Origin: Oryzias latipes
Lineage: Eukaryota; Chordata; Actinopteri; Beloniformes; Adrianichthyidae
Length of the DNA stretch: 64,000 nucleotides
Assembly: GCF_002234675.1 (NCBI RefSeq)
Contig: NC_019859.2
Coordinates: forward strand, 1,805,740-1,869,739
Reading direction: 5' to 3'
The position numbers were made by a program, and so were the translations under genes. Positions 1-64,000 of this stretch are shown here, in pieces (within the stretch, counting starts at the first letter, position 1; each line of letters opens with the position of its first letter). The notes below the pieces were generated by a model. It was not told where the DNA came from. It searched no databases and worked only from the letters and a program-made list of their open reading frames with translations.

Positions 1-2340
1 TACCGGCTTTAGGTTGTAATCGGATTACATTTATGCATTTTGAGAAAGTTTGAGTCTGTTGTTTTTTTCCTTTGTGTGTCATCCTTTTAGACTGGGATGA
101 AACGGTGTCCATATCGATTTCTCTGGTTAAACACGTTAGGTTTGATTGTCCCTTAAAAGTTTCAAAAAATAAAAAAATCTAAACGTAACATTTTATTTAT
201 GGAAAAAGAAAAAAAATACTTTTCAAATGATGACTTAAAATTGAATATTAGAACTTCATCCTTGTTATATTTTTAATTTGAAATACTTTTTCACAAAAAG
301 CGGACTATTTAAAATGCGGTGCTCGGCGTTGTCATGGTAACGGCTCCAGCCCTGCTCTCGCCACTTCTTCTCTGAGGGAAGTGATCGTCATGAAAAAAAC
401 AAACAAAACATCTTTTTAGCAGGACAGTTCAGCTCTTCCCGTGTTTTTTTTTCTCCAGATGATGAAGCAAAAGTTGGTTTTAAAGAAACAAAGTCTGAAG
501 AGTTTTCCCTCTGCTGTCACTTCCTCGTTGTTACATTTCCTCCTTACCTTCCCGCTTTATTATTTATTTATTATTCCCGCTTTCCCTGCCGCTTCATCCC
601 AGTCTTCAAAATGATCAAATTTACCAAAGTGGTTAAAGAAAATTATAAAAATCCATCATGTGTTTTCTACTGTCTGCTTGCTTTTATTTTATTCTAAAAT
701 TGTTTAAGATACAACAAAATCCCCCATGGTGATGTAAAAGTAAAGTTAGAAGTCTATAATAATAATAATATAATAATAATAAACTTCACAAAGCCACTTT
801 TTTTGTTGTATTTTTAGCTTCCACTGTGCCAAACAAAGTCACAAATTAAAATTAAAATACATTACAATAAGGCTGACTGCAATTATTAGGTTAAAAATAT
901 TTAAATATAAAAATAGATTACAGGTTAGGATTAAATAATTGGAAAACTGCACGACATTAGCTTCTTAAACCGTTCCCTTCTTACTAGTCTATAGATTTTT
1001 ACATTTACCAGTGTGTTCCCCGTCAGCTGTGCACATCAGGAAGGTTGTTGGTTTTCTGGCTTTGGGGGCGGTCCTCTGTGTTGATGCTGGTGGTCCCCTC
1101 CTCATGCAAACCCAGTGATGTTTCGCCGCCTTTAACTTGTTCCACGCTGAGACATGCGCAGGACAAAGTTCTAGTCTTTATTGTCAGTTTGGAGGAAGTT
1201 GGTTTGCTGCCAGATCCACAGGTGAGTCTGACGGTCAGGTAAGCAAAAGTTCAGATGAATCTGGATTCAGAGTCCGAGGTGAAAGACAGCAGCTCACGCC
1301 GGGGGGGGGGGTTCCTCACACAGCAGAGACAGCAGAGGCGGAGGAACAATCCGGGAGTCCTCAAGGCCGACGAGGAGGGGGCTGGACTCACTCTGACGGC
1401 GTGCAGCGGCGCTTTTCCACCATGTCATGAGGAGACGACTCCTCCTTGGTCTCCCAGGCTGAAGCAGAGGAGGAAAATCCAGCGAGGAACGTCCTCAGGG
1501 ACAGCCAGAACTCCTAACCTGGAACAGAAGAAAGGTTGTAAACATGAAGCTAGAAGACATAAATCAGCTGGAACATGATTTGATTCAACGATGTCGGAGT
1601 GAAACTGAGCCCCTTAAACACTGTTGGACACAGCTGGAGCAAAATGAGTAAAATGAAAGGAAAAAGAATCACGATAAGTTTGGCCGTACAACTGGATTAC
1701 AGTCACGTGTATCAAATATGTGTACTAATGTGTAAAATTGTATTTGGTTGACAGAAGACAATAGGAAGATTTTGAACAGTTTATTAACAATAAAGACCAA
1801 AATTCCTCGTTTGTAAAATAGTACATAATATTCACAGTCTCTTCATTGTCTATTGTCTATTCATTGCTCACTTTTTGTGTGTTTATAAGCAGTTAAAATG
1901 ATACACTAAAGGTTTTCGTTGAAAAAAATAGCTTCTGCTAAACTCATGACTTGTTTGCCGTTTAAAAACTGATAATCTCTGCTCGTGCTAAGATTTCTTC
2001 AAGAGTTTTTAAAATGTTTTTACGCTATAATGTGTGGTTTCAATTATTCCCCCAAAATAAGCAAAGCTGTCAAAAACAAACTGAGTAAGCTCAACCTGAT
2101 CATGTAAACAAATCAAGTTAGCTAACTTGTTAGCTAAATAGAACAAACTGCTTCCTCGGTTAATCTGAGGCAATAATTAAATTGATATTTCATGTATATT
2201 TAAAAAAAGGTAAATATTAATCAGCTTTAGTCAGAAATGTAAATAAAAAAACAACAAGTATAGGTTTAAAAAGAAAAGCAACCTTCGAAATTTTACCGGC
2301 TCTGATTTTGTTGACAGGAAATACGTCACAGCGTTACAGG
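1..2340. other. AT-rich intergenic sequence, no gene recognised
   Basis: Mostly AT-rich with simple runs, for example (ATA)n near 757-782. A GC-richer patch at 1040-1580 holds short overlapping ORFs without recognisable domains. The segment at 290-340 resembles the fold-back element at 52.0-52.7 kb and is listed separately. Nothing else was supported. Confidence 0.4.
285..350 (+). repeat. Fragment related to the 52-kb fold-back element
   Basis: CTTTTTCACAAAAAGCGGAC, then ATGCGGTGC and GTTGTCATGGTAACGGCT, match both arms of the element at 52.15-52.62 kb (TTTTTTCACAAAAAGCGGAC, and inverted GTGCGGCGCGTTGTCACGGT). Confidence 0.45.
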
Positions 2341-2604
2341 TGACGAGGCAAAGCAAGCTTTTCAAAATAAAACCTACGAACTCAGGGGTTTTCCGGAAAG
2401 CAAGGTTAACTTACCCTGACTTTAACCCGGAACTCTCGGTTAAGTAACCCTAAGCTAGCTTACTCTGGGTATGTCGGTTCCGGTGTAAGACAGCGGTTAT
2501 CAGTTCGGACAATTAACGTCCTCGCGGTCAACCCCTGAGTTAACGCGCGTGCACGGCGGCCACAAAAAGGCGTTTTCAACGAATTGCCGATTTCCGGAGC
2601 AACA

Positions 2605-3980
2605 ATGGAAACACGTGGAGACAAAAAGAGAGCTTCATACTTCAGTGAGACGGAGTTGGAAGTGTTAATGACGGCGTATGAGGAGTATAAGCCCGTCTTA
2701 ACCAAAAAAAGTAACACGGCTGCATCAGCAAAAGAGAGAATTTCTGCTTGGCAACAAATAACGGACAGAGTCAACGCGTGAGTCTCTGATCTGATTTCCT
2801 GTTTCATTGGGATGTAAAGTGTTTTTAGGACAAAAGGACAAATATGTAATGTGTGGTTTTGCTTTATCAGGTGTAATACTCCTGGAACCAGAAGAACTCT
2901 GAGCCAAGTCAAGATGAAACATAAAAACATTCTCCAACAAGGTCATTTAATATCCAAACTCAACTTACCAACTTATATTTAAGTCAATATTTCATGTAAT
3001 CTGGTTGTTTATGTAGCCAATAGAAAAAAAGCTGAGGCCCTTAGAGCAGGTGGGGGTCCTCTGTCCCTCCCCCCGGCAGAGGAGCTGGATCTACCCCTGA
3101 AAGGAGAACCTGCCATTGATGGGACTCCAGGGGGCAGTTCATCAGACTCTGCTACAAACACAATGGCCTTAGTCAAATGTATAGGTGGGTATATATCATG
3201 AGTCATGACGATTTTACCTTTCAATAAATAAATCACCATATGAAGGAGTTATTTGGAATGCCTCTTAGTCATTACTTCAATGTTTTGTGCATTTTTACTT
3301 TATATTACTGCGTATGATGATGTATACTGCTTTTCCTGTATAAGTATATACTGAAAGTATCTTATTGGTTTAATTGCAGATGCTGATGGTCAGTTCGTAT
3401 TAATGGAGCCTCCTGCATCACTACACTCTGTCAAAGTTGTAAGTGATTATTTTAGATCTGTAGTTTTCTGTTTGGTGGATCAAGCATCTTCTTCACATAT
3501 TCACACTGCAGGATGAAGATGAAGAAGAGGCCGCTTTTGCTGTACGAGAACTTGACTCTTCGAGACCCATGGAGGTACATGATGCCCCCATTGCAATTTT
3601 ACAGAATATTGCTGGGGCGGGAAGTGCAGATGAGGGTCGGTGTCCCTCCACCATGAATCTCGGCAGTGTAAGAACATCCCTGCAGCTACAATTTTTCTCA
3701 CGTTTAACATTTGCAAACGTCTAATTCAACGATGTGGAATGGCTTTGTCGTTGTAGCTGCCTACCACAGAGCTGCATAAAGTCCATCTTCTAAGGCAAAT
3801 AAAAAAATGTGACCTTGAGATGGACCTAATACAACTCAATGCCAAAAAGACCAGCCTAGAGATAGAATTGCTGGAGCGTCAGCTTAAGGTGAGAAACACT
3901 TGGTGAATATTTCATCTGATGAATGGAGGATAAAGCAATAAATTTGTATTTTTATTTTATTACAGCAAACAAAGAAATAA
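2605..3980 (+). CDS. Harbinger-type Myb/SANT DNA-binding protein, 7 exons, 257 aa
   Basis: The model joins 2605-2777, 2871-2941, 3017-3184, 3380-3438, 3512-3667, 3757-3888 and 3966-3980 (TAA). Every intron is GT-AG, phases agree, and there is no frame break. The N-terminal 90 residues are a Myb/SANT-like domain with KKRASYFSETELEVLM, SAWQQITDRVNAC and LSQVKMKHKNILQQANRKK. This is the type found in the second protein of PIF/Harbinger elements and in host genes derived from them. An acidic middle (DEDEEEAAFAVREL) follows, then a C-terminal coiled coil (ELLERQLK) ending QTKK. In known Harbingers the Myb-like protein binds element ends and carries the transposase into the nucleus. A decayed transposase lies convergently at 4.4-5.2 kb. 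The protein could be a recently dead element's partner or a domesticated gene. Confidence 0.75.
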
Positions 3981-4144
3981 AGAGAACAATCCGCCTTTGA
4001 CTCTTGATTTCATTTGATATATATAATTGTGGATAATCATGTCCCTGCCATCTCTGTGGTCAGCTGGGTTCAATGGGGCGTCCGCTTGGCCGTCTTCATC
4101 GAGAGGGGGCGGGGCCCTCTCACCTCTCGTGGTGGCGATGCTAA

Positions 4145-4365
4145 GAACGACACATTCAATTTATTTAGATAGCCCAACATTTACAACAGTCGTCTCAATG
4201 AGCTTCATACCCGTGTAATAAACGTGAATTCATTGGTAATAGCTGAACAAAAATGGGCATCCCTGTCCTTAAGACACTGCTTCTCAGTGAGGAAAAGGGG
4301 GAGAAACCTCAGGGGGGTCCACATGAAGGAGGGATCCTCCCCCAGGACGGGGAAATTTTGGTGAA
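4145..4365 (-). mobile_element. LINE 3'-tail fragment inserted in transposase remnant
   Basis: Reading minus, GGGGGAGGATCCCTCC, then CTGAGGTTTCTCC, then GTAAATGTTGGGCTATCTAAATAAATTG form the characteristic 3' end of fish L2/Rex-like LINEs. A related tail is at 46935-47205. It interrupts the Harbinger transposase frame. Confidence 0.55.
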
Positions 4366-5210
4366 ATTTGAGGCACAATGACTCCCCATAAATTCTGGCA
4401 TCACAAACAGATCCGGGCCATTTGGCTTCAATGTTTGTGATGAGGTGGGTGGCATCACTTATGACCTGGATAGCTGGGAACAGTAATCAGTATGATTAGG
4501 ACACTTAAGTTTACTACATTGTTGTACTAGGAACGTGTGTTCCATCAATCACATTTGGGAACCCTGAAATGGAAGGATATATGATTAGAAACATTGTAAT
4601 GAATGTGACTGTAAACAGTATGGATATTTGATAAAGCAGTGCTGTCAAATGAAATAATAGGACAAAGCTGCTATTCTGTGGAATTCCTCCCTTGTGCTAT
4701 CCTATGACCCCCCCACCCTTACGTTGACGTGTTCTCCCTACCATGACAAAGGTGGATAAAGGTGGAAAGATTTCATGTAATCCATGGACACCAGTGAAGA
4801 TCACAAATCATTGAAGAAAAAAGGTTCAGAGCACTGTCTAGTGGGTCTAGATGACCCCCCCCTTCCATTGACGTGTTCTCCCTACCATGACAAAGGTGGA
4901 TAGAGGTGGAAAATTTCATGTAATCCATGGACACCAGTGAAGATCACAAATCATTGAAGAAAAAAGGTTCAGAGCACTGTCTAGTGGGTCTAGATGACCC
5001 AACTCCCAATGTTAAAGTGCCTAGGATAGCACAAGGGTTAATGACCCTCAGTGGTCTATGGACAGGAAACCGTTCCTAGGAGGAGTTTGATTGGTAGACA
5101 TCTTGTCCCAGCTGTCCTACACGCAGTCGCCTTTCCCACGTGTTCATCACCTATGCTGTCCAAAAAAACGAAGGGCGATGCATAAAATGTGCTCAGCGCT
5201 GCTGTACGAC
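4366..5210 (-). pseudogene. Decayed Harbinger (HARBI1-like) transposase
   Basis: Minus-strand exon remnants read DSIGDEHVGKATACRT (about 5205-5080), GFPNVIDGTHVP (about 4563-4525) and VISDATHLITNIEAKWPGS (about 4476-4400). These are hallmark HARBI1/PIF transposase blocks. The coding stretch between the GTHV and VISDA blocks is missing, and the frame after about 4370 runs into a LINE tail. An unrelated TTAA MITE lies between exons (4689-5037). The catalytic C-terminus is absent, so it is not functional as read. Confidence 0.75.
4689..5037 (+). mobile_element. piggyBac-like MITE, copy A, internally duplicated
   Basis: It begins CCCTTGTGCTATCC and ends GGATAGCACAAGGG followed by TTAA (5038-5041). 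The internal segment TTCTCCCTACCATGACAAAG to CTAGTGGGTCTAGATGACCC occurs twice in tandem (about 4731-4858 and 4870-4999). It has no coding capacity. The TTAA target and terminal repeats fit a piggyBac-type non-autonomous element. Confidence 0.7.
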
Positions 5211-5373
5211 GTGTGACGTTCAATATGAGCGGCTTCAAAAAAATGAACGAGTCTAGTAAAACGATAACGCTACGGTAAAAAATAAAAAAAAACATCGAAG
5301 CGTGGTCTTATCGACGGAGCCCTTCAGTGTTCAAAATAAATAATCCGATGTTTGTTGTTTTTTTTTAAACCAG

Positions 5374-5740
5374 TGGAGGGCTCCGTACTTATCAGCCTTT
5401 CACGGCGGGAAAAAGTTTGATCTGAGCTTCTTCATCCACGAACATAACACCAACATCACCTGCCCCAGACCAGGTTGTGTTCAGAGCACGGGTTGCCATG
5501 GCGACACATACCTCCACCTTTGGAACCGAAAGCTGGGGATTCTCGCTTCCTCATCCTCAAACGTACAGAGGGAACCCGGACAACCTGCTGTCAGGAGCGG
5601 GGGCCCAGATCCTTCACAGTCATCATTAAGTCATCATTCCAGCTACGTTGGAATCAGAAAAAAACAAATGAAAAGGCCACGAAAACGGTTTGAGTCTTTT
5701 ATTGAGGAGGTGATGGTAGAAAAGGAGCGAAGCTTATTCT
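5374..5740 (+). CDS. Candidate last exon of an unrecognised plus-strand gene
   Basis: A run of T followed by AAACCAG (5353-5373) looks like a strong splice acceptor. The next 122 codons are open to TAG at about 5738-5740. The peptide starts WRAPYLSAFHGGKKFDLSF, contains HGDTYLHLWNRKLG, and ends with a basic stretch KKQMKRPRKRFESFIEE. I do not recognise the family. There is no ATG near the start, so it would need upstream exons (none confidently found; the Harbinger copy lies immediately upstream). AATAAA words at about 6317 and 6504 could serve as poly(A) signals. Chance openness cannot be excluded. Confidence 0.28.
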
Positions 5741-5744
5741 AGCA

Positions 5745-6946
5745 CCTTTAAGTCTTTTATAAAATCGGCTGCTGGTTTTAGGTTTTCTCCTGATAATCAC
5801 CGGGGGGGGGGCTGTGTGACAGTATATAACAGAACCATTTAATACACAGAAGCCAAGCATTAGAAATGCCTTCATTTGGGGAAAGAAAAAAAGTAAAAGC
5901 CCACATTTCTAATTACATGGTAATTTTACAAACTGTAGAACGTGAGGTTTTAAGTTAAAAGCTTAAAACATAACTTACAAATGTTAACACTTTGACTGGG
6001 GGGGGGGTACTGTTAAATACTGGGTGTGGCTGTCTAAGGCATCTTTCATCCAATAGAAAAAGGTCAAGACACCTTATAGAAAGCAGGAATGAAGCTATAC
6101 AATGTCACATTATTTTATTTCTTACAAACTGTACACGTGTTTTCCTTCGAGGCCGGCTGCCCAGCCTGAAATCTATGCAGCTTAATTAACTTTATTCTAC
6201 ATACACCGTGTCACTTGACACACACTATTTACATTTTCAAACATGAAAAGCATAAATATGAATTTGTTTTCCGTCCCGATGCCGTGGCACGTCTCCAGAC
6301 AGTCTTTTTAATCCAAATAAAGAACAAAAAAAAGGAGCCGTCTGGGCTCACAAAGCACTTTAAAAGGGTGTGTTTGTGTTTTTGGTCATACGTTTCTAGC
6401 ATAAACCTAAGAACGGAGATGCAGAAATGTAAATTTCATCTTGAAAGCGTGAGCAGCGGGGAGCTGCAGAGCTTAAAGGGAGTTTGGGGAACTTTCACCC
6501 AAAAATAAAAGTCTGTTCAAAGGTTCTTCAGGCGACTAACACGGATGAGATCAGCGGGTTTTCTGTTAGAAACACAATGAACGCTGCACAACAGCACAAA
6601 GCTGCTGGTCTGTGATTCAACATGGAAACCTGTCAGGAGTCGACTCTGCATCAAAGCTTCAACAAAAAGAAAGAAAGACTTTCTTCCTCTGTTTGCATTT
6701 TGTGAAATGATTGTCAAATAGACAAAATAATAAGTCATTCACTCGTGTACAGCAACGTACGACTAAACCAGAAGAAAACGCTGCTTAACAACTTTGTTTT
6801 TTCAGTACATCATTTAAAGCAAACTCATTTCCGTAATTTTTTATGGAAAATACTTCCTTTCTAGAACATACAGTCTAAAAAGTCATTGCCAGTTTAAAAA
6901 CGTGAATAAATACATATATGGTTATTACAACAGAGCATTAGGGTCA

Positions 6947-7010
<64 letters not shown>

Positions 7011-8604
7011 AAAAGTCAACATTTTACAAGAATAAAGTTGTATATTTAGGATTTTAAAAGTTACAGTTCAGCAAGGAAAAAGTCTTTCAAAGCTTCGAAA
7101 TAAAGTTGTACTTCGATCAAAATAAAGTCATTAAATTCTATAAAAAGTAAATTCCATTTAGTGAGATTCCATCGTCAACTTAACAGGTAATTTCCGATGG
7201 TCTTTATTGAGATTGTTGAACATTTTATTATCAAAAAAGCAAAACTTTTTCCTTGTAAAATTACAACTTTATGAAGCATACGTTTACCACTTTATTCTTG
7301 TAAAATAGTTACGGTTTTCCTCCGTTCATCTTATTTAGCTGTGATGGTGGCCCTAAGACGCCATCGCAGGTTATTGAAGAGGCCCGAATGTTTTAGGGTA
7401 ATTCCCTCCAACAGTCTGAAAGTAAATCAAGTCAAAAGATTGAAAACATATCAGTACAAACGACTTTAGACGCCAAGCACACCTGTTTGATGCAGCTAGC
7501 AGCTTTCCCACAGAAAAATGTTACTTTATAAACAGTATCATGGAAAACCTTCAATATACTACACTTCCCAGAATTCAACTCACCAGGAAGCTTCTCAGAA
7601 ACTGATGTGTGGTGGTGTTCAGGTTTCCTGTTTCTATTGTAGGTCTCCGTTTTAAAATGTGAGTTCATCTCCTCCTCAGCTCCAAAGCTGCTATTAAAAG
7701 TCTGATTCTGACCTTTAACCTCTGCAGATGGCGTCCACGTGTCACGTGACATCACATTTTGGGGGTACATCACCCAATTTGTTTTTTTTTCTGGGGCCCT
7801 GTGACTGTGCCTGTCAGCTCAAATGGAAGTCTGAAGAGGTTATAAACTAAACCTCCCAGAATTCCACTCAACATGAAACTTTTCAGATTGGATGTGTGCA
7901 AAAAAGTTCATTTCTTTTTCTCCAATTAAGTTTCTGTAAGAGTTCTTAGTCATAAAAACCATTTTAACTCAAAAACTAAAAACTGCATGGAGTAAGAATG
8001 TGAGTTCATCTCATCTTCAGCTCCAAAGCCGCTTAAAACGTTTGCTTCTGATCTTTGAGTTACTTTTCCATGATCGCAGGTGAAGATGAGGATCCAGCAG
8101 AACGGTGATTTATTTATCTGTAGAATTAGTTTCAAATTCAGTGGAAAAGGGAGAATCCGGATCTGAATCTGCATGTTTTGTTGTTTTAGCGTCTTTATAG
8201 TTTGGAGTTAAACAAACCACTGAAGCCGGAGTTTGGGACCCGTCCTGGATTCTCCAGCGCCGACGCCTCCGTTTCCCACCTTCACACAAGGTTATAGATC
8301 TTTTTTTTTTAATGGAGGGATCTGCATCAGTGCTTGAAGCCACGCCCCCTCATTAACATAAACACAGTCGTGCCAGTTCTGAACATTAAAACACAAAGAA
8401 AAGAAAAGAAAGATAAAGCCATGTGAAGGACTGGATCCGTTGGAAAAAGGACTTCTTTGTACACCACAGCAGCGTCCTGGAGCAGCAGAGGGGGAGCGGG
8501 GGGCTTAAATACCAGTTTGTTTTTCCACATCAGGTTGAGTCAGGCATAACCCCCCCCCACGGCTTTCCTGTAACAGTTCTGTTCCGGTAGAAGCCGGGCC
8601 GGGC
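5745..8604. other. Intergenic region including probable sp2 3' UTR
   Basis: No gene was recognised. It contains short G/C runs (5802-5811, 6000-6007), an (AT)n microsatellite at about 6950-7006 and many AATAAA words on both strands. The part next to sp2 (about 8100-8604) is probably its 3' UTR, with a minus-strand AATAAA at 8114-8109. Confidence 0.4.
6950..7006. repeat. (AT)n microsatellite
   Basis: Uninterrupted alternating AT of roughly 57 bp, following TCACC and preceding GAGAAAAAG. Confidence 0.9.
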
Positions 8605-11600
8605 TCACAGGTTCTTGGTGTTTATGTGAGTCTTGTAATGCTTCGTCAGGTGGTCGCTCCTCATGAAGCGTTTCTGACACTGGCTGCACTCGAAGCGCTT
8701 GTCTCCTGAGGACGACAACAGGCAACGTGAGAGCCGGGCTTTGGTTCGGCAAAGCGCCGGCAAAACGGATGAACATCGCTTCATAAATCTGCAAAAGTAG
8801 GCCAGGTGAAAGGAAGACAAACGTAATCGTTCCAGTTGGTCAAAGCTGTACGAGGCTCACACAAAATATCAAGTGAAGAAGACGCAGGCGTGTTGTCGAT
8901 CCGTGTGGACATCCTACAGGCGCCCTTATAGATCAGGTGCGCAGCACTTGTGCGTGGTCATTATGGAGCCAGTACTCACACCTGACTGACTAGAGCCGTC
9001 CGACAGCATCACCAGTACGTCATAGGTGTGTGTAACTTCCGTCAGCCTTACAGATAGACTTACGGTGGCCGTACGAGCCTCAAGGCAGCTGCGAGACACA
9101 CCTGTGCTCCTCGTAACAGCACCTGTACAGGTGGACCCCCGTACGGGTGCAAGTCGAGAAGCCACTATCCAGGATGAAACATCCAAGATGCATGAGTACA
9201 TCAAGCTCAAGGCCCCAACTGACAGTGTGCTCAGTGAATGTCTCAGGCAATGGAGAGCAGAGGATACAGTGCTGGAGGACAGATCCTCATGGGAGGACAA
9301 ACCCCTGCATGGGATGTACCACCGGACCATAACTGAAGTGGCTGATATCAAGAAGTCCTACCAATGGCTAGAAAGGGCTGGCCTACAGGACAGCACCGAA
9401 GCACTCATCCTGGCAGCTCAGGAACAAGCCCAGAGCACCAGAGCCATAGAGGCTCAGATCTACCACACCAGACCAGACCCAAGGTGTAGATCTACCACAC
9501 CAGACCAGACCCAAGGTGTAGATCTACCACACCAGACCAGACCCAAGGTGTAGATCTACCACACCAGACCAGACCCAAGGTGTAGATCTACCACACCAGA
9601 CAAGACCCAAGGTGTCTTTGTTGCAGAAATGCAACACAGGACGGGGTCTTTTTTATTTAAACGTCTTAGTCACTTTTCGTGATATTTTCCATATCCACAG
9701 TCTGTCTTTATATATTTGCTGACTATTTTCTTTAAATAAAGTGATGGAAGCAGGTTTTTTATGTTGCCCGGCAACAGGTGATGGAAACCACGGTAGTTTG
9801 CTGCCTTCAAAACGTTTGCGTGTTTGTACGCACCTGTGTGCGTCCTGGCGTGCCGCTGCAGCTCGTCGCTGCGCGTGAAGCGCTTCCCGCAGTAAACCCA
9901 GTTGCAGACGAAGGGCCGCTCCCCCGTGTGCAGCCGGACGTGAGCTCGGAGCAGCGACGTTTTCCTGAACGTCTTCTCACAGCCGGGAACGTGACAGATG
10001 TGTCTCCGTTTGCCCACCTCGCCGGGCCTGCAGAGGAAACGCACAGAAATCACATCTGCTCAGAAAAATCCCATTTCAAACTCAATGGTGGCTGAAATAT
10101 TACACTGCTGAGATGCAAGGTAGCACATGTTGCAAAGAAAAATACAAAATAAATGCTTTTTTGGTTTAAAAGGGCAGAAAGATGCTCCTTCTGCTTCTCT
10201 TCATGTGTTGTTGGGACACCAATACATATTTTTTGTGTAGCTGTAAATAAAAGAAAATCCTCCAAAAATATTTCAAAAAGGATTTAAGAAGCATAAATTA
10301 TAAAGGAATCCTGTTAAAAATCCTCACATAACCCGCTTAAATTAAAGGTTGGGGTTTTGCTGCAGTTGAGGAACCTTTCAAACCGCAGACCTGCGGTGTC
10401 CTCGGCTGCGCAGACTCACCTTTTGTCTGCGTCTTTGCAGTTGGGGCAGGTGCAGGCCATGCGCCGCTTTTTCTCCCCGGGTTGACTGGGCAGCTCCAGC
10501 GTGAAGGTCTGTTCTACCTGGATGGCCGACTGACCCTGGGTGGGCGCCAGCTGCAGCCCCCCGCCCTGCATGGTCTGAACCGTCAGGTGCTGCTGGCCTG
10601 ACGGGGGCAGAAATGAACACCGGTTGCAGTCAAGGAGCATTTCCGGGGCGTTTTAGCCGAACGGGTGATGCTGCAGCACTTAAATTCTCCTTTTCACGTC
10701 CCTCGGCGTGTTTGGGGGGAAAGCGGCGTCTCATAACCAGTAACCAGCTGGAGAAACCGTAACCGTCCTGCTCATGAATATCTTCTAACCACAATCTTTG
10801 GATCAATGTATTCAAAATATTACCAGTTTTTCTCCAAATACAACCGTAAAGCTCGCTATCTAATAGTTTATATCTAGAGGTAAAATACTGCAAATATTTT
10901 TTTTTCAATTAGCAAAGTGTCAGCTGACAGGAAACCAACGGTGGTGGGCTTTTCACAATAAAACAGCACAAACGGCTCACACTTAAATGAAGACACTGAG
11001 ATAAAGAGAATGGACAGAACTTAACGGCAAACGTCAGCGACAGAAGGCGTGAAACAAGAGCGTTAGACGTTTTTCCATCAGTCAAATATGTTCTAAACTG
11101 CAGATATTGTTTGGATTTTATCCCGTGTTGAACCGGTACTTTTGAAACTGTTCCGGTTTATAAACGGTGCTTCAAGAATCACAAAAGACACGCCCGATTT
11201 TCTCCAAACGCCGGCCTCACGACGAGCATTCAAGCGGCTGAGTCTAAAAGCGTGTCTCCGACCAGCCGGAGGCGGTGAGGGGCGGAGCCCCCGTGGGCGC
11301 TCACCTCCCGTGTTGGTGATGGTGACGGGAACCCCCTGGACCTGGACCCCGTTGATGCTGATGGTCTGGACCGCCTGTGCCGCCGACGGGAGCTGGGACG
11401 CGTTGAAGGTGATCATTCCACCCGCCGGGGCGATCTTCGCCAACGTCCTCTCCTTTTTCCCCCCCGGCTTCTTGGCGTTGGCTGACGGGGAGGTGATGGC
11501 GGGGGCCACCGAGGTGGTTGGGGTGGTTACCGTGGAAACGGACTCCTGGAGCTGAACGGACTGCCACTCGCCCGTCGCTGTCTTAAAGATGATCTGAATA

Positions 11601-14600
11601 AAGACACGTGAGGTGAAATCTAAAAATGAGATTTGGAGTTTAACCATTAAAATTCCTTTTTTTTAATGCATCATTGAAACTGTTGTTACAGCTTTTTCCA
11701 ACAGAAATGTCATGTATGTTTGCAGCTAAAAGGAATAAATAAAAAAGCTTTAAACTGCAGAGAACTATATATTTATGAATGGAAACTTTTAAAAAAAAAG
11801 TTTGACCTGATTTGTTGTTTTTAACCAGAACTTCTTCAAAATTGTCATTTAACAAAAATAAATCAAAAAGCGACTTCAAGGTGATGAAGGAGCATAAATA
11901 TTTGCATCCTCAACGATGGCTGACTTTTCTTTTTTTACAAAAAGTAGAGTAGAAAATACATTTTCAAAATAAAGTGTGGGTGTCGGGTGTGATTTTACGC
12001 CGGAGGTGCTCGTTACTTCAGACGCCGGTCTCTAGTCGTGGCCGGGCGTCATGAAAACACACCTCCCACGCGCTCTCGTGCAGACGCCGGGTGTCTGTGC
12101 CGTTTGTGCTGCGAGTCAGTGTGGCGACGCCTGAGACACGGTCATTCGGTTTAGCGTTTAAATTCCGTGAGGCGGCAGCCGCCGAAGAACGTTCTGGTGA
12201 GGAATCTGCACGGCATTAAGGGGCGTTTCTTAAGAGCGGCGTGAGCAGATGGATGATGTTGAGACGACGATTTCCTGGTGGAGAGGCAAAGACGGCGAGC
12301 AACGAATTAACAAACTGCTTTGAGCGTGAATTATTGAGCAAAGGCGGAAAGGTGGGCGTGTCTCAGGGAAGGCGATCCGCGTGAAAGCCAAGAGGATTTT
12401 TGATGCTTCAAAGAGAAAAAGAAACGCTCACAGCCAGAGATAATCAGAACATCATACAATGTTTTCTCATCCTTTCAATGAATCTTGAAAGGTTCATCTA
12501 GTGTTGTTTTCTGCATTTTGTGACCCAACTTCACCGCAAGATGAACCCGTTAGCCGTCGCCGTTCTGCCTGGGAGTTTCCAATCGTCTCTAACAAATGCC
12601 GGCTGACAAACTAAAGGCAGATATACAGTGGTCGACAATTTGACATAAAGAAGAACTGATATGAAAGTACGAACGTTAGGAAAAGCTCTCAATACTGTGA
12701 TGTCATGTGACGTGACTGCCAGCGTGGTGGAGAAGTCGTACCGAAACACGTCGGTAAAATGATCATCTAAAGTTTGGGGAGTTTTTTTTTTGGTTTTTCC
12801 ACTAAAGATGAAAATATTTAATTTGCAAATCATGTTTTCTGTTAAAAACACTGTAGTAAGTTTAGTGTAAAGGACTGTGAGGGTTTTCTAGTTGTTCTAT
12901 TTCTATGTAGCTGCTGCAGCTGCATCTTCTTGTCGTCGATCTATCCGATCAATCGGAACTTTGAGGATGGAAAAACGGTGGAAAACATGTTCAGGATTTG
13001 GTGTTAAATGATCCAAAACAACAGTGATGTTTATGTTTTGTTTACTGCTGAAGTTAACCGGGAAGTTGATAGAAAACCTTCTGAGTGTGACGTTTGATTA
13101 CTGGGGGAGCAAAAGTTCATGGCTGGTCAGTAGCCACACGGTTCAGAACACACACCAAAATAAAAGTGCAGCGCTGGCCACACGTATTTTAGAAATGGCG
13201 TGCGAATAGTCACTTCCATAATTTCATGTCGTCCTGAGGCGACCCCAAGTGTACGTCTTTAATGATATAAATACGTTTGACCATCAGATTCAGAGAAAAG
13301 GCAGCTCTGGACTGACTTTTGGCAGATACCTGTGTGGGCGTCGGCTCTGTTGGAGAGGTTTGCAGGTTTGGAGAGACCGGCTGTCTTTGTGGGACGGGGG
13401 GCAGAGTGGCCGAAGCAGCTTGAACCACCTTCAAGGCCTGCTGGGGAATCTGGACCAGCTGCGAGTCGGCTTTGGGCTGGACCAGCTGAACCTGCTGCAC
13501 CACAGCCGGCTGACCGGGACTCTGGACAATCAGTAGGTTGTTTCCCGCCTGCAAAGACAGAAACATCCCAGATCCAGATCCAGATCCAACAAGTCTTCCT
13601 GAAACCAGCATCCTGCAGCAGACGGCACAACGTTCCTTGTGACTTCCTCCGGTCCTCTCAGTTCGGCGCGTAGATAACTGCTAATTTAAGTGAAAATCTC
13701 TGCATCTATGAATCTTTTTTACCACCATCAAGTTTTCTAAACCTGCGTCGGGACTGTTTTAGATGTTTAGCACCAAATAAAACCCAAACGATGCCCTCCC
13801 CCAGTGAAGTTCATCTTCTGCTGCATCGCAGACGCACCTGAATGATGTTGTCACCAGCCTCGATCAGTATGGTCTCCATTTGGTCCGGAGTCGGGGAGGC
13901 CGCCTGCGTGGGGGCGGGGGGCGGAGGCTCGGCCGGCAGAACCACCTTCCTCTTCCGGCCCCGTCGGCCCTTCTCGGGAGCCGTGAGGGAAGCCTGCGTC
14001 TCTGTGAGGATGGGCGCCACGCCCACCTCGCCGGTGGCCACGTTGAGCGGAAGCGTATGGCCGCCGGGCAGCTGCACCACCGTCGCAGAAGCGGCCTTTT
14101 TCGCCTTCAGAGACGGCTTGATGGCTACCGTCTTCTGCGGCGTGACCGGAGCGGCGGCGGCCGGAGCCGGCACGGTCATAGGAGCGGTGATGATGGCCTG
14201 GTTGGTGCCTGGAATGAGTTGGATCTGACCCCCCTGTGGCATCATCTGGATAGTCTGCGGTCCCTGGATCTGCGGCACCACCTGGTACTGGATGTTAGCC
14301 GGGCCGGAGGCGCTGGAGCGGGAAGGACTCTGCTGGATTGTGAGGACGATGGGGCTGCCGGGAGCGCTGGAGCCCAGGCCGGCGGGGAGCTGGATCACAT
14401 TCCCCTTAGCTGACAGGAAGCCCATGTTTTTGGGAGGAGCTGGGGCTATGGGGGCCGGCTTTATGGGGAGGAGCCTGCGGGGTTGCGGCTGCGCCGGCGG
14501 AGAGGTGACGGGGGCCTGAGCGGCGGGAGGGCCGATTTTACTGCAGGTGGCCGCCAGCAGGGCCAGAGGGGACGGCTGGGTGTCCTGCTGTGAGAAACAA

Positions 14601-17600
14601 ACACCTCCGTGAAAAACAGTTTCAAAATAAAAGCCAAGCGGCTGAAATAAAAGCACAAAGGTGTTACTCCACCTGTAACACCTTTGTGCTCCTCTTTGGT
14701 CCTCAAGCAACAGGATGAGAGTTTTCTACATTTAAACCTGGACCAATCTGGATCACACTACCTTTATGTGTTTTGTCTTTACACCTGAAAAACGATCAAA
14801 TTCATGTTCTGACCAAAAAAACGGAAACGATGCTGAACTGAGATCCTTCTAGGGAGGCTAAGATGATCAGATCATGAACAAGAAGATAAACTGATCGCTT
14901 TGTTTTCTCAAAAAAAAAACAATCCAAAACCTGTTTGGTGTAAAGTAAATTTAAGTAATTTAGACTAAACAAAAATGAATGAATGAACTTTATTATTACA
15001 CTGCTGAACTGTACTGAATGTCACTGCTGCTGCTGACAAAAGATTTTCCCCATTGTGGGATAAATAAAGTCTTATCTTATCTTATCTTCTTTCTCTTTCG
15101 GCTTTTCCCATCAGGGGTCGCCACAGCGAATCATCCTTTTCCACCTCACTCTATCATGGACATCTTCTACCCTAACATTAGCCAACTTCATGTCCTCTGT
15201 TAAGACATCCTCTTATCTTATCTTATACAGGTTTAAAAACATCATCAGGGCACCAAAGTACTACACAATAAAAAAAAAAAAAAAAAAGAAAATAAAAAAA
15301 AAAAAAAAAAAAAAAAAAACTTAGAGCAAATTATGAACAAGTATTAAAATTACAGCATAAAACTATACAGGGAAATAAACTACATGAACTAGTAGGAGAA
15401 GAAAAGCTGCCATGGACGACTGAGTATTACAAGCTTTTTCAAACAGACGTGTCTGACGATGGTGTTTCAAACTGCCCAGATGTGATTTCATGTGCAGTTC
15501 TGGAGGTAAGTTAACAGTTTATGTGACTTCAGGCCGTCAAACAGCAACTATGTATGTTTTACACATATGGCATGGATGAAAATTGGATTATTGTGTGTGA
15601 TTATTGCGCTGTTTATATGCAATTCATTAGTGATTTGTGGGTCAATTGTATCATTTGAACGTGACATGTGCGCCGAATATGCGATCTAAAAGTTATACTT
15701 TGATGGTTTGTGCGTGAAAAGTCTGTAAGACAAACGTGGAACAGTCGTGGAAAGACACACATTTGTGTATGGATCTCACAAAAAAATACTCGCAATTGCT
15801 TAAGATTAACGTAATAATTGTGCATAAACTACGTAAAATACTCGTAAACTGCATATTTTCTCAACCAACCAAAGTTTTGACAGCTCAAAACTGAAGTAAC
15901 GTCTAGAGCAGATGGCTGAAAGCCTCGACGGATGACGAACACAAGAAACACAAATGAATGAGGTATAACACGTGGAAAATGCACAAAATGTGCGCCGTGC
16001 CTCAGAATTGTGAGTTTTTACATCATTCATAGATTTGATGAATCTGTATTGGATGATCCAAGTAAAGAAAGGAGCTGACAGGATTTCTGCTTGAATCCAC
16101 AGAAAATATCTCACTTCAAGATTTCTGACAAAAACAAACAAACAAACAAACAATATTATTGATCAGATATAAAAACGTTGATACTTTTGAATTTCTCTAG
16201 TTTCCAGACTGAAATCAGCAACAATAACAGAGTAAAGCTAGTGCTAAAAAGGGAAAAACAAACAGAATGGGGGAAAACTGACACTTCATGGTGGTCAGAA
16301 AAAGTTTTTGGAGAAAAACCTTTGAGACACGTGAAAATAAAAACTTCTCAAACTTCTGAATATATCCTAAAAAAGTCGTTAAATAATCCTTCACTGACGG
16401 GAAACGTCAATGACTCATTTCCAGATAATGTTTGTAAAATCAAAGAAAGCTCTTTTTAGGACAAAAACGGACATGTTGAAACTGATCCACATTCAGAAAT
16501 TAGAGACGGCTCACTGCTGAATGATCCTCACCAAACAAGCTGTTTAAGCTGCTTATGCAAAAGGGCAGAAACCACACGAGCCAGTGTGGATGGAGGTTTG
16601 TGCTGGGAACCTCTGGTCCAGTAGAACCTAACGGATTCTGTGGTTCTCCACAGGGAAAAGCATGAGACTCAATAAAGACCGGATGTGAGCGGAGCTTTAA
16701 CCAGCACTGCAGTGCTGCTGCAGCTAAGAAAGAAGATCTAACGGAGGATCTAAGGGAAGATGTGGAAAAAAGGCCCAGTGGGGTCCGGAGAGATTAGGAG
16801 ATCCTGAAAAGTGCTGATGTCATGAGATCATTTGGACCTTGTCTTCTGTGACGGAGCATAATAAACTCACAGAAATGGTCAGATTGTTTGTAAAACGATT
16901 TCAATAAATCAGTAGACAGCAGTAACTCGCCACATTCAGCTAATGGCAAAACCTTAGTTTGAACCAAATGTGACAAAATAGCAGAACAATGTCCACTGGA
17001 AAGGTTCCCAACCAAAAACTGAGATGAATCTAAGTGTTTAGCAGCGACTGTTACTCACTTGCGTGGAAGCAGAGGAGGGCTGAAGGTATTCACTGGGGCT
17101 GACAGCAACAGTGGTGGCCATACTTCCTTCTTTATCTGAAACCAAAAACAGCGCATCAAAATGAATAAAGACTGGTTGCGTCTTATTTTCAAAACTCCAG
17201 AAGCTACTGGAAGGTCAAAACTCTCCGAGCTTCAGCCAAACGTTCTCACATTCAGCGGCGGCGCTGCTACTGAAGATCTGAGCAGAAGTCAAGGCTGGAG
17301 GTCCCAAATCAACAAACTCTGACACAGCTTTAGGAGGTTTCTGTTCTGGCATTTAAAGAAAGGCCAAAATGCCTTTCAAATGGAAATGAACAGACAAAAA
17401 TGAACAATGTTTTGATCAAACTTGCAGGCACAAAAAAAGCTAAAAGTTTCAAGTTAAAAGAAACAAAATAAAGAAGTCAAGAAGAAGACGTGTTAAGACA
17501 TAATCGTTAAGGTGCATCTTAAAAGTAGAGATGAAAGCCTTTCAAATAAGGCCTCTGCTGCCCTTTAATGCATTTAAAAAAATCTTTTTAAGTAAAATAA

Positions 17601-19924
17601 ATCTATTTATGTTGCTATAAATTGGTTTTGGATTTAACTCTTTTTTTCCCCTTTTATCCTTAATCTAATGCAGCACTTTGAAAACTGGTGTCTGTTCTAT
17701 AGGAATCAATACGAGGATACAAAGGAGGACTTCTGACCTTAAGGTCACTTGTTTATCTGTTTCTTCAGCTTCAAAACAAACAGCTGAATAAAAAGAGAAC
17801 TTTCTTTCTCTATTCTTTTTCACTTTATATCCTGTTTCTCATAAAAATATATCGATTTATATTTGCTTCCCTTTGCAAAATGATAAAAAAATGTGCAGAA
17901 AGTTCCAACAGAAATGTATTTGTTATGCAGATTTAAAAAAAAACAATTAGATTTTTTAAAAATCTACAAACAAATTGAAGTTATGTTCACATTTGGTTGC
18001 ATTGTTCTCCTGGTTTGAGCATTTAGTCCATCATCCGTTCCTGAGTGTCATCTTTGATTTTTATACGTGTTTTTTCTGTCAGAGGTGAAGCTTTCTGTCT
18101 CACAGCAAAAGCTTTCCAGCGGTTCAAAGGAAAAGAAGAAGAGGACGTATGGCTCTGGGTAAAATCCAGATGTAAACAGGTTGGAGAGTTCTGTTGATGA
18201 ATGAAGGCCCGCTTCAGCCCAGACCTAAAAGCTGTTTGGAGAGATGAATGGATGAATAAGAAGGTGAAATCACTGCAAACAGCAGGACTCGCATCTCTCA
18301 CAGCATCACAGAGCGCCAGAAATTTCATGAAAAACGTGTTTTTCCTTGACATTTCAGCTTTTAGGAAAATTCAGAATGTGGTATGTTTATTGGAAGTTAT
18401 TTTTAAACAAGTTATTGTGTTGGCATCTGATGCCTCTATGAGTTTAGTATGACACAGACTCGCTTCACGTCAGAGAAATTCAGAAAATCAGAACTGTGCT
18501 CCTCCTGAGAGACCATAATCCTTCAGAGTTTCACGTGGCAACACAGTCCTCCCCTTGTTCTAATGAACACACCAACAAAACTAGTAATCCACAATACACA
18601 ACGGAACAATAAACGAATGTCCAGATAATCGCTAAGCAATGAGTTAAAGGGCTTATTTCATGCAAAATCAATATTTAACTTTCTCCGTGGGGCTAGTGGT
18701 GATCGGCCAAACACTTTCCTTTTACATGAACAATCTGCAAATCCATCTTTGCAAAAGCTCGGATATTGTTTGTTATTGTGGGAGAAACGGACACGCCACC
18801 AAGGCCGCCTCTAGGATGATGTCACGAAAGGCAGAGCCTCAGATATCCAGTCATCTTACTTTAGGTAGGAAAATGAACTCCGAAAATAACTTATATTTCA
18901 TAAAAAAATCCTTCTTTAAAGTGTCAAAAGTAATATATTATCATATATAGGGATACAGATAACTCTGAAAGTAATAAGAAGAGCATGGTTAGACCCTGAA
19001 GGAAAACAAAGAGTTGCTTTACGCTGAATGAGGTAGAAGCAGAACTTAGTTTAAAAATGAAAAATATATTGTACTAATATGCAAACTTAAAATGTATTAT
19101 TATACACACACCTCTAACTCGGCTGCTTTTCCACAGCGATGAAAACTGCAGGAAGATAAATAAAAATACACATATAGGTCAATCAACACAACTGCACTAT
19201 CTGCCAACTTTATTAACACAAATGATACCAATAGATGTGTTTGCACTGCATCACAACCAGGACCTGTTGTCCAAAGAGCTGCCTGCCTCACTACTACACT
19301 CCTTCACCTGAAACTTTCCACACCGGGATACCGGACCCTGCTCGGTGGTTTTCCCCGTCACCGTGATGCAATTTCGGGCCCCGCGTATGCGGAATAATAA
19401 TGCAACGTGTTTGTTTCCACCATCCCTACGTCACCACCAGAAACAAACTAAGTTCCAGGCAAACCGCTAACGCTAGCTAGCTAGCCAGTTAGCTAAGAAA
19501 CTGACCAAAACCGAGCAACATTTTTACAGACTAGTAGTTCAACCAGATTTTGCCCTCAGTTCTGTCCTAACTGGATCCAAACTTGCAGAAAAAAATAAAA
19601 AATAAAACCATGTGTTTGCTGGGTTATAGTGTTAGTGAGGGTGCATAACTAGTCAGGGGGGAAACAAGTGGAAAGAGAGAAAAAAAACACAGCTAGCTAA
19701 TGAACAGCTAGCAAGTCAAACTCTTTGATAACGTTACAGCAAAAGGCAGCCCTTTTCCGGAAGTGCATCGCTTATTTTGGTGAGCTCGACCATCCGAGCT
19801 CCCCTGCAACACACGTATACGTGCACATATATGTCCAGTGCTTATCTCTTTGCATAAAATACAATGTTTAACGAAGTAGAATGTAATATAAACATCAACG
19901 TTTTAATTCCTACCCACCGCTCAT
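8605..19924 (-). CDS. sp2: Sp2 transcription factor, 8 coding exons, 604 aa
   Basis: Nuclear zinc-finger transcription factor of the Sp/KLF family. Coding exons in transcript order: 19924-19918, 17135-17059, 14587-13838, 13548-13330, 11593-11305, 10597-10420, 10027-9834, 8705-8605 (stop TGA 8607-8605). All introns are GT-AG and the phases close to 604 codons; human SP2 is about 613. The N-terminus has the Sp2 signature [17 protein letters not shown]. The middle is Gln/Ser/Thr-rich with the block [12 protein letters not shown]. The Btd box CTCPNC is at about residues 496-501, followed by three C2H2 fingers at about 518-540, 548-570 and 578-598. Finger 1 reads KTSLLRAH where Sp1 has KTSHLRAH, the known Sp2-specific His-to-Leu change. 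The start is split: exon 1 contributes only ATGAGCG, giving M-S-D as in human SP2. Introns carry LINE and microsatellite debris but no frame damage. A candidate poly(A) signal (AATAAA, minus) is at 8114-8109. Confidence 0.96.
9160..9616 (+). mobile_element. LINE ORF2 C-terminal fragment in sp2 intron 7
   Basis: The plus frame reads [20 protein letters not shown] and [20 protein letters not shown], then [20 protein letters not shown]. This is the region just after the reverse transcriptase of common fish non-LTR retrotransposons. It is truncated on both sides. The conserved DPRC motif is interrupted by expansion of a 32-bp unit. The element is antisense to sp2 and clear of its splice sites. 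Confidence 0.7.
9457..9616 (+). repeat. Five tandem copies of a 32-bp unit
   Basis: Units starting GATCTACCACACCAGAC occur at 9457, 9489, 9521, 9553 and 9585, exactly 32 bp apart and nearly identical. The unit derives from the YHTRPDPRC codons of the LINE fragment. Because 32 is not a multiple of 3, each copy shifts frame. Confidence 0.9.
11960..12420. other. CpG-richer block in sp2 intron 4
   Basis: This block stands out from the AT-rich intron by many CpG words (GACGCCGG, GGCCGGGCGTC, GAGGCGGCAGCCGCCG). It has no splice-flanked open frame. It could be a regulatory element or old repeat; not recognised. Confidence 0.3.
14975..15320 (+). repeat. LINE 3'-tail, TCTTA repeats, RTE-like piece and poly(A) tracts
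   Basis: TTTTCCCCATTGTGGGATAA followed by ATAAAG and (TCTTA)n at 15072-15090 is a typical fish LINE 3' end. CTTTCGGCTTTTCCCATCAG then GGGTCGCCACAGCG (15095-15130) is a widespread fish RTE-associated segment. Two A-tracts (about 15271-15320) close the cluster. All within sp2 intron 2. Confidence 0.55.
15540..15880 (+). repeat. ACGTA-rich interspersed repeat, copy 1
   Basis: It shares ordered words with copies at 52745-53285 and 58735-59265: GCTGTTTATATGCAATTCAT, GTCGTGGAAAGACAC, ATTTGTGTATGGATCTC and repeated ACGTAA/CGTAAA. It lies in sp2 intron 2. No ORF and no assigned family. Confidence 0.6.
17136..19917. other. sp2 intron 1
   Basis: Large AT-rich first intron. The segment at about 18640-18960 resembles a widespread fish MITE (GGGCTTATTTCATGCAAAAT). 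The end near exon 1 is rich in GCTAGC words (19470-19500). No coding exon was seen. Confidence 0.45.
18645..18955 (+). mobile_element. Possible DNA-transposon MITE
   Basis: It begins AAAGGGCTTATTTCATGCAA, a start I recognise from abundant short fish DNA elements. It contains GATGATGTCACGAAAGGC and ends near a TATATTAT stretch. The terminal repeats are not clean; the family assignment is tentative. Confidence 0.3.
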
Positions 19925-19932
19925 GACGACAT
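19921..19932 (-). CDS. 3-codon uORF overlapping the sp2 start codon
   Basis: Reading minus, ATG TCG TCA TGA occupies 19932-19921. Its TGA (19923-19921) overlaps the sp2 ATG (19924-19922) in an ATGA arrangement. It matters only if transcription starts upstream of 19932. The upstream ATG context is weak (C at -3), so leaky scanning is likely. Confidence 0.45.
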   Translation of the reverse strand: MSS

Positions 19933-19984
19933 TCGCTCTCCGTGAGCCTTGAAGACCGAGCCCACCGAGGAATACGCCCGCGAT

Positions 19985-20135
19985 GCTACACCAATCCACG
20001 TACAATGGTGGGTTGAGTGACGTCTAAGACGACCAATCGGCTTTAGGGATTGGTAAGATTGACACCAAATTCAGCCAATCTTAATGCGGGACATATTTAC
20101 AGTGGTCGATGGATGAAACTTCGGCCAATGGGATA
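19985..20135 (-). promoter_or_regulatory. sp2: sp2 promoter with five CCAAT boxes
   Basis: CCAAT occurs on the plus strand at 19991, 20033, 20075 and 20125, and on the minus strand (ATTGG) at 20049-20053: five boxes in about 140 bp, starting about 70 bp upstream of the sp2 start codon. A TGACGT (CRE half) is at about 20018. CCAAT boxes are NF-Y sites, and mammalian Sp2 is known to occupy NF-Y/CCAAT promoters. Autoregulation is therefore an inference. Confidence 0.6.
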
Positions 20136-20714
20136 AGGAGAATGCTCCAACGGGGCGGTGCTTAGACAATAAACCGCAAGCAAGTAAGCGCCCTATTAAC
20201 AGCGAGAACACGCATTTACTGACATTTTTAGCGTCCAATATGGGTTTTGAGGGGCAGTCCAAACAAGAAAAGGCCGACAGCTGTAATGTTCAGTTAAAGA
20301 AGCCTCCCCTGTCCTTTAATTTTTAATAAAGGGCAGGGGAGATCTCGGCAATGGAGAAGTGATCACTGTCGCAGATTTAGACAGATTCACGAACACTATT
20401 TGAGAGAAATGGTTGTTTTGTTCGTGGAAAATGTTTCAGATATTCTCATCTCATGGGAGCAAAAACAAAAGTGTTGCTTTCGTGTCTCTGTTCAGTGCAG
20501 TTATCACATATTTCTGGCAGAGTTGCAACAAACATTACACCATGGACTACTAAGTTGCATTGAGATGATTCTATATGACACAACGTTCTTTTATTTTGAA
20601 AGGAAGTCATGTGAAAGTCTGTCAAGTCATCAAATAATTTGAAAAAAAGGCTAATTTCTTCTTAAATTCAAATTAATTTTATTTTTAAGGCACCTTTCAT
20701 GTAAAGAAAATATT

Positions 20715-22130
20715 TCATCTCCATAGCAACCATTTTATGTTTTGGTCGCCTGGCGATAACAAACAGATCAGTGTCAGTTTCAAATGAATTGGAAAGAGAA
20801 CACTTTTGAGTTTCCTTAGCAACAGAGATTTATTGCTAACCGTGCCCACATTCCTTATATGTCTATATCCAGTGTTTTTCATTATGTTCAGTTCCAGCCA
20901 TGGATGCATGCATTCGAATTTCACAGAATTCCATTGAAAGACATGGGAGTTAGAACAGTGCACCACATTTGCTAGCTCGCCATGTGCACGCTGTTCAAAA
21001 TCTAAAACTTCTAATTCCAACATTTTGTCCACAGTAGCTTGCCATTGATGCCCCAGAAGTTTTGAGCCGATTGATAAAAATCCCAACTGAAAAGTTTAGG
21101 TTTGTATCCTGTAATGAAGATGGACTTTTCCCGAAGTCAAAGGTCGGTGAAGCCTTTTCCCGAAGTTAAAGGTCGACGAAGCTTTTATAGGCGGTTGTAG
21201 ACTTACGTTAGCAACATTTGTGTGAAATGTCGTGAAAATTGCAAAAAAAAAGTTAATTTTTCCATACTGTGTAAAAACGCGAAAATTGCGAAATCGCAGA
21301 TATTGGCACAAAATGGCTGCCAACCGTAGGTCATGTCGCCACCTCGTAATGATTTTAATACTTTGTTTGGATATTCCCGACAAGGTCATATCAGTTTCAT
21401 TAGCGGATTGTAAAAAAAAAAAATTCAAAAATTTTTTTTTTGTCGAATCAGCACTTTTTTTGCGACAGTTTTTTGTTTACCACTTCCACATTCCTTTATC
21501 GATCTTGTCGTATGTTACATCGTTTTGTTCAGCGTGGGCCAGGGAATCGCATCTTTCATTTTCATGACATTAGGATAATAAATGTGCTAGCTATGATCGC
21601 AACAGTTGCGAATTCGCCCTGCTCACGCCGTTCAAAATCCACAACTTCCAATTCCAACATTTTGTCCACAGTAGCTTGCCATTGATGCCCAAGAAGTTTC
21701 GAGACGATCGATTAATTCCTGAGGACGAGTTACGGTTTGTATCTGGTACTAAAAGTACTTTTTTTTTCAAAATGCAAGATGGCGGCCTTTTCCAAAGGTC
21801 AAAGGTCAACGACATGTCTGTGGTGTTTGTAGACTGGAGCTGGCAGCAAGTGTGTGCAATTTTGTGAAAATCGCTCAAACAAAAGTGTCGTTTTCCCATA
21901 TTGTGGAAAAACACCAAAATCGCCAATTCTCAGAGTTGGCCACAAAATGGCCGCCAAGCCGTAGGTCGTGTGGCCGTCCCATATTGATTTCAAAACTTCC
22001 TTGGGATATCCCCAACATGTGTGTTTTGGTTTCGTAACTGTATTTTGAAATAGTTTTTTTCGGCCCCAAACGCGATTTTCGGCCCATTCATTTTTTTTTA
22101 CGGGATCGCTTGCCGTGATGTCAACGTCTT

Positions 22131-22166
<36 letters not shown>

Positions 22167-22346
22167 GACGTTGACTTTGAGGAAATTTCATTTTCAATTT
22201 ATCCTAGGTGTGTGCACATTTTGGTGAGTTTTCGAGCATGCGGCAGGGGTCACATTTTCGCCGAAAGGCGCCGAAATCTTTCCAACTGCGAAAACAATCT
22301 GGTCCTTGTTGAATTAGGTGTAGTGAGTGCCGTGGCGGGCCATAAC
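20715..22346 (+). repeat. Diverged copy (E2) of the 2.6-kb non-coding element
   Basis: Collinear with 30250-31780 of the complete copy: CTCCATAGCAACCATTTTAT, GTCCACAGTAGCTTGCCATT (twice, 637 bp apart), CAAAATGGCCGCCAAGCCGT and a right end GGCGGGCCATAA. It lacks the left end and the 100-bp array. It holds a G34 run (22132-22165) where the other copy has about nine G. ORFs inside are short and not conserved. Confidence 0.7.
22132..22165 (+). repeat. Poly-G tract, about 34 G
   Basis: Uninterrupted G run between CGTCTTC and TGACGTTG. The homologous place in the other copy (about 31672-31680) has only about nine G, so the tract expanded here, or the assembly is uncertain. Confidence 0.85.
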
Positions 22347-22750
22347 CAGGGCTGCACGATATGAGGAAAACTTGCCATATACGATTTAAGTGATCAATAT
22401 TGCGATGACGATATAACTTGCGGTATTTACACAAATAGCAAAACAACCAAAAACATATTTCCATTTCACTGGAACAGTTTAAAAATTACACTCCAGATGA
22501 CCCTCGTCTGCATAGGAGGCGAGCATCTAACATAAAAGAGCTCCATCTGATTGGTCAACAACGTGGAGGCGTCCATCCGATTGGTCAAAAGCATAAATGG
22601 ATTTATTTGACTCGTCAAATCCTTCAAGCTGCCATGAGATTTTTTTAGCACATTTAAGGTAACCATTTCTTGCAATTTTCGCCGTTTTTTGCATATTGCA
22701 CAGATTGATCTCGCGATAATGATAAATTTGCGATATGTTGTGCAGGCCTA
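22347..22750 (+). mobile_element. hAT-like MITE
   Basis: Ends CAGGGCTGCACGATAT and ATATGTTGTGCAGGCCTA are imperfect inverted repeats. The interior has GCCATATACGATTTAAGTG and CAATATTGCGATGACGATAT, typical of abundant fish hAT-derived MITEs. It inserted exactly at the right end of copy E2. No exact 8-bp target duplication was seen. Confidence 0.6.
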
Positions 22751-24076
22751 ATTACAACATAAACAAACAATACAAACTTTAATACTAAGATTAAAAAAAA
22801 TCCTAAAAAAGTATAGCAGATCCTTCATAAGATAAATATTAATTGATGGAGTACAAATGTGACACGAATGCACAGTCTGCGCAGACGTGATCGCGTTCTG
22901 TTCCGTCTGCACTGGCCTGGTTTCAGCGCTTTCTCATCTGTGCCCCACAAGTAAATGCAATCGCAATCTACAGCAAGCCAGAGGTAATGTAAAGAACAGG
23001 GTTTTGGCCATCAAAAGCGCCATTTTTTTACGCACTTCTTAAAAGTAGCACATAATTGACACAGTCAGGACGGGCGTAAAAAGCAGCATTAAATGCGTTC
23101 AAAGCTGTGCATCCAAAACGCTGTTTTTCTGCGTCACATATGGGTGACGTGCTGTTATGTTTGCTGTAGTCTGGTGGTTAAAACAGCAGCACTTTTTTTT
23201 TTCCAGCAGTAAGTGTGGGTTCGGTTTCTTTCTTTTGCTGACTTTCAGTGACATTATTGTAGTTAGTGCGTCCTTTTTATTTACTCTTATTCTTCTTTTC
23301 GTTTATTTACATTTATTTATTGGATTGATTGACTGATTGATAATATATAAAACATATCAAAGCAAGCTATCTTTGTTGCTGACAATAAAAAAATAAATAT
23401 ATTTTTTTGTCCTCATAACATGCTGTTACAACCAAAACACCTGATTCAGAAATCAGTCATAACTTTGCAAATGATGTATCAGGCTATTCACTCATTCCAG
23501 CAGAGGTGTGTGGTGGTGCAGCGATAAAGCAGCCAGCGCTTCATGCCTTGCTTTACTTTTTTACATTTACATTTTCTCAAACGTATTCAATTCTTTTTAG
23601 ATCTGGGGAAGCCGGAGCGCCCGGAGAGAACCCGTGCTAACTGGATCCTCTTCCAGTGAAGCCACAGCGCTGATCCAAAGAGCATTAGAGCGGGAAAGAC
23701 TGCTGTGACTTCCATTCAACAAGAACCTTCAGTGTGTTTGCCGGTTACCATAGTGACGGCATTTTTAGTTAAATAGGTTGGGTTGAAGGTTCCCTGGAAG
23801 AGGATCTGGTTTAAAGTCCCAAATGGATTTAAAAAAAAAAAGAAATCAAAAAGATTTAAATGAACAAAAAGGTATTTTTTTAACTATATCATAAAAACTG
23901 TTTAGAAATTGATCCTGTTTGGAATTAATAACTAAACTTAGAGGCTGAATGCACCCTGTACATTCCTGCATATTTATTTCTTAATATTCTATAAATGTCT
24001 CTAATTTCTTATTTCCTACTGGTTATCTAAAAATGTCTCTATTTTTTTTTCTAATAATCTAAAATGTCTCTAATGT
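22751..24076. other. Spacer downstream of the coiled-coil gene
   Basis: AT-rich with no recognisable gene. The last 100 bp (about 23985-24115) contain an imperfect tandem repeat, AAATGTCTCTAAT then TTATTTCCTACT, carrying several minus-strand AATAAA signals for the coiled-coil gene. Confidence 0.4.
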
Positions 24077-24116
24077 TTTATTTCCTACTAGCAATCTAAT
24101 AATATAACCTAAACCC

Positions 24117-26624
24117 TTACAGAACCAGGAGATCCTCAACCTGATCCTCAAAGTCGGACCACTCCTCATCAAAATCGGAACAATCCTCATCATCCTCGCC
24201 ACATTCTTCCTCATACTCCTCCTCCTCACATTCCTCATCATCCTCATGTTTCTCTTGATCTTCCTCAGTCAGTGAAGAGACAGAAACTTTCATTTCTTTG
24301 ATGGAGACTGCTCCTTTAATGGAATTCACAGACTCTTCATCATCTGAAGGATTCAGGAGCTCTTCATCGGAACTGTTGTCCTCATATTCTTCCTCATCCC
24401 CTTCATATTCCTCCTCACACTCTTCCTCATATTCCTCATCATCTGAAGGATTCTGGAGCTCTTCCTCATACTCCTCCTCCTCACATTCCTCATCTTCCTC
24501 ATGTTTCTCTTGATCTTCCTCAGTCAGTGAAGAGACAGAAACTTTCATTTCTTTGATGGAGACTGCTCCTTTAATGGAATTTACAGACTCTTCATCGTCT
24601 GATGTGTTCTGGAGCTCTTCATCATCTGAAGGATTCTGGAGCTCTTCATCAGAACTAATGTTCTCACACTCCTCACCATCTTCCTCATTTTTCTCTTGAT
24701 CTTCCTCCGTCAGTGAAGAGACAAAAGCTTTTATTTCAGTGATGGAGACTGTTTCTTTAATGGAATTTACAGACTCTTCATCGTCTGATGTGTTCCGGAG
24801 CTCTTCATCAGAACTGACTTTGTCATCTTCCTCCTCCTCTTCCTCACATTCCTCATCATCCTCATGTTTCTCTTGATTTTCCTCAGTCAGTGAAGAGACA
24901 AAACCTTTCATTTCTTTGATGGAGACTGCTCCTTTAATGGAATTCACAGACTGTTCATCATCTGAAGTATTCTGGAGCTCTTCATCAGAACTGATGTCCT
25001 CATCATTTTGGATGCCTGATGAAGAGGAGGATGAAGGCTCGTGCAGGCTTGCTTCCTCCTGGTCTGTGAGGATGTTCCTGATGGACTCTGTCAGGTCCTC
25101 CTTGGTTTTCTGGAGGTCCTGGTTCTCCAGCTGAAGAACATCTGCTGCAGCCTTTTGCTTCTTGAACTCTTCCATCCACTCCTGAGCTTCAATCTCTTCC
25201 ACTTTCAGGCGTGAGATTTCCGTGTCCAGACCTGCCTGCTGGTTCTGCAGGCAGCAGATGTCCTCCAGCATTCTGGAGTACTCCTCCCTCATCTGGTCTC
25301 TTTGGTGGCGTCGGTCCTGCAGCGTCTGACGTTCCTCCTGCAGAACCTCCGTTTGCTGCTGGAACTGCTGCATCTGGAGGTGCAGGTCTTGGATTTTTCC
25401 TTGAAGGATGACAGTTTCCTTCTCCATCCTCTCTCTTTCCTCTCTGGCGGCACAGACTCTGTCCTCCAAATCCAAATGATGACTGATTTCATTTTCCAGT
25501 CTGGAGATTTCCTCTGAGAGGTCAGAGTTGATCTGGACCGCCTTCTTGTTTTTGGCTTGATGTTTCTGACATGCAGACTGCAGAGCTTTCATGTTCTTGA
25601 TGGACTTTGTCAGCTGCTCCTTGGTTTTCTGGAGTTCTTGGTAGTCCAGCTGAAGAACATCTGCTTCAGCCTTTTGCTTGTTGTACTCTTCAGTCCACTC
25701 CTGACCTCTAGCTTCTTGAATTTTCAGCTGTGAGATTTCATTTTCCAGTCTGGTGATTTCCTCTGTGAGGTCAGAGTTGATCTGGAACGCCTTCCTGGTT
25801 TTAGTTTGGAGATTCTGACATGCAGACTGCAGCTCCTCCACCTCCTCAGAGGAGCGTTGGACTCCTTCCCGTCTCCTCTGCAGGTCTTTGGTTTCTTTTC
25901 TGAGCTGCATCAGCTCCAGGCTGAGTCTCTGGTGCAGCATGCGGAGCTGGATGGCGTCGTTGGGCTGCTCTCTCAGCTGGGACAGCTCTGCCTGCAGCTC
26001 TTTCTTGAGTTCCTCCAAACGGTATTGTTCTTCAACCATGGCGGGGAACTCTTCTCTCATTTGGTCTCGCTCCAGGATTTCTGTCTGCAGCTTCTGAAGC
26101 TCCGTTTTCAGAGCGGCGGTCTCCTCTTCCAGAGCGTGGAAATGGTTGAACTCCAGTTTGTAGTCCATTTCCAGGACGGCTTGGTGGCCGACCTTTTTCT
26201 GCAGCTTCTGCAGCTCGGCTTTCAGAACTGCAGACTTCTTCTCCATGATCTTCCTCTCCTGTTTCACCCGCTCCTGCTCTAGTTTCAGCTCTTCGTCCAG
26301 CCAGAGTTTGGACCTCAGAGCCACCATTTCCTCTTTGCTTTCACGGATGTTCTCAGAGAAGGCAGCGATTGTCTGTCTTTCTGCCTCACATTTCTCCTGG
26401 ATCTTCATCTGCTGCTGAACTTGTGTGTTCAGGGTCTGCAGGGATTTCAGCAGCTCTTTGTTTCTCTGAGCAGCAGCTTTCCTCTCCCTCTTCAGGTTCT
26501 TGCGGGTGCTCTCCAGATCCTTCATGTTAGACAGATTTTTGCCAATCTTCTCCATTTGGCTGACCATGATGGAGTTCTGGGTCAGGATTGTCTCTGTACT
26601 TTGGCTGATTTCTTTCAGAGACAT
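24117..26624 (-). CDS. Unrecognised single-exon coiled-coil protein with acidic repeat tail, 835 aa
   Basis: No family was recognised. The first ATG is at 26624 (context gaaaATGT, A at -3). The frame is open 63 nt further up to a TAA, but has no earlier ATG. Residues 1 to about 520 are almost continuous heptad-rich coiled coil (Leu/Glu/Lys/Gln). They include an internal duplication: LQSACQNLQTKTRKAFQINS and LQSACQKHQAKNKKAVQINS. From about residue 545 there are four units starting SSDEEL at about 545, 604, 657 and 751. Each carries ESVNSIK, VSSLTEED and long Glu/Asp runs, with many S-D-D-E sites of casein-kinase-2 type. Units 3 and 4 are nearly identical in DNA (about 24250-24345 versus 24510-24600), which suggests recent expansion. 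No signal peptide, membrane segment or zinc motif is visible. An AATAAA lies about 35 nt past the stop (24082-24077). It could be a scaffold-like or nuclear acidic protein, or an old retrocopy; function is unknown. Confidence 0.75.
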   Translation of the reverse strand: MSLKEISQSTETILTQNSIMVSQMEKIGKNLSNMKDLESTRKNLKRERKAAAQRNKELLKSLQTLNTQVQQQMKIQEKCEAERQTIAAFSENIRESKEEMVALRSKLWLDEELKLEQERVKQERKIMEKKSAVLKAELQKLQKKVGHQAVLEMDYKLEFNHFHALEEETAALKTELQKLQTEILERDQMREEFPAMVEEQYRLEELKKELQAELSQLREQPNDAIQLRMLHQRLSLELMQLRKETKDLQRRREGVQRSSEEVEELQSACQNLQTKTRKAFQINSDLTEEITRLENEISQLKIQEARGQEWTEEYNKQKAEADVLQLDYQELQKTKEQLTKSIKNMKALQSACQKHQAKNKKAVQINSDLSEEISRLENEISHHLDLEDRVCAAREERERMEKETVILQGKIQDLHLQMQQFQQQTEVLQEERQTLQDRRHQRDQMREEYSRMLEDICCLQNQQAGLDTEISRLKVEEIEAQEWMEEFKKQKAAADVLQLENQDLQKTKEDLTESIRNILTDQEEASLHEPSSSSSSGIQNDEDISSDEELQNTSDDEQSVNSIKGAVSIKEMKGFVSSLTEENQEKHEDDEECEEEEEEDDKVSSDEELRNTSDDEESVNSIKETVSITEIKAFVSSLTEEDQEKNEEDGEECENISSDEELQNPSDDEELQNTSDDEESVNSIKGAVSIKEMKVSVSSLTEEDQEKHEEDEECEEEEYEEELQNPSDDEEYEEECEEEYEGDEEEYEDNSSDEELLNPSDDEESVNSIKGAVSIKEMKVSVSSLTEEDQEKHEDDEECEEEEYEEECGEDDEDCSDFDEEWSDFEDQVEDLLVL

Positions 26625-26689
26625 TTTCAAACTTTCTTTTAGAATTTCTGGAATCGTTCTTTTGATGCTTTGTGTCTCTCTTGCCACTT

Positions 26690-26964
26690 CTGCTCTTTTT
26701 TAAAATCTCTTTCCGTCGTTTCCCTCGGTGTCTCTGTGAGTTCAGGTGGTTATATTAAACAATGTTGCTGACAACATTAGATGACGTCACATGCTCTCAT
26801 CTGACGCTGAATGACCTGCTAAAAAATCATGATGACCTGCTAAACAATCGTGGTAATGACGCAATATGCCGTCATCTGTCTGAATGACCTAATGTGACAT
26901 TTTCTGACGGTGTGTCACGTGCTGCGTCGCAAACGTTATGATTTTATGGATTTATGAAGCGCTT
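26690..26964. other. Spacer with short direct repeats, probable 5' flank of the coiled-coil gene
   Basis: The spacer between the ORF and the NRF1-like array contains repeated GATGACCTGCTAAA and CGTCATCTG/TGAATGACCT words near 26785-26895 and several TGACGTCA-like or ACGTCAC words. There is no open coding region. It is likely 5' UTR or promoter of the minus-strand gene. Confidence 0.35.
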
Positions 26965-27090
26965 AATTTTCGCGCATGCGTGCTGACGGCTCGTCCACAG
27001 AGCCTCTTCCTGCTGGCGCATGCGTACTGACGGCTCCTCCACAGAACCGCTTCCTGCTCGCGCATGCGTGCTGACGGCTCCTTCACAGAG
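26965..27090 (-). promoter_or_regulatory. Three 44-bp repeats each with an NRF1-like palindrome
   Basis: GCATGC cores at 26974, 27018 and 27062 lie exactly 44 bp apart, each in the context (C/G)GCGCATGCGT. This matches the palindromic NRF1 consensus. The rest of each unit (ctgacggctc, cacag, cttcctgct) is also repeated. The array is about 350-440 bp upstream of the coiled-coil ORF's ATG, so it is a plausible promoter for that gene; no transcription start can be read from sequence. Confidence 0.5.
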
Positions 27091-27854
27091 TCGCAGTTCG
27101 ACCAGCGGTAGCTGCGCAAACGAGAGGAATTCTGATGTTTCTGGACGTCATCGATCAATATCAATACTCCAGTGGTATTGATTGATTGGTTGTGAAATGA
27201 CGTCATGAAGCAGAGATGTTCAAAGGAACCGCCGAGGGCCTGTAGACGTTTTCCCGGTTCTGAACTTCCGGACCCGGAAGTCCTGGAAAAGATGTAACTT
27301 ACATTTTACAATAATTGTCATCCAAACTTTAGCCATAGTTTCCATCAGAACCTCCCTCTAAAGTACACAGTTATATTGACAACATGACTTAGTCATTTGA
27401 CTGTCTTGTTCGTAGACAACGACACAAGGACTTGACGTTCTGATGGCACTGACATGTTTGATAGAAAGACTTAGTTTTGAGAGATGAACTAAAGATTTTG
27501 AGCAAGTTACAGGCTTTTGCAAGAAATCCATAGTGTTTTGCTGTTTGTACAAATTGTTTTGAGAAATGCACACACGAATTTGCAAATTTCAATTCTGATC
27601 TGAGAATTGTACTAAAGCGACTGAGAAAAACTGTGAGAACCCTCCAGAAAACTTAATTAAAAATCATCATCATTTTTATGTTTTCAAAGTTGTCCATACA
27701 TAAACCATATAAAACATACTTTGTAGTGGTGCAAATATAAAATGTAAAATTTGGCTATAGATATAAGTTAGTAGCTAAAATGAATCAAAGATCAGTTTAA
27801 ATCACATTCCTCAACTTTTATCAGCATTAATTACATGTTGCAAGCCAGTTACTT

Positions 27855-29160
27855 CTGTGCCGGTCCCAAGCCCGGATAAATAGAGAGGGTTGCGTCAGGA
27901 AGGGCATCCGGCGTAAAATTTGCCAAAATAAGCATGCGAATCATCCACAACACTTTAGACATACCGGATCGGTCAAGGCCCGGGTTAACAACGATCGCCA
28001 CCGATGCTGTTAACCTACAGGGTGTCTGTGGAAATTTGACTACTGTTGGTCGAAGAAAGAGGGGAGGCAGAAGGGTCCGGGGCCAGAGAGAGAAGGGAAG
28101 AGTCTCAGAAAGAGTCTCAGACAGGATGATGAGCCTAAAGTTAGAAATTGAAGGGGTGATGGTGAATGTAGTCAGTGGGTATGCGCCACAGGTTGGCTGT
28201 GAGTTAGAAGTGAAAGAGAGATTCTGGAGTGAGTTGGATGAGGTCATAGAGAGTATCCCCAGAGGAGAGAGAGTTGTTATTGGAGCAGACTTTAATGGGC
28301 ATGTTGGTGAGGGCAACAGAGGTGATGAGGAGGTGATGGGCAGGTTTGGTGTGAAGGAAAGGAATCTGGAGGGACAGATGGTGGTGGACTTTGCGAAGAG
28401 GATGGAAATGGCTGTAGTCAACACTTACTTCCAGAAGAGAGAGGAACATAGAGTGACATACAGAAGTGGAGGTAGGAGTACTCAGGTGGACTACATCCTA
28501 TGTAGACGAGGTCATTTGAGAGAGGTTAATGACTGCAAAGTGGTGGTAGGAGAGAGTGTAGCCAGACAGCACCGCATGGTGGTGTGTAAGATGACTCTGG
28601 AGGTCAGGAAGAAAAAGGGGGGGAAAACAGAAAAGAAGACCAAGTGGTGGAAGCTACAGAATGAAGAAACTTGTGAGGAATTTAGGCAGAAGTTGAGACA
28701 GGTCCTGGGTGGTCAGGGTGAGCTTCCAGAGGACTGGGAAACTACAGCAGAGATTATCAGGGAAACAGGTAGGAAGGTGCTAGGTGTGTCATCTGGAAAG
28801 AGGAAAGACGGTAAAGACACTTGGTGGTGGAATGAGGAAGTACAGGAATGCGTCCAGAGGAAGAGGTTGGCTAAAAGGAAGTGGGATGTAGAAAGGACTG
28901 AGGAAGGTAGACAGGAGTACAAGGAAGCGCAGCGTAGAGTGAAGAGAGAGGTGGCAAAGGCCAAACAGAAAGCTTACGATGAGCTATATGACAGGTTAGA
29001 CACAAAGGAAGGAGAGAAGGACTTGTACAGGCTAGCCAGACAGAGAGACAGAGATGGGAAGGACGTGCAACAGATAAGGGTGATTAAGGACAGAGATGGA
29101 AAGGTGCTAACAACCTAGGAGAGTGTACAGAAAAGATGGAAGGAGTATTTTGAGGAGCTG
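27855..29160 (+). mobile_element. RTE-type LINE, 5' part with endonuclease ORF
   Basis: The leader GGTTGCGTCAGGAAGGGCAT then CCGGCGTAAAA (27888-27918) is typical of fish RTE elements. The ORF 27934-29118 (394 codons) is an apurinic-type endonuclease/exonuclease/phosphatase domain: VVIGADFNGHVGEG, TYRSGGRSTQVDYILCRRGH, ARQHRMVVCKM. The frame stops at TAG 29116-29118, inside what would continue as ESVQKRWKEYFEEL, and the sequence then changes to another repeat near 29160. The reverse transcriptase is missing. It is a dead 5' fragment, likely inserted after the neighbouring gene formed. Confidence 0.8.
27934..29118 (+). pseudogene. RTE LINE endonuclease ORF, prematurely stopped
   Basis: Craniofacial-development-protein-2-like endonuclease, as in many fish RTE copies. 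The catalytic-type motif GADFNGHVG is at about residue 117, the DYILCR block at about 186, and the RQHRMVV block (conserved His) at about 211. The C-terminal 150 residues are Lys/Arg/Glu-rich linker before the missing reverse transcriptase. Confidence 0.75.
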
Positions 29161-29265
29161 GCTCTAGTCGCCCTCCACGCCGACCTCGACACACCACCGC
29201 CGCCTTCACCACCCACCGTTAATGAAGGCTAGTCAAAGCTGCATATGCTAGTGTGCATAGCGATG
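29160..29265 (+). repeat. Partial copy of the left region of element E1
   Basis: CCTCCACGCCGACCTCGACA through GAAGGCTAGTCAAAGC parallels 29617-29687 of E1. It abuts the broken LINE end, so the LINE was cut by, or recombined with, this family. Confidence 0.45.
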
Positions 29266-29573
29266 GGGAAGGTTCAATTATCACTCTGAGGTCACATTTG
29301 GTGAATCTGCTCACCACTCCTTTATTCTTCTTCTTCAACTCCAAATCCACAAAACTTGCAACGCCCCTCTGGTCTCTACGGTAACCCGGGAGGGACACAC
29401 CTCTCCCAAAATAAAAGACCCAAGAAGTTTGTTACATACGTCCACCCTTTCAAAAGAAATGTCCTCATTTCTACATATGGCGATAACAAAAGTCATCCAA
29501 ACAGGAACTACATGAGTTTTCAAAACCCACAGGCAAATATCCCACCACAGGAGGACAAACAATAATAATAATT

Positions 29574-32206
29574 AAAGCCGCAAGCGGCGTTGTATGGCCC
29601 GCAGACGCAACCCGCCTTCCACGCCCAACTCTACGCACCACCGCCTCCCTCACTGCCCACTTTTGATAAAGGCTAGTCAAAACGGCTTTTGCTAATTATG
29701 CTAACTATGCTAGCTATGCTGATTTGGCTAAAAGTGCTAGCATTGCGATCATCATCATCAACTGACTCAGGAAAACAGATTATTAAAAATGCTAATTATG
29801 CTAACTATGCTAGCTATGCTAATGTGGCTAAAAGTGCTAGCATAGCGATCAGCATCATCAACTGACTCAGAAAAACACATTACCTAAAATGCTAATTATG
29901 CTAACTATGCTAGCTATGCTAATGTGGCTAAAAGTGCTAGCATAGCGATCAGCATCATCAACTTACTCAGAAAAACACATTACTAAAAATGCTAATTATG
30001 CTAACTATGCTAGCTATGCTAATGTGGCTAAAAGTGCTAGCATTGCGATCAGCATCATCAACTGACTCAGAAAAACACATTGCCTAAAATGCTAATTATG
30101 CTAACTATGCTAGCTATGCTAATGTGGCTAAAAGTGCTAGCATAGCGATCGGCATCATCAACTGACTCAGAAAAACACATTCCTCCATTGGTGAGAGCTA
30201 TATGCCATAAGTTGATAAAAAACCCACTTTTTCCAAAATGGCGGCTTTTTTGTTTATTTTATCTCCATAGCAACCATTTTATGTTTTGTTCCCCTTGAGA
30301 AGACGAACAGATTGACGTCAGTTTCGGACAAATCGGTAAAAGTAAACTTTTTGTCGTCCTTAGCAACAGTGGTTTTATGCTAACCACGCCCACATTCCTT
30401 ATATGTCCATATCCAGTGTTTTTCAATGTATTCAGTTTCAGGCATGAATGCATGCATTCAATTTTCACTGTATTGTATTGAAATGCATGGGAGTTATAAC
30501 AGTGCGCCACTTTGCTAGCTTGCCAAGCGCACACCGTTCAAAATCTACAACTTCTAATTCCAACATTTTTTCCACAGTAGCTTGCCATTGATGGCCAAAA
30601 AGTTTCGAGACGATCGATAAAAATTCCAACGACAAGTTTACGTTTGAATCCAGTGGCAAAGGTGTTTTTTATAGAAAATTCAAGATGGCCGCCTTTTCCC
30701 GAGGTCAAAGGTCGACGAAACTCCAGAGGTGATTGTAGACTTATGCTACGGACATGCGAGTCACATTTCGTGAAAATCGCTCAAAAAAAAGTTCCTTTTT
30801 CCATATTGTGTAAAAACGCGAAAAACTCAAAATGGCCGATTTTGGCACAAAATGGCCGCCAAACCGTAGGTCGTGTCGCCATCACGTAATGATTTCAAAA
30901 CTTTCTTTGGATATACCCGACAAAGTTATCTGGGTTTCGTTAGCCGATTCTTAAAAATAAAATCCGAAAAAAATTTTTTTTGCCGAGTCAGCACTTTTTT
31001 TTGCGATCGTTTTTTGTTTACCACGGCCACATTCCTTTATGGATTTTGTCGTATGTGACATCATTTTGTTCAGTGTGGACCAGGGTATCGCATATTTCAG
31101 TTTCAGGCTATTCTGATAAAATATGTGCGAGCTAGCTAAAACGGCGACGGTTGCGAATTCGCCACGCGCACGCGTTTCAAATTCTACAACTTCTAATTCC
31201 AACATTTTGTCCACAGTAGCTTGCCATTGATGCCCGAGAAGTTTCAAAAAGATCGATAAAAATCCCTAGGACGAGTTTTCGTTTGTAACCGTTACTGAAG
31301 GTGCTTTTTTTGAAAATTCAAGATGGCTGCCCCTTCCCAAGGTCAAAAGTCAAGGAAACTTCTCTGGTAGTTGTAGAATCAAGCTGGTGGCTTGTGTGTG
31401 CAATTTCGCTAAAATCGCTCAAACAAAAGTGTCGTTTTCCCATATTGTCAAAAAACACGAAAATCGCCATTTCACTGAGTTCGCCACAAAATGGCCGCCA
31501 AGCCGTAAGTCGTGTGGCCATCCCATAATGATTTCATAACTTCTTTGGGATATGTCCAACACGTGTGTTTTGGTTTGGTAACTGTATTTCGAAATATTTT
31601 TTTTTGGCCCCATAAGCGATTTTCGGCCCCTTCATTTTTTTTACGGGAACGCTCGCCGTGATGTCATCATCGTGGGGGGGGTGACGTTCTCTTTGCCGAA
31701 AATTCATTTTCAATTTATCCTCGGTGTGCGCCAATTTTGGTGAGTTTTCGGGTATGGGGCGGGGGTCAAATTTTCGCTGAAAGTGGAAGAAAGAAAGAAG
31801 AAGAATAAAAAAAAAAATAAAAATAAAAATGAAACGAAGCAGAAACAATATAGAAGTTTTTGCGGTTAGGATTTCCTATGTATTTCAATGCGGCCTGTCT
31901 TTTACTATAGGCTGGGCATGTCTTTTTGGCTTTAAACCCGTTCTTTGAGGGCTTTTTGGGGCTTTTTTGTGTCTTTGTCGTCATTTTTGCGACTACAATT
32001 TTGTCGTTTGTGCGATGGTGTTGTGCGTGTGTGTGTGTATTTTTGTTGCGTTACACAATTGTCGTGTTGTTGTGTGCTTTGGGCGACTTTTGACCCCATT
32101 TTTTGGCGTTTTGACGCGTTTTCTTGACGTTTTGGACCTTTTTGAGTGTTCGACCCTCGTAGCAGTTACAATATGGTCCTTGCACTCTGTGAGTGCTGCG
32201 GGCCAT
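29574..32206 (+). mobile_element. 2.6-kb non-coding element with terminal hairpins, flanked by AAT repeats (E1)
   Basis: The flanks are (AAT)n on both sides (29561-29572 and 32205-32218). The left end has hairpin GCCGC-AA-GCGGC (29577-29588), then ATGGCCCGCAG (29594-29604). The right end has hairpin GCACTC-TGT-GAGTGC (32182-32196), then CTGCGGGCCAT (32196-32206), the exact inverse of the left word. Inside are a 100-bp tandem array and a 639-bp direct duplication (GTAGCTTGCCATTGATG at about 30578 and 31217). It has no convincing ORF. Right-end hairpins resemble Helitrons but the terminal bases do not match well; unclassified. Confidence 0.7.
29691..30190 (+). repeat. Five copies of an exact 100-bp tandem repeat
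   Basis: GCTAATTATGCTAACTATGC occurs at 29691, 29791, 29891, 29991 and 30091. Units differ by a few bases and contain CTCAGAAAAACACATT. Each unit itself has short CTA/GCTA sub-repeats. Confidence 0.95.
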
Positions 32207-32439
32207 AATAATAATAATACAACATTGCCTGCAAACAACAGGATATTATTCAACAGTATCTTTCAAGGAGGGAAAACAAAACAACATATAAATAATAGTT
32301 TCTTTACCAAAATAAAATAAAAAATCACTGTGACATAATCCTGTGTTGTTACATCCTAATAAAGTCCTGATAACGTGATGGAGCACGCGCCATCCTGCCA
32401 CTGCGGGAGGATGCAGGCGCCGTCCCAAACGCATCCCTC

Positions 32440-32665
32440 TGTCCCTGTTGGGGTTGGCCACCGATATGTGTTGGTAGTAGAGGATTACTTCACAAAATTT
32501 GTGAATGTTTATGCTCTGCCCAACCAGACTGCAGAGACGGTTGCCCGCTGTCTTTGTGCTGGTGCACGGGGTCCCTGAGGTGCAGCACAGCAACCAGGGT
32601 CGGCAGTTTGAAGCAGAGAGGATTCAGAACCTCTGCCGGTTGCTGGGCGTTGCTAAGACACGTAC
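32440..32665 (+). pseudogene. Ty3/gypsy integrase fragment
   Basis: The frame reads GHRYVLVVEDYFTKFVNVYA then LPNQTAETVARCL. After a frameshift it continues VHGVPEVQHSNQGRQFEAER and NLCRLLGVAKTRT. This is the DDE integrase core of gypsy-type LTR elements (first Asp in VVEDYF; second in the HSNQG block, where Asp is replaced by Asn). It is truncated and shifted. No LTRs were found. Confidence 0.75.
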
Positions 32666-32682
32666 TGCTGCGGGGGTCAAAT

Positions 32683-32757
32683 CTTCGCTGAAAGGTGCCG
32701 AAATCGTTCCAACTGCGAAAACAATGTTTTCCTTGCAGTCAGTGACTGCTGCTGCGG
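32683..32757 (+). repeat. Right-end fragment (E3) of the E1 family
   Basis: GGGGTCAAATCTTCGCTGAA through CTGCTGCGGGCC matches the end of copy E2, including hairpin GCAGTC-AGT-GACTGC (32735-32749). It is joined directly to the gypsy integrase fragment. Confidence 0.65.
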
Positions 32758-32769
32758 GCCAGAATGACA

Positions 32770-35190
32770 AAAAAAAAAAAAAAGCTAAGGAAGAGAGAAC
32801 CCATGTTATGTTTCTGTTTCATGAAAAAAAACTGTTTAGTTGGTTTGGGTCATCGAACATCTTAGGTGGGGGGCACATTCAAACACTGAACTCCCAAAAC
32901 TCCACAGGCATCTCATTTATTTGAGTTGAGCTGATGAGTTGGGGAGGATTTTGCCTGTAATTAAATGCAGAAACAAAAGACAATAATGATAAATCATCCA
33001 TTGTTGGTTGAAGATAAGAATAAAACATCTGTCTGTGACGCATCCACTTAGCTGGACATAGACTGATCTGTGGCAGCATTTGGCTGGGACTGCTTCTTCT
33101 CCTGGTAGAGGTTGGAGTGGGAAGAGAATACAAGCTGGCTGAGTTAAGTAAGTTCCTGGCTGAGTCTCACAGGTGATCACTATTGAGCTGATAGTGGGCG
33201 TGGCCTGCTGGTGGTGCTGGATGGCAACTAGTATTTTTAACATTTATTTATGCCAAAATAGAACAGTTCATTGATTTCCATCATAATAGTAACAACGACA
33301 TCAATACATCTCAATAATCTACAGGATGAAGTCCGTCTTTGTGGCTCCAACTGGGTTGTTGCCAGAAAGAAATGGACCCAAAAGGCTCATAAAGTGTTAA
33401 AGTGTTCTGACAATTCCTTTAAAATATTAAACTTATGAGTGTAAGTTGTCACAGCCCTCTGATTTCTTATGAAACACTTTAAAAGAAAAAAAATGTCCAT
33501 GCTAAGTTTTCATTTTCAATTCTTCTCTGATCTTGGACTTGACTTTGGCTGCTTTCCTGAAAAAATACGGACTTATTCGCATTCGCAATTTCTCTAAAAA
33601 CAAAAACAAAAAAACAAAGCACCTTCAAGGCAATAGTTTACAATCTTGTCTTTTTTTTTTAAACCACCCAATGAGCTGTGCTGACGTGATCCCGGCTCTG
33701 AAGCAGCAGGCCTTTCACCCTGTGGAGGAAATGTTCCCGTCATGGCTGTCAGTCCCATCTGTCGTCGGCTTCAGCAGAGTCGGCCCTCCGGAAACCTTCA
33801 GCCAACATGCAGGCAACGGTGACTCTTCTCTCTTTAGCTCACTCCACATGACTGTTCACATCCACAGTCCATGCAGATACTTTTTTTGTGCTCTTGACCT
33901 TACAGACATCTCGTTTCCTGTGCTGTCATCCCTCTCTGTAGGAGTTCTGACGTGTTTTTGGGCCTCTAAAGTCCTGCTTTTAGCCAAAGCCGTTCCACCA
34001 CTTCACCTGGAGTGTTCTGTGCAAAATGCCGATACGCTGCCATCTATCACTTTCTCCCCGAGCTCCTCGTCGGAGGGCCGCTGAAACAAAGAGCTGCATA
34101 ATTTAACCGAGAGCTTCGGCAAAGCAGCTGGAGAGTTTTCAGCCTCAGACATTTCAAAGGGAATAGCTGACGACAGAAAGCGCAGAATCCCCCACAGACG
34201 GCGAGGAGCGTCTCCACAGAAAACATGTCACTGCTGCAGTCCTGCTGAGCGGCTCTCTGTGTTTGCTGCACATTCTCCCCCCTTTGTGTTTTGGTTTATA
34301 AAGACAGTTTACTGAATATTTCATGTTAAGGATCAAATGTGCTTGTAGATAAACCTCTGGCAGCTAAAAGGTTAAACAAAACCATTTATCCACACATCTT
34401 CTGCTCAGCAGAATAGAAAACAAAACTAGCTTTTAGTTGGACATTTATTGATCCATGATGTCACTTTAACAGCACTTTTTTTTCTCATTTTGGGCAGTTA
34501 GTCATTTCAAACGGTATAAATCCTTTCAAATTATGTTGAAGTAAATAGATGGATGGATGGATGGAAGGATGGATCCATGGATGGATGCCTGGATGGATGG
34601 ATGATGGATGGATGTCGGCATCTTCTGTGAAAATCTTTGGAGTCCAGTATGCTGGAGGTCTTCAAACCGTCTGCCCCGCATTAACATGTATTCACCAAAA
34701 CACGGATGATGAAGTCGTGTGTGAAGACTCAGTAATTCCCATGATTCCTACCAGCCCTCTGTTTGATCATACTTGTCTCCTTCGTTATTGCATAGACTCA
34801 TTTTGGTCCATCCTTCCTCACAAGTCACAGGTCATGGCTGTGTGTGGTGTCAATGTCACCCGTTGATGTCATGGATTTTGATCAAGCGCCTCACAACAGA
34901 CATTATTCGGGAGGTTCATGGCGCTGAACCCGATGGTCATGTGAGACGAATGCATGACACGCGTGATTCACACACATCACAGGTAGTGACTTAAAGCGGT
35001 TCCAGCCTGTTGGGCATTAGAAGCAGAACTTGGAGGTTCCTGTCACTCCAGAAAACTGATGTGAGTCAGAGTCTGACGGGGCGAGGACCAGTTTCACATC
35101 TTCATTTGGCCTGTGTGTTTTAAACAAGTGAAGCAGATCAGTGCGAACGCCGTGTTCGGCAGGATGAATCATTTCATCCTATAGGTGTCA
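32770..35190. other. Intergenic, no gene recognised
   Basis: Unique-looking AT-rich sequence. The longest plus ORF (33533-34084, 183 codons) lacks any recognisable domain and codon pattern. An (ATGG)n/(GGAT)n microsatellite lies at about 34548-34615. Confidence 0.4.
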
Positions 35191-35275
35191 CTATGCCATC
35201 CATCCATTTTCAGAGCCCGCTGATTGCCTTTCCGGCTGACAGGGCTGCTGGAGCCTATAACAGCTCCAAATGTCC
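35190..35275 (+). repeat. SINE/LINE tail fragment
   Basis: CCATCCATCCATTTTCAGAG through GGCTGCTGGAGCCTATAACA is the widespread fish tail with the GCTGGAGCCTAT word; the same word occurs at about 44050 and 57770. Confidence 0.5.
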
Positions 35276-35639
35276 AAATTCTTTCATTACTCACCACATA
35301 GTGCACTATTTAGAGCGTTCGTCATTTTCTAAAGCTGCCTGAATCCAGTGCCCAAAAAATTTCCCAGAAGTCTGCAAAAAAGCCAGTGAGCATCAACGCA
35401 CACCACATTGGTGAATATAGACCACAATGCATTGTGTCTAAACAATTTTCTGCCGGGGAAAAATGTGTATAAATGTGTGTTTTTTTAAGATAAACATGAA
35501 AGTTTTCATCACCAAAACACAGTAGATTCATGAAAATTTGTCGTAAAATGTTTGTATCTATCAGGTTTTTACTTCGTTAAATCGGTGACGTCATATTCTT
35601 GCTGTTAAAATCCAGAACGCCACACTTTCTAGTCTTTTA

Positions 35640-35935
35640 GCTGTTATAGGGAGCAGGGAATTAGGACAAATCCTATGTGTTGCCCGCTTTCAAGAGGTAA
35701 GGGGAGTGGCATTCCAACACGCTCACTGATTGGTGGGAGTGGTTCCCGTGGAAACGGTGACTCAGACTGACTCGGAGCTCTGACGGCTTACTGATGACAT
35801 CTGGTTCCAACATGGCGGGATCTGCATTGCGAGGAAATGGCGATGGAGCCGTTGGAGCCAAAAGCAAAACATTTTCTATGGATGACGTCACGCTCACTCG
35901 TTCCAGTTCCTTTTTACGGTTGACGTTGTTCTTGA
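35640..35935 (+). repeat. Interspersed family R, copy 1
   Basis: Shares CACTGATTGGTGGGAGTGGT, GGAAACGGTGACTCAGACTG and GATGACGTCACGCTCACTCG with copies at 37035 and 63290. No ORF. Confidence 0.55.
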
Positions 35936-36801
35936 CGTTGTGTGAACCCCTACATGCCTGAATTTATCTCCAATTGTACATACAAAAGTCATTCAGTGTT
36001 TTTTCTGTCCAAGGTGAAGCTAAGTGGCGTCTTGGTAAATTAAATGGTAAATTGTGGATTAGCGACATACTAAATCAACACTGCAAACCAGAAAAAAAAT
36101 CCAAACTTTGCGAGAAAATCTCACAATCACATAACGAAAAAAATCCAAACCGGCTACTCAAAGCTCACAGTGATCGTGAAAATAGAAAAAAAGTCTTCCC
36201 GTTTGCTCATCTCCTGCCTTTAGACTCATATTATTGAAAGAAGTATGTGTAGTTTTATATATAAAATATTTACAAGGTTGTATTTTCTGACTTTTAGAGT
36301 CATAGTATCTAAAGTTTACAGAGGATGAACATTATTTGAGTATGTTAAAAACGTACTGTGTGAAAAAATTCTTGACTATTCTTGAAAATTCAACACAACA
36401 ACGAATTGTGTAAAAATGTTTGCTTTTTAAGCACAATGTTTTTATTTCATTTCCAGCTCAAATACATCCTGGTTTCAACCCTGAAATGACCTTTATTTCA
36501 TGAACAAGAGGTAAATCAGAAAGGTTTCCTTCATAAAATTTGAATTTTCCATACTTTGTTTCTGTTCAGTTTTTTTTTTACATAATCATCTGCATCAATC
36601 TTACAATAAAAATACTTAGAATAAAAAGAATATGCCACACACTGACGTTTATTTTTCCTCTTTTTTTCTACGGAAAGCGCTGAGCCGGCGGCCAGCGTCA
36701 TGGTACTGAGAATGGGCAAAGTACACCTGGGCATTTCTACAAAGAAAACGGGCAGGGGGGCAGCACGGAGGACATACACCCAGAGAGGTGGTGTGCACGC
36801 A

Positions 36802-36834
36802 GGGGGGGGGGGGGGGGGGGGGGGGGCGGGGGGG
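36802..36834 (+). repeat. Poly-G tract
   Basis: About 25 G, one C, then about seven G, near 36802-36834. Strong G-quadruplex potential. Confidence 0.85.
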
Positions 36835-37034
36835 CAAAGTGGGGCTAGTTACTTAAGTAGTCCATTTTGTGGTACAAGCACCAAATCGACTGTAGCTGAT
36901 GGGCCCCGGTTTTAGAAAATCCTATTTGCCACGAGGAAATCCAAGATGGGAAAATATATAAAGTATATATGTATACATCCTAGTATTCTGTAGGTACCCC
37001 TCAAGTAAAAAAAAAAAAGGCATTTTATGCACTA

Positions 37035-37680
37035 ATATTGTTGGGGCCAATAGAAATCAAATCTGTTTGCTGCCATATTGACTCTAAATAAGGACTGGAC
37101 TGAGTGGCCCCTCCCACCTGGTGTTCCAAACAGGAAGTGGCTTTGAGCATCAAAAGTCCTACAGACTTCTATAGAGAAATCAACTGCTGTGATTCTATTG
37201 CTCAGAAGAACCATTCTGGATCTGATACCTTTTTTTTAATCTTCTTGATCATCCTCTCTTTTTCTTCATGATATTTTTTCTTTAGTTCAAGTTATTCCGG
37301 TTATAAACTGACCAATCAAATGTCTCAATAAACGTAGGCGGAGCTTGCTGGCCCCCCCAATCCAGTTTTTAAATGTTTGACAGATATTTTTTGTTGCCCT
37401 GTTTTCAAGTGGTAGGGGTGTGGCCTTCTAACAAGCTCACTCCTGATTGGTGAGAGTGGTTGCCATAGCGACGTCGACTCAGTCCAGGTTAGACCAATCG
37501 CCGCGGCACCCTGATCGGCAAAAACGTGACGACCGAACTGACATCGTTCCATCATTAAGTAAGCCTTTGAGTGACGTCACACTCGCTCACCCCAGTTCTC
37601 AGATTCGGTCCATGTGGCTGCTCGTTTTTGCTCATTTGGATTTTTTTCGTGGCGAACGTGTTTTTTAATCTGAAAGAGCG
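37035..37680 (+). repeat. Interspersed family R, copy 2
   Basis: It contains GGTAGGGGTGTGGCCTTCTA, TGATTGGTGAGAGTGGTTGC and AGAAGAACCATTCTGGATCT, all found inverted at 63300-63840. No coding potential; family not named. Confidence 0.6.
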
Positions 37681-38519
37681 GGTCCTGAGGTCCTTCCATG
37701 GCAAATCTGGTGCTGGTGCCACAAAATGCCTGATGGGTCTGGTATATCAACGTAACCGCTACGCTGAATCACATCCCCTTACTTTGGTTTTTGAGTTGTC
37801 CGTAATAGTAGCAAAGTGTTTGATGACTACGGACAAGCTCAATTCTGAAAATGAAAAACTCTGTGCATCTTTTGACCTTTGAACTTCGTCAGCTTTTGGG
37901 CTCCGGGCGCCACTCCTGGACCCTCTACCAACAATGTGCTGCTTCAAGAAACTGACCTGTGCTCTGAAAGGGACGCTGAGGTTTCTGCAACCATAACATA
38001 TCCATAACATTCATAACTAAAATATTGTTCAAAATGAAAAAAGGGAAATCAAAAAACATAAACTCCCACCAGAGATTAAAGTTTTCTGTGGTCATAAACA
38101 GGATTTGTCTTTGGTTTGTTTGTTCAGTTTCATCGAGTCTTAATTGGCGTTTTTGTCTTTTGACATTTTGTCAAACTTGGTTTAAAAAAAAGAACTGTTC
38201 TTAAAATCTGATGATAAAAAATAAATGGATGCATCTCCTGTATAGGATGACAGAACTCTCAGTTATGTGCAAAAGTTAAGGCCCAGTAATTAACACATAC
38301 CTCAGATCAGAAACAGCTTTTCATGTAACAATTTGATGATGGATAAAAAATAAAAATAAACGCTTGTCCAGTTTGGAGCGGCTCTTTGATCCACTTTTTA
38401 TGATTAGGAGTCTTTTATGGCTGCTATTATTGATCTGTCATTATGGCCCCCTGTCAGGGTTCTAATCACATCAACAAATAATTCATATTAAAGATCACAA
38501 TTAAAAAATAATAAACAAA

Positions 38520-38640
38520 TATCTTATTTTTCGGACAATAAGTCGCCCCTGAGTATGAGTCGCACCCCTGGCCAAACTATGCAAAAAAAAGCAACTTATA
38601 CTCCAAAAAAATATGGTGATAAAAAAGCAACATTTTATAA
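38520..38640 (+). mobile_element. Possible hAT-like MITE fragment
   Basis: TTTTCGGACAATAAGTCGCC and GAGTATGAGTCGCACC are words I associate with a dispersed fish DNA element. Boundaries are unclear. Confidence 0.35.
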
Positions 38641-39938
38641 ATAAATTTAAAAAAACCAAACCAGAAACCAAAACATTAAAAAAAAAACATTTCAGAAAAC
38701 AAAAGGAAATTTCCAAAAAACTTAAAATAAAAACATTAAACAATGAAACAAAATTTGTAAGCGGGAAGGTTTGGTGATTGTGTAATTATTTTTTTACTCC
38801 ATCCTTTACCTCCTCTTAAAAACGTATCATCATCCAATCACGATGTCCCATTATACCAACTTTTCTTATTTTGTTTCATTTTTTAACATTTTGTTTTCAA
38901 ATTATTTTGTTCGTCAAAATTGTTTACATTTTGGTTTCTGGAATTTTGTTTTGAATTTGTAAATGTAATGTTTTAGTATTTGTTTTTCTTTTTTGAATTG
39001 TTGTTGTGATCTTTAAAACGTTTTTAAGTTGGGTGATTGTTGATTTGCACTTCAGGGCCACCGTACCCGTGGCTCCAAAAAGCCCATATTATCAACCCTC
39101 CACTGCCGTGCTTGATAGCTAATTCAACATTTTTATCTAAAATGGTGAAGAGAAACTGACGAATTTAAATGTTCTTAACTCCTGTTGTTGTTCAGACTCA
39201 CCACTTAAAGTGTATTTTTGTTTTTTCTCTCTTTCTGTGGTTCAATTATTTTTATTTAGTGTCTTGAAGATCCTCCATGAGCCAAATTTGAGTCTGATTT
39301 GCAGCCTTGTTTTGTTTTGTCAGACTGTTGCAAATCCTGAGCTAATCTGGTTCGAACCTTTACTCCTGGGAAGATTGAGAATCATCTGCATGTTTGGAAA
39401 TAGGTGACAATGATTTTTTTAGATGGAAAAAAAAAACTGCTGGATCCTCCAGAACGCCAAACTGACAAATCATTTATGGAGATCTGTGCTTGATAATTAG
39501 ATCACTGAGGCGGTAGGAGCTGTAAGTGAGCACCACCTGTTTGATTTTTAAACTCTATATAATGTATAAGTCAATTATCTGCAGTTTTTGCACAAACACA
39601 TTTAAAGGATCCTAACTTTTGCACATCAATGTCTTCAATACAAAACAAACATGTTTTTGCTTGTAAAATTCAGATTCTGGGGTTCTGCGTTCAGTGCAGT
39701 TCGCCGCCTCTGGGTGTATATCTGTGCTGCAGACATCTTGCAATCCAAAGTCCTCCAATATGACAAAATGGAAGGAAAAACAAACAAATGTTGGCAAACA
39801 ACGGTTGTACAAACTGACCAGCATGTTGTGTTTTAGAAGTCCAGCAGGAAATAGGAAAGTTGAGTTTGTGATTCGGGCTCCGAGTCTTTCTTTTGGGTGA
39901 GGACGTCTCTGCAGGCGCTCCTCGGCGTGAGTCCTCTG

Positions 39939-39963
39939 CATCAGCAGCAGCAGCAGCAGCAGC
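39939..39963 (-). repeat. (CTG)n trinucleotide repeat, probable socs7 3' UTR
   Basis: Plus strand reads TCAGCAG through CAGCAGCG, about seven to eight CAG units, hence CTG on the socs7 strand, about 440 nt past the stop. Whether it is transcribed depends on 3' UTR length. Confidence 0.6.
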
Positions 39964-40398
39964 GTTAGCGTCAAACAGCAAACACACAGCTCTCCTCTGA
40001 GGAGTCCAAATCAGCACAGAGGAGCTCCATCCCAGTCCAACAGGAAACGCTCCCTGATTGGCTGATGCTGGAACAGCGGCAGACCCCAACAGATCTGCCC
40101 CCCGTGTGAAACCTGCACACAGGTCACCAGAAACTGGGGTTTCTAACGATTCCTGACGATATTTCAAAATGAATTGAGCTAAACTACACTTTGCAGCTTT
40201 GACTTTGAACAGAAACAGGATCCTTTTCAGCTGCAGATGGCCTCATCTGAACTCTGACGCGTTTCTGTTTCTGCTAAAAGCTTCTTCAACTGAAAGAAAA
40301 ACTGAATGGGGAAATGAGAAGTTCCTTCTTCTAAGTCCTAAAATAGTTCCAAACCGCAGAAAGAACTGACTCACTTGATGCTGAGGCGATCTCCGCTG

Positions 40399-43300
40399 CT
40401 ACGTCTGAGGCTCCGCCTCCTGCTCTGCCCCCACCACCCCACGGATGCTCTTGATGGACAGGTACATCTCCTCCTCCGGGTCGTAGTAATAAAACTTACT
40501 CAGGTAAGAGATAAGGGGTCTGCAGAAGAACAAAAGGAACAATTTTCTATGGTTTACCATCAGATCCAGAGAGGCAGCAGTTGGATTTAATGCAAATGTT
40601 CACCTGTTTGCAGACACATGCATCAGCTAGTAGGTAAGGTTTATTTAAGATATCTTGAAATTATCAGGTTTTTCCACATTTTAATTTAATTAAAAATATA
40701 TATTTATGGAAGAAAATATGCAGAGAAACAAAACAATTTAAAAAATGAAACAAACTAATTTCATTTGGTTCTTTTTCTTTTTTGTAGAGAAAAGAAGATT
40801 GAGGTTATTTTTTATTTCTTTGGTAAGGCATGCTTTAGTGTTAACAGACTTTCTTAAATGAGCCAGACAGAATCGACCCGCATGAGGGTGACCCGTTACA
40901 GGTTCTGCAGGTTTTTGGATGTTGGGGTCTGTGGAGCGGCGAGGGGAGGAGCTTAACCCCCCTGCGACTCCTAAATAACACACGCTCTTTGACGTGTTGG
41001 GGCTCCTCGACCACGGGGTGCGTGTGCAGCGTCTGCCCGTAGGACGTCGACGAAAAATACACACTGGTTGTCCTCATTTCTCACAGTCAGGCTGCAGCAG
41101 AGAGCGCGCACGTTTCACGTGAACAGTTTGACAGGATTTAAACCACTTTTGTTGTCAGGCAGGTGCCGGGGTCGCCCACAGTCACACCTGTTCTGCATCC
41201 AATCAGACAACCTTTATTAGTCCATCCATGTCGCTTCCTCTGCTTCTCAATCACTGCTAAACCCTTGCTGAGCCAAGCCAAGCCAAGCCAAGCCACTTAA
41301 AGCCAAGCCAAGTCTCTTCAAACCACGTCAAGACCTTCTGGATTCATCTCCTCCTCGCCATCATCCTCCCCCAGGAAGAACACTCTGGACCGACTGTCCT
41401 CCTGCAGGTTCGGCCGCTTCACCTGATCTACAATCCACGAACACTGACCCCCCCCCAGTCCTTCATTTCTACGTTTAATGAACCGCATAACTTCAATCCT
41501 AGTCCCGGTCTGCTTGTGGGTCCAGCAGATTCAATCCCTGACATTTATTGTTATGACAATTATGCAAAAATATCACAGGAAATAAGTCAGTGGGGGTGGC
41601 ATCACATAGGTTTGCTTGTCCCCACTACCTTTAAAGCAGTAAATCAAATTCTACTTAAATTGAGTTAATAATCACTATATGTTATGTTTATTTCATGGTG
41701 GGCATCGTATGGGGTTTATACAGATTTCTTGCGTTTAAGTTTTTAAAAATTGGATTATGTTTTTATGTAAAAAACTTTGAGTAACAAAAGTGCTCCGCAA
41801 GTAAACTTTGATTTGATTTGATGACTGCAAACATATTTATTTAATATTATGAGTAATGATCTTCTTCTTCTAACATTTTTGTTCTTTTTTTTTAAACAAT
41901 TGCATTTCTTTTTTTCCGAAATGGCTTTAATATTCCTGCTTGATCGTCGACAATTAATGCTGGAAATAAACCAGTAAATCAAATCAGTCGATTGTTCTTA
42001 GGCACTTCTGTTATCAGACATGGTTGTGTGTTTATTTTTCACATACCTGACATGTTTGAAACATGTCAGGTATGTGAAAAAAATAAAAAAATACAGGAAG
42101 ACCCTGAGAAGTGTGTCAATAATGAAAGGAAGTCCTGGACTGTTCACCTGGGCAGTGGAAGCTCCTGGATGTGGTCGATGCGGACGATCTGTCGGATGCA
42201 GAAGCGGCAGAGGTGCTGCAGCGACTTCACGTTGCTGAAGCGAGACACGGGATACAGCAGCTGGACCGGAGTGGGTGGAAGCCCTGAAACAAAGAGCGGC
42301 ACTTTACTCGCTGACACATCCCCACCCGGCCGGCGAGCCCCCCCCCCCGGGCCGCAGGCATCACGGTGAACCCACGGCCAACCCATCGTTCCTGCTGCCG
42401 TGCTATAGGAAAAAGAATCAAAGGCAGAGTGGAATTGACTATTGCTCACATTTATAGATTTATCTTCCTTTTTTTCTCTCTGCTAGTCTTTGAAAGCAGC
42501 GTCTGTCCCCCCCCCCAGCAGCTGAGAGCCACAAACACAAAAATAGAATCCCGTTTTAGAGCTAAATAATGTGGAGGGGGAAGCTGCAGATGCAGTGAAT
42601 TTAGGCCATTGTGGCTCTAAAAATGAACATGACATTTGCTCGTTCTGCTGGAATTAGCCACACTTTACGCCTCTCCGGCTTCAGCGCAAACGTGGAATGT
42701 TTTCAAACAACGGCGTCAAAAGTTAAGGTAAAAGGCAGAGCGTGTGCAGTGCTGCAGCTCCGCAGCATTCAGAGCAGACTCAGACTTTACCGTCAAACCT
42801 GGTTCAAGCCAATCATGCTGATCATGACACGCCTCCCTCTCATGCTTGGAGTACATGTAAACGGCTTCAAATAACACAATCTGCCGTGTTTATTTACACG
42901 TCTTCAAGTGTTCTAATAAGAGCTTCAAGAAACGCTACTGAAGAAACAATGTCCTGCTAAAAATAAGCTAAAAACATATACGATAATATTTTGTGATAAG
43001 TGAACAAATCCGTTACATTGTCACATACTGTCACATTCTATCCTTATTCCTAGACCATATAATTAAAATAAGACTAGAATTACAAATTTTAAGATAAAGT
43101 TGTTAAATTATACGTGAATTATCATCAAAAAACGTGTTTCATTAGAAAATATTGCTTAAAATAAGATTAACTGTCTTCAAAGTAGTCATTACATAACACG
43201 GAAAAGTTAGTAGTTCCTTAATTAAAGGTAACTGAGTAAATGTAGCTCATTATCGCCCCTACAGCCTTTTTTCCTGTGATTGGCGTCTGTGACACACCTG

Positions 43301-46300
43301 GGACTCGTGAGCGCAGGAAGTAGAGGAATTTGCCGTTCTTGGAGTGCATGATGGCTCTCTCGATGAACTCCACCACGGAGTGGCAGCGGTCCTCGAACTT
43401 CGGGTGGCACCACAAACTGAAGGTCCCTGGAGACACACAAGTGGGGGCTTATCAGCGGTCATGCAGCGTCTCGTGTTCTGAGTTTGACCCCTCCGCTGAG
43501 GAGTGATGAGCTGCAGTCCCAACAACCGTAATCCACAGGGGTCAAACCCCAGGCCACGATGGCCGCTGCCCTGCATGTTTTCAAACTAACCTGCCATTAA
43601 GGCTTCTCATTGGTCAAACACACCTGGTCCAGGTAATCAGCAGCAGGTAAAGCATGGTCTCTGTTAAGCCAGCTAGATGTCTGGCAGGGAGGAGTCTTTG
43701 GTATGACCCCACTGTGGATTTGACTCAGGGTGGACACTCTCCCACTAGACCACTGAGCTGATATCGGTCAAATGTGGGACGAGTTCATTGTGCTTTTTCT
43801 GATACGTAAAAAAACCCAAAAACAATTATCAATTTATCAAATCTATATTTTGTTGCAGGGAACATCTTGAATTTTAAGGCAAAAACACAATTTTTGTTTA
43901 GCCGTTCAAGAATTTAAAATGTATTATTCTGCCTTCACTTCCATTTAAATGACGACTTCTGTGGAAAAAATACTTAATACATGTTAAAGAAGAGTAAAAA
44001 TGTGACAGATAATGAATGTCAGAACCCGCTGAAGCCCTTTCAGGGTCGCAGGGTTGCTGGAGCCTATCCCAGCTACTGTTGGTCGGGGTGGGGACGCGCA
44101 CTCACCTAGGACCGAGTGTGTCCTATCAGCATTTATGCATCTCTATCTGATCAAAAATAAAGATGTAGAAACAACATTTCCATAAATCCCCGTTAATAAA
44201 AACTCTTTTTAAAAAAGGAACTCGTTTGTTTAACCCTAGAGCGCCATCGCCGGGGGATTTTCACCCCAGAAGAACTATTTACATGCATTTCAATACGTCG
44301 CGTGTCGAGGAGTCTGTGCCTTCATCAGGGACGTCGCACACGTGCCAGGACTGGGAGGACCAAAGACCATGTTTCCTTTTATTATGTTTTAGGAATTATT
44401 TGCTCTCAAATTCCTAAATAATTATGTGATTTTTGAGTTTGTTTTTAGGAACTTCATGTGTTTTTCCTTTTCATTTTGTTACACAGACCACAGTTGAAAA
44501 TAAAAGAAACCCATTCAATTTTATCACGTTTTGTCATGTTTTGATGTATTTATTAGTAAAAGTATGTTTTTGTTAAGTATATTATATCGGGTAAAAATTA
44601 CCCGGCAACAGTGACGCTGCTACTTTTTATAGCCAAAGTGTTCTGTGGTTCAGGAGCTTTCCGGGAGGTCTGGGATCTTTTGGGGAGCAGGAGCACAACG
44701 TCTGATAACTTTACAATTTATCTGGACCAATCTGGACCAATCAGCAGCTGTTTGATGGCGGCTTTGTTACGCTAAACTGAAACTCATGAGAGCAAAATCA
44801 AAGATAGGAAAAAAGCGAGATGAGGCACTACGCATGCGAAAACATTTGAGGCAAAATTATTTTTTGAAAGCAAAGAAACAGTTTTTGAACTATATGGAGC
44901 AACTATTTATTGTTTTCATTTTCAAGTTTTGCATGACTGCGGGACGATCCCCTTCGCGTGCGCATGCGGCCTCCTGTCCCTGCAGGTTGCGTCCGGCAGC
45001 CTCTCTACCGCATCCCTGTTGGACGTTCAGAACGATCCTCACAAACGCTGCCGTCGCTCAGTAAGCAGGACGCGTGGCCCATTTCCGCTCACCTCCTGAG
45101 GGTCGCTCGTGGAAACGGAGAGCTGCTTTTGTCTGCGGACGTCTTTGATTCCAGAGTGACCTGCAGCTCTGCGGCGTTTTATGTGCCCCCCTCTTCTGCC
45201 CTATTGCACGAATGTTTTAGCGTGACTCACCCGGGTAATGCATGCCCGCGCAGAGCACATGATGCAAGGCCAAGTTACATGCATGAGGCGCTGACAGTGG
45301 AGCATGGGGAGCTGAGTGTGTGTGTGTGTGTGGGGGGGGGGGCTCTTTAGTGTAATGTGGTGAAATCCTGAAACACGCGTTTCTGTTTGCAAATGCTGCT
45401 GCGGGAAAATTCAGTTTCATTCATATAAAAACTTCCGTTTGTGTTCCGTAATCCGTCTTCCTCCTATTTTATTGCACAATAAAATAGCCCCCCCCCTCCT
45501 TTTTGTCCACTAAGCTCTTGAAATCAACGTCAACAGTGATATAAACTGTGAGCGCTGACAGATAAAACGCGTTAAACCTCCTGAAACCAGCATCACCGTC
45601 ACCTTCGGTTTGTCAGGTCTCTAACGGCCAGGGTGAGAGGCTCAAAAAAACAAAAAATTAAAAAATGTAACCAAAGCGCAGGTGCGTGGGTATTTAAAGA
45701 AAGATTTGAAATCATTATGGGATGGCCACAGTTGACCTAAAACTCAGCAGCCATTTGTGGCAAAGTGTGAAATTTGGTAATTTTCACATTTTCCGCAGTC
45801 TGGGAAAAGAAAACGTTTATCCAAGCAATCTCCACGAACTTTCACACACATCCTGTCAGGTTAAGCCTAAAACCACAACCGAAGCTTCATTGACCTTTGA
45901 CCTCAGGAGGAGACAACCATCTTGAAAAAGAAAAAAAACATCTTTAGCACCAGCTACAAACATAAAACTGGTTTCTAAAGTTTGTAGATTTTGAATGGCG
46001 TTAGCGTGGCGAGGTCGTTGTAGTGGTTTCTCCCTTGTTGGGTGTCAGATGTCAGGACTCTGTCTCCCCCTCCGGTCACCGGCGGGAACCGTCTTCAGAG
46101 TTCTGAGTTCATTTCATCTCCCAGCAACCCCGGCCCACATTTTCCGGATACCTGACTCTCATCTGCAGTCACTCCCCGTCTCCTTCAGCTCTGCGCTGAG
46201 CCTCGCTCACTGCAACGTATGGTTTGTGCCTCTCAGCCGGCATTACTGAGCGTTGCTTCTGGACCTGAGCTTCTGTTTCCTGACTCCGTTTTGTCTCTGA

Positions 46301-49300
46301 CTCCGTTTGCCCGCCGCCTGCCCCGACTCTCGTTTGGATCCTGACTAGACTCTAGTATCCTCTCTGATGCTCCCACGCTCGTCACGCTCCTCACTGACCC
46401 CTGCCTGACCTGGGTTTAGCTTTGTGGACTACTACTGCAACTGGAACCAGCTGTCTGCTCTGGGTTACAAAAAACAATCTTTGTTGCCAAGGAAATCTAA
46501 AACGTACTTTGATTTTTTCTTTTAAAAACATAGATCTGTTGGTCACCTCCAGGCAATCGAAACATAAAATTAATACTTTAGAGATAAATCCAATCGAAAA
46601 GCCTTTGTTTTGAAAAACATGTTGTAGGTTTTTTGACGGATTTTTGTTTAAATGTATAATAATATAAACGTATTTTATTTAAATGTGTATATATTTCCAT
46701 GTATCACATGGAGCTCTGAGGGTGGCAGGTGCAGAAATTGAGTGAGGGGTGTGTAGAAGCCAGTGAGGGGGCACCAGTCATGGCTTTGATTGGTTTTTAT
46801 TTTGTTTTATATTTTTACTATCTTAATTTTTCATTGTTTTGATTTTTAAAGTTTTTAAAGTTTTCTTTCGGCTTGTCTGACTGCTGTCATGTTAAGGCGC
46901 TACATGAGAAGCACCTGAAAACAGACCACCTTTCACGGCTCTTTATTTCAATTCATTTCTGTTTAAAAGTGTCCAATATTACATCACAGTTGTCTTAATG
47001 GGCGTCACTAATTGTCCAAAACATGAAATCAGATATAAAATACAACATCTGGTTGCCAGGTCAAACTGACGAAACGTAACTGAGCATCCCTGATCTCAGA
47101 CCCTCCGTATGGAAAAACTCCTAAAAAAACAGATTCCAGGGGGGAAAAAGAAGAAACCACAGGGGTGTCCACATGTAGGAGGGATCCTCCCCCAGGACGG
47201 ACAGGCGATGTAAAAAAGAATGAGCGTGTCTAACTCTACAACTACATGTTTTATTAGTCCAGCAGACGGGCTTCATCCAGATGGAACTGGAGGACGGCTT
47301 TTTAACAGAAAATCTGCTGGGAAGCATCCTGGGCCACCGCTTTGCCCTTCACACCGGCCCATTGACCACATGACTGAAGGTCATAAGGTCATATTCTAGT
47401 TCTGCGGTTACCAATCAAATATTATTTCACATTCAAATTAACCAAAACATGGAGTTAGTTCATCTAACAATCATGAACTCAAGTTATATCATGTTACATA
47501 TGAACAGGTTACCTTCTCTGTGCTGCAAACCTGGTTTTCCATTAGTAACACTAAAAACAGGTGTGTTTGTGTTTGTGTGTGTGTGTGTGAACGCCTCTCA
47601 CCTCTGTAGTGCTCCATGCGAGTGTGATGTGTGACTCCCTGCGACCTGAAGCTGAGGCTCAGGATGTATCTTGGGTCTGAACTGTCCCGGACCAGAAAGG
47701 ACCCGTCCGGTTTCCCCTTCAGCTTCATCTCGGCGTCCTCCCAGTTCATTGGACCCCAGTACCAGCCGCACTGCAGACGGACCAGCAATCGTTCAGCGAG
47801 AAAGGTTTGAACATTTATTTAGTCTCTTTTCAGTTCTTTTCAGGGTTAGTTTGGACTAACTTCCTGTTTTTTTTTTTTTTTAAAGAAATCACATGTATGT
47901 AAATATAAGTTAGTATAAATACATATAATATAATATAATATAATATAATATAATATAATATAATATAATATAATATAATATAATATAATATAATATAATA
48001 TAATATAATATAATATATTATAATGGGTTCTTGACCCAGTTTCCTTTTAACTGTCCTCAGCTTTTCTAGATTTTTAAGGTCTGACAGCCAACATTTGCTT
48101 AAGCCTTGTGCTATCCTAGGCACTTTAACATGGGGAGTTGGGTCATCTAGACCCACTAGACAGTGCGCTGAACCTTTTTTCTTCAATGATTTGTGATCTT
48201 CACTGGTGTCCATGGATTACATGAAATCTTTCCACCTTTATCCACCTTTGTCATGGTAGGGAGAACACGTCAATGTGAGGGTGGGGTCATTTAAGACAGC
48301 ACAAGGGTTAATGTACCTGCAGGTCAGGACAGAAACACTGGGGGGGGGGGGGGGGGGGGGGGGGTGGCGGCCTCATTATGGATAATATTCCTGCAGAACT
48401 GTGCATGACACCAGACTTTCACAGTTTCAAATGTCAACTAAACACTAAACTTTTTAGAATGGCTTTATGTATTTAATTTCTTTTTGTAATGTTATACAGT
48501 TTTTGTAAATTTTTGTTTGGCCAAATATAAACTTTATTTTGTCTTCCTGAAGGAGTTTGAAAGTTCATTTCTGTCTCATTTTAACTTCTAATGCTATTTT
48601 CTTTTGTTGAGTTAGTTCAGACTAACTTCCTGTTTTATTTTGAAGGGAAGCCGTGTGTCTGTACTCTTTCCTGTTTGTCAGACCTGGCTTCTGCTTTTGC
48701 ACATTTCAGCAGTTTCTTATAGTTAGTTACGTCTTTTCGGTAGAGACTGATCTTAGTCTTGATTCTGGCTTTCTGTCAGTGATTATTGCTGCATGAAAAT
48801 AATGTTCCTGTCAAAGTTAAGATAATATTCTGGATAAAAACACACAACCTATTGAAAAATACAGCATCCGACCACCCATCTATCCCATCATGTGAAAGTC
48901 TGATCACCATAGTTGCTATGGTGACCTTTTTATACAGGATTGGTGTTTTCCAAACTGATTTTTAAAAAGACAAAAGGCTTTGGTTTACTCTTTATTTGAG
49001 CTTAAGGAGTTATAGAGTTTTTCTCAAACAAAACTAAACAAAAAGTGTTATTTTATAGATTTAAACGATCCTGTTAGACTCTGTGTGAAGTGAAGCGGAT
49101 CAACCCTAGATCTGTTTAAACAAAAGGCACAACTGGAGCGGATTGCTGACTTTGAGAAGCGACGTTTCTGGATCGCGATGTTCTGCTCTGACCGAACATC
49201 TGGATTTCTGGTTTTCACCCACGCCGTGTCCGCTCCTCTTCAATGCAACCAGAGCTTCACTCGCCTCGTTTCCAGGAACTTTGTTCAATTCTTACAGTTT

Positions 49301-52300
49301 GGTTATTGATCAGCCCCGAGGCGTTTGCTAAAAGCAAAAACATCCCTGACCGACTGCTTAGTCTCCTGACGCGGTTTGTTTTTGAGCTCAGACAGAAAAA
49401 AGAATCATCTGAGCTGACTGTCACCAAGAACTGTGATTGGCTGATGCCTTCACAAAATCAAGTCCAAGCAGCTCACAGACAGATCAGAACATTTTTGAAT
49501 CTAAGTCTTTTTATTATAAAATTATAATCATTAGTAGACGGTCTGTTACGTGAAATCCTCCGACTAAAAACTACAACACATGACGAGCAGCAACTGTTTT
49601 ACCTTTTCCAGCTCTCTTAGACTGGCAGTGAAGTTGCTGGCTTCAGACCGCCGCAGCGCACAGAGGACGGGAGGCGGAGCCTGTCTGGCGGGAAGTGGAG
49701 CGTCAGCAGGCGACGGGTTGGAATGAGGGAGGGCTCGCAGGAAAGCGTCTGATTCAGAGACGTAAAAAAGACACAAGAAAAGAGTTTCTAACCAACAAAA
49801 ACATCACAATTTTAGAGTTTATCCCCCCCCCCAAAAAAATCCCCTCAACTCTGACACATCAGCCCACATCTTACCATTGAGACTGAGGCTGTGCTGGATG
49901 GTGGCGTGGGAGGGAGGAGGGGGAGGCGGGAGAGGCAAGGGGAGGGACTGCAGGGAGGCGCCCATGACGCTCACTAAGAAGGAGCCGGGCTGAGGCCCGG
50001 CTATGTCGTCTGTGAGGATGACAGGAGGGACGGAGGAGAGACGGGACAAAAGAAGGAAGGAGTCAGGAGAGGAGGATTTCTGAGCAGCATCAGCGTCAGA
50101 CAGACAAACCGAACCCAAACCGTCCGGTTACGGGGGATCCAGACACTCACTTTCACCACAATTTGGCCAAATCTCTAATTTTGGGGTTTTGTTTTGTTTG
50201 GGTTGGATCTGTGTTTTACAAAATTACAACAAAAAGCTACAAAAATCCATTTTTAGACCGCAGATCACAAATAACAGTGAATACTAAGCCTAAATCATAA
50301 AACCTATTTTTTAAATTAACCACAACATGTGTTTGAAACTGTCAAAGTAAAAGTACTGGCATGCAGTCGAGATCCAACGATCCACTTTCCAGCGGCTTCA
50401 GAACCATAAAGACATTTATTTAACCTCTGACACACACGAACATGGCAGCTAAGACGGCAGAACAAAACGATGAATTCCTATTGTTGAAATATCAGTAAAT
50501 ATTCATCATGAGGCATCCACATCATGTGTGGGACTCACAGTGAGAAGGCGCCTTTAAAAGGTCAGAAAACAAACAGTTTCAGGAATTTAACATTACATAT
50601 TCCTCTGCTGCCCTTAACCCAGGGCTCAACCCGTCACACTCTCATACATTTATTCAAACCAATTCTCTAAGAGAAGCTAGATTTTCTCTTTTTCATCTCT
50701 CTGTCGTTGAATCCTCCAGGTTTAAATGAAGTTTGGTCTCCACCAATCAGATTACAGCAGATTCCTAAAACGTGTCTGCGTCTGAACGGAGCAGAATGGT
50801 GAAGGAAACCGCTTCCTGTCGGGATGTTTGCGCTGGAATGACAAAAACGCGGACATGTACATTCAATCAGGACGGAAAAAAAGTACCCAACAGGCTGAGA
50901 CTTCGGCGTGGAGGAGGGGGAGGAGTCGGAGGGTGTGGCGTGATCGTCCCTCGCCGAGAAATATCCACGTCCACCAAAGAAACGGTCTCACCTGAAGCCA
51001 GAAACAGATTTTTTTTTTGAATTGATGAAAAGCAAAACCACAACGTAAACTGCAGGGGAAAAATGGAAAAAAATCCTATTTTCTATGCAGAGATTTTCTG
51101 AAAGTGCACCAAGCAGGATGTTTATGGAGAATTACACCCAGCTAATCAGCACAAATGACTGCAATAAAGAAACACATCCAATCCCAAGTTAATTGAGACG
51201 CTGCAGGTTCTCTGTTTACCAAAACGGCGTTCAGCAGTCGGTTTCTGGCATCAGAGGAAGCCAAATCAGACGCTAAGAGCAAAACGCCACTAAAGAGAAC
51301 CGTCCACCGACTGCAGCCGGTTTGGTTTCAGATCCAACCTGAACCGTTTCATACGTCCATCAAGTTCTTCTGCTGCTTATCTGTCATCTGTGTTTGAAAG
51401 ACTGTGAAGCCCCACGGAGACGTCTCCAAGCTGAAATCTGCTGCATGAATAAAAAACGCGGCACGGCTTTCCATCTGCCGCCCACCTCTGACTTCTCCAC
51501 CTCTGCCAGGAAAACAGCTGGGGCTTTTATTTTTCACTTTCAATCTGCTGTCCTGCCTTTGAGTCCAGCTGCCACTTCTCCTAAAGAAGCTCCGCAAAAC
51601 TGGAAGAAGAAAAAAAAAGCTTCTGGATTTGTTTTTGTGTGGTTTTTTTAGTCAGGATTTAACCACAGCAGGGGGAATAAAATCACAAACTCCTGCAGCA
51701 GACAAACAATTATTTACACCTTTTTGAATGTGATCCCACACTGGAATATTATTTTAATGAACGCTAACAGAAAGGGCTTTGAACTTCATCACCAAAAAGT
51801 TTGGATCAAAAGCTGCAGACTCTCCGCATGGAGAGGATTTGAAGAAAAGAAACTGTGAGTCCACTCCTGAAGCCTGAGTCACATGCACGCATGCATGAGG
51901 GTCGTACGGCCACCTCAAGGTGGAAATGGAACATACCATCGTCACGCGTGTGGTATGACAAAGTGTGCATTGTCAGAAATGAACTCACAAGGGGGAAGCC
52001 TGAACCGCGGTTCAGGCTTCCCCCTTGTGAGTTCATTTCTGATAATGCACACTTTGAAGGCCATTAACCCGCCTATACCATGGTCACTTACAAAAGAAAT
52101 ACATTTTCAACCAGTTTGTAGTCATTTATTCTTGTTATTTTTACGGTTTGGATCGCCTTTTTTCACAAAAAGCGGACTATTTGTTACGTGGTGCCCCTTT
52201 ACCTCGGGTGCAGTAGCAAAGGAGAGCAACATCTATGTTGATGGTCACGATGAGTTCAACTGCTTGTTTTTGTCCAGATGATACAGAGATACAGAACATT

Positions 52301-55300
52301 TAAATTACGTGACCGGAACTTCTTTTTCACTTTTTTAATGCACACCTAGCAGCCAATCAGAAAAAAAGTAGTTCCGGTCACATGTATCACTGCGCCGGCT
52401 TCTCACAAAACAAACTTTAGCTTCATCGTCTGGACAAAAACAAGCGGTTAGAGGGGAACTTTCTGTTTCTCTCTGAGCTGATGCTTTACTTAACCCATCG
52501 TGATGGGTTAAGTAAAGTAAGCACATGTATCTCTTTCCTTTGTTGAGGTCCGCGCTGGCAAGCTACCGTGACAACGCGCCGCACCACAAATCGTCCACAT
52601 TTTGTGAAAAAAAGCGATCCAAACCAAAGAAATACCAAGAATAAAGTACAGAAAACTGGTTGAATATTTATTTCTTTATATAGGCGGGTTAATGGCCTTC
52701 AAGGTGTGCATTATCAGAAATAAAACTGTAATCAGGGACAGGAAACTCCGTCATACGTGAACATACATACCGTATGTGGAAAAAGTGTGAAAATACGTGG
52801 TCTTTGCGTGAAATCCTCACAGATGCATCACAAATGAACCACATTAAAACCACCGAAGAAGTACGAATGAACCACGCAAACAACACCTAAACTATTGTTG
52901 TAGCATTGGGCTGTTTAAGGACATTCATTCATCTTCTAAGCCGTTTGGTCCCTTTCGGAGTCGCTATATAAATAAATAAAATTAAATAAAGTTGAATCGA
53001 ATTGAACGTAAAACATGAACCACGCCTGATTATTGTGCTGTTTAAATCCAATTCAATGTTGATTCGTGGGACAATTACGCAATTTGAGCGTGAGAAGTGC
53101 GCCGTATGCGCACATCACAGTCCGCAGATTTGGGCTGAAAAGATGAAATATCCATACGTGCGACACGCCTGCCTTCCATCCATACTGTGCACGAACATTT
53201 TCTCTCTACAGGGTCAACGAGCGATCGGCGACCTTGATATTTCATACATGTTTGACCATTTTGCACTTGCAGAAAACCGCGTAACTGTCCACCCGTAAGG
53301 GCAGAGGTGACAAAGGCGTTAATGTTTGGACACCCAAACTGTTAGCTACTCCAGAATTTGGACGGTTGCTCTGAATCAGACTGAAAAGTCTGAAGAGCTC
53401 ACAGCAGGTTCATTAAAAAAAAACAACGTATCTTTAGAATAGCAGAGAAGGTCTGGCAACTGACCGGAACTTTAAGAAACATGATGCTAAAAGAACTGTT
53501 ACCTCCAGAGGAAGTGAACAGGGAAATTCTGAGTCACATCTGCAGGAAATCAGAAGGAAATAAACTCCTGAAACTCTGTGAAACCCCTGCCCAAAAAAAG
53601 ATGACAGTCATTTTAACGATGAATGGAAGAACTCGAGTCTGAAACTTCAAGCTCATGAAGCAATAATCATGACTCCTCATCACCAAAAAACAGAGATAAC
53701 CGAAGTCCGCCAAGAGTCTCAACGTGTCTTACAGTCCTGACAAACTGGAATGAGAGAGAAAAGCTCCTGGAAAACTCCTGGACGCTGTTCAGCCGTCCCA
53801 AGAACAGATATGTGTCGCTGAGAACAAGCCTGCAAAGGCCGTGAAAGTCCAGCTGAAGGACTAGAGTCTGTGAGAGCAGAGCTCCGTGTCCCAACAGCAC
53901 ACTCATCCTCCCGATGAAGAGGAAACCGAATTCCTCTCTGTGAGCAGCGGTGAATCTAAGGATGTGTTCAGACTGGAAAAGCCTGTTGGTCCGGACCGAG
54001 TCCTGAAACTTGCACCTTAATTCCTGAGAGTAAGTAATGAGGAACAGAAACAGGTTTCTGTCCACTGTTGACAGAAATTCCTCAGAATCTTTTTGATACT
54101 TTTTCAAGTTTGGACTAAAGTCATTAAATAGTTGGACAACTTTCCCACCAACGGACATATCTGACGTCTCTTACGTCCATCTCAGATGTGGACATTTGGT
54201 TCACGTTTTTAAATTCTGTTCACTTTAGACACTCTTGTGTAATTACATCATCCCATTCTGAGCGTTTGTTTCCTTTTTAATGTTTAAGTACGTTTTTATC
54301 TGCTCCTCTCATCTTTGGTTTGAGTCTCAATCGTTTCCTGCAGCTCAGCGACTGTCAGACCTTCTGTTTCCTTCTCTTGAACTGAGCTGATCTGATCAAC
54401 TTCTTCAAAGTTTTCATGCATCAGCCACAGGTTTTAGTGCAGAGGGGAAGCTGGAGCGGCTCTTACCGGTGAAAGCAGAGAGGGAGGCTGAGAGGGAGGC
54501 AGGGTTGAAGGCACTTTGGGCCCTGGTCAGTCTGGGATGGATGTGGCTGCAGGAGAGACATCCAGAAGATGAAGAAGAAGAATGTGAGAAGACAGCAGGA
54601 GCGTTAGTGCAGCAGCAGCAGAGCCTGGGAGGATACGCATCAATCCTGCAGCGTCTGTTTGGCTGAAGCTCTTAAGTTCTGACTCTGGAGGCTTTTGAAG
54701 AAATGTTTTTTTAATCGCAGCCTTCTGTCGGTGTGCTGCTTAACAGGAGGACAGACCACAAAGGTCTAAAAACTCCCTACATCTGACAGCACGAAAATGT
54801 TTGGAAAGTAGATAGAAGAGGAGCTCAGAAGCATCGACTCGTCAGAAACTCACCTGAAATCTATTGTCTAACTAGAAGGAGCTGCGTTTCCAGAAGAACA
54901 TGCAGGATTGATGCTGTATTACTGAATGAAAATGAAACTTAAAGGGTAATAATTGGCACAAAATAAAGAAAGAAATGATCAAAGTTGACCATAAGTAAAG
55001 TGAAAACAGTACAATAACAAAAATATATGAGTTTGTGAAAAATGCCAGAGCCGGGTCTCGAACCCGCGAGCTTCTGCATCCAGGATTCCCCATGAATTTC
55101 AATGGAGGCAAAGAATCCTGGAAATCCTGGAATATCTTGAAAAGTTCAAGGATTTGAAGGACCAAAAGTCACAGCTGGAAAAAGCTGAAAGAGCTGAACA
55201 TTTGAGTAGTTGGATGTTAAAATAGCTGAAAAATTGTAGAAGGAGTTAAGCACCAAAAGAAAAAGAAAAAAAATGGCGGATGATACTAGAATAAAGAAAG

Positions 55301-56809
55301 AGAAACAGGAAAAACAACGGAGCATTCAACCAATGAGTGAGAGCAGATATTTCACTGTGACATGCATTAGTGATAGGCTCGTTTTGGGGGTGTCCTCTGA
55401 GTGTCCCACCTGTCTGGGTCGTGCTCTCCGCAGGGGGAACCCGCCATGTCCACCAGACTCCCAGCGGAGGACACCGAGTAGGCCACGGACGGCCTCTTGT
55501 CCAGGAGGTGGCTGGAGCCGCTGCAGCTCTTAGTCCGGAACAGTTTACTGAGCCGCAGCTTCAGCGAGCCCTTTTTGGACTTCCCCGGGACTTTCAGCGT
55601 CGGAGTCCGCGGCGCGCTGGCGCACCGCTCGGGCCGCCTGCCCGGCGTCGACGCCTGGCTCGGGTTCGGGCTCGCGGCCCAGGGGGGGGTCCGGACGGGG
55701 GCGGGGTGGTGCGCCGCGCACACCTGAGCCGCCGCCCCCGCCTCCGGGGCGGGCTCCTCCACCTGCCTCCTCAGCTCCACCTGGAAGCTGCTGATGGAGA
55801 AGGCTCCGGTCATCTTCTGGACCACCTCGCGCTTCCGGTGGAGGAGAAAGTCTCGGCGTCCGTCCTCGTCCTCCGCCTGGTCCTCCGGGCAGCCGTCCAT
55901 GCCCAGCCCGTCCCCGCTGCCCAGCCCCTCCAGCACCAGCAGGGCATCGCTGGTCTCCGTGGGGTCGTCTCCGGGCGGCACCCCCGCCGCCCCCGACCTG
56001 TGCGCGCCCTGACACGAGCACTGCGGGAGCTCCCCCGCCTTGAACAGCATCTTGGGGACCGCGCCGACTCCCAGCTCCCCGAACCTCCGCGCCAGCTCGA
56101 ACACGGCCCCGTCCCGGTCCGCCGCGCCGCATCCCCACGCGGAGCTCACCACGGTGAGCGGGGTGGACCTGTCCGACAGAACGGGCCACTCCGGCGGGGA
56201 GGCGAGGAGCCGATGCCGGCGGCACAGCTCCGTGGCTCCCGGTCCCTCGGCCGGAACGGAGAGCGGCGGCGGGGCTCTCCATCCGGGGTCCTGCGGGTCC
56301 TGCTGCCGCTGCTGCGCGTCCGTCAGGCTGCGGGGGTTGTTGTTGGCGGCCGGGCCGGAGCCCGCGCTCTGCTCCAGCGCATCCCGCGGCGGATTCAGCT
56401 CCAAAATGCCCTCCCCGTTCCGAATGATGTTGGAGAAAACGAGCAGCTGAGGCCGCAGGCCGGAGCTGGGGGCGAAGTCGAAGCCCTGGGCCTCCACGGA
56501 GCTCTGCTGAGGAGGAGCCGCGGACAGCGGGGCTCGGCCCTCCGTGCCCCCGGCGTCAGGTGCAGCCGTGCCGTCGCCGCTCGGCGGAGCTTTGTTCAGG
56601 AATCCGCTGGGATGCTCGAGGCCCGCGGGGTCTCGGCCGATGTCCAAGCCCGCCTTGACGCCGCTGTGAGCCAGGACCTCCTTCCCCAGCCCCGACACGA
56701 CTCCTCCCGGCGGCACATTCCCGTTTTCTGCGTCCAAGCGGTCGTCCTCGGCCGCGGAAACCAGGCGCATCAACACAAAGTCGGGCGACATATCTTGCGC
56801 GTTGTTCAT
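40399..56809 (-). CDS. socs7: Suppressor of cytokine signalling 7, 9 coding exons, 806 aa
   Basis: Cytoplasmic adaptor that binds phosphotyrosine targets by its SH2 domain and recruits Elongin B/C-Cullin 5 by its SOCS box. Coding exons: 56809-55410, 54546-54467, 50991-50887, 50009-49875, 49748-49603, 47770-47602, 43426-43298, 42283-42148, 40519-40399 (stop TAG 40401-40399). Introns are GT-AG and the phases sum to 807 codons. The SH2 domain starts at about C623 (CGWYWGPMNWEDAEMK), with phosphotyrosine Arg R650 in FLVRDSS. The BC box SLQHLCRFCI is at 742-751 and the Cul5-type LPLP at 763-766. Proline stretches PHPPTPPPPPRR (exon 3) and LPLPLPPPPPPS (exon 4) fit the Nck/SH3-binding role of the human protein. 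Exon 1 carries the conserved block DPTETSDALLVLEGL. The chosen ATG begins MNNAQDMSPDF; the frame stays open upstream to about 57094, so the true start could be earlier. Human SOCS7 is 581 aa; the extra length is N-terminal. Confidence 0.95.
40520..42147. other. socs7 intron 8 with LINE tail and palindrome
   Basis: It contains (AAGCC)n at about 41274-41295; a LINE 3' tail (AAAACTTTGAGTAACAAAAG, then AAACTTTGATTTGATTTG) at about 41765-41822; and a perfect inverted repeat at 42035-42081 close to the exon 8 donor. Confidence 0.55.
42035..42081. repeat. Perfect 23-bp inverted repeat, 1-bp centre
   Basis: Arms 42035-42057 and 42059-42081 pair without mismatch around G42058 (ACATACCTGACATG against CATGTCAGGTATGT). 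It lies 67-113 nt into socs7 intron 8 from the exon 8 splice donor. Confidence 0.9.
43650..43768 (-). repeat. tRNA-derived SINE head
   Basis: Reading minus, CAGCTCAGTGGTCTAGTGGG then AGAGTGTCC (A-box like) and GAGTCAAATCC (B-box like) form a pol III-type promoter pair of tRNA-derived SINEs. In socs7 intron 6. Confidence 0.45.
44010..44105 (-). repeat. SINE/LINE tail fragment
   Basis: Plus strand ACCCGCTGAAGCCCTTTCAG and GGTTGCTGGAGCCTATCCCA are the common fish tail words. In socs7 intron 6. Confidence 0.45.
45705..45995 (-). repeat. Inverted partial copy (E4) of the E1 family
   Basis: Reading minus, CAAGATGGTTGTCTCCTC, then GAGGTCAAAGGTCAATGAAG, and the far end GGCCATCCCATAATGATTT parallel 31318-31540 of E1. 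It lies in socs7 intron 6. Confidence 0.55.
46000..46420 (+). repeat. Unclassified CT-rich segment, possible interspersed repeat
   Basis: GC- and CT-rich block (TCTCCCCCTCCGGTCACCGG, TCCCAGCAACCCCGGCCC) contrasting with its AT-rich surroundings. It looks like dispersed fish repeat sequence but I cannot name it. No splice-flanked ORF. Confidence 0.3.
46935..47205 (-). mobile_element. LINE 3'-tail fragment in socs7 intron 6
   Basis: Reading minus, GGGGGAGGATCCCTCCTACA, then TGTGGTTTCTTC, GGAGTTTTTCCATACGGAGG, and a GAAATGAATTGAAATAAAGA end. Same 3' end class as 4145-4365. Confidence 0.6.
47923..48022. repeat. (AATAT)n pentanucleotide array
   Basis: About 100 bp of near-perfect TAATA/AATAT pentamers in socs7 intron 5, about 80 bp from MITE copy B. 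Confidence 0.9.
48103..48307 (-). mobile_element. piggyBac-like MITE, copy B
   Basis: Same family as copy A in reverse orientation, flanked by TTAA on both sides (48099-48102 and 48308-48311). It lies in socs7 intron 5, just beside an (AATAT)n array. Confidence 0.75.
48340..48364 (+). repeat. Poly-G tract, about 25 G
   Basis: Uninterrupted G after AAACACT, about 30 bp beyond MITE copy B. In the socs7 transcript it is poly-C. Confidence 0.85.
51959..52056. repeat. 98-bp palindrome, zero spacer
   Basis: Arms of 49 bp pair around the centre 52007/52008 (TGAACCG|CGGTTCA) with a single mismatch (52043 against 51972). It lies in socs7 intron 2. Its right arm overlaps the terminal repeat of the fold-back element that follows. 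Confidence 0.95.
52034..52722. mobile_element. Fold-back element of about 690 bp with long inverted ends
   Basis: The left end TTTCTGATAATGCACAC then TTGAAGGCCATTAACCCGCC (52036-52074) is repeated inverted at 52681-52720 with about one mismatch. Nested inside are further inverted pairs: GATCGCCTTTTTTCACAAAA against its complement near 52600-52620, GTGACCGGAACTTC (52309) against AGTTCCGGTCAC (52370), and a perfect palindrome at 52484-52517. It has no transposase ORF and no clear target duplication. Confidence 0.7.
52745..53285 (+). repeat. ACGTA-rich interspersed repeat, copy 2
   Basis: CGTCATACGTGAACATACAT, ACGTGGTCTTTGCGTGAAAT and CACAAATGAACCACATTAAA parallel the 58.7-kb copy. The fold-back element sits directly at its left side. 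In socs7 intron 2. Confidence 0.65.
53290..54460. other. Remainder of socs7 intron 2
   Basis: One minus ORF of 163 codons (53667-54158) is open but Leu/Phe/Ser-biased and has no recognisable domain or splice context. No exon is supported here. Confidence 0.4.
55040..55090 (-). repeat. tRNA-like 3' half, probably SINE-derived
   Basis: Reading minus, AGCTCGCGGGTTCGAGACCC then GGCTCTGGC contains a canonical B box GGTTCGAGAC and a T-arm-like stem. The 5' half and anticodon arm are not evident, so it is not a tRNA gene. In socs7 intron 1. Confidence 0.45.
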
Positions 56810-57260
56810 AATTATTCGACAGCGGATCCGGATTAGCGTCGATCTGCGTTCACATAGCTCACCGCGGGGATGTGGCTCCGGTGATAAAGAAAGGGCCAAA
56901 CCGCTGCTGCCGCGCGCGCGGTCTGCGAGCGCAAAAAGGATCGGAGGCGACTCCCTCCCTCCCCCCTCCCGCTCTCCTACCACCGGGCAGCATCCATGTG
57001 TGAATGATCGGACAAACGACTGCGGTTCGCTCCCGGCGGCGGCAGGCCGGCCCCGGGTCAGACATGCGGTCTGGTTTCCGGCTCCCGGACTCAAAAACAG
57101 AGGAGTCTCCGGTCAGCGAGCGCCGTCTGCCTCCCCGGTTCCCAGCCAGGCCCCACCCGCTCCGCCCGTAACGCCGCTCCATGAGCACCAATGATGAGAG
57201 CCATAAATTCAGCAGTGGCGCTTTAACATCCCAGACTGGGTTCCCGCCTCAGCCTCGCGG
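55480..57260 (-). promoter_or_regulatory. socs7: CpG island over socs7 exon 1 and promoter
   Basis: CpG-dense sequence (CCGCGCGCGCGG near 56910, many GGCGG/CCGCC words) covers exon 1 and about 450 bp upstream, in sharp contrast to AT-rich flanks. Long shadow ORFs on the other strand arise from the GC content. It is likely the transcription start region; the exact site is not readable. Confidence 0.65.
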
Positions 57261-57547
57261 TGACTCTGTGCTGCTGATGGCATTTCCCCACAGAACACAA
57301 CAACAAACACAAAACAACAACACAAAGAAACAGGAATTGTGTTAGTTTCAGCTGCTTTGGGATCCACGTTCTCTTCAAATCGACTTAATTTAACTAATCA
57401 ATTAATTCATTAGAAAAGTGGGATTTCATGCTGACTAATGGGTGGATTATGATCAGACACACGTTTCCTCTTTTAATTTCTCCTAAACTTATTTGAAACC
57501 AACTTTCCCCTCAATACAGATTGAAGCTGAGATGAAATTTATGATAT

Positions 57548-57822
57548 TTTATAGTGCTTATGTGGTGTAGTGGTTAGCACTCTGGCAGGGAGAAGGCTCT
57601 GGTTTAAATCCTTTCTGCCCAGAGTTTGCATGTTCTCCTCGTGCAGGCGTTGGTTTTCTCCAAAAGAGTCCAAAAACATGCTTCATGGGTTCATTGGTGT
57701 CTCTGAATTGCCCCTAGGTGTGCATGTGAGTGTGTGGCCCTGTGACAGACGGGTGAGCCCGTCTGGGATAGGCTCCAGCAACCATGTGACCCTGATAGGG
57801 ATTCACAAGTTCTGAAGATGGA
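57548..57822 (+). mobile_element. tRNA-derived SINE
   Basis: The head GTGGTGTAGTGGTTAGCACT (A-box) and TGGTTTAAATCC (B-box-like) is followed by GTTTGCATGTTCTCCTCGTG, CCTGTGACAGACGGGTGAGC and GGGATAGGCTCCAGCAACCA. This is the order seen in fish HE1/V-type SINEs. It is upstream of socs7. Confidence 0.8.
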
Positions 57823-58496
57823 TATCCTCAAATTAAAATAAAACAGTCGGAGTTTCTGTTACTTCAGTCGGATAAGTATGCTACTGCTATAGACACTATA
57901 AACATTTTGATGTATAACTGGAGAGACTCATTTGAGAGGAAGTGGATGTTTGCTCTCACTTCAGATAGACATGGAAGGAAGTCTTCTGGTTTAGCACTTT
58001 TCTACCTTCCTTTAAGGCCCAAAGCTTCACAGTCCGTCCCATTAACACTCTGATTGTGGCCCTGCTGTCTTACAATGGTAATGTTCTGATAGAGGAATGA
58101 ACAGATATGTTTGAGACGAAGGAGTGAACAGTTCTCTGCACCACCAGTTGAATAGGGGGAACCTGAAACCATTAAAAAAAAAAGTCCAGTTTTAAGATCA
58201 CCCTGACCCCTCTTATGCTGAGAACACTGTTAGGAGACGGAGATCTCAGTGGAAAAGGGAGTAAGAAGAGGTCAGCCTCCTCAGCAACTCAGAGGAGGGA
58301 GGAGGAAGAGCAGCAATGGAGATCCAATGCCTGGTTGAAGATGGTCCACAAGAGAAGGTAAACAAATCTGAAGTCTAAGATTCTGAAGCCAATAAGGCCG
58401 ACCAAAACACCAGGGAGACGGACTAAACTGGAATCAGGGACAGGAAACGGGTCAAAAATACCTGGGAAAAAACTGAGCAGCTGGGCTGTGAATTAA

Positions 58497-58700
58497 CCAT
58501 TGTGCTGTCTTGTGGGGTCAAAATGACCCTACCCTTACATTGATATGTTATCCCTACAGGACAAAGGTGAAGAGGATTTCATGTAATCCATGGACACCAG
58601 TGAAGATCACAAATCAATGAAGAAAAAAGGTTCAGAGCACTGTCTAGTGGGTCTAGATGACCCAACTCCCAACGTCAAAGTGCCCAGGATAGCACAAGGG
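58497..58700 (+). mobile_element. piggyBac-like MITE, copy C
   Basis: The left end CCATTGTGCTGTC follows TTAA (58493-58496). The right end GGATAGCACAAGGG is followed by TTAC, a diverged target copy. The interior matches the other copies. Confidence 0.7.
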
Positions 58701-58734
58701 TTACGGCCGTGTCACACAGCTGCTACTCACATTT

Positions 58735-59265
58735 GAAGATGTCACGAAAATCCGTCATACGTGGAAAAAGTTTGAAAATTCGTGGTCTTTACGTGAAATT
58801 CTGACAGATGTATCACAAATGAACCACATTAAAACCACAGAAGAAGTACGAATAAACCACGCAAAGAACACGTAAACCAACAACTATTGTTGTAACACTG
58901 GGCTGTACAAATACAGTCATTCATCTTGTAGGCCGTTTGGTCCCATTCGGGGTCGCTATTTAAATAAAGAAAATTGAATTAAACATAGAACATGAACCGT
59001 GCGTAATTATTGTTCTGTTTATATCCAGTTCAATAGTGATTTGTGCGACAGTTACACAATTTGACTGTGACGTGCGGCGTATGTGTGATATAAATGTCAT
59101 ACATCATAGGTGCATGCGTATGTTTAGTAGACATACGTGCAACGGTCATGGAAAGACACTAATTTGTGTATGCATCTCGCAAAAAAAACACGCGTAATTG
59201 CGTAAGATTCACGTAATAAAATATGCGTAAACTGCGTAATTCTCAACGGACCGAAACTTTGTGTG
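58735..59265 (+). repeat. ACGTA-rich interspersed repeat, copy 3
   Basis: Most complete copy. CGTCATACGTGGAAAAAG is near the left side; CATGGAAAGACACTAATTTG and GTAATTGCGTAAGATTCACG are near the right. MITE copy C lies directly to its left. Confidence 0.65.
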
Positions 59266-59299
59266 ATTAGGCAGTACATGTGAAGAGATGGACCACAGA

Positions 59300-59385
59300 A
59301 CATGACATCAACGTTCAAACCCCAGGAGCTTTGTGGGTGAAACGCTCTACCGCTGCACCACAGCCGGCTCTAGAGTGACAGAGAG
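59300..59385 (-). repeat. tRNA-like SINE head
   Basis: Reading minus, GGCTGTGGTGCAGCGGTAGA (A-box like) and GGGGTTTGAACG (B-box like) are spaced as in tRNA-derived SINEs. It lies just outside the ACGTA-rich copy 3. Confidence 0.4.
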
Positions 59386-59709
59386 GGCTGTTGAAATCCA
59401 CAGACGAGTCTGTGCTGAGAACATTAGACGTTTTAGAGACTTTCTTCCTCAGGCGCCTGTTAACACAGAAACAGAATTTAAATTCATGTGCAGAAAACGT
59501 CCTTTTAGTCTTCAGACTTCAACGACAGTCAAACTTTAGCTTTTTACCAAGTAAAATGTTCACAGCTGAATACATTTTACGCATTTTATGTGGTATTTCT
59601 TTAATGGTTTATTTAAGGATCCCCATTAGTCTTTGCAAATGTAAAATTGCATTCTTCCTGGGGCCCACTTCCAAGAATACGTACATTATGACAGAGTTTG
59701 CATAAGGAT

Positions 59710-60470
59710 TACATGAACACCTAGCATAACTATAGTCTTCAAAATTCCAGAGAAACATTCGAGGCGAAGCAGTAAAACATATGAGACAAATTAAGAGATA
59801 AATCAGTTATTGAATGTAGTTTTATTATGAATCGTTGACTTCTTAGGATTAGCTTAAAAACTACTATGCCTTCTTATTATACCATTATTCCTAGAGGCAG
59901 CATATTCCAGGTCTGAATAAGAATAATAAACAAGGAAAGCAAACCGACCAACCAATTCAGAGCTTGAAGGCTCATCTTCTCGCTCAAGGCTCTGCTGCTC
60001 CGTCCTGTTTAACCTCAATCCTCTTCTCAGTTCCTCTGCTCACTTCTCCGTGGCACCAATAAAAAAAAAAGGAACAAATATCTCCCAAACTTGTCTGTGA
60101 AAGCGATGATACCAAGCATAAATCTGTAGCAACGAGCAGAGCAGACTGAGACCTAAAAAAAGAAGATGCTTCAGGAGGATCTGTGGAATCCAAACATGGG
60201 ACCAGAAACCTTCAGGAAGTGTGTGATCGTCAAAGAACTACAGGTCCGATGGGACGCATGAGAGAAAAACAGATCTATAAGGATAAACGACAGAGACTTA
60301 GTCTGAAATTCCAGATAAATGAAGTGATTTTTCTCCACAGTCTGTGTGTTTTAAGTCACTAAACGCCTTCGACTAAAACTGCGTCTGACCTGAGTGAAGT
60401 CCTCACATCAACCTACAGGGGGCGCCAAACGCTTCCGTTTGTGGCTTTGTCTGAGCACAGTCTGTGGAAA
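59710..60470. other. Intergenic, nothing recognised
   Basis: AT-rich sequence without open coding frames or identifiable repeats, upstream of socs7. Confidence 0.4.
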
Positions 60471-60477
60471 TGTCTGG

Positions 60478-60765
60478 AAGTTTTGCCCCTCCTGCTGCAT
60501 GATATTAAGCAATACAGATGACATTGATGGTATTACTACCAAAAGAGTAACAGCAATTGAGTTTTTGGGTGTATTTATTAATGATCATCTTTCCTAGAAA
60601 TATCAAATTAACTACAGTTTGACAAAAACAGCAAAATTGACTGCCGCACTGTAAAAAATGAAATGGTCAACTGATACCAGTGCATTGTTATAGAACTCCT
60701 TGATAATTCCATACCTGATCTATTGCATTGAAATATGGGAAAATGCAAAGAAAGGACATGTAAAC
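60478..60765 (+). pseudogene. Decayed LINE reverse transcriptase C-terminus
   Basis: The frame with stops reads TKRVTAIEFLGVFINDHLS, then KYQINYSLTKTAKLTAAL, and later IIPYLIYCIEIWENA. This is the end-of-RT region of L2/Rex-type LINEs (usually FLGVxID..LSW and LPYLxYCxxIWG). At least three in-frame stops. Confidence 0.65.
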
Positions 60766-60769
60766 TATA

Positions 60770-62180
60770 CTTTTGTTTTATATGGAAGCCATTCTGGAAG
60801 CTTCTGCTTTTGTTTTTTCTTGTAGTCTCGAATGTTTCCATGTAGAGATTCAAATGATCCAAAAAAGGCAGATGGAATCCAGATGAAGTCTGGTAGGAGG
60901 TGAAGGTCAGAGGAGCCTTGAAGGAGGGGTCACATTAGGTCAAACGGCCCTGGGTCCTGACCCAGTTGGATAGTAGGCACTATGTGCAAAAGGAAGTGAG
61001 AACAACAGGAGACACGATCTCATCAATTCTATTTGATTCATGTAAAATGCTCGTCTCTACAGGGCGAGACACGCATGGACTGGACTGGGGAGGCGGCTGA
61101 AAGAAAGGTGACCTGGTCTGAAGGTCACCTGGCTCCTGAGGAGGCTTTGATGGTTCAGGAGCGTCGCTGAGGAAGTGACCAGAGGCATCTCTGAACTTTC
61201 ACACGTTTTAGTCACGTCAGCCACTGAGCAGAATCCCAACAAGAATTCAATCGCAAGAAGAAGAGCGATTCTGCAGATTATTTCATAAACTTGGCAGAAA
61301 AACAAAAAATATTCGAGTGGTTATTAGGATTTTATCGTCATATTGTCCAAACTCTGAACTGTGGGACAAATTGAGATCAACCAAGAAAAATGTGTAGGTA
61401 TCTATTAATATTTGTAGATATTTTATGTTGTAATCCCTAAACTTAAAAAAAAGAAAAATTTTAAGCTTTAGAAATTTATTCACGTCATAATTCTTTAGAT
61501 GTTTTGGTTTATTTCAAAAAATTCAGGAGTGAACTGAGACCTAAATTTTTTATTTTCAGTTTCCGGAAGATATTTTCTTTTTGCAGCACAAAGCTCATCC
61601 TCTGCGGTTTGGAGGCTGCGTTGACGTGGAATGACATGCAGGTGGCGCTGCAGGCTGTTCAGCCGCTCGTGCTAAAGTGGATGAAGGCCCACTAATCCTC
61701 ATTGTGTGCTTGTGCTCCTATCCGAGGTTTATGTGAAGTAATCAAACTAACAACCTGCTTTTCACAGCTGAGCACTAATGTAATGTGACCTGGAGGTCAC
61801 AGCTGGGCAACATTAACGTTACACATTAATCACTTTTATTTTTAGTTTGCATCTTGACCTGCCGACTCTCCGCGTTATCTCAGGCTTTTTGGGGTTTGTT
61901 GCATACGACTGTCTGAGTTTGGATCTTCTCACGCGTGGAGGAAAACGTTTTATTTCTCCTAGAAACTCTTTGGAAATATCCGTATTCCCAGACAGAATTC
62001 CTTGGAGGTCGCCACAGTGATGGAGTTGTGTTTAGGATTCTCGGCTCAACCCTCTGGAGAGAAAATCAGGAGGAAAATGGGAAAGTTCCTACATGTGGCT
62101 CCACAGATTACAGAAATGGTAAAAATCCGACCAAGAAGGAGAGTTTTAAAGACGTGTTCTTGGATTCAAAAGCTTCAACC
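60770..62180. other. Intergenic, nothing recognised
   Basis: No ORF with recognisable motifs. Short inverted words (AAGGTGACCTGGTCTGAAGG then TCACCT) occur near 61105-61130 only. Confidence 0.35.
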
Positions 62181-62188
62181 ATTTTTAA

Positions 62189-62408
62189 CCCTTGTGCTAT
62201 CCTATGGAGTCCAGATAAACCCCCCCCTCCCTTCCATTGATATGTTCTCCCTACCATGACAAAGGTGGATAAAGGTGGAGAGGATTTCATGTAATCCATG
62301 GACACCAGTGAAGATCACAAATCATTGAAGAAAAAAGGTTCAGAGCTCTGTCTAGTGGGTCTAGATGACCCAACTCCCAATGGTAAAGTGCCTAGTATAG
62401 CACAAGGG
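62189..62408 (+). mobile_element. piggyBac-like MITE, copy D
   Basis: CCCTTGTGCTATCC follows TTAA (62185-62188) and the element ends TATAGCACAAGGG then TTAC. The interior is nearly identical to copies A and C. Confidence 0.72.
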
Positions 62409-62409
62409 T

Positions 62410-63285
62410 TACAGCAGAAAAATGTAGTTTTCAAAGACTCCCAATGATAAAGAGGAAACTATAATGAAAACCTTTGGATGAAATCTGGACTTAAAATCTT
62501 CTTTTTAGAAATGTTTCACTGTGATAAAGCCATTTGCATGAGTTAAAACGAAGAATAAAATAGAATAGAACGTTTTTATTGTCATTATAGATGGTATAAT
62601 GAGATATATTAGAATAACTCTTCCACTGTGACTTTGTCTATTTGAAAATAAAAATAAAAATAGAATAAGTCTTCCAGATGCCAAGAAACTCAACCTTTGT
62701 GCACGATGAGAAACACAGAAGAAGAAGAAAAGCCAGTTGTGGAGCTCAACAGTCGGTGGGTTTCACTCTCCAACCCCCACAGAACCGTTTTGACCAATCA
62801 GAACTCCTCAGAAATTGGAGCCACAGATTCTAATTTAAAGTCTGTGGGGGTTTTCTGGACTCTAAGTGATCAGCGAACGTTGACTTTGATTGATCATTAA
62901 AAAAACGGACAGAACAGTTTGGTGCAAGAACTTGAACCAGCAACTCTTTAGGCAGTTGTTTGTCCCAAACTCTTATTTTGAAATGTAACTGCATATTCAC
63001 TTCCTGTTCCTTTAGAACATGGCTGGTGATGCTGAATCTCTCTGTCTTTTTTTTCTTTTTCTGATCTATATTTACTGCTATTAAGAATGATGCCAAGCCG
63101 CTTTCTTACAGTTTCTGCAACAATGACGATAAAGCATCTTTTTTTAAAAAACAGCAACAAATATGGAGCTGAAGCAAAAATTCAGCCCTGTGACTTTATG
63201 TAAAAGAGCGGCAGGTGTGTGACGCAGCTCCTTCGTTTCTTTTGGGCAGAACTGAAGCCGGATTTTCCCCAAACCAGAAAGTGAA
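62410..63285. other. Intergenic, nothing recognised
   Basis: AT-rich, small ORFs only; possible repeat debris near 62690-62950. Confidence 0.35.
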
Positions 63286-63289
63286 GGAA

Positions 63290-63835
63290 CCCATAGGATG
63301 AACTGGAGTGAGTCTGCGTGACGTCATCCATAAAAAAATGCTTTGCTTTTAGCTCCAACCAAATTTAGTCAACTTAGATGCCATTTTTAAAAAAATACGG
63401 ACTCTGTCATGTTGGAAGCAGTGATCAGTAAGCAGTGATTGTCCCAAGTTGGTCTGAGTCAACGTTTCTATGGTAACCACTCTCGCCAATCAGAGGAAGC
63501 TAGTTAGAAGGCCACACCCCTACCACTTGAAAAGCTACACCAAATCTGTCAATCAAACATAGAACGCTGAATGTGGGGCCAAGCAGGCTCCTCCTACTTT
63601 CATTAAGGCATCTGATTGGTCGGTTTATGGCTGGTTTATGGCTTGAAAGACTTGAAAACACATTTAAAAAAATGAGGATTGATGTTAAAAAAAGGTATCA
63701 GATCCAGAACGGTTCTTCTGACCAATAGAAATGAAACGAAAACTGATGATTTTGTTTAACAAGCAACCTGACCGATGCTTTTGTTTGAAATGGGCTTCAA
63801 ACAGGAAGTTAAGTGATTGATTTCAAAGGTAAAAC
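63290..63835 (-). repeat. Interspersed family R, copy 3 (inverted)
   Basis: GGTAACCACTCTCGCCAATC, GAAGGCCACACCCCTACCAC and AGATCCAGAACGGTTCTTCT are reverse complements of copy 2 words in the expected order. Confidence 0.6.
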
Positions 63836-64000
63836 CCCAAAAACTTTGAGAAGTTTTCCTGCCTTTGTTTCAACAGTCCTGGTGAGCATTTTTAGCTGCG
63901 TTTTAAGTTATATGCAGGTTTTGCTTATATTTAAGGTTTTTTTTTAAATAAAGGTGTAAATTTTGAGAAGGATGAAACAGTAAACGTCTGCAGAGACTGT

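Follow-up and report, generated by a model that had tools for sequence, protein, structure and literature searches.

The window analysed here, 64 kb of the Oryzias latipes genome (C1:1,805,740-1,869,739 of 734 Mb in 25 contigs), carries on its minus strand an unspliced coding sequence of 835 codons plus TAA (24117..26624), with the start ATG at 26624-26622 and the stop TAA at 24119-24117. The predicted protein has 835 amino acids, and the uninterrupted frame described in an earlier sequence-only reading, which did not state the strand, was thereby borne out. No further in-frame ATG was found between the start codon and the last stop, 26 codons 5' of it. The longest frame beginning with ATG had 234 codons in 30 Markov-1 simulations of the 64-kb window and 265 codons in 500 Markov-2 simulations with the gene's own composition; the observed frame far exceeds chance expectation. 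An AATAAA is located at 24077..24082 (minus strand), 35 nt after the stop, where the sequence-only reading had placed a poly(A) signal; it is present at the matching position in three near copies on C7 and absent from the corresponding position in the C2 and C12 copies. DNA comparison showed that most near copies have in common a stretch of promoter, gene and 3' flank corresponding to 23565..27282 (minus strand), and that homology to loci L009 and L010 continues, in pieces, further downstream.

Structure of the predicted protein

The first 516 amino acids (25077..26624, minus strand) form a coiled-coil core, as indicated by alignment A1 (see below) and by a windowed heptad signal, and the first ~300 of them are the portion common to the superfamily in that alignment. 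In the windowed test, the heptad signal of this rod was higher than in all 1000 shuffles, in agreement with the long coiled coil proposed earlier, while an unwindowed Fourier test over the whole length gave no signal, possibly because shifts in the phase of the coil cancel the periodicity at that scale. The internal duplication that had been noticed in the protein was not visible in self-BLASTP, but the repeat search does find it, as two repeats on the minus strand: D1, of 158 nt at 83% (25591..25748, partner 25072-25229), and D2, of 99 nt at 90% (25734..25832, partner 25485-25583). The partners of D2 are 249 nt, or 83 codons, apart, and by the same 83 codons the core of the window gene (516) exceeds those of the C2 and C12 copies (433).

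Residues 517-835 (24120..25076, minus strand) constitute an acidic tail with 41% D/E, in which a pattern scan detected 33 S/TxxD/E sites (CK2-type motifs). Unit comparison divided the tail into four acidic repeats, located on the minus strand at 24777..24953 (unit 1), 24591..24776 (unit 2), 24336..24590 (unit 3) and 24120..24335 (unit 4 together with the C-terminal cap). Units 3 and 4, already described as almost identical in DNA, showed 98.9% identity over 93 nt and 98.3% over 120 nt. The number of units was 4 in the window gene, 5, 7 and 2 in the C7 copies at 1.09, 2.27 and 0.30 Mb, 6 in the C2 copy and 1 in the C12 copy; the tail varies from locus to locus (1-7 units), which supports the previous suggestion of a coding gene evolving by change in repeat number. 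Many units matched best another unit of their own locus, above all in C2, and several had their best match at another locus.

Regarding the surroundings of the gene, the window contains a 394-aa open frame at 27934-29118 (plus strand), which by eye resembles a piece of a retrotransposon endonuclease and had no Pfam match at E <= 0.01, and a tandem repeat of a 100-bp unit at 29690-30181 (4.9 copies, 95%). The segments 20745-22032 and 30303-31576 both match one flank of the C7 2.27-Mb copy (L010) and therefore represent a dispersed repeat. The frames at 11093-14710 and 55367-57094 (-) presumably resemble exons of the Sp-type transcription factor and SOCS7 types; neither matched Pfam at E <= 0.01.

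Upstream region and promoter motifs

Motif scanning revealed an exact CRE, TGACGTCA, at 26782..26789 (minus strand), 165 nt upstream of the gene, and each of five sister copies has an exact CRE no more than 230 nt upstream. The promoter-like array reported previously was recovered as a 44-bp unit repeated 2.8 times in tandem (26970..27094, minus strand), with three NRF1-like sites that each have one mismatch to the NRF1 consensus. In general, the promoters of the window clade have high CpG, exact CREs, NRF1-like sites and 6-8 TGACG half-sites versus 1.0-1.4 expected; the scan showed no common TATA promoter. The window promoter itself has one exact octamer in 420 nt (simulation P=0.066).

Outside the window clade, clustered CRE-like octamers were found in eight of nine members. 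The octamer TGAYRTCA, picked after one-mismatch CRE matches had been seen, occurred 3-9 times per ~420 nt in eight members from five groups and at most once in each of 312 background slices, the copies not being independent of each other. The count omits the ninth member, L041, where no CRE-like site was present in the 223 nt upstream scanned, and L009, L010, L011 and L032 as near twins of tested members; the octamers of L015 fall partly inside a local tandem repeat. With one mismatch tolerated in total, and with a spacing picked after the octamer count, pairs of octamers exactly 10 bp apart were detected in four of six window-clade copies, six of the eight other members and 1 of 312 slices, and were absent from the window promoter itself. 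At two tandem loci, all ten octamers in 15.4 kb were situated in promoters. These data support that the promoters of the family are enriched in CRE-like sites. An ISRE-like sequence, GAAANNGAAAC, was observed 89 nt upstream of the ATG in all four members of the C13-type subfamily (L030, L035, L037 and L038) and at this position in no other of the 14 members scanned; it might represent interferon control of that subfamily.

Related loci in the genome

Merging four protein searches of the same genome gave a census of at least 53 related loci, spread over 15 of the 25 contigs, a lower bound given that 54 of 280, 131 of 225, 131 of 212 and 95 of 168 candidates were scored in the respective searches. 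The impression of a single surviving gene among dead transposons was therefore wrong. According to the stop and frame columns, 44 of the 53 loci counted have a stop-free frame of 250 codons or more; the other nine are those at C2 6.04, C6 4.49, C7 0.30, C8, C12 1.63, C15, C20, C21 and C19 13.4 Mb, the last of these because it is ambiguous. The census omits DNA matches on C17 and C22, which are short and lie in the acidic part, while C16, whose short DNA match is in the coil, was admitted via protein. Coding frames were unspliced in all whole frames read, untranslated exons being invisible in genomic DNA. Some loci are clustered, with four on C19 at a spacing of about 9.85 kb and eight at C13:24.9 Mb, and the two tandem spacers examined contain no other frame of more than 176 codons.

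The DNA search from the window gene detected C7 copies at three places (91-94% over >2 kb), a C2 copy (96% across the initial 891 bases) and two C12 copies that matched piecewise at 84-85%. Within the window clade, which comprises eight loci, C7 0.30 Mb contains an in-frame stop, C12 2.47 Mb has lost its start, and C12 1.63 Mb and C2 6.04 Mb are broken. In L013 (C12 2.47 Mb), AGG occupies the position of the start codon, although the 585 codons that follow from this point are open. Seven of these eight loci are situated no more than 2.5 Mb from a contig end, a cut that was set after their locations had been seen and that applies to copies which are not independent.

Alignment A1 showed that 14 members are colinear over an N-terminal stretch of ~300 residues, in which 13 columns are invariant. 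In protein searches, the window gene matched C7 0.07 Mb with an E-value of 6e-55 and C4 10.36 Mb with 5e-42; the most distant group (C12 14.3 Mb and C13 24.9 Mb) showed 23-27% identity at E about 1e-6 to 1e-11, a link that is less sure because coiled coils inflate such scores. In the midpoint-rooted tree, the window gene groups with the C7 and C2 copies and then with C12 (2.47 Mb), followed by C7 (0.07 Mb) with an unstarred support of 94/95; by eye, the latter has a single short acidic tail lacking repeats.

Comparison with known families

The earlier statement that no family was recognisable agrees with the Pfam and PDB searches. No Pfam model reached its cut-off for the window gene, its near copies, L040 or the first A1 member, for which scores are given, and the best E-value for the remaining 13 A1 members, for which only E-values are given, was 2.6e-4. 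Residues 6-77 of the window protein weakly resemble the CEP15-like family (PF15134; E 0.015 for the whole protein and 0.003 for its N-terminal part), and membership was rejected at 17.9 bits against a curated cut-off of 27, with 3 of 14 members matching at E <= 1. The best Pfam match of any member was that of L040 to the microtubule-binding coil of GAS (PF13851; E 6.8e-6), a model matched by 7 of the 14 A1 members at E <= 1; it was likewise rejected, as L040 scored 26 bits and the N-terminal part of the window protein 10.6 bits against a cut-off of 32.3, and this match may reflect generic coiled-coil likeness. The PDB sequence search gave no match with the window protein alone and three with the A1 profile (a myosin-7 fusion, vimentin and SPF27; E 0.003-0.008), all of them generic coils and none specific. 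In the literature, no title or abstract opening among the best matches listed concerned such a family.

The NBPF genes of primates, which are multi-exon, likewise combine a coiled-coil N-terminal part with recently expanded repeats (Olduvai, DUF1220) of varying count in many copies. Their repeat is a different domain, and the genes described here are intron-less. The GOLGA6/GOLGA8 and POTE genes of primates are also multi-copy coiled-coil genes and were spread by segmental duplication, whereas the present family consists of intron-less genes with a CRE-like promoter of their own. The Pfam matches listed included no golgin or ankyrin model, and no diagnostic domain of NBPF or GOLGA was detected at E <= 1 in L009, L010, L012, L013, L015 or the window gene, nor in the best 25 of 43 Pfam families for A1.

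Selection on the coding sequence

Nei-Gojobori counts over 15 pairs of paralogues gave dN/dS values of 0.17-0.63, with pairs that are not independent and histories mixed by conversion. A second set, of pairs within subfamilies, fell in the same range: the trio on C14 showed 0.17-0.25, based on few changes, while values were 0.35-0.63 for C13-type pairs and 0.37 for the C12/C13:24.9 pair. In comparisons between subfamilies, synonymous divergence had reached or almost reached saturation, and no value was obtained for two pairs. The bias against nonsynonymous change was significant in two of the three pairs tested, that is, in C1-C12 (144/1030 nonsynonymous vs. 68/269 synonymous differences, p=1.8e-5) and C1-C7(2.27) (p=0.0015), and not in C1-C2 (p=0.08). 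A ratio near 1, which the sequence-only reading had named as speaking against its interpretation, was thus not found between these paralogues. The counts support mild purifying selection on the predicted proteins; values near 0.5 also fit weak constraint.

Spread of the copies and homogenisation of their cores

The six gene-length copies (the window gene on C1, three on C7 and one each on C2 and C12) have promoter and 3' flank in common, which indicates that the near copies spread as DNA, and since their likeness spans ~27282 to ~23565, the duplicated unit includes the promoter. Spread of the window-gene clade by DNA duplication, promoter included, is therefore supported by the sequence comparison.

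The coding cores on C1, C2 and C7 are 97-99% identical, while their flanks differ by 7-24%, except in one C7 pair (1%). For the pair C1-C2, divergence amounts to 3.2% in the core, compared with 24.1% over the 680 nt upstream and 22.8% over the 620 nt downstream. Synonymous sites were significantly less diverged than the 5' flank in C1-C2 (13/268 vs. 132/547 differences, p=3e-13) and in C1-C7(1.09) (6/314 vs. 68/567, p=2e-8). In the control pair C1-C12, synonymous sites had diverged as much as the flank (68/269 vs. 132/549, p=0.73); these sites are thus not inherently slow, which argues that the cores on C1, C2 and C7 were homogenised. The 1% difference of C7(1.09) from C7(0.30) in both flanks and core marks a recent duplicate, which is uninformative on conversion. 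Among 57 variable core sites, the C7 (0.30 Mb) copy has the C2 base at five neighbouring ones (776, 778, 782, 783 and 793), at which a different base is common to C1 and the two remaining C7 copies, and elsewhere it is near C7 (1.09 Mb) or C7 (2.27 Mb); its core reads as a mosaic of the kind that exchange would produce. An assembly artefact is a less likely cause of the near-identical cores, since it would hardly account for flanks that have diverged. The comparisons support that the cores on C1, C2 and C7 were made alike after divergence of the flanks, most simply by interlocus gene conversion.

Discussion

We consider it rather probable, for the explanation as a whole, that the window gene belongs, as a working copy, to a large superfamily of intron-less genes; the gene itself is real and probably functional, one of a large family without a name. 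The best reading is that of a structural family of fast turnover, with bZIP control, a dimeric rod and a phosphorylatable acidic tail. The genes would be driven by bZIP factors of the CREB/ATF/CREM type, and copy number would set the dose. The coil would form a dimeric rod, while the tail, being acidic and of CK2 type, would be phosphorylated and would bind a basic partner, e.g., a histone, protamine or tubulin, with a strength set by tail length. CRE promoters are common in genes of male germ cells, and germ cells or the early embryo would be the likeliest place of action, germ-line expression being a guess. In PMC12759076, CREM was matched twice, both times in the name of an author among the references cited.

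That these loci are instead slowly dying duplicates of an ancestral gene, carried to new sites by DNA duplication, without current function and open because they are young, appears unlikely, even though broken members exist (C7 0.30, C12 2.47, C12 1.63 and C2 6.04 Mb) and dN/dS is just moderately below 1. Subfamilies that are near synonymous saturation relative to one another are still open over 400-1000 codons, most loci counted are open, and the substitution bias of the C1-C12 pair points in the same direction.

Repeated retroposition from a spliced parent would account for the lack of introns in every frame read, and a cDNA donor could explain why likeness falls near the coding ends. This explanation is quite improbable, given that the promoter and 3' flank shared by near copies are contrary to it for the later copies, that CRE-like promoters recur in distant subfamilies and that no spliced parent was recognised among the matches listed; nor were target duplications seen by eye. 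Retroposition may have given rise to the founder alone.

It is conceivable, as a long shot, that the superfamily arose from a germ-line conflict within the genome (drive or suppression among copies), in which dosage and tail length would be weapons, conversion would spread winning rods between chromosomes and turnover would occur near chromosome ends. It is hardly credible that the product is an accessory protein of a mobile element, such as a transposon, by which the gene was carried around, as suggested by intron-less copies dispersed over many contigs in transposon-rich DNA and by retrotransposon-like frames near some copies (L011 and L016, by eye), since within the window the two edges of the shared unit are not linked by any inverted-repeat pair, the edges of the copies have by eye no common ends or target duplications, no block beyond the unit is common to all copies in an all-against-all comparison, and the two tandem spacers are empty of long frames.

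At least 53 related loci, mostly open and without a Pfam name, represent a sizeable annotation blank in a fish genome, and short-read expression or variant data will blur among the copies. Identity between paralogues does not date duplication in this family. With alike cores on three chromosomes, diverged flanks and a variable tail, these genes provide a clean natural case for the study of concerted evolution.
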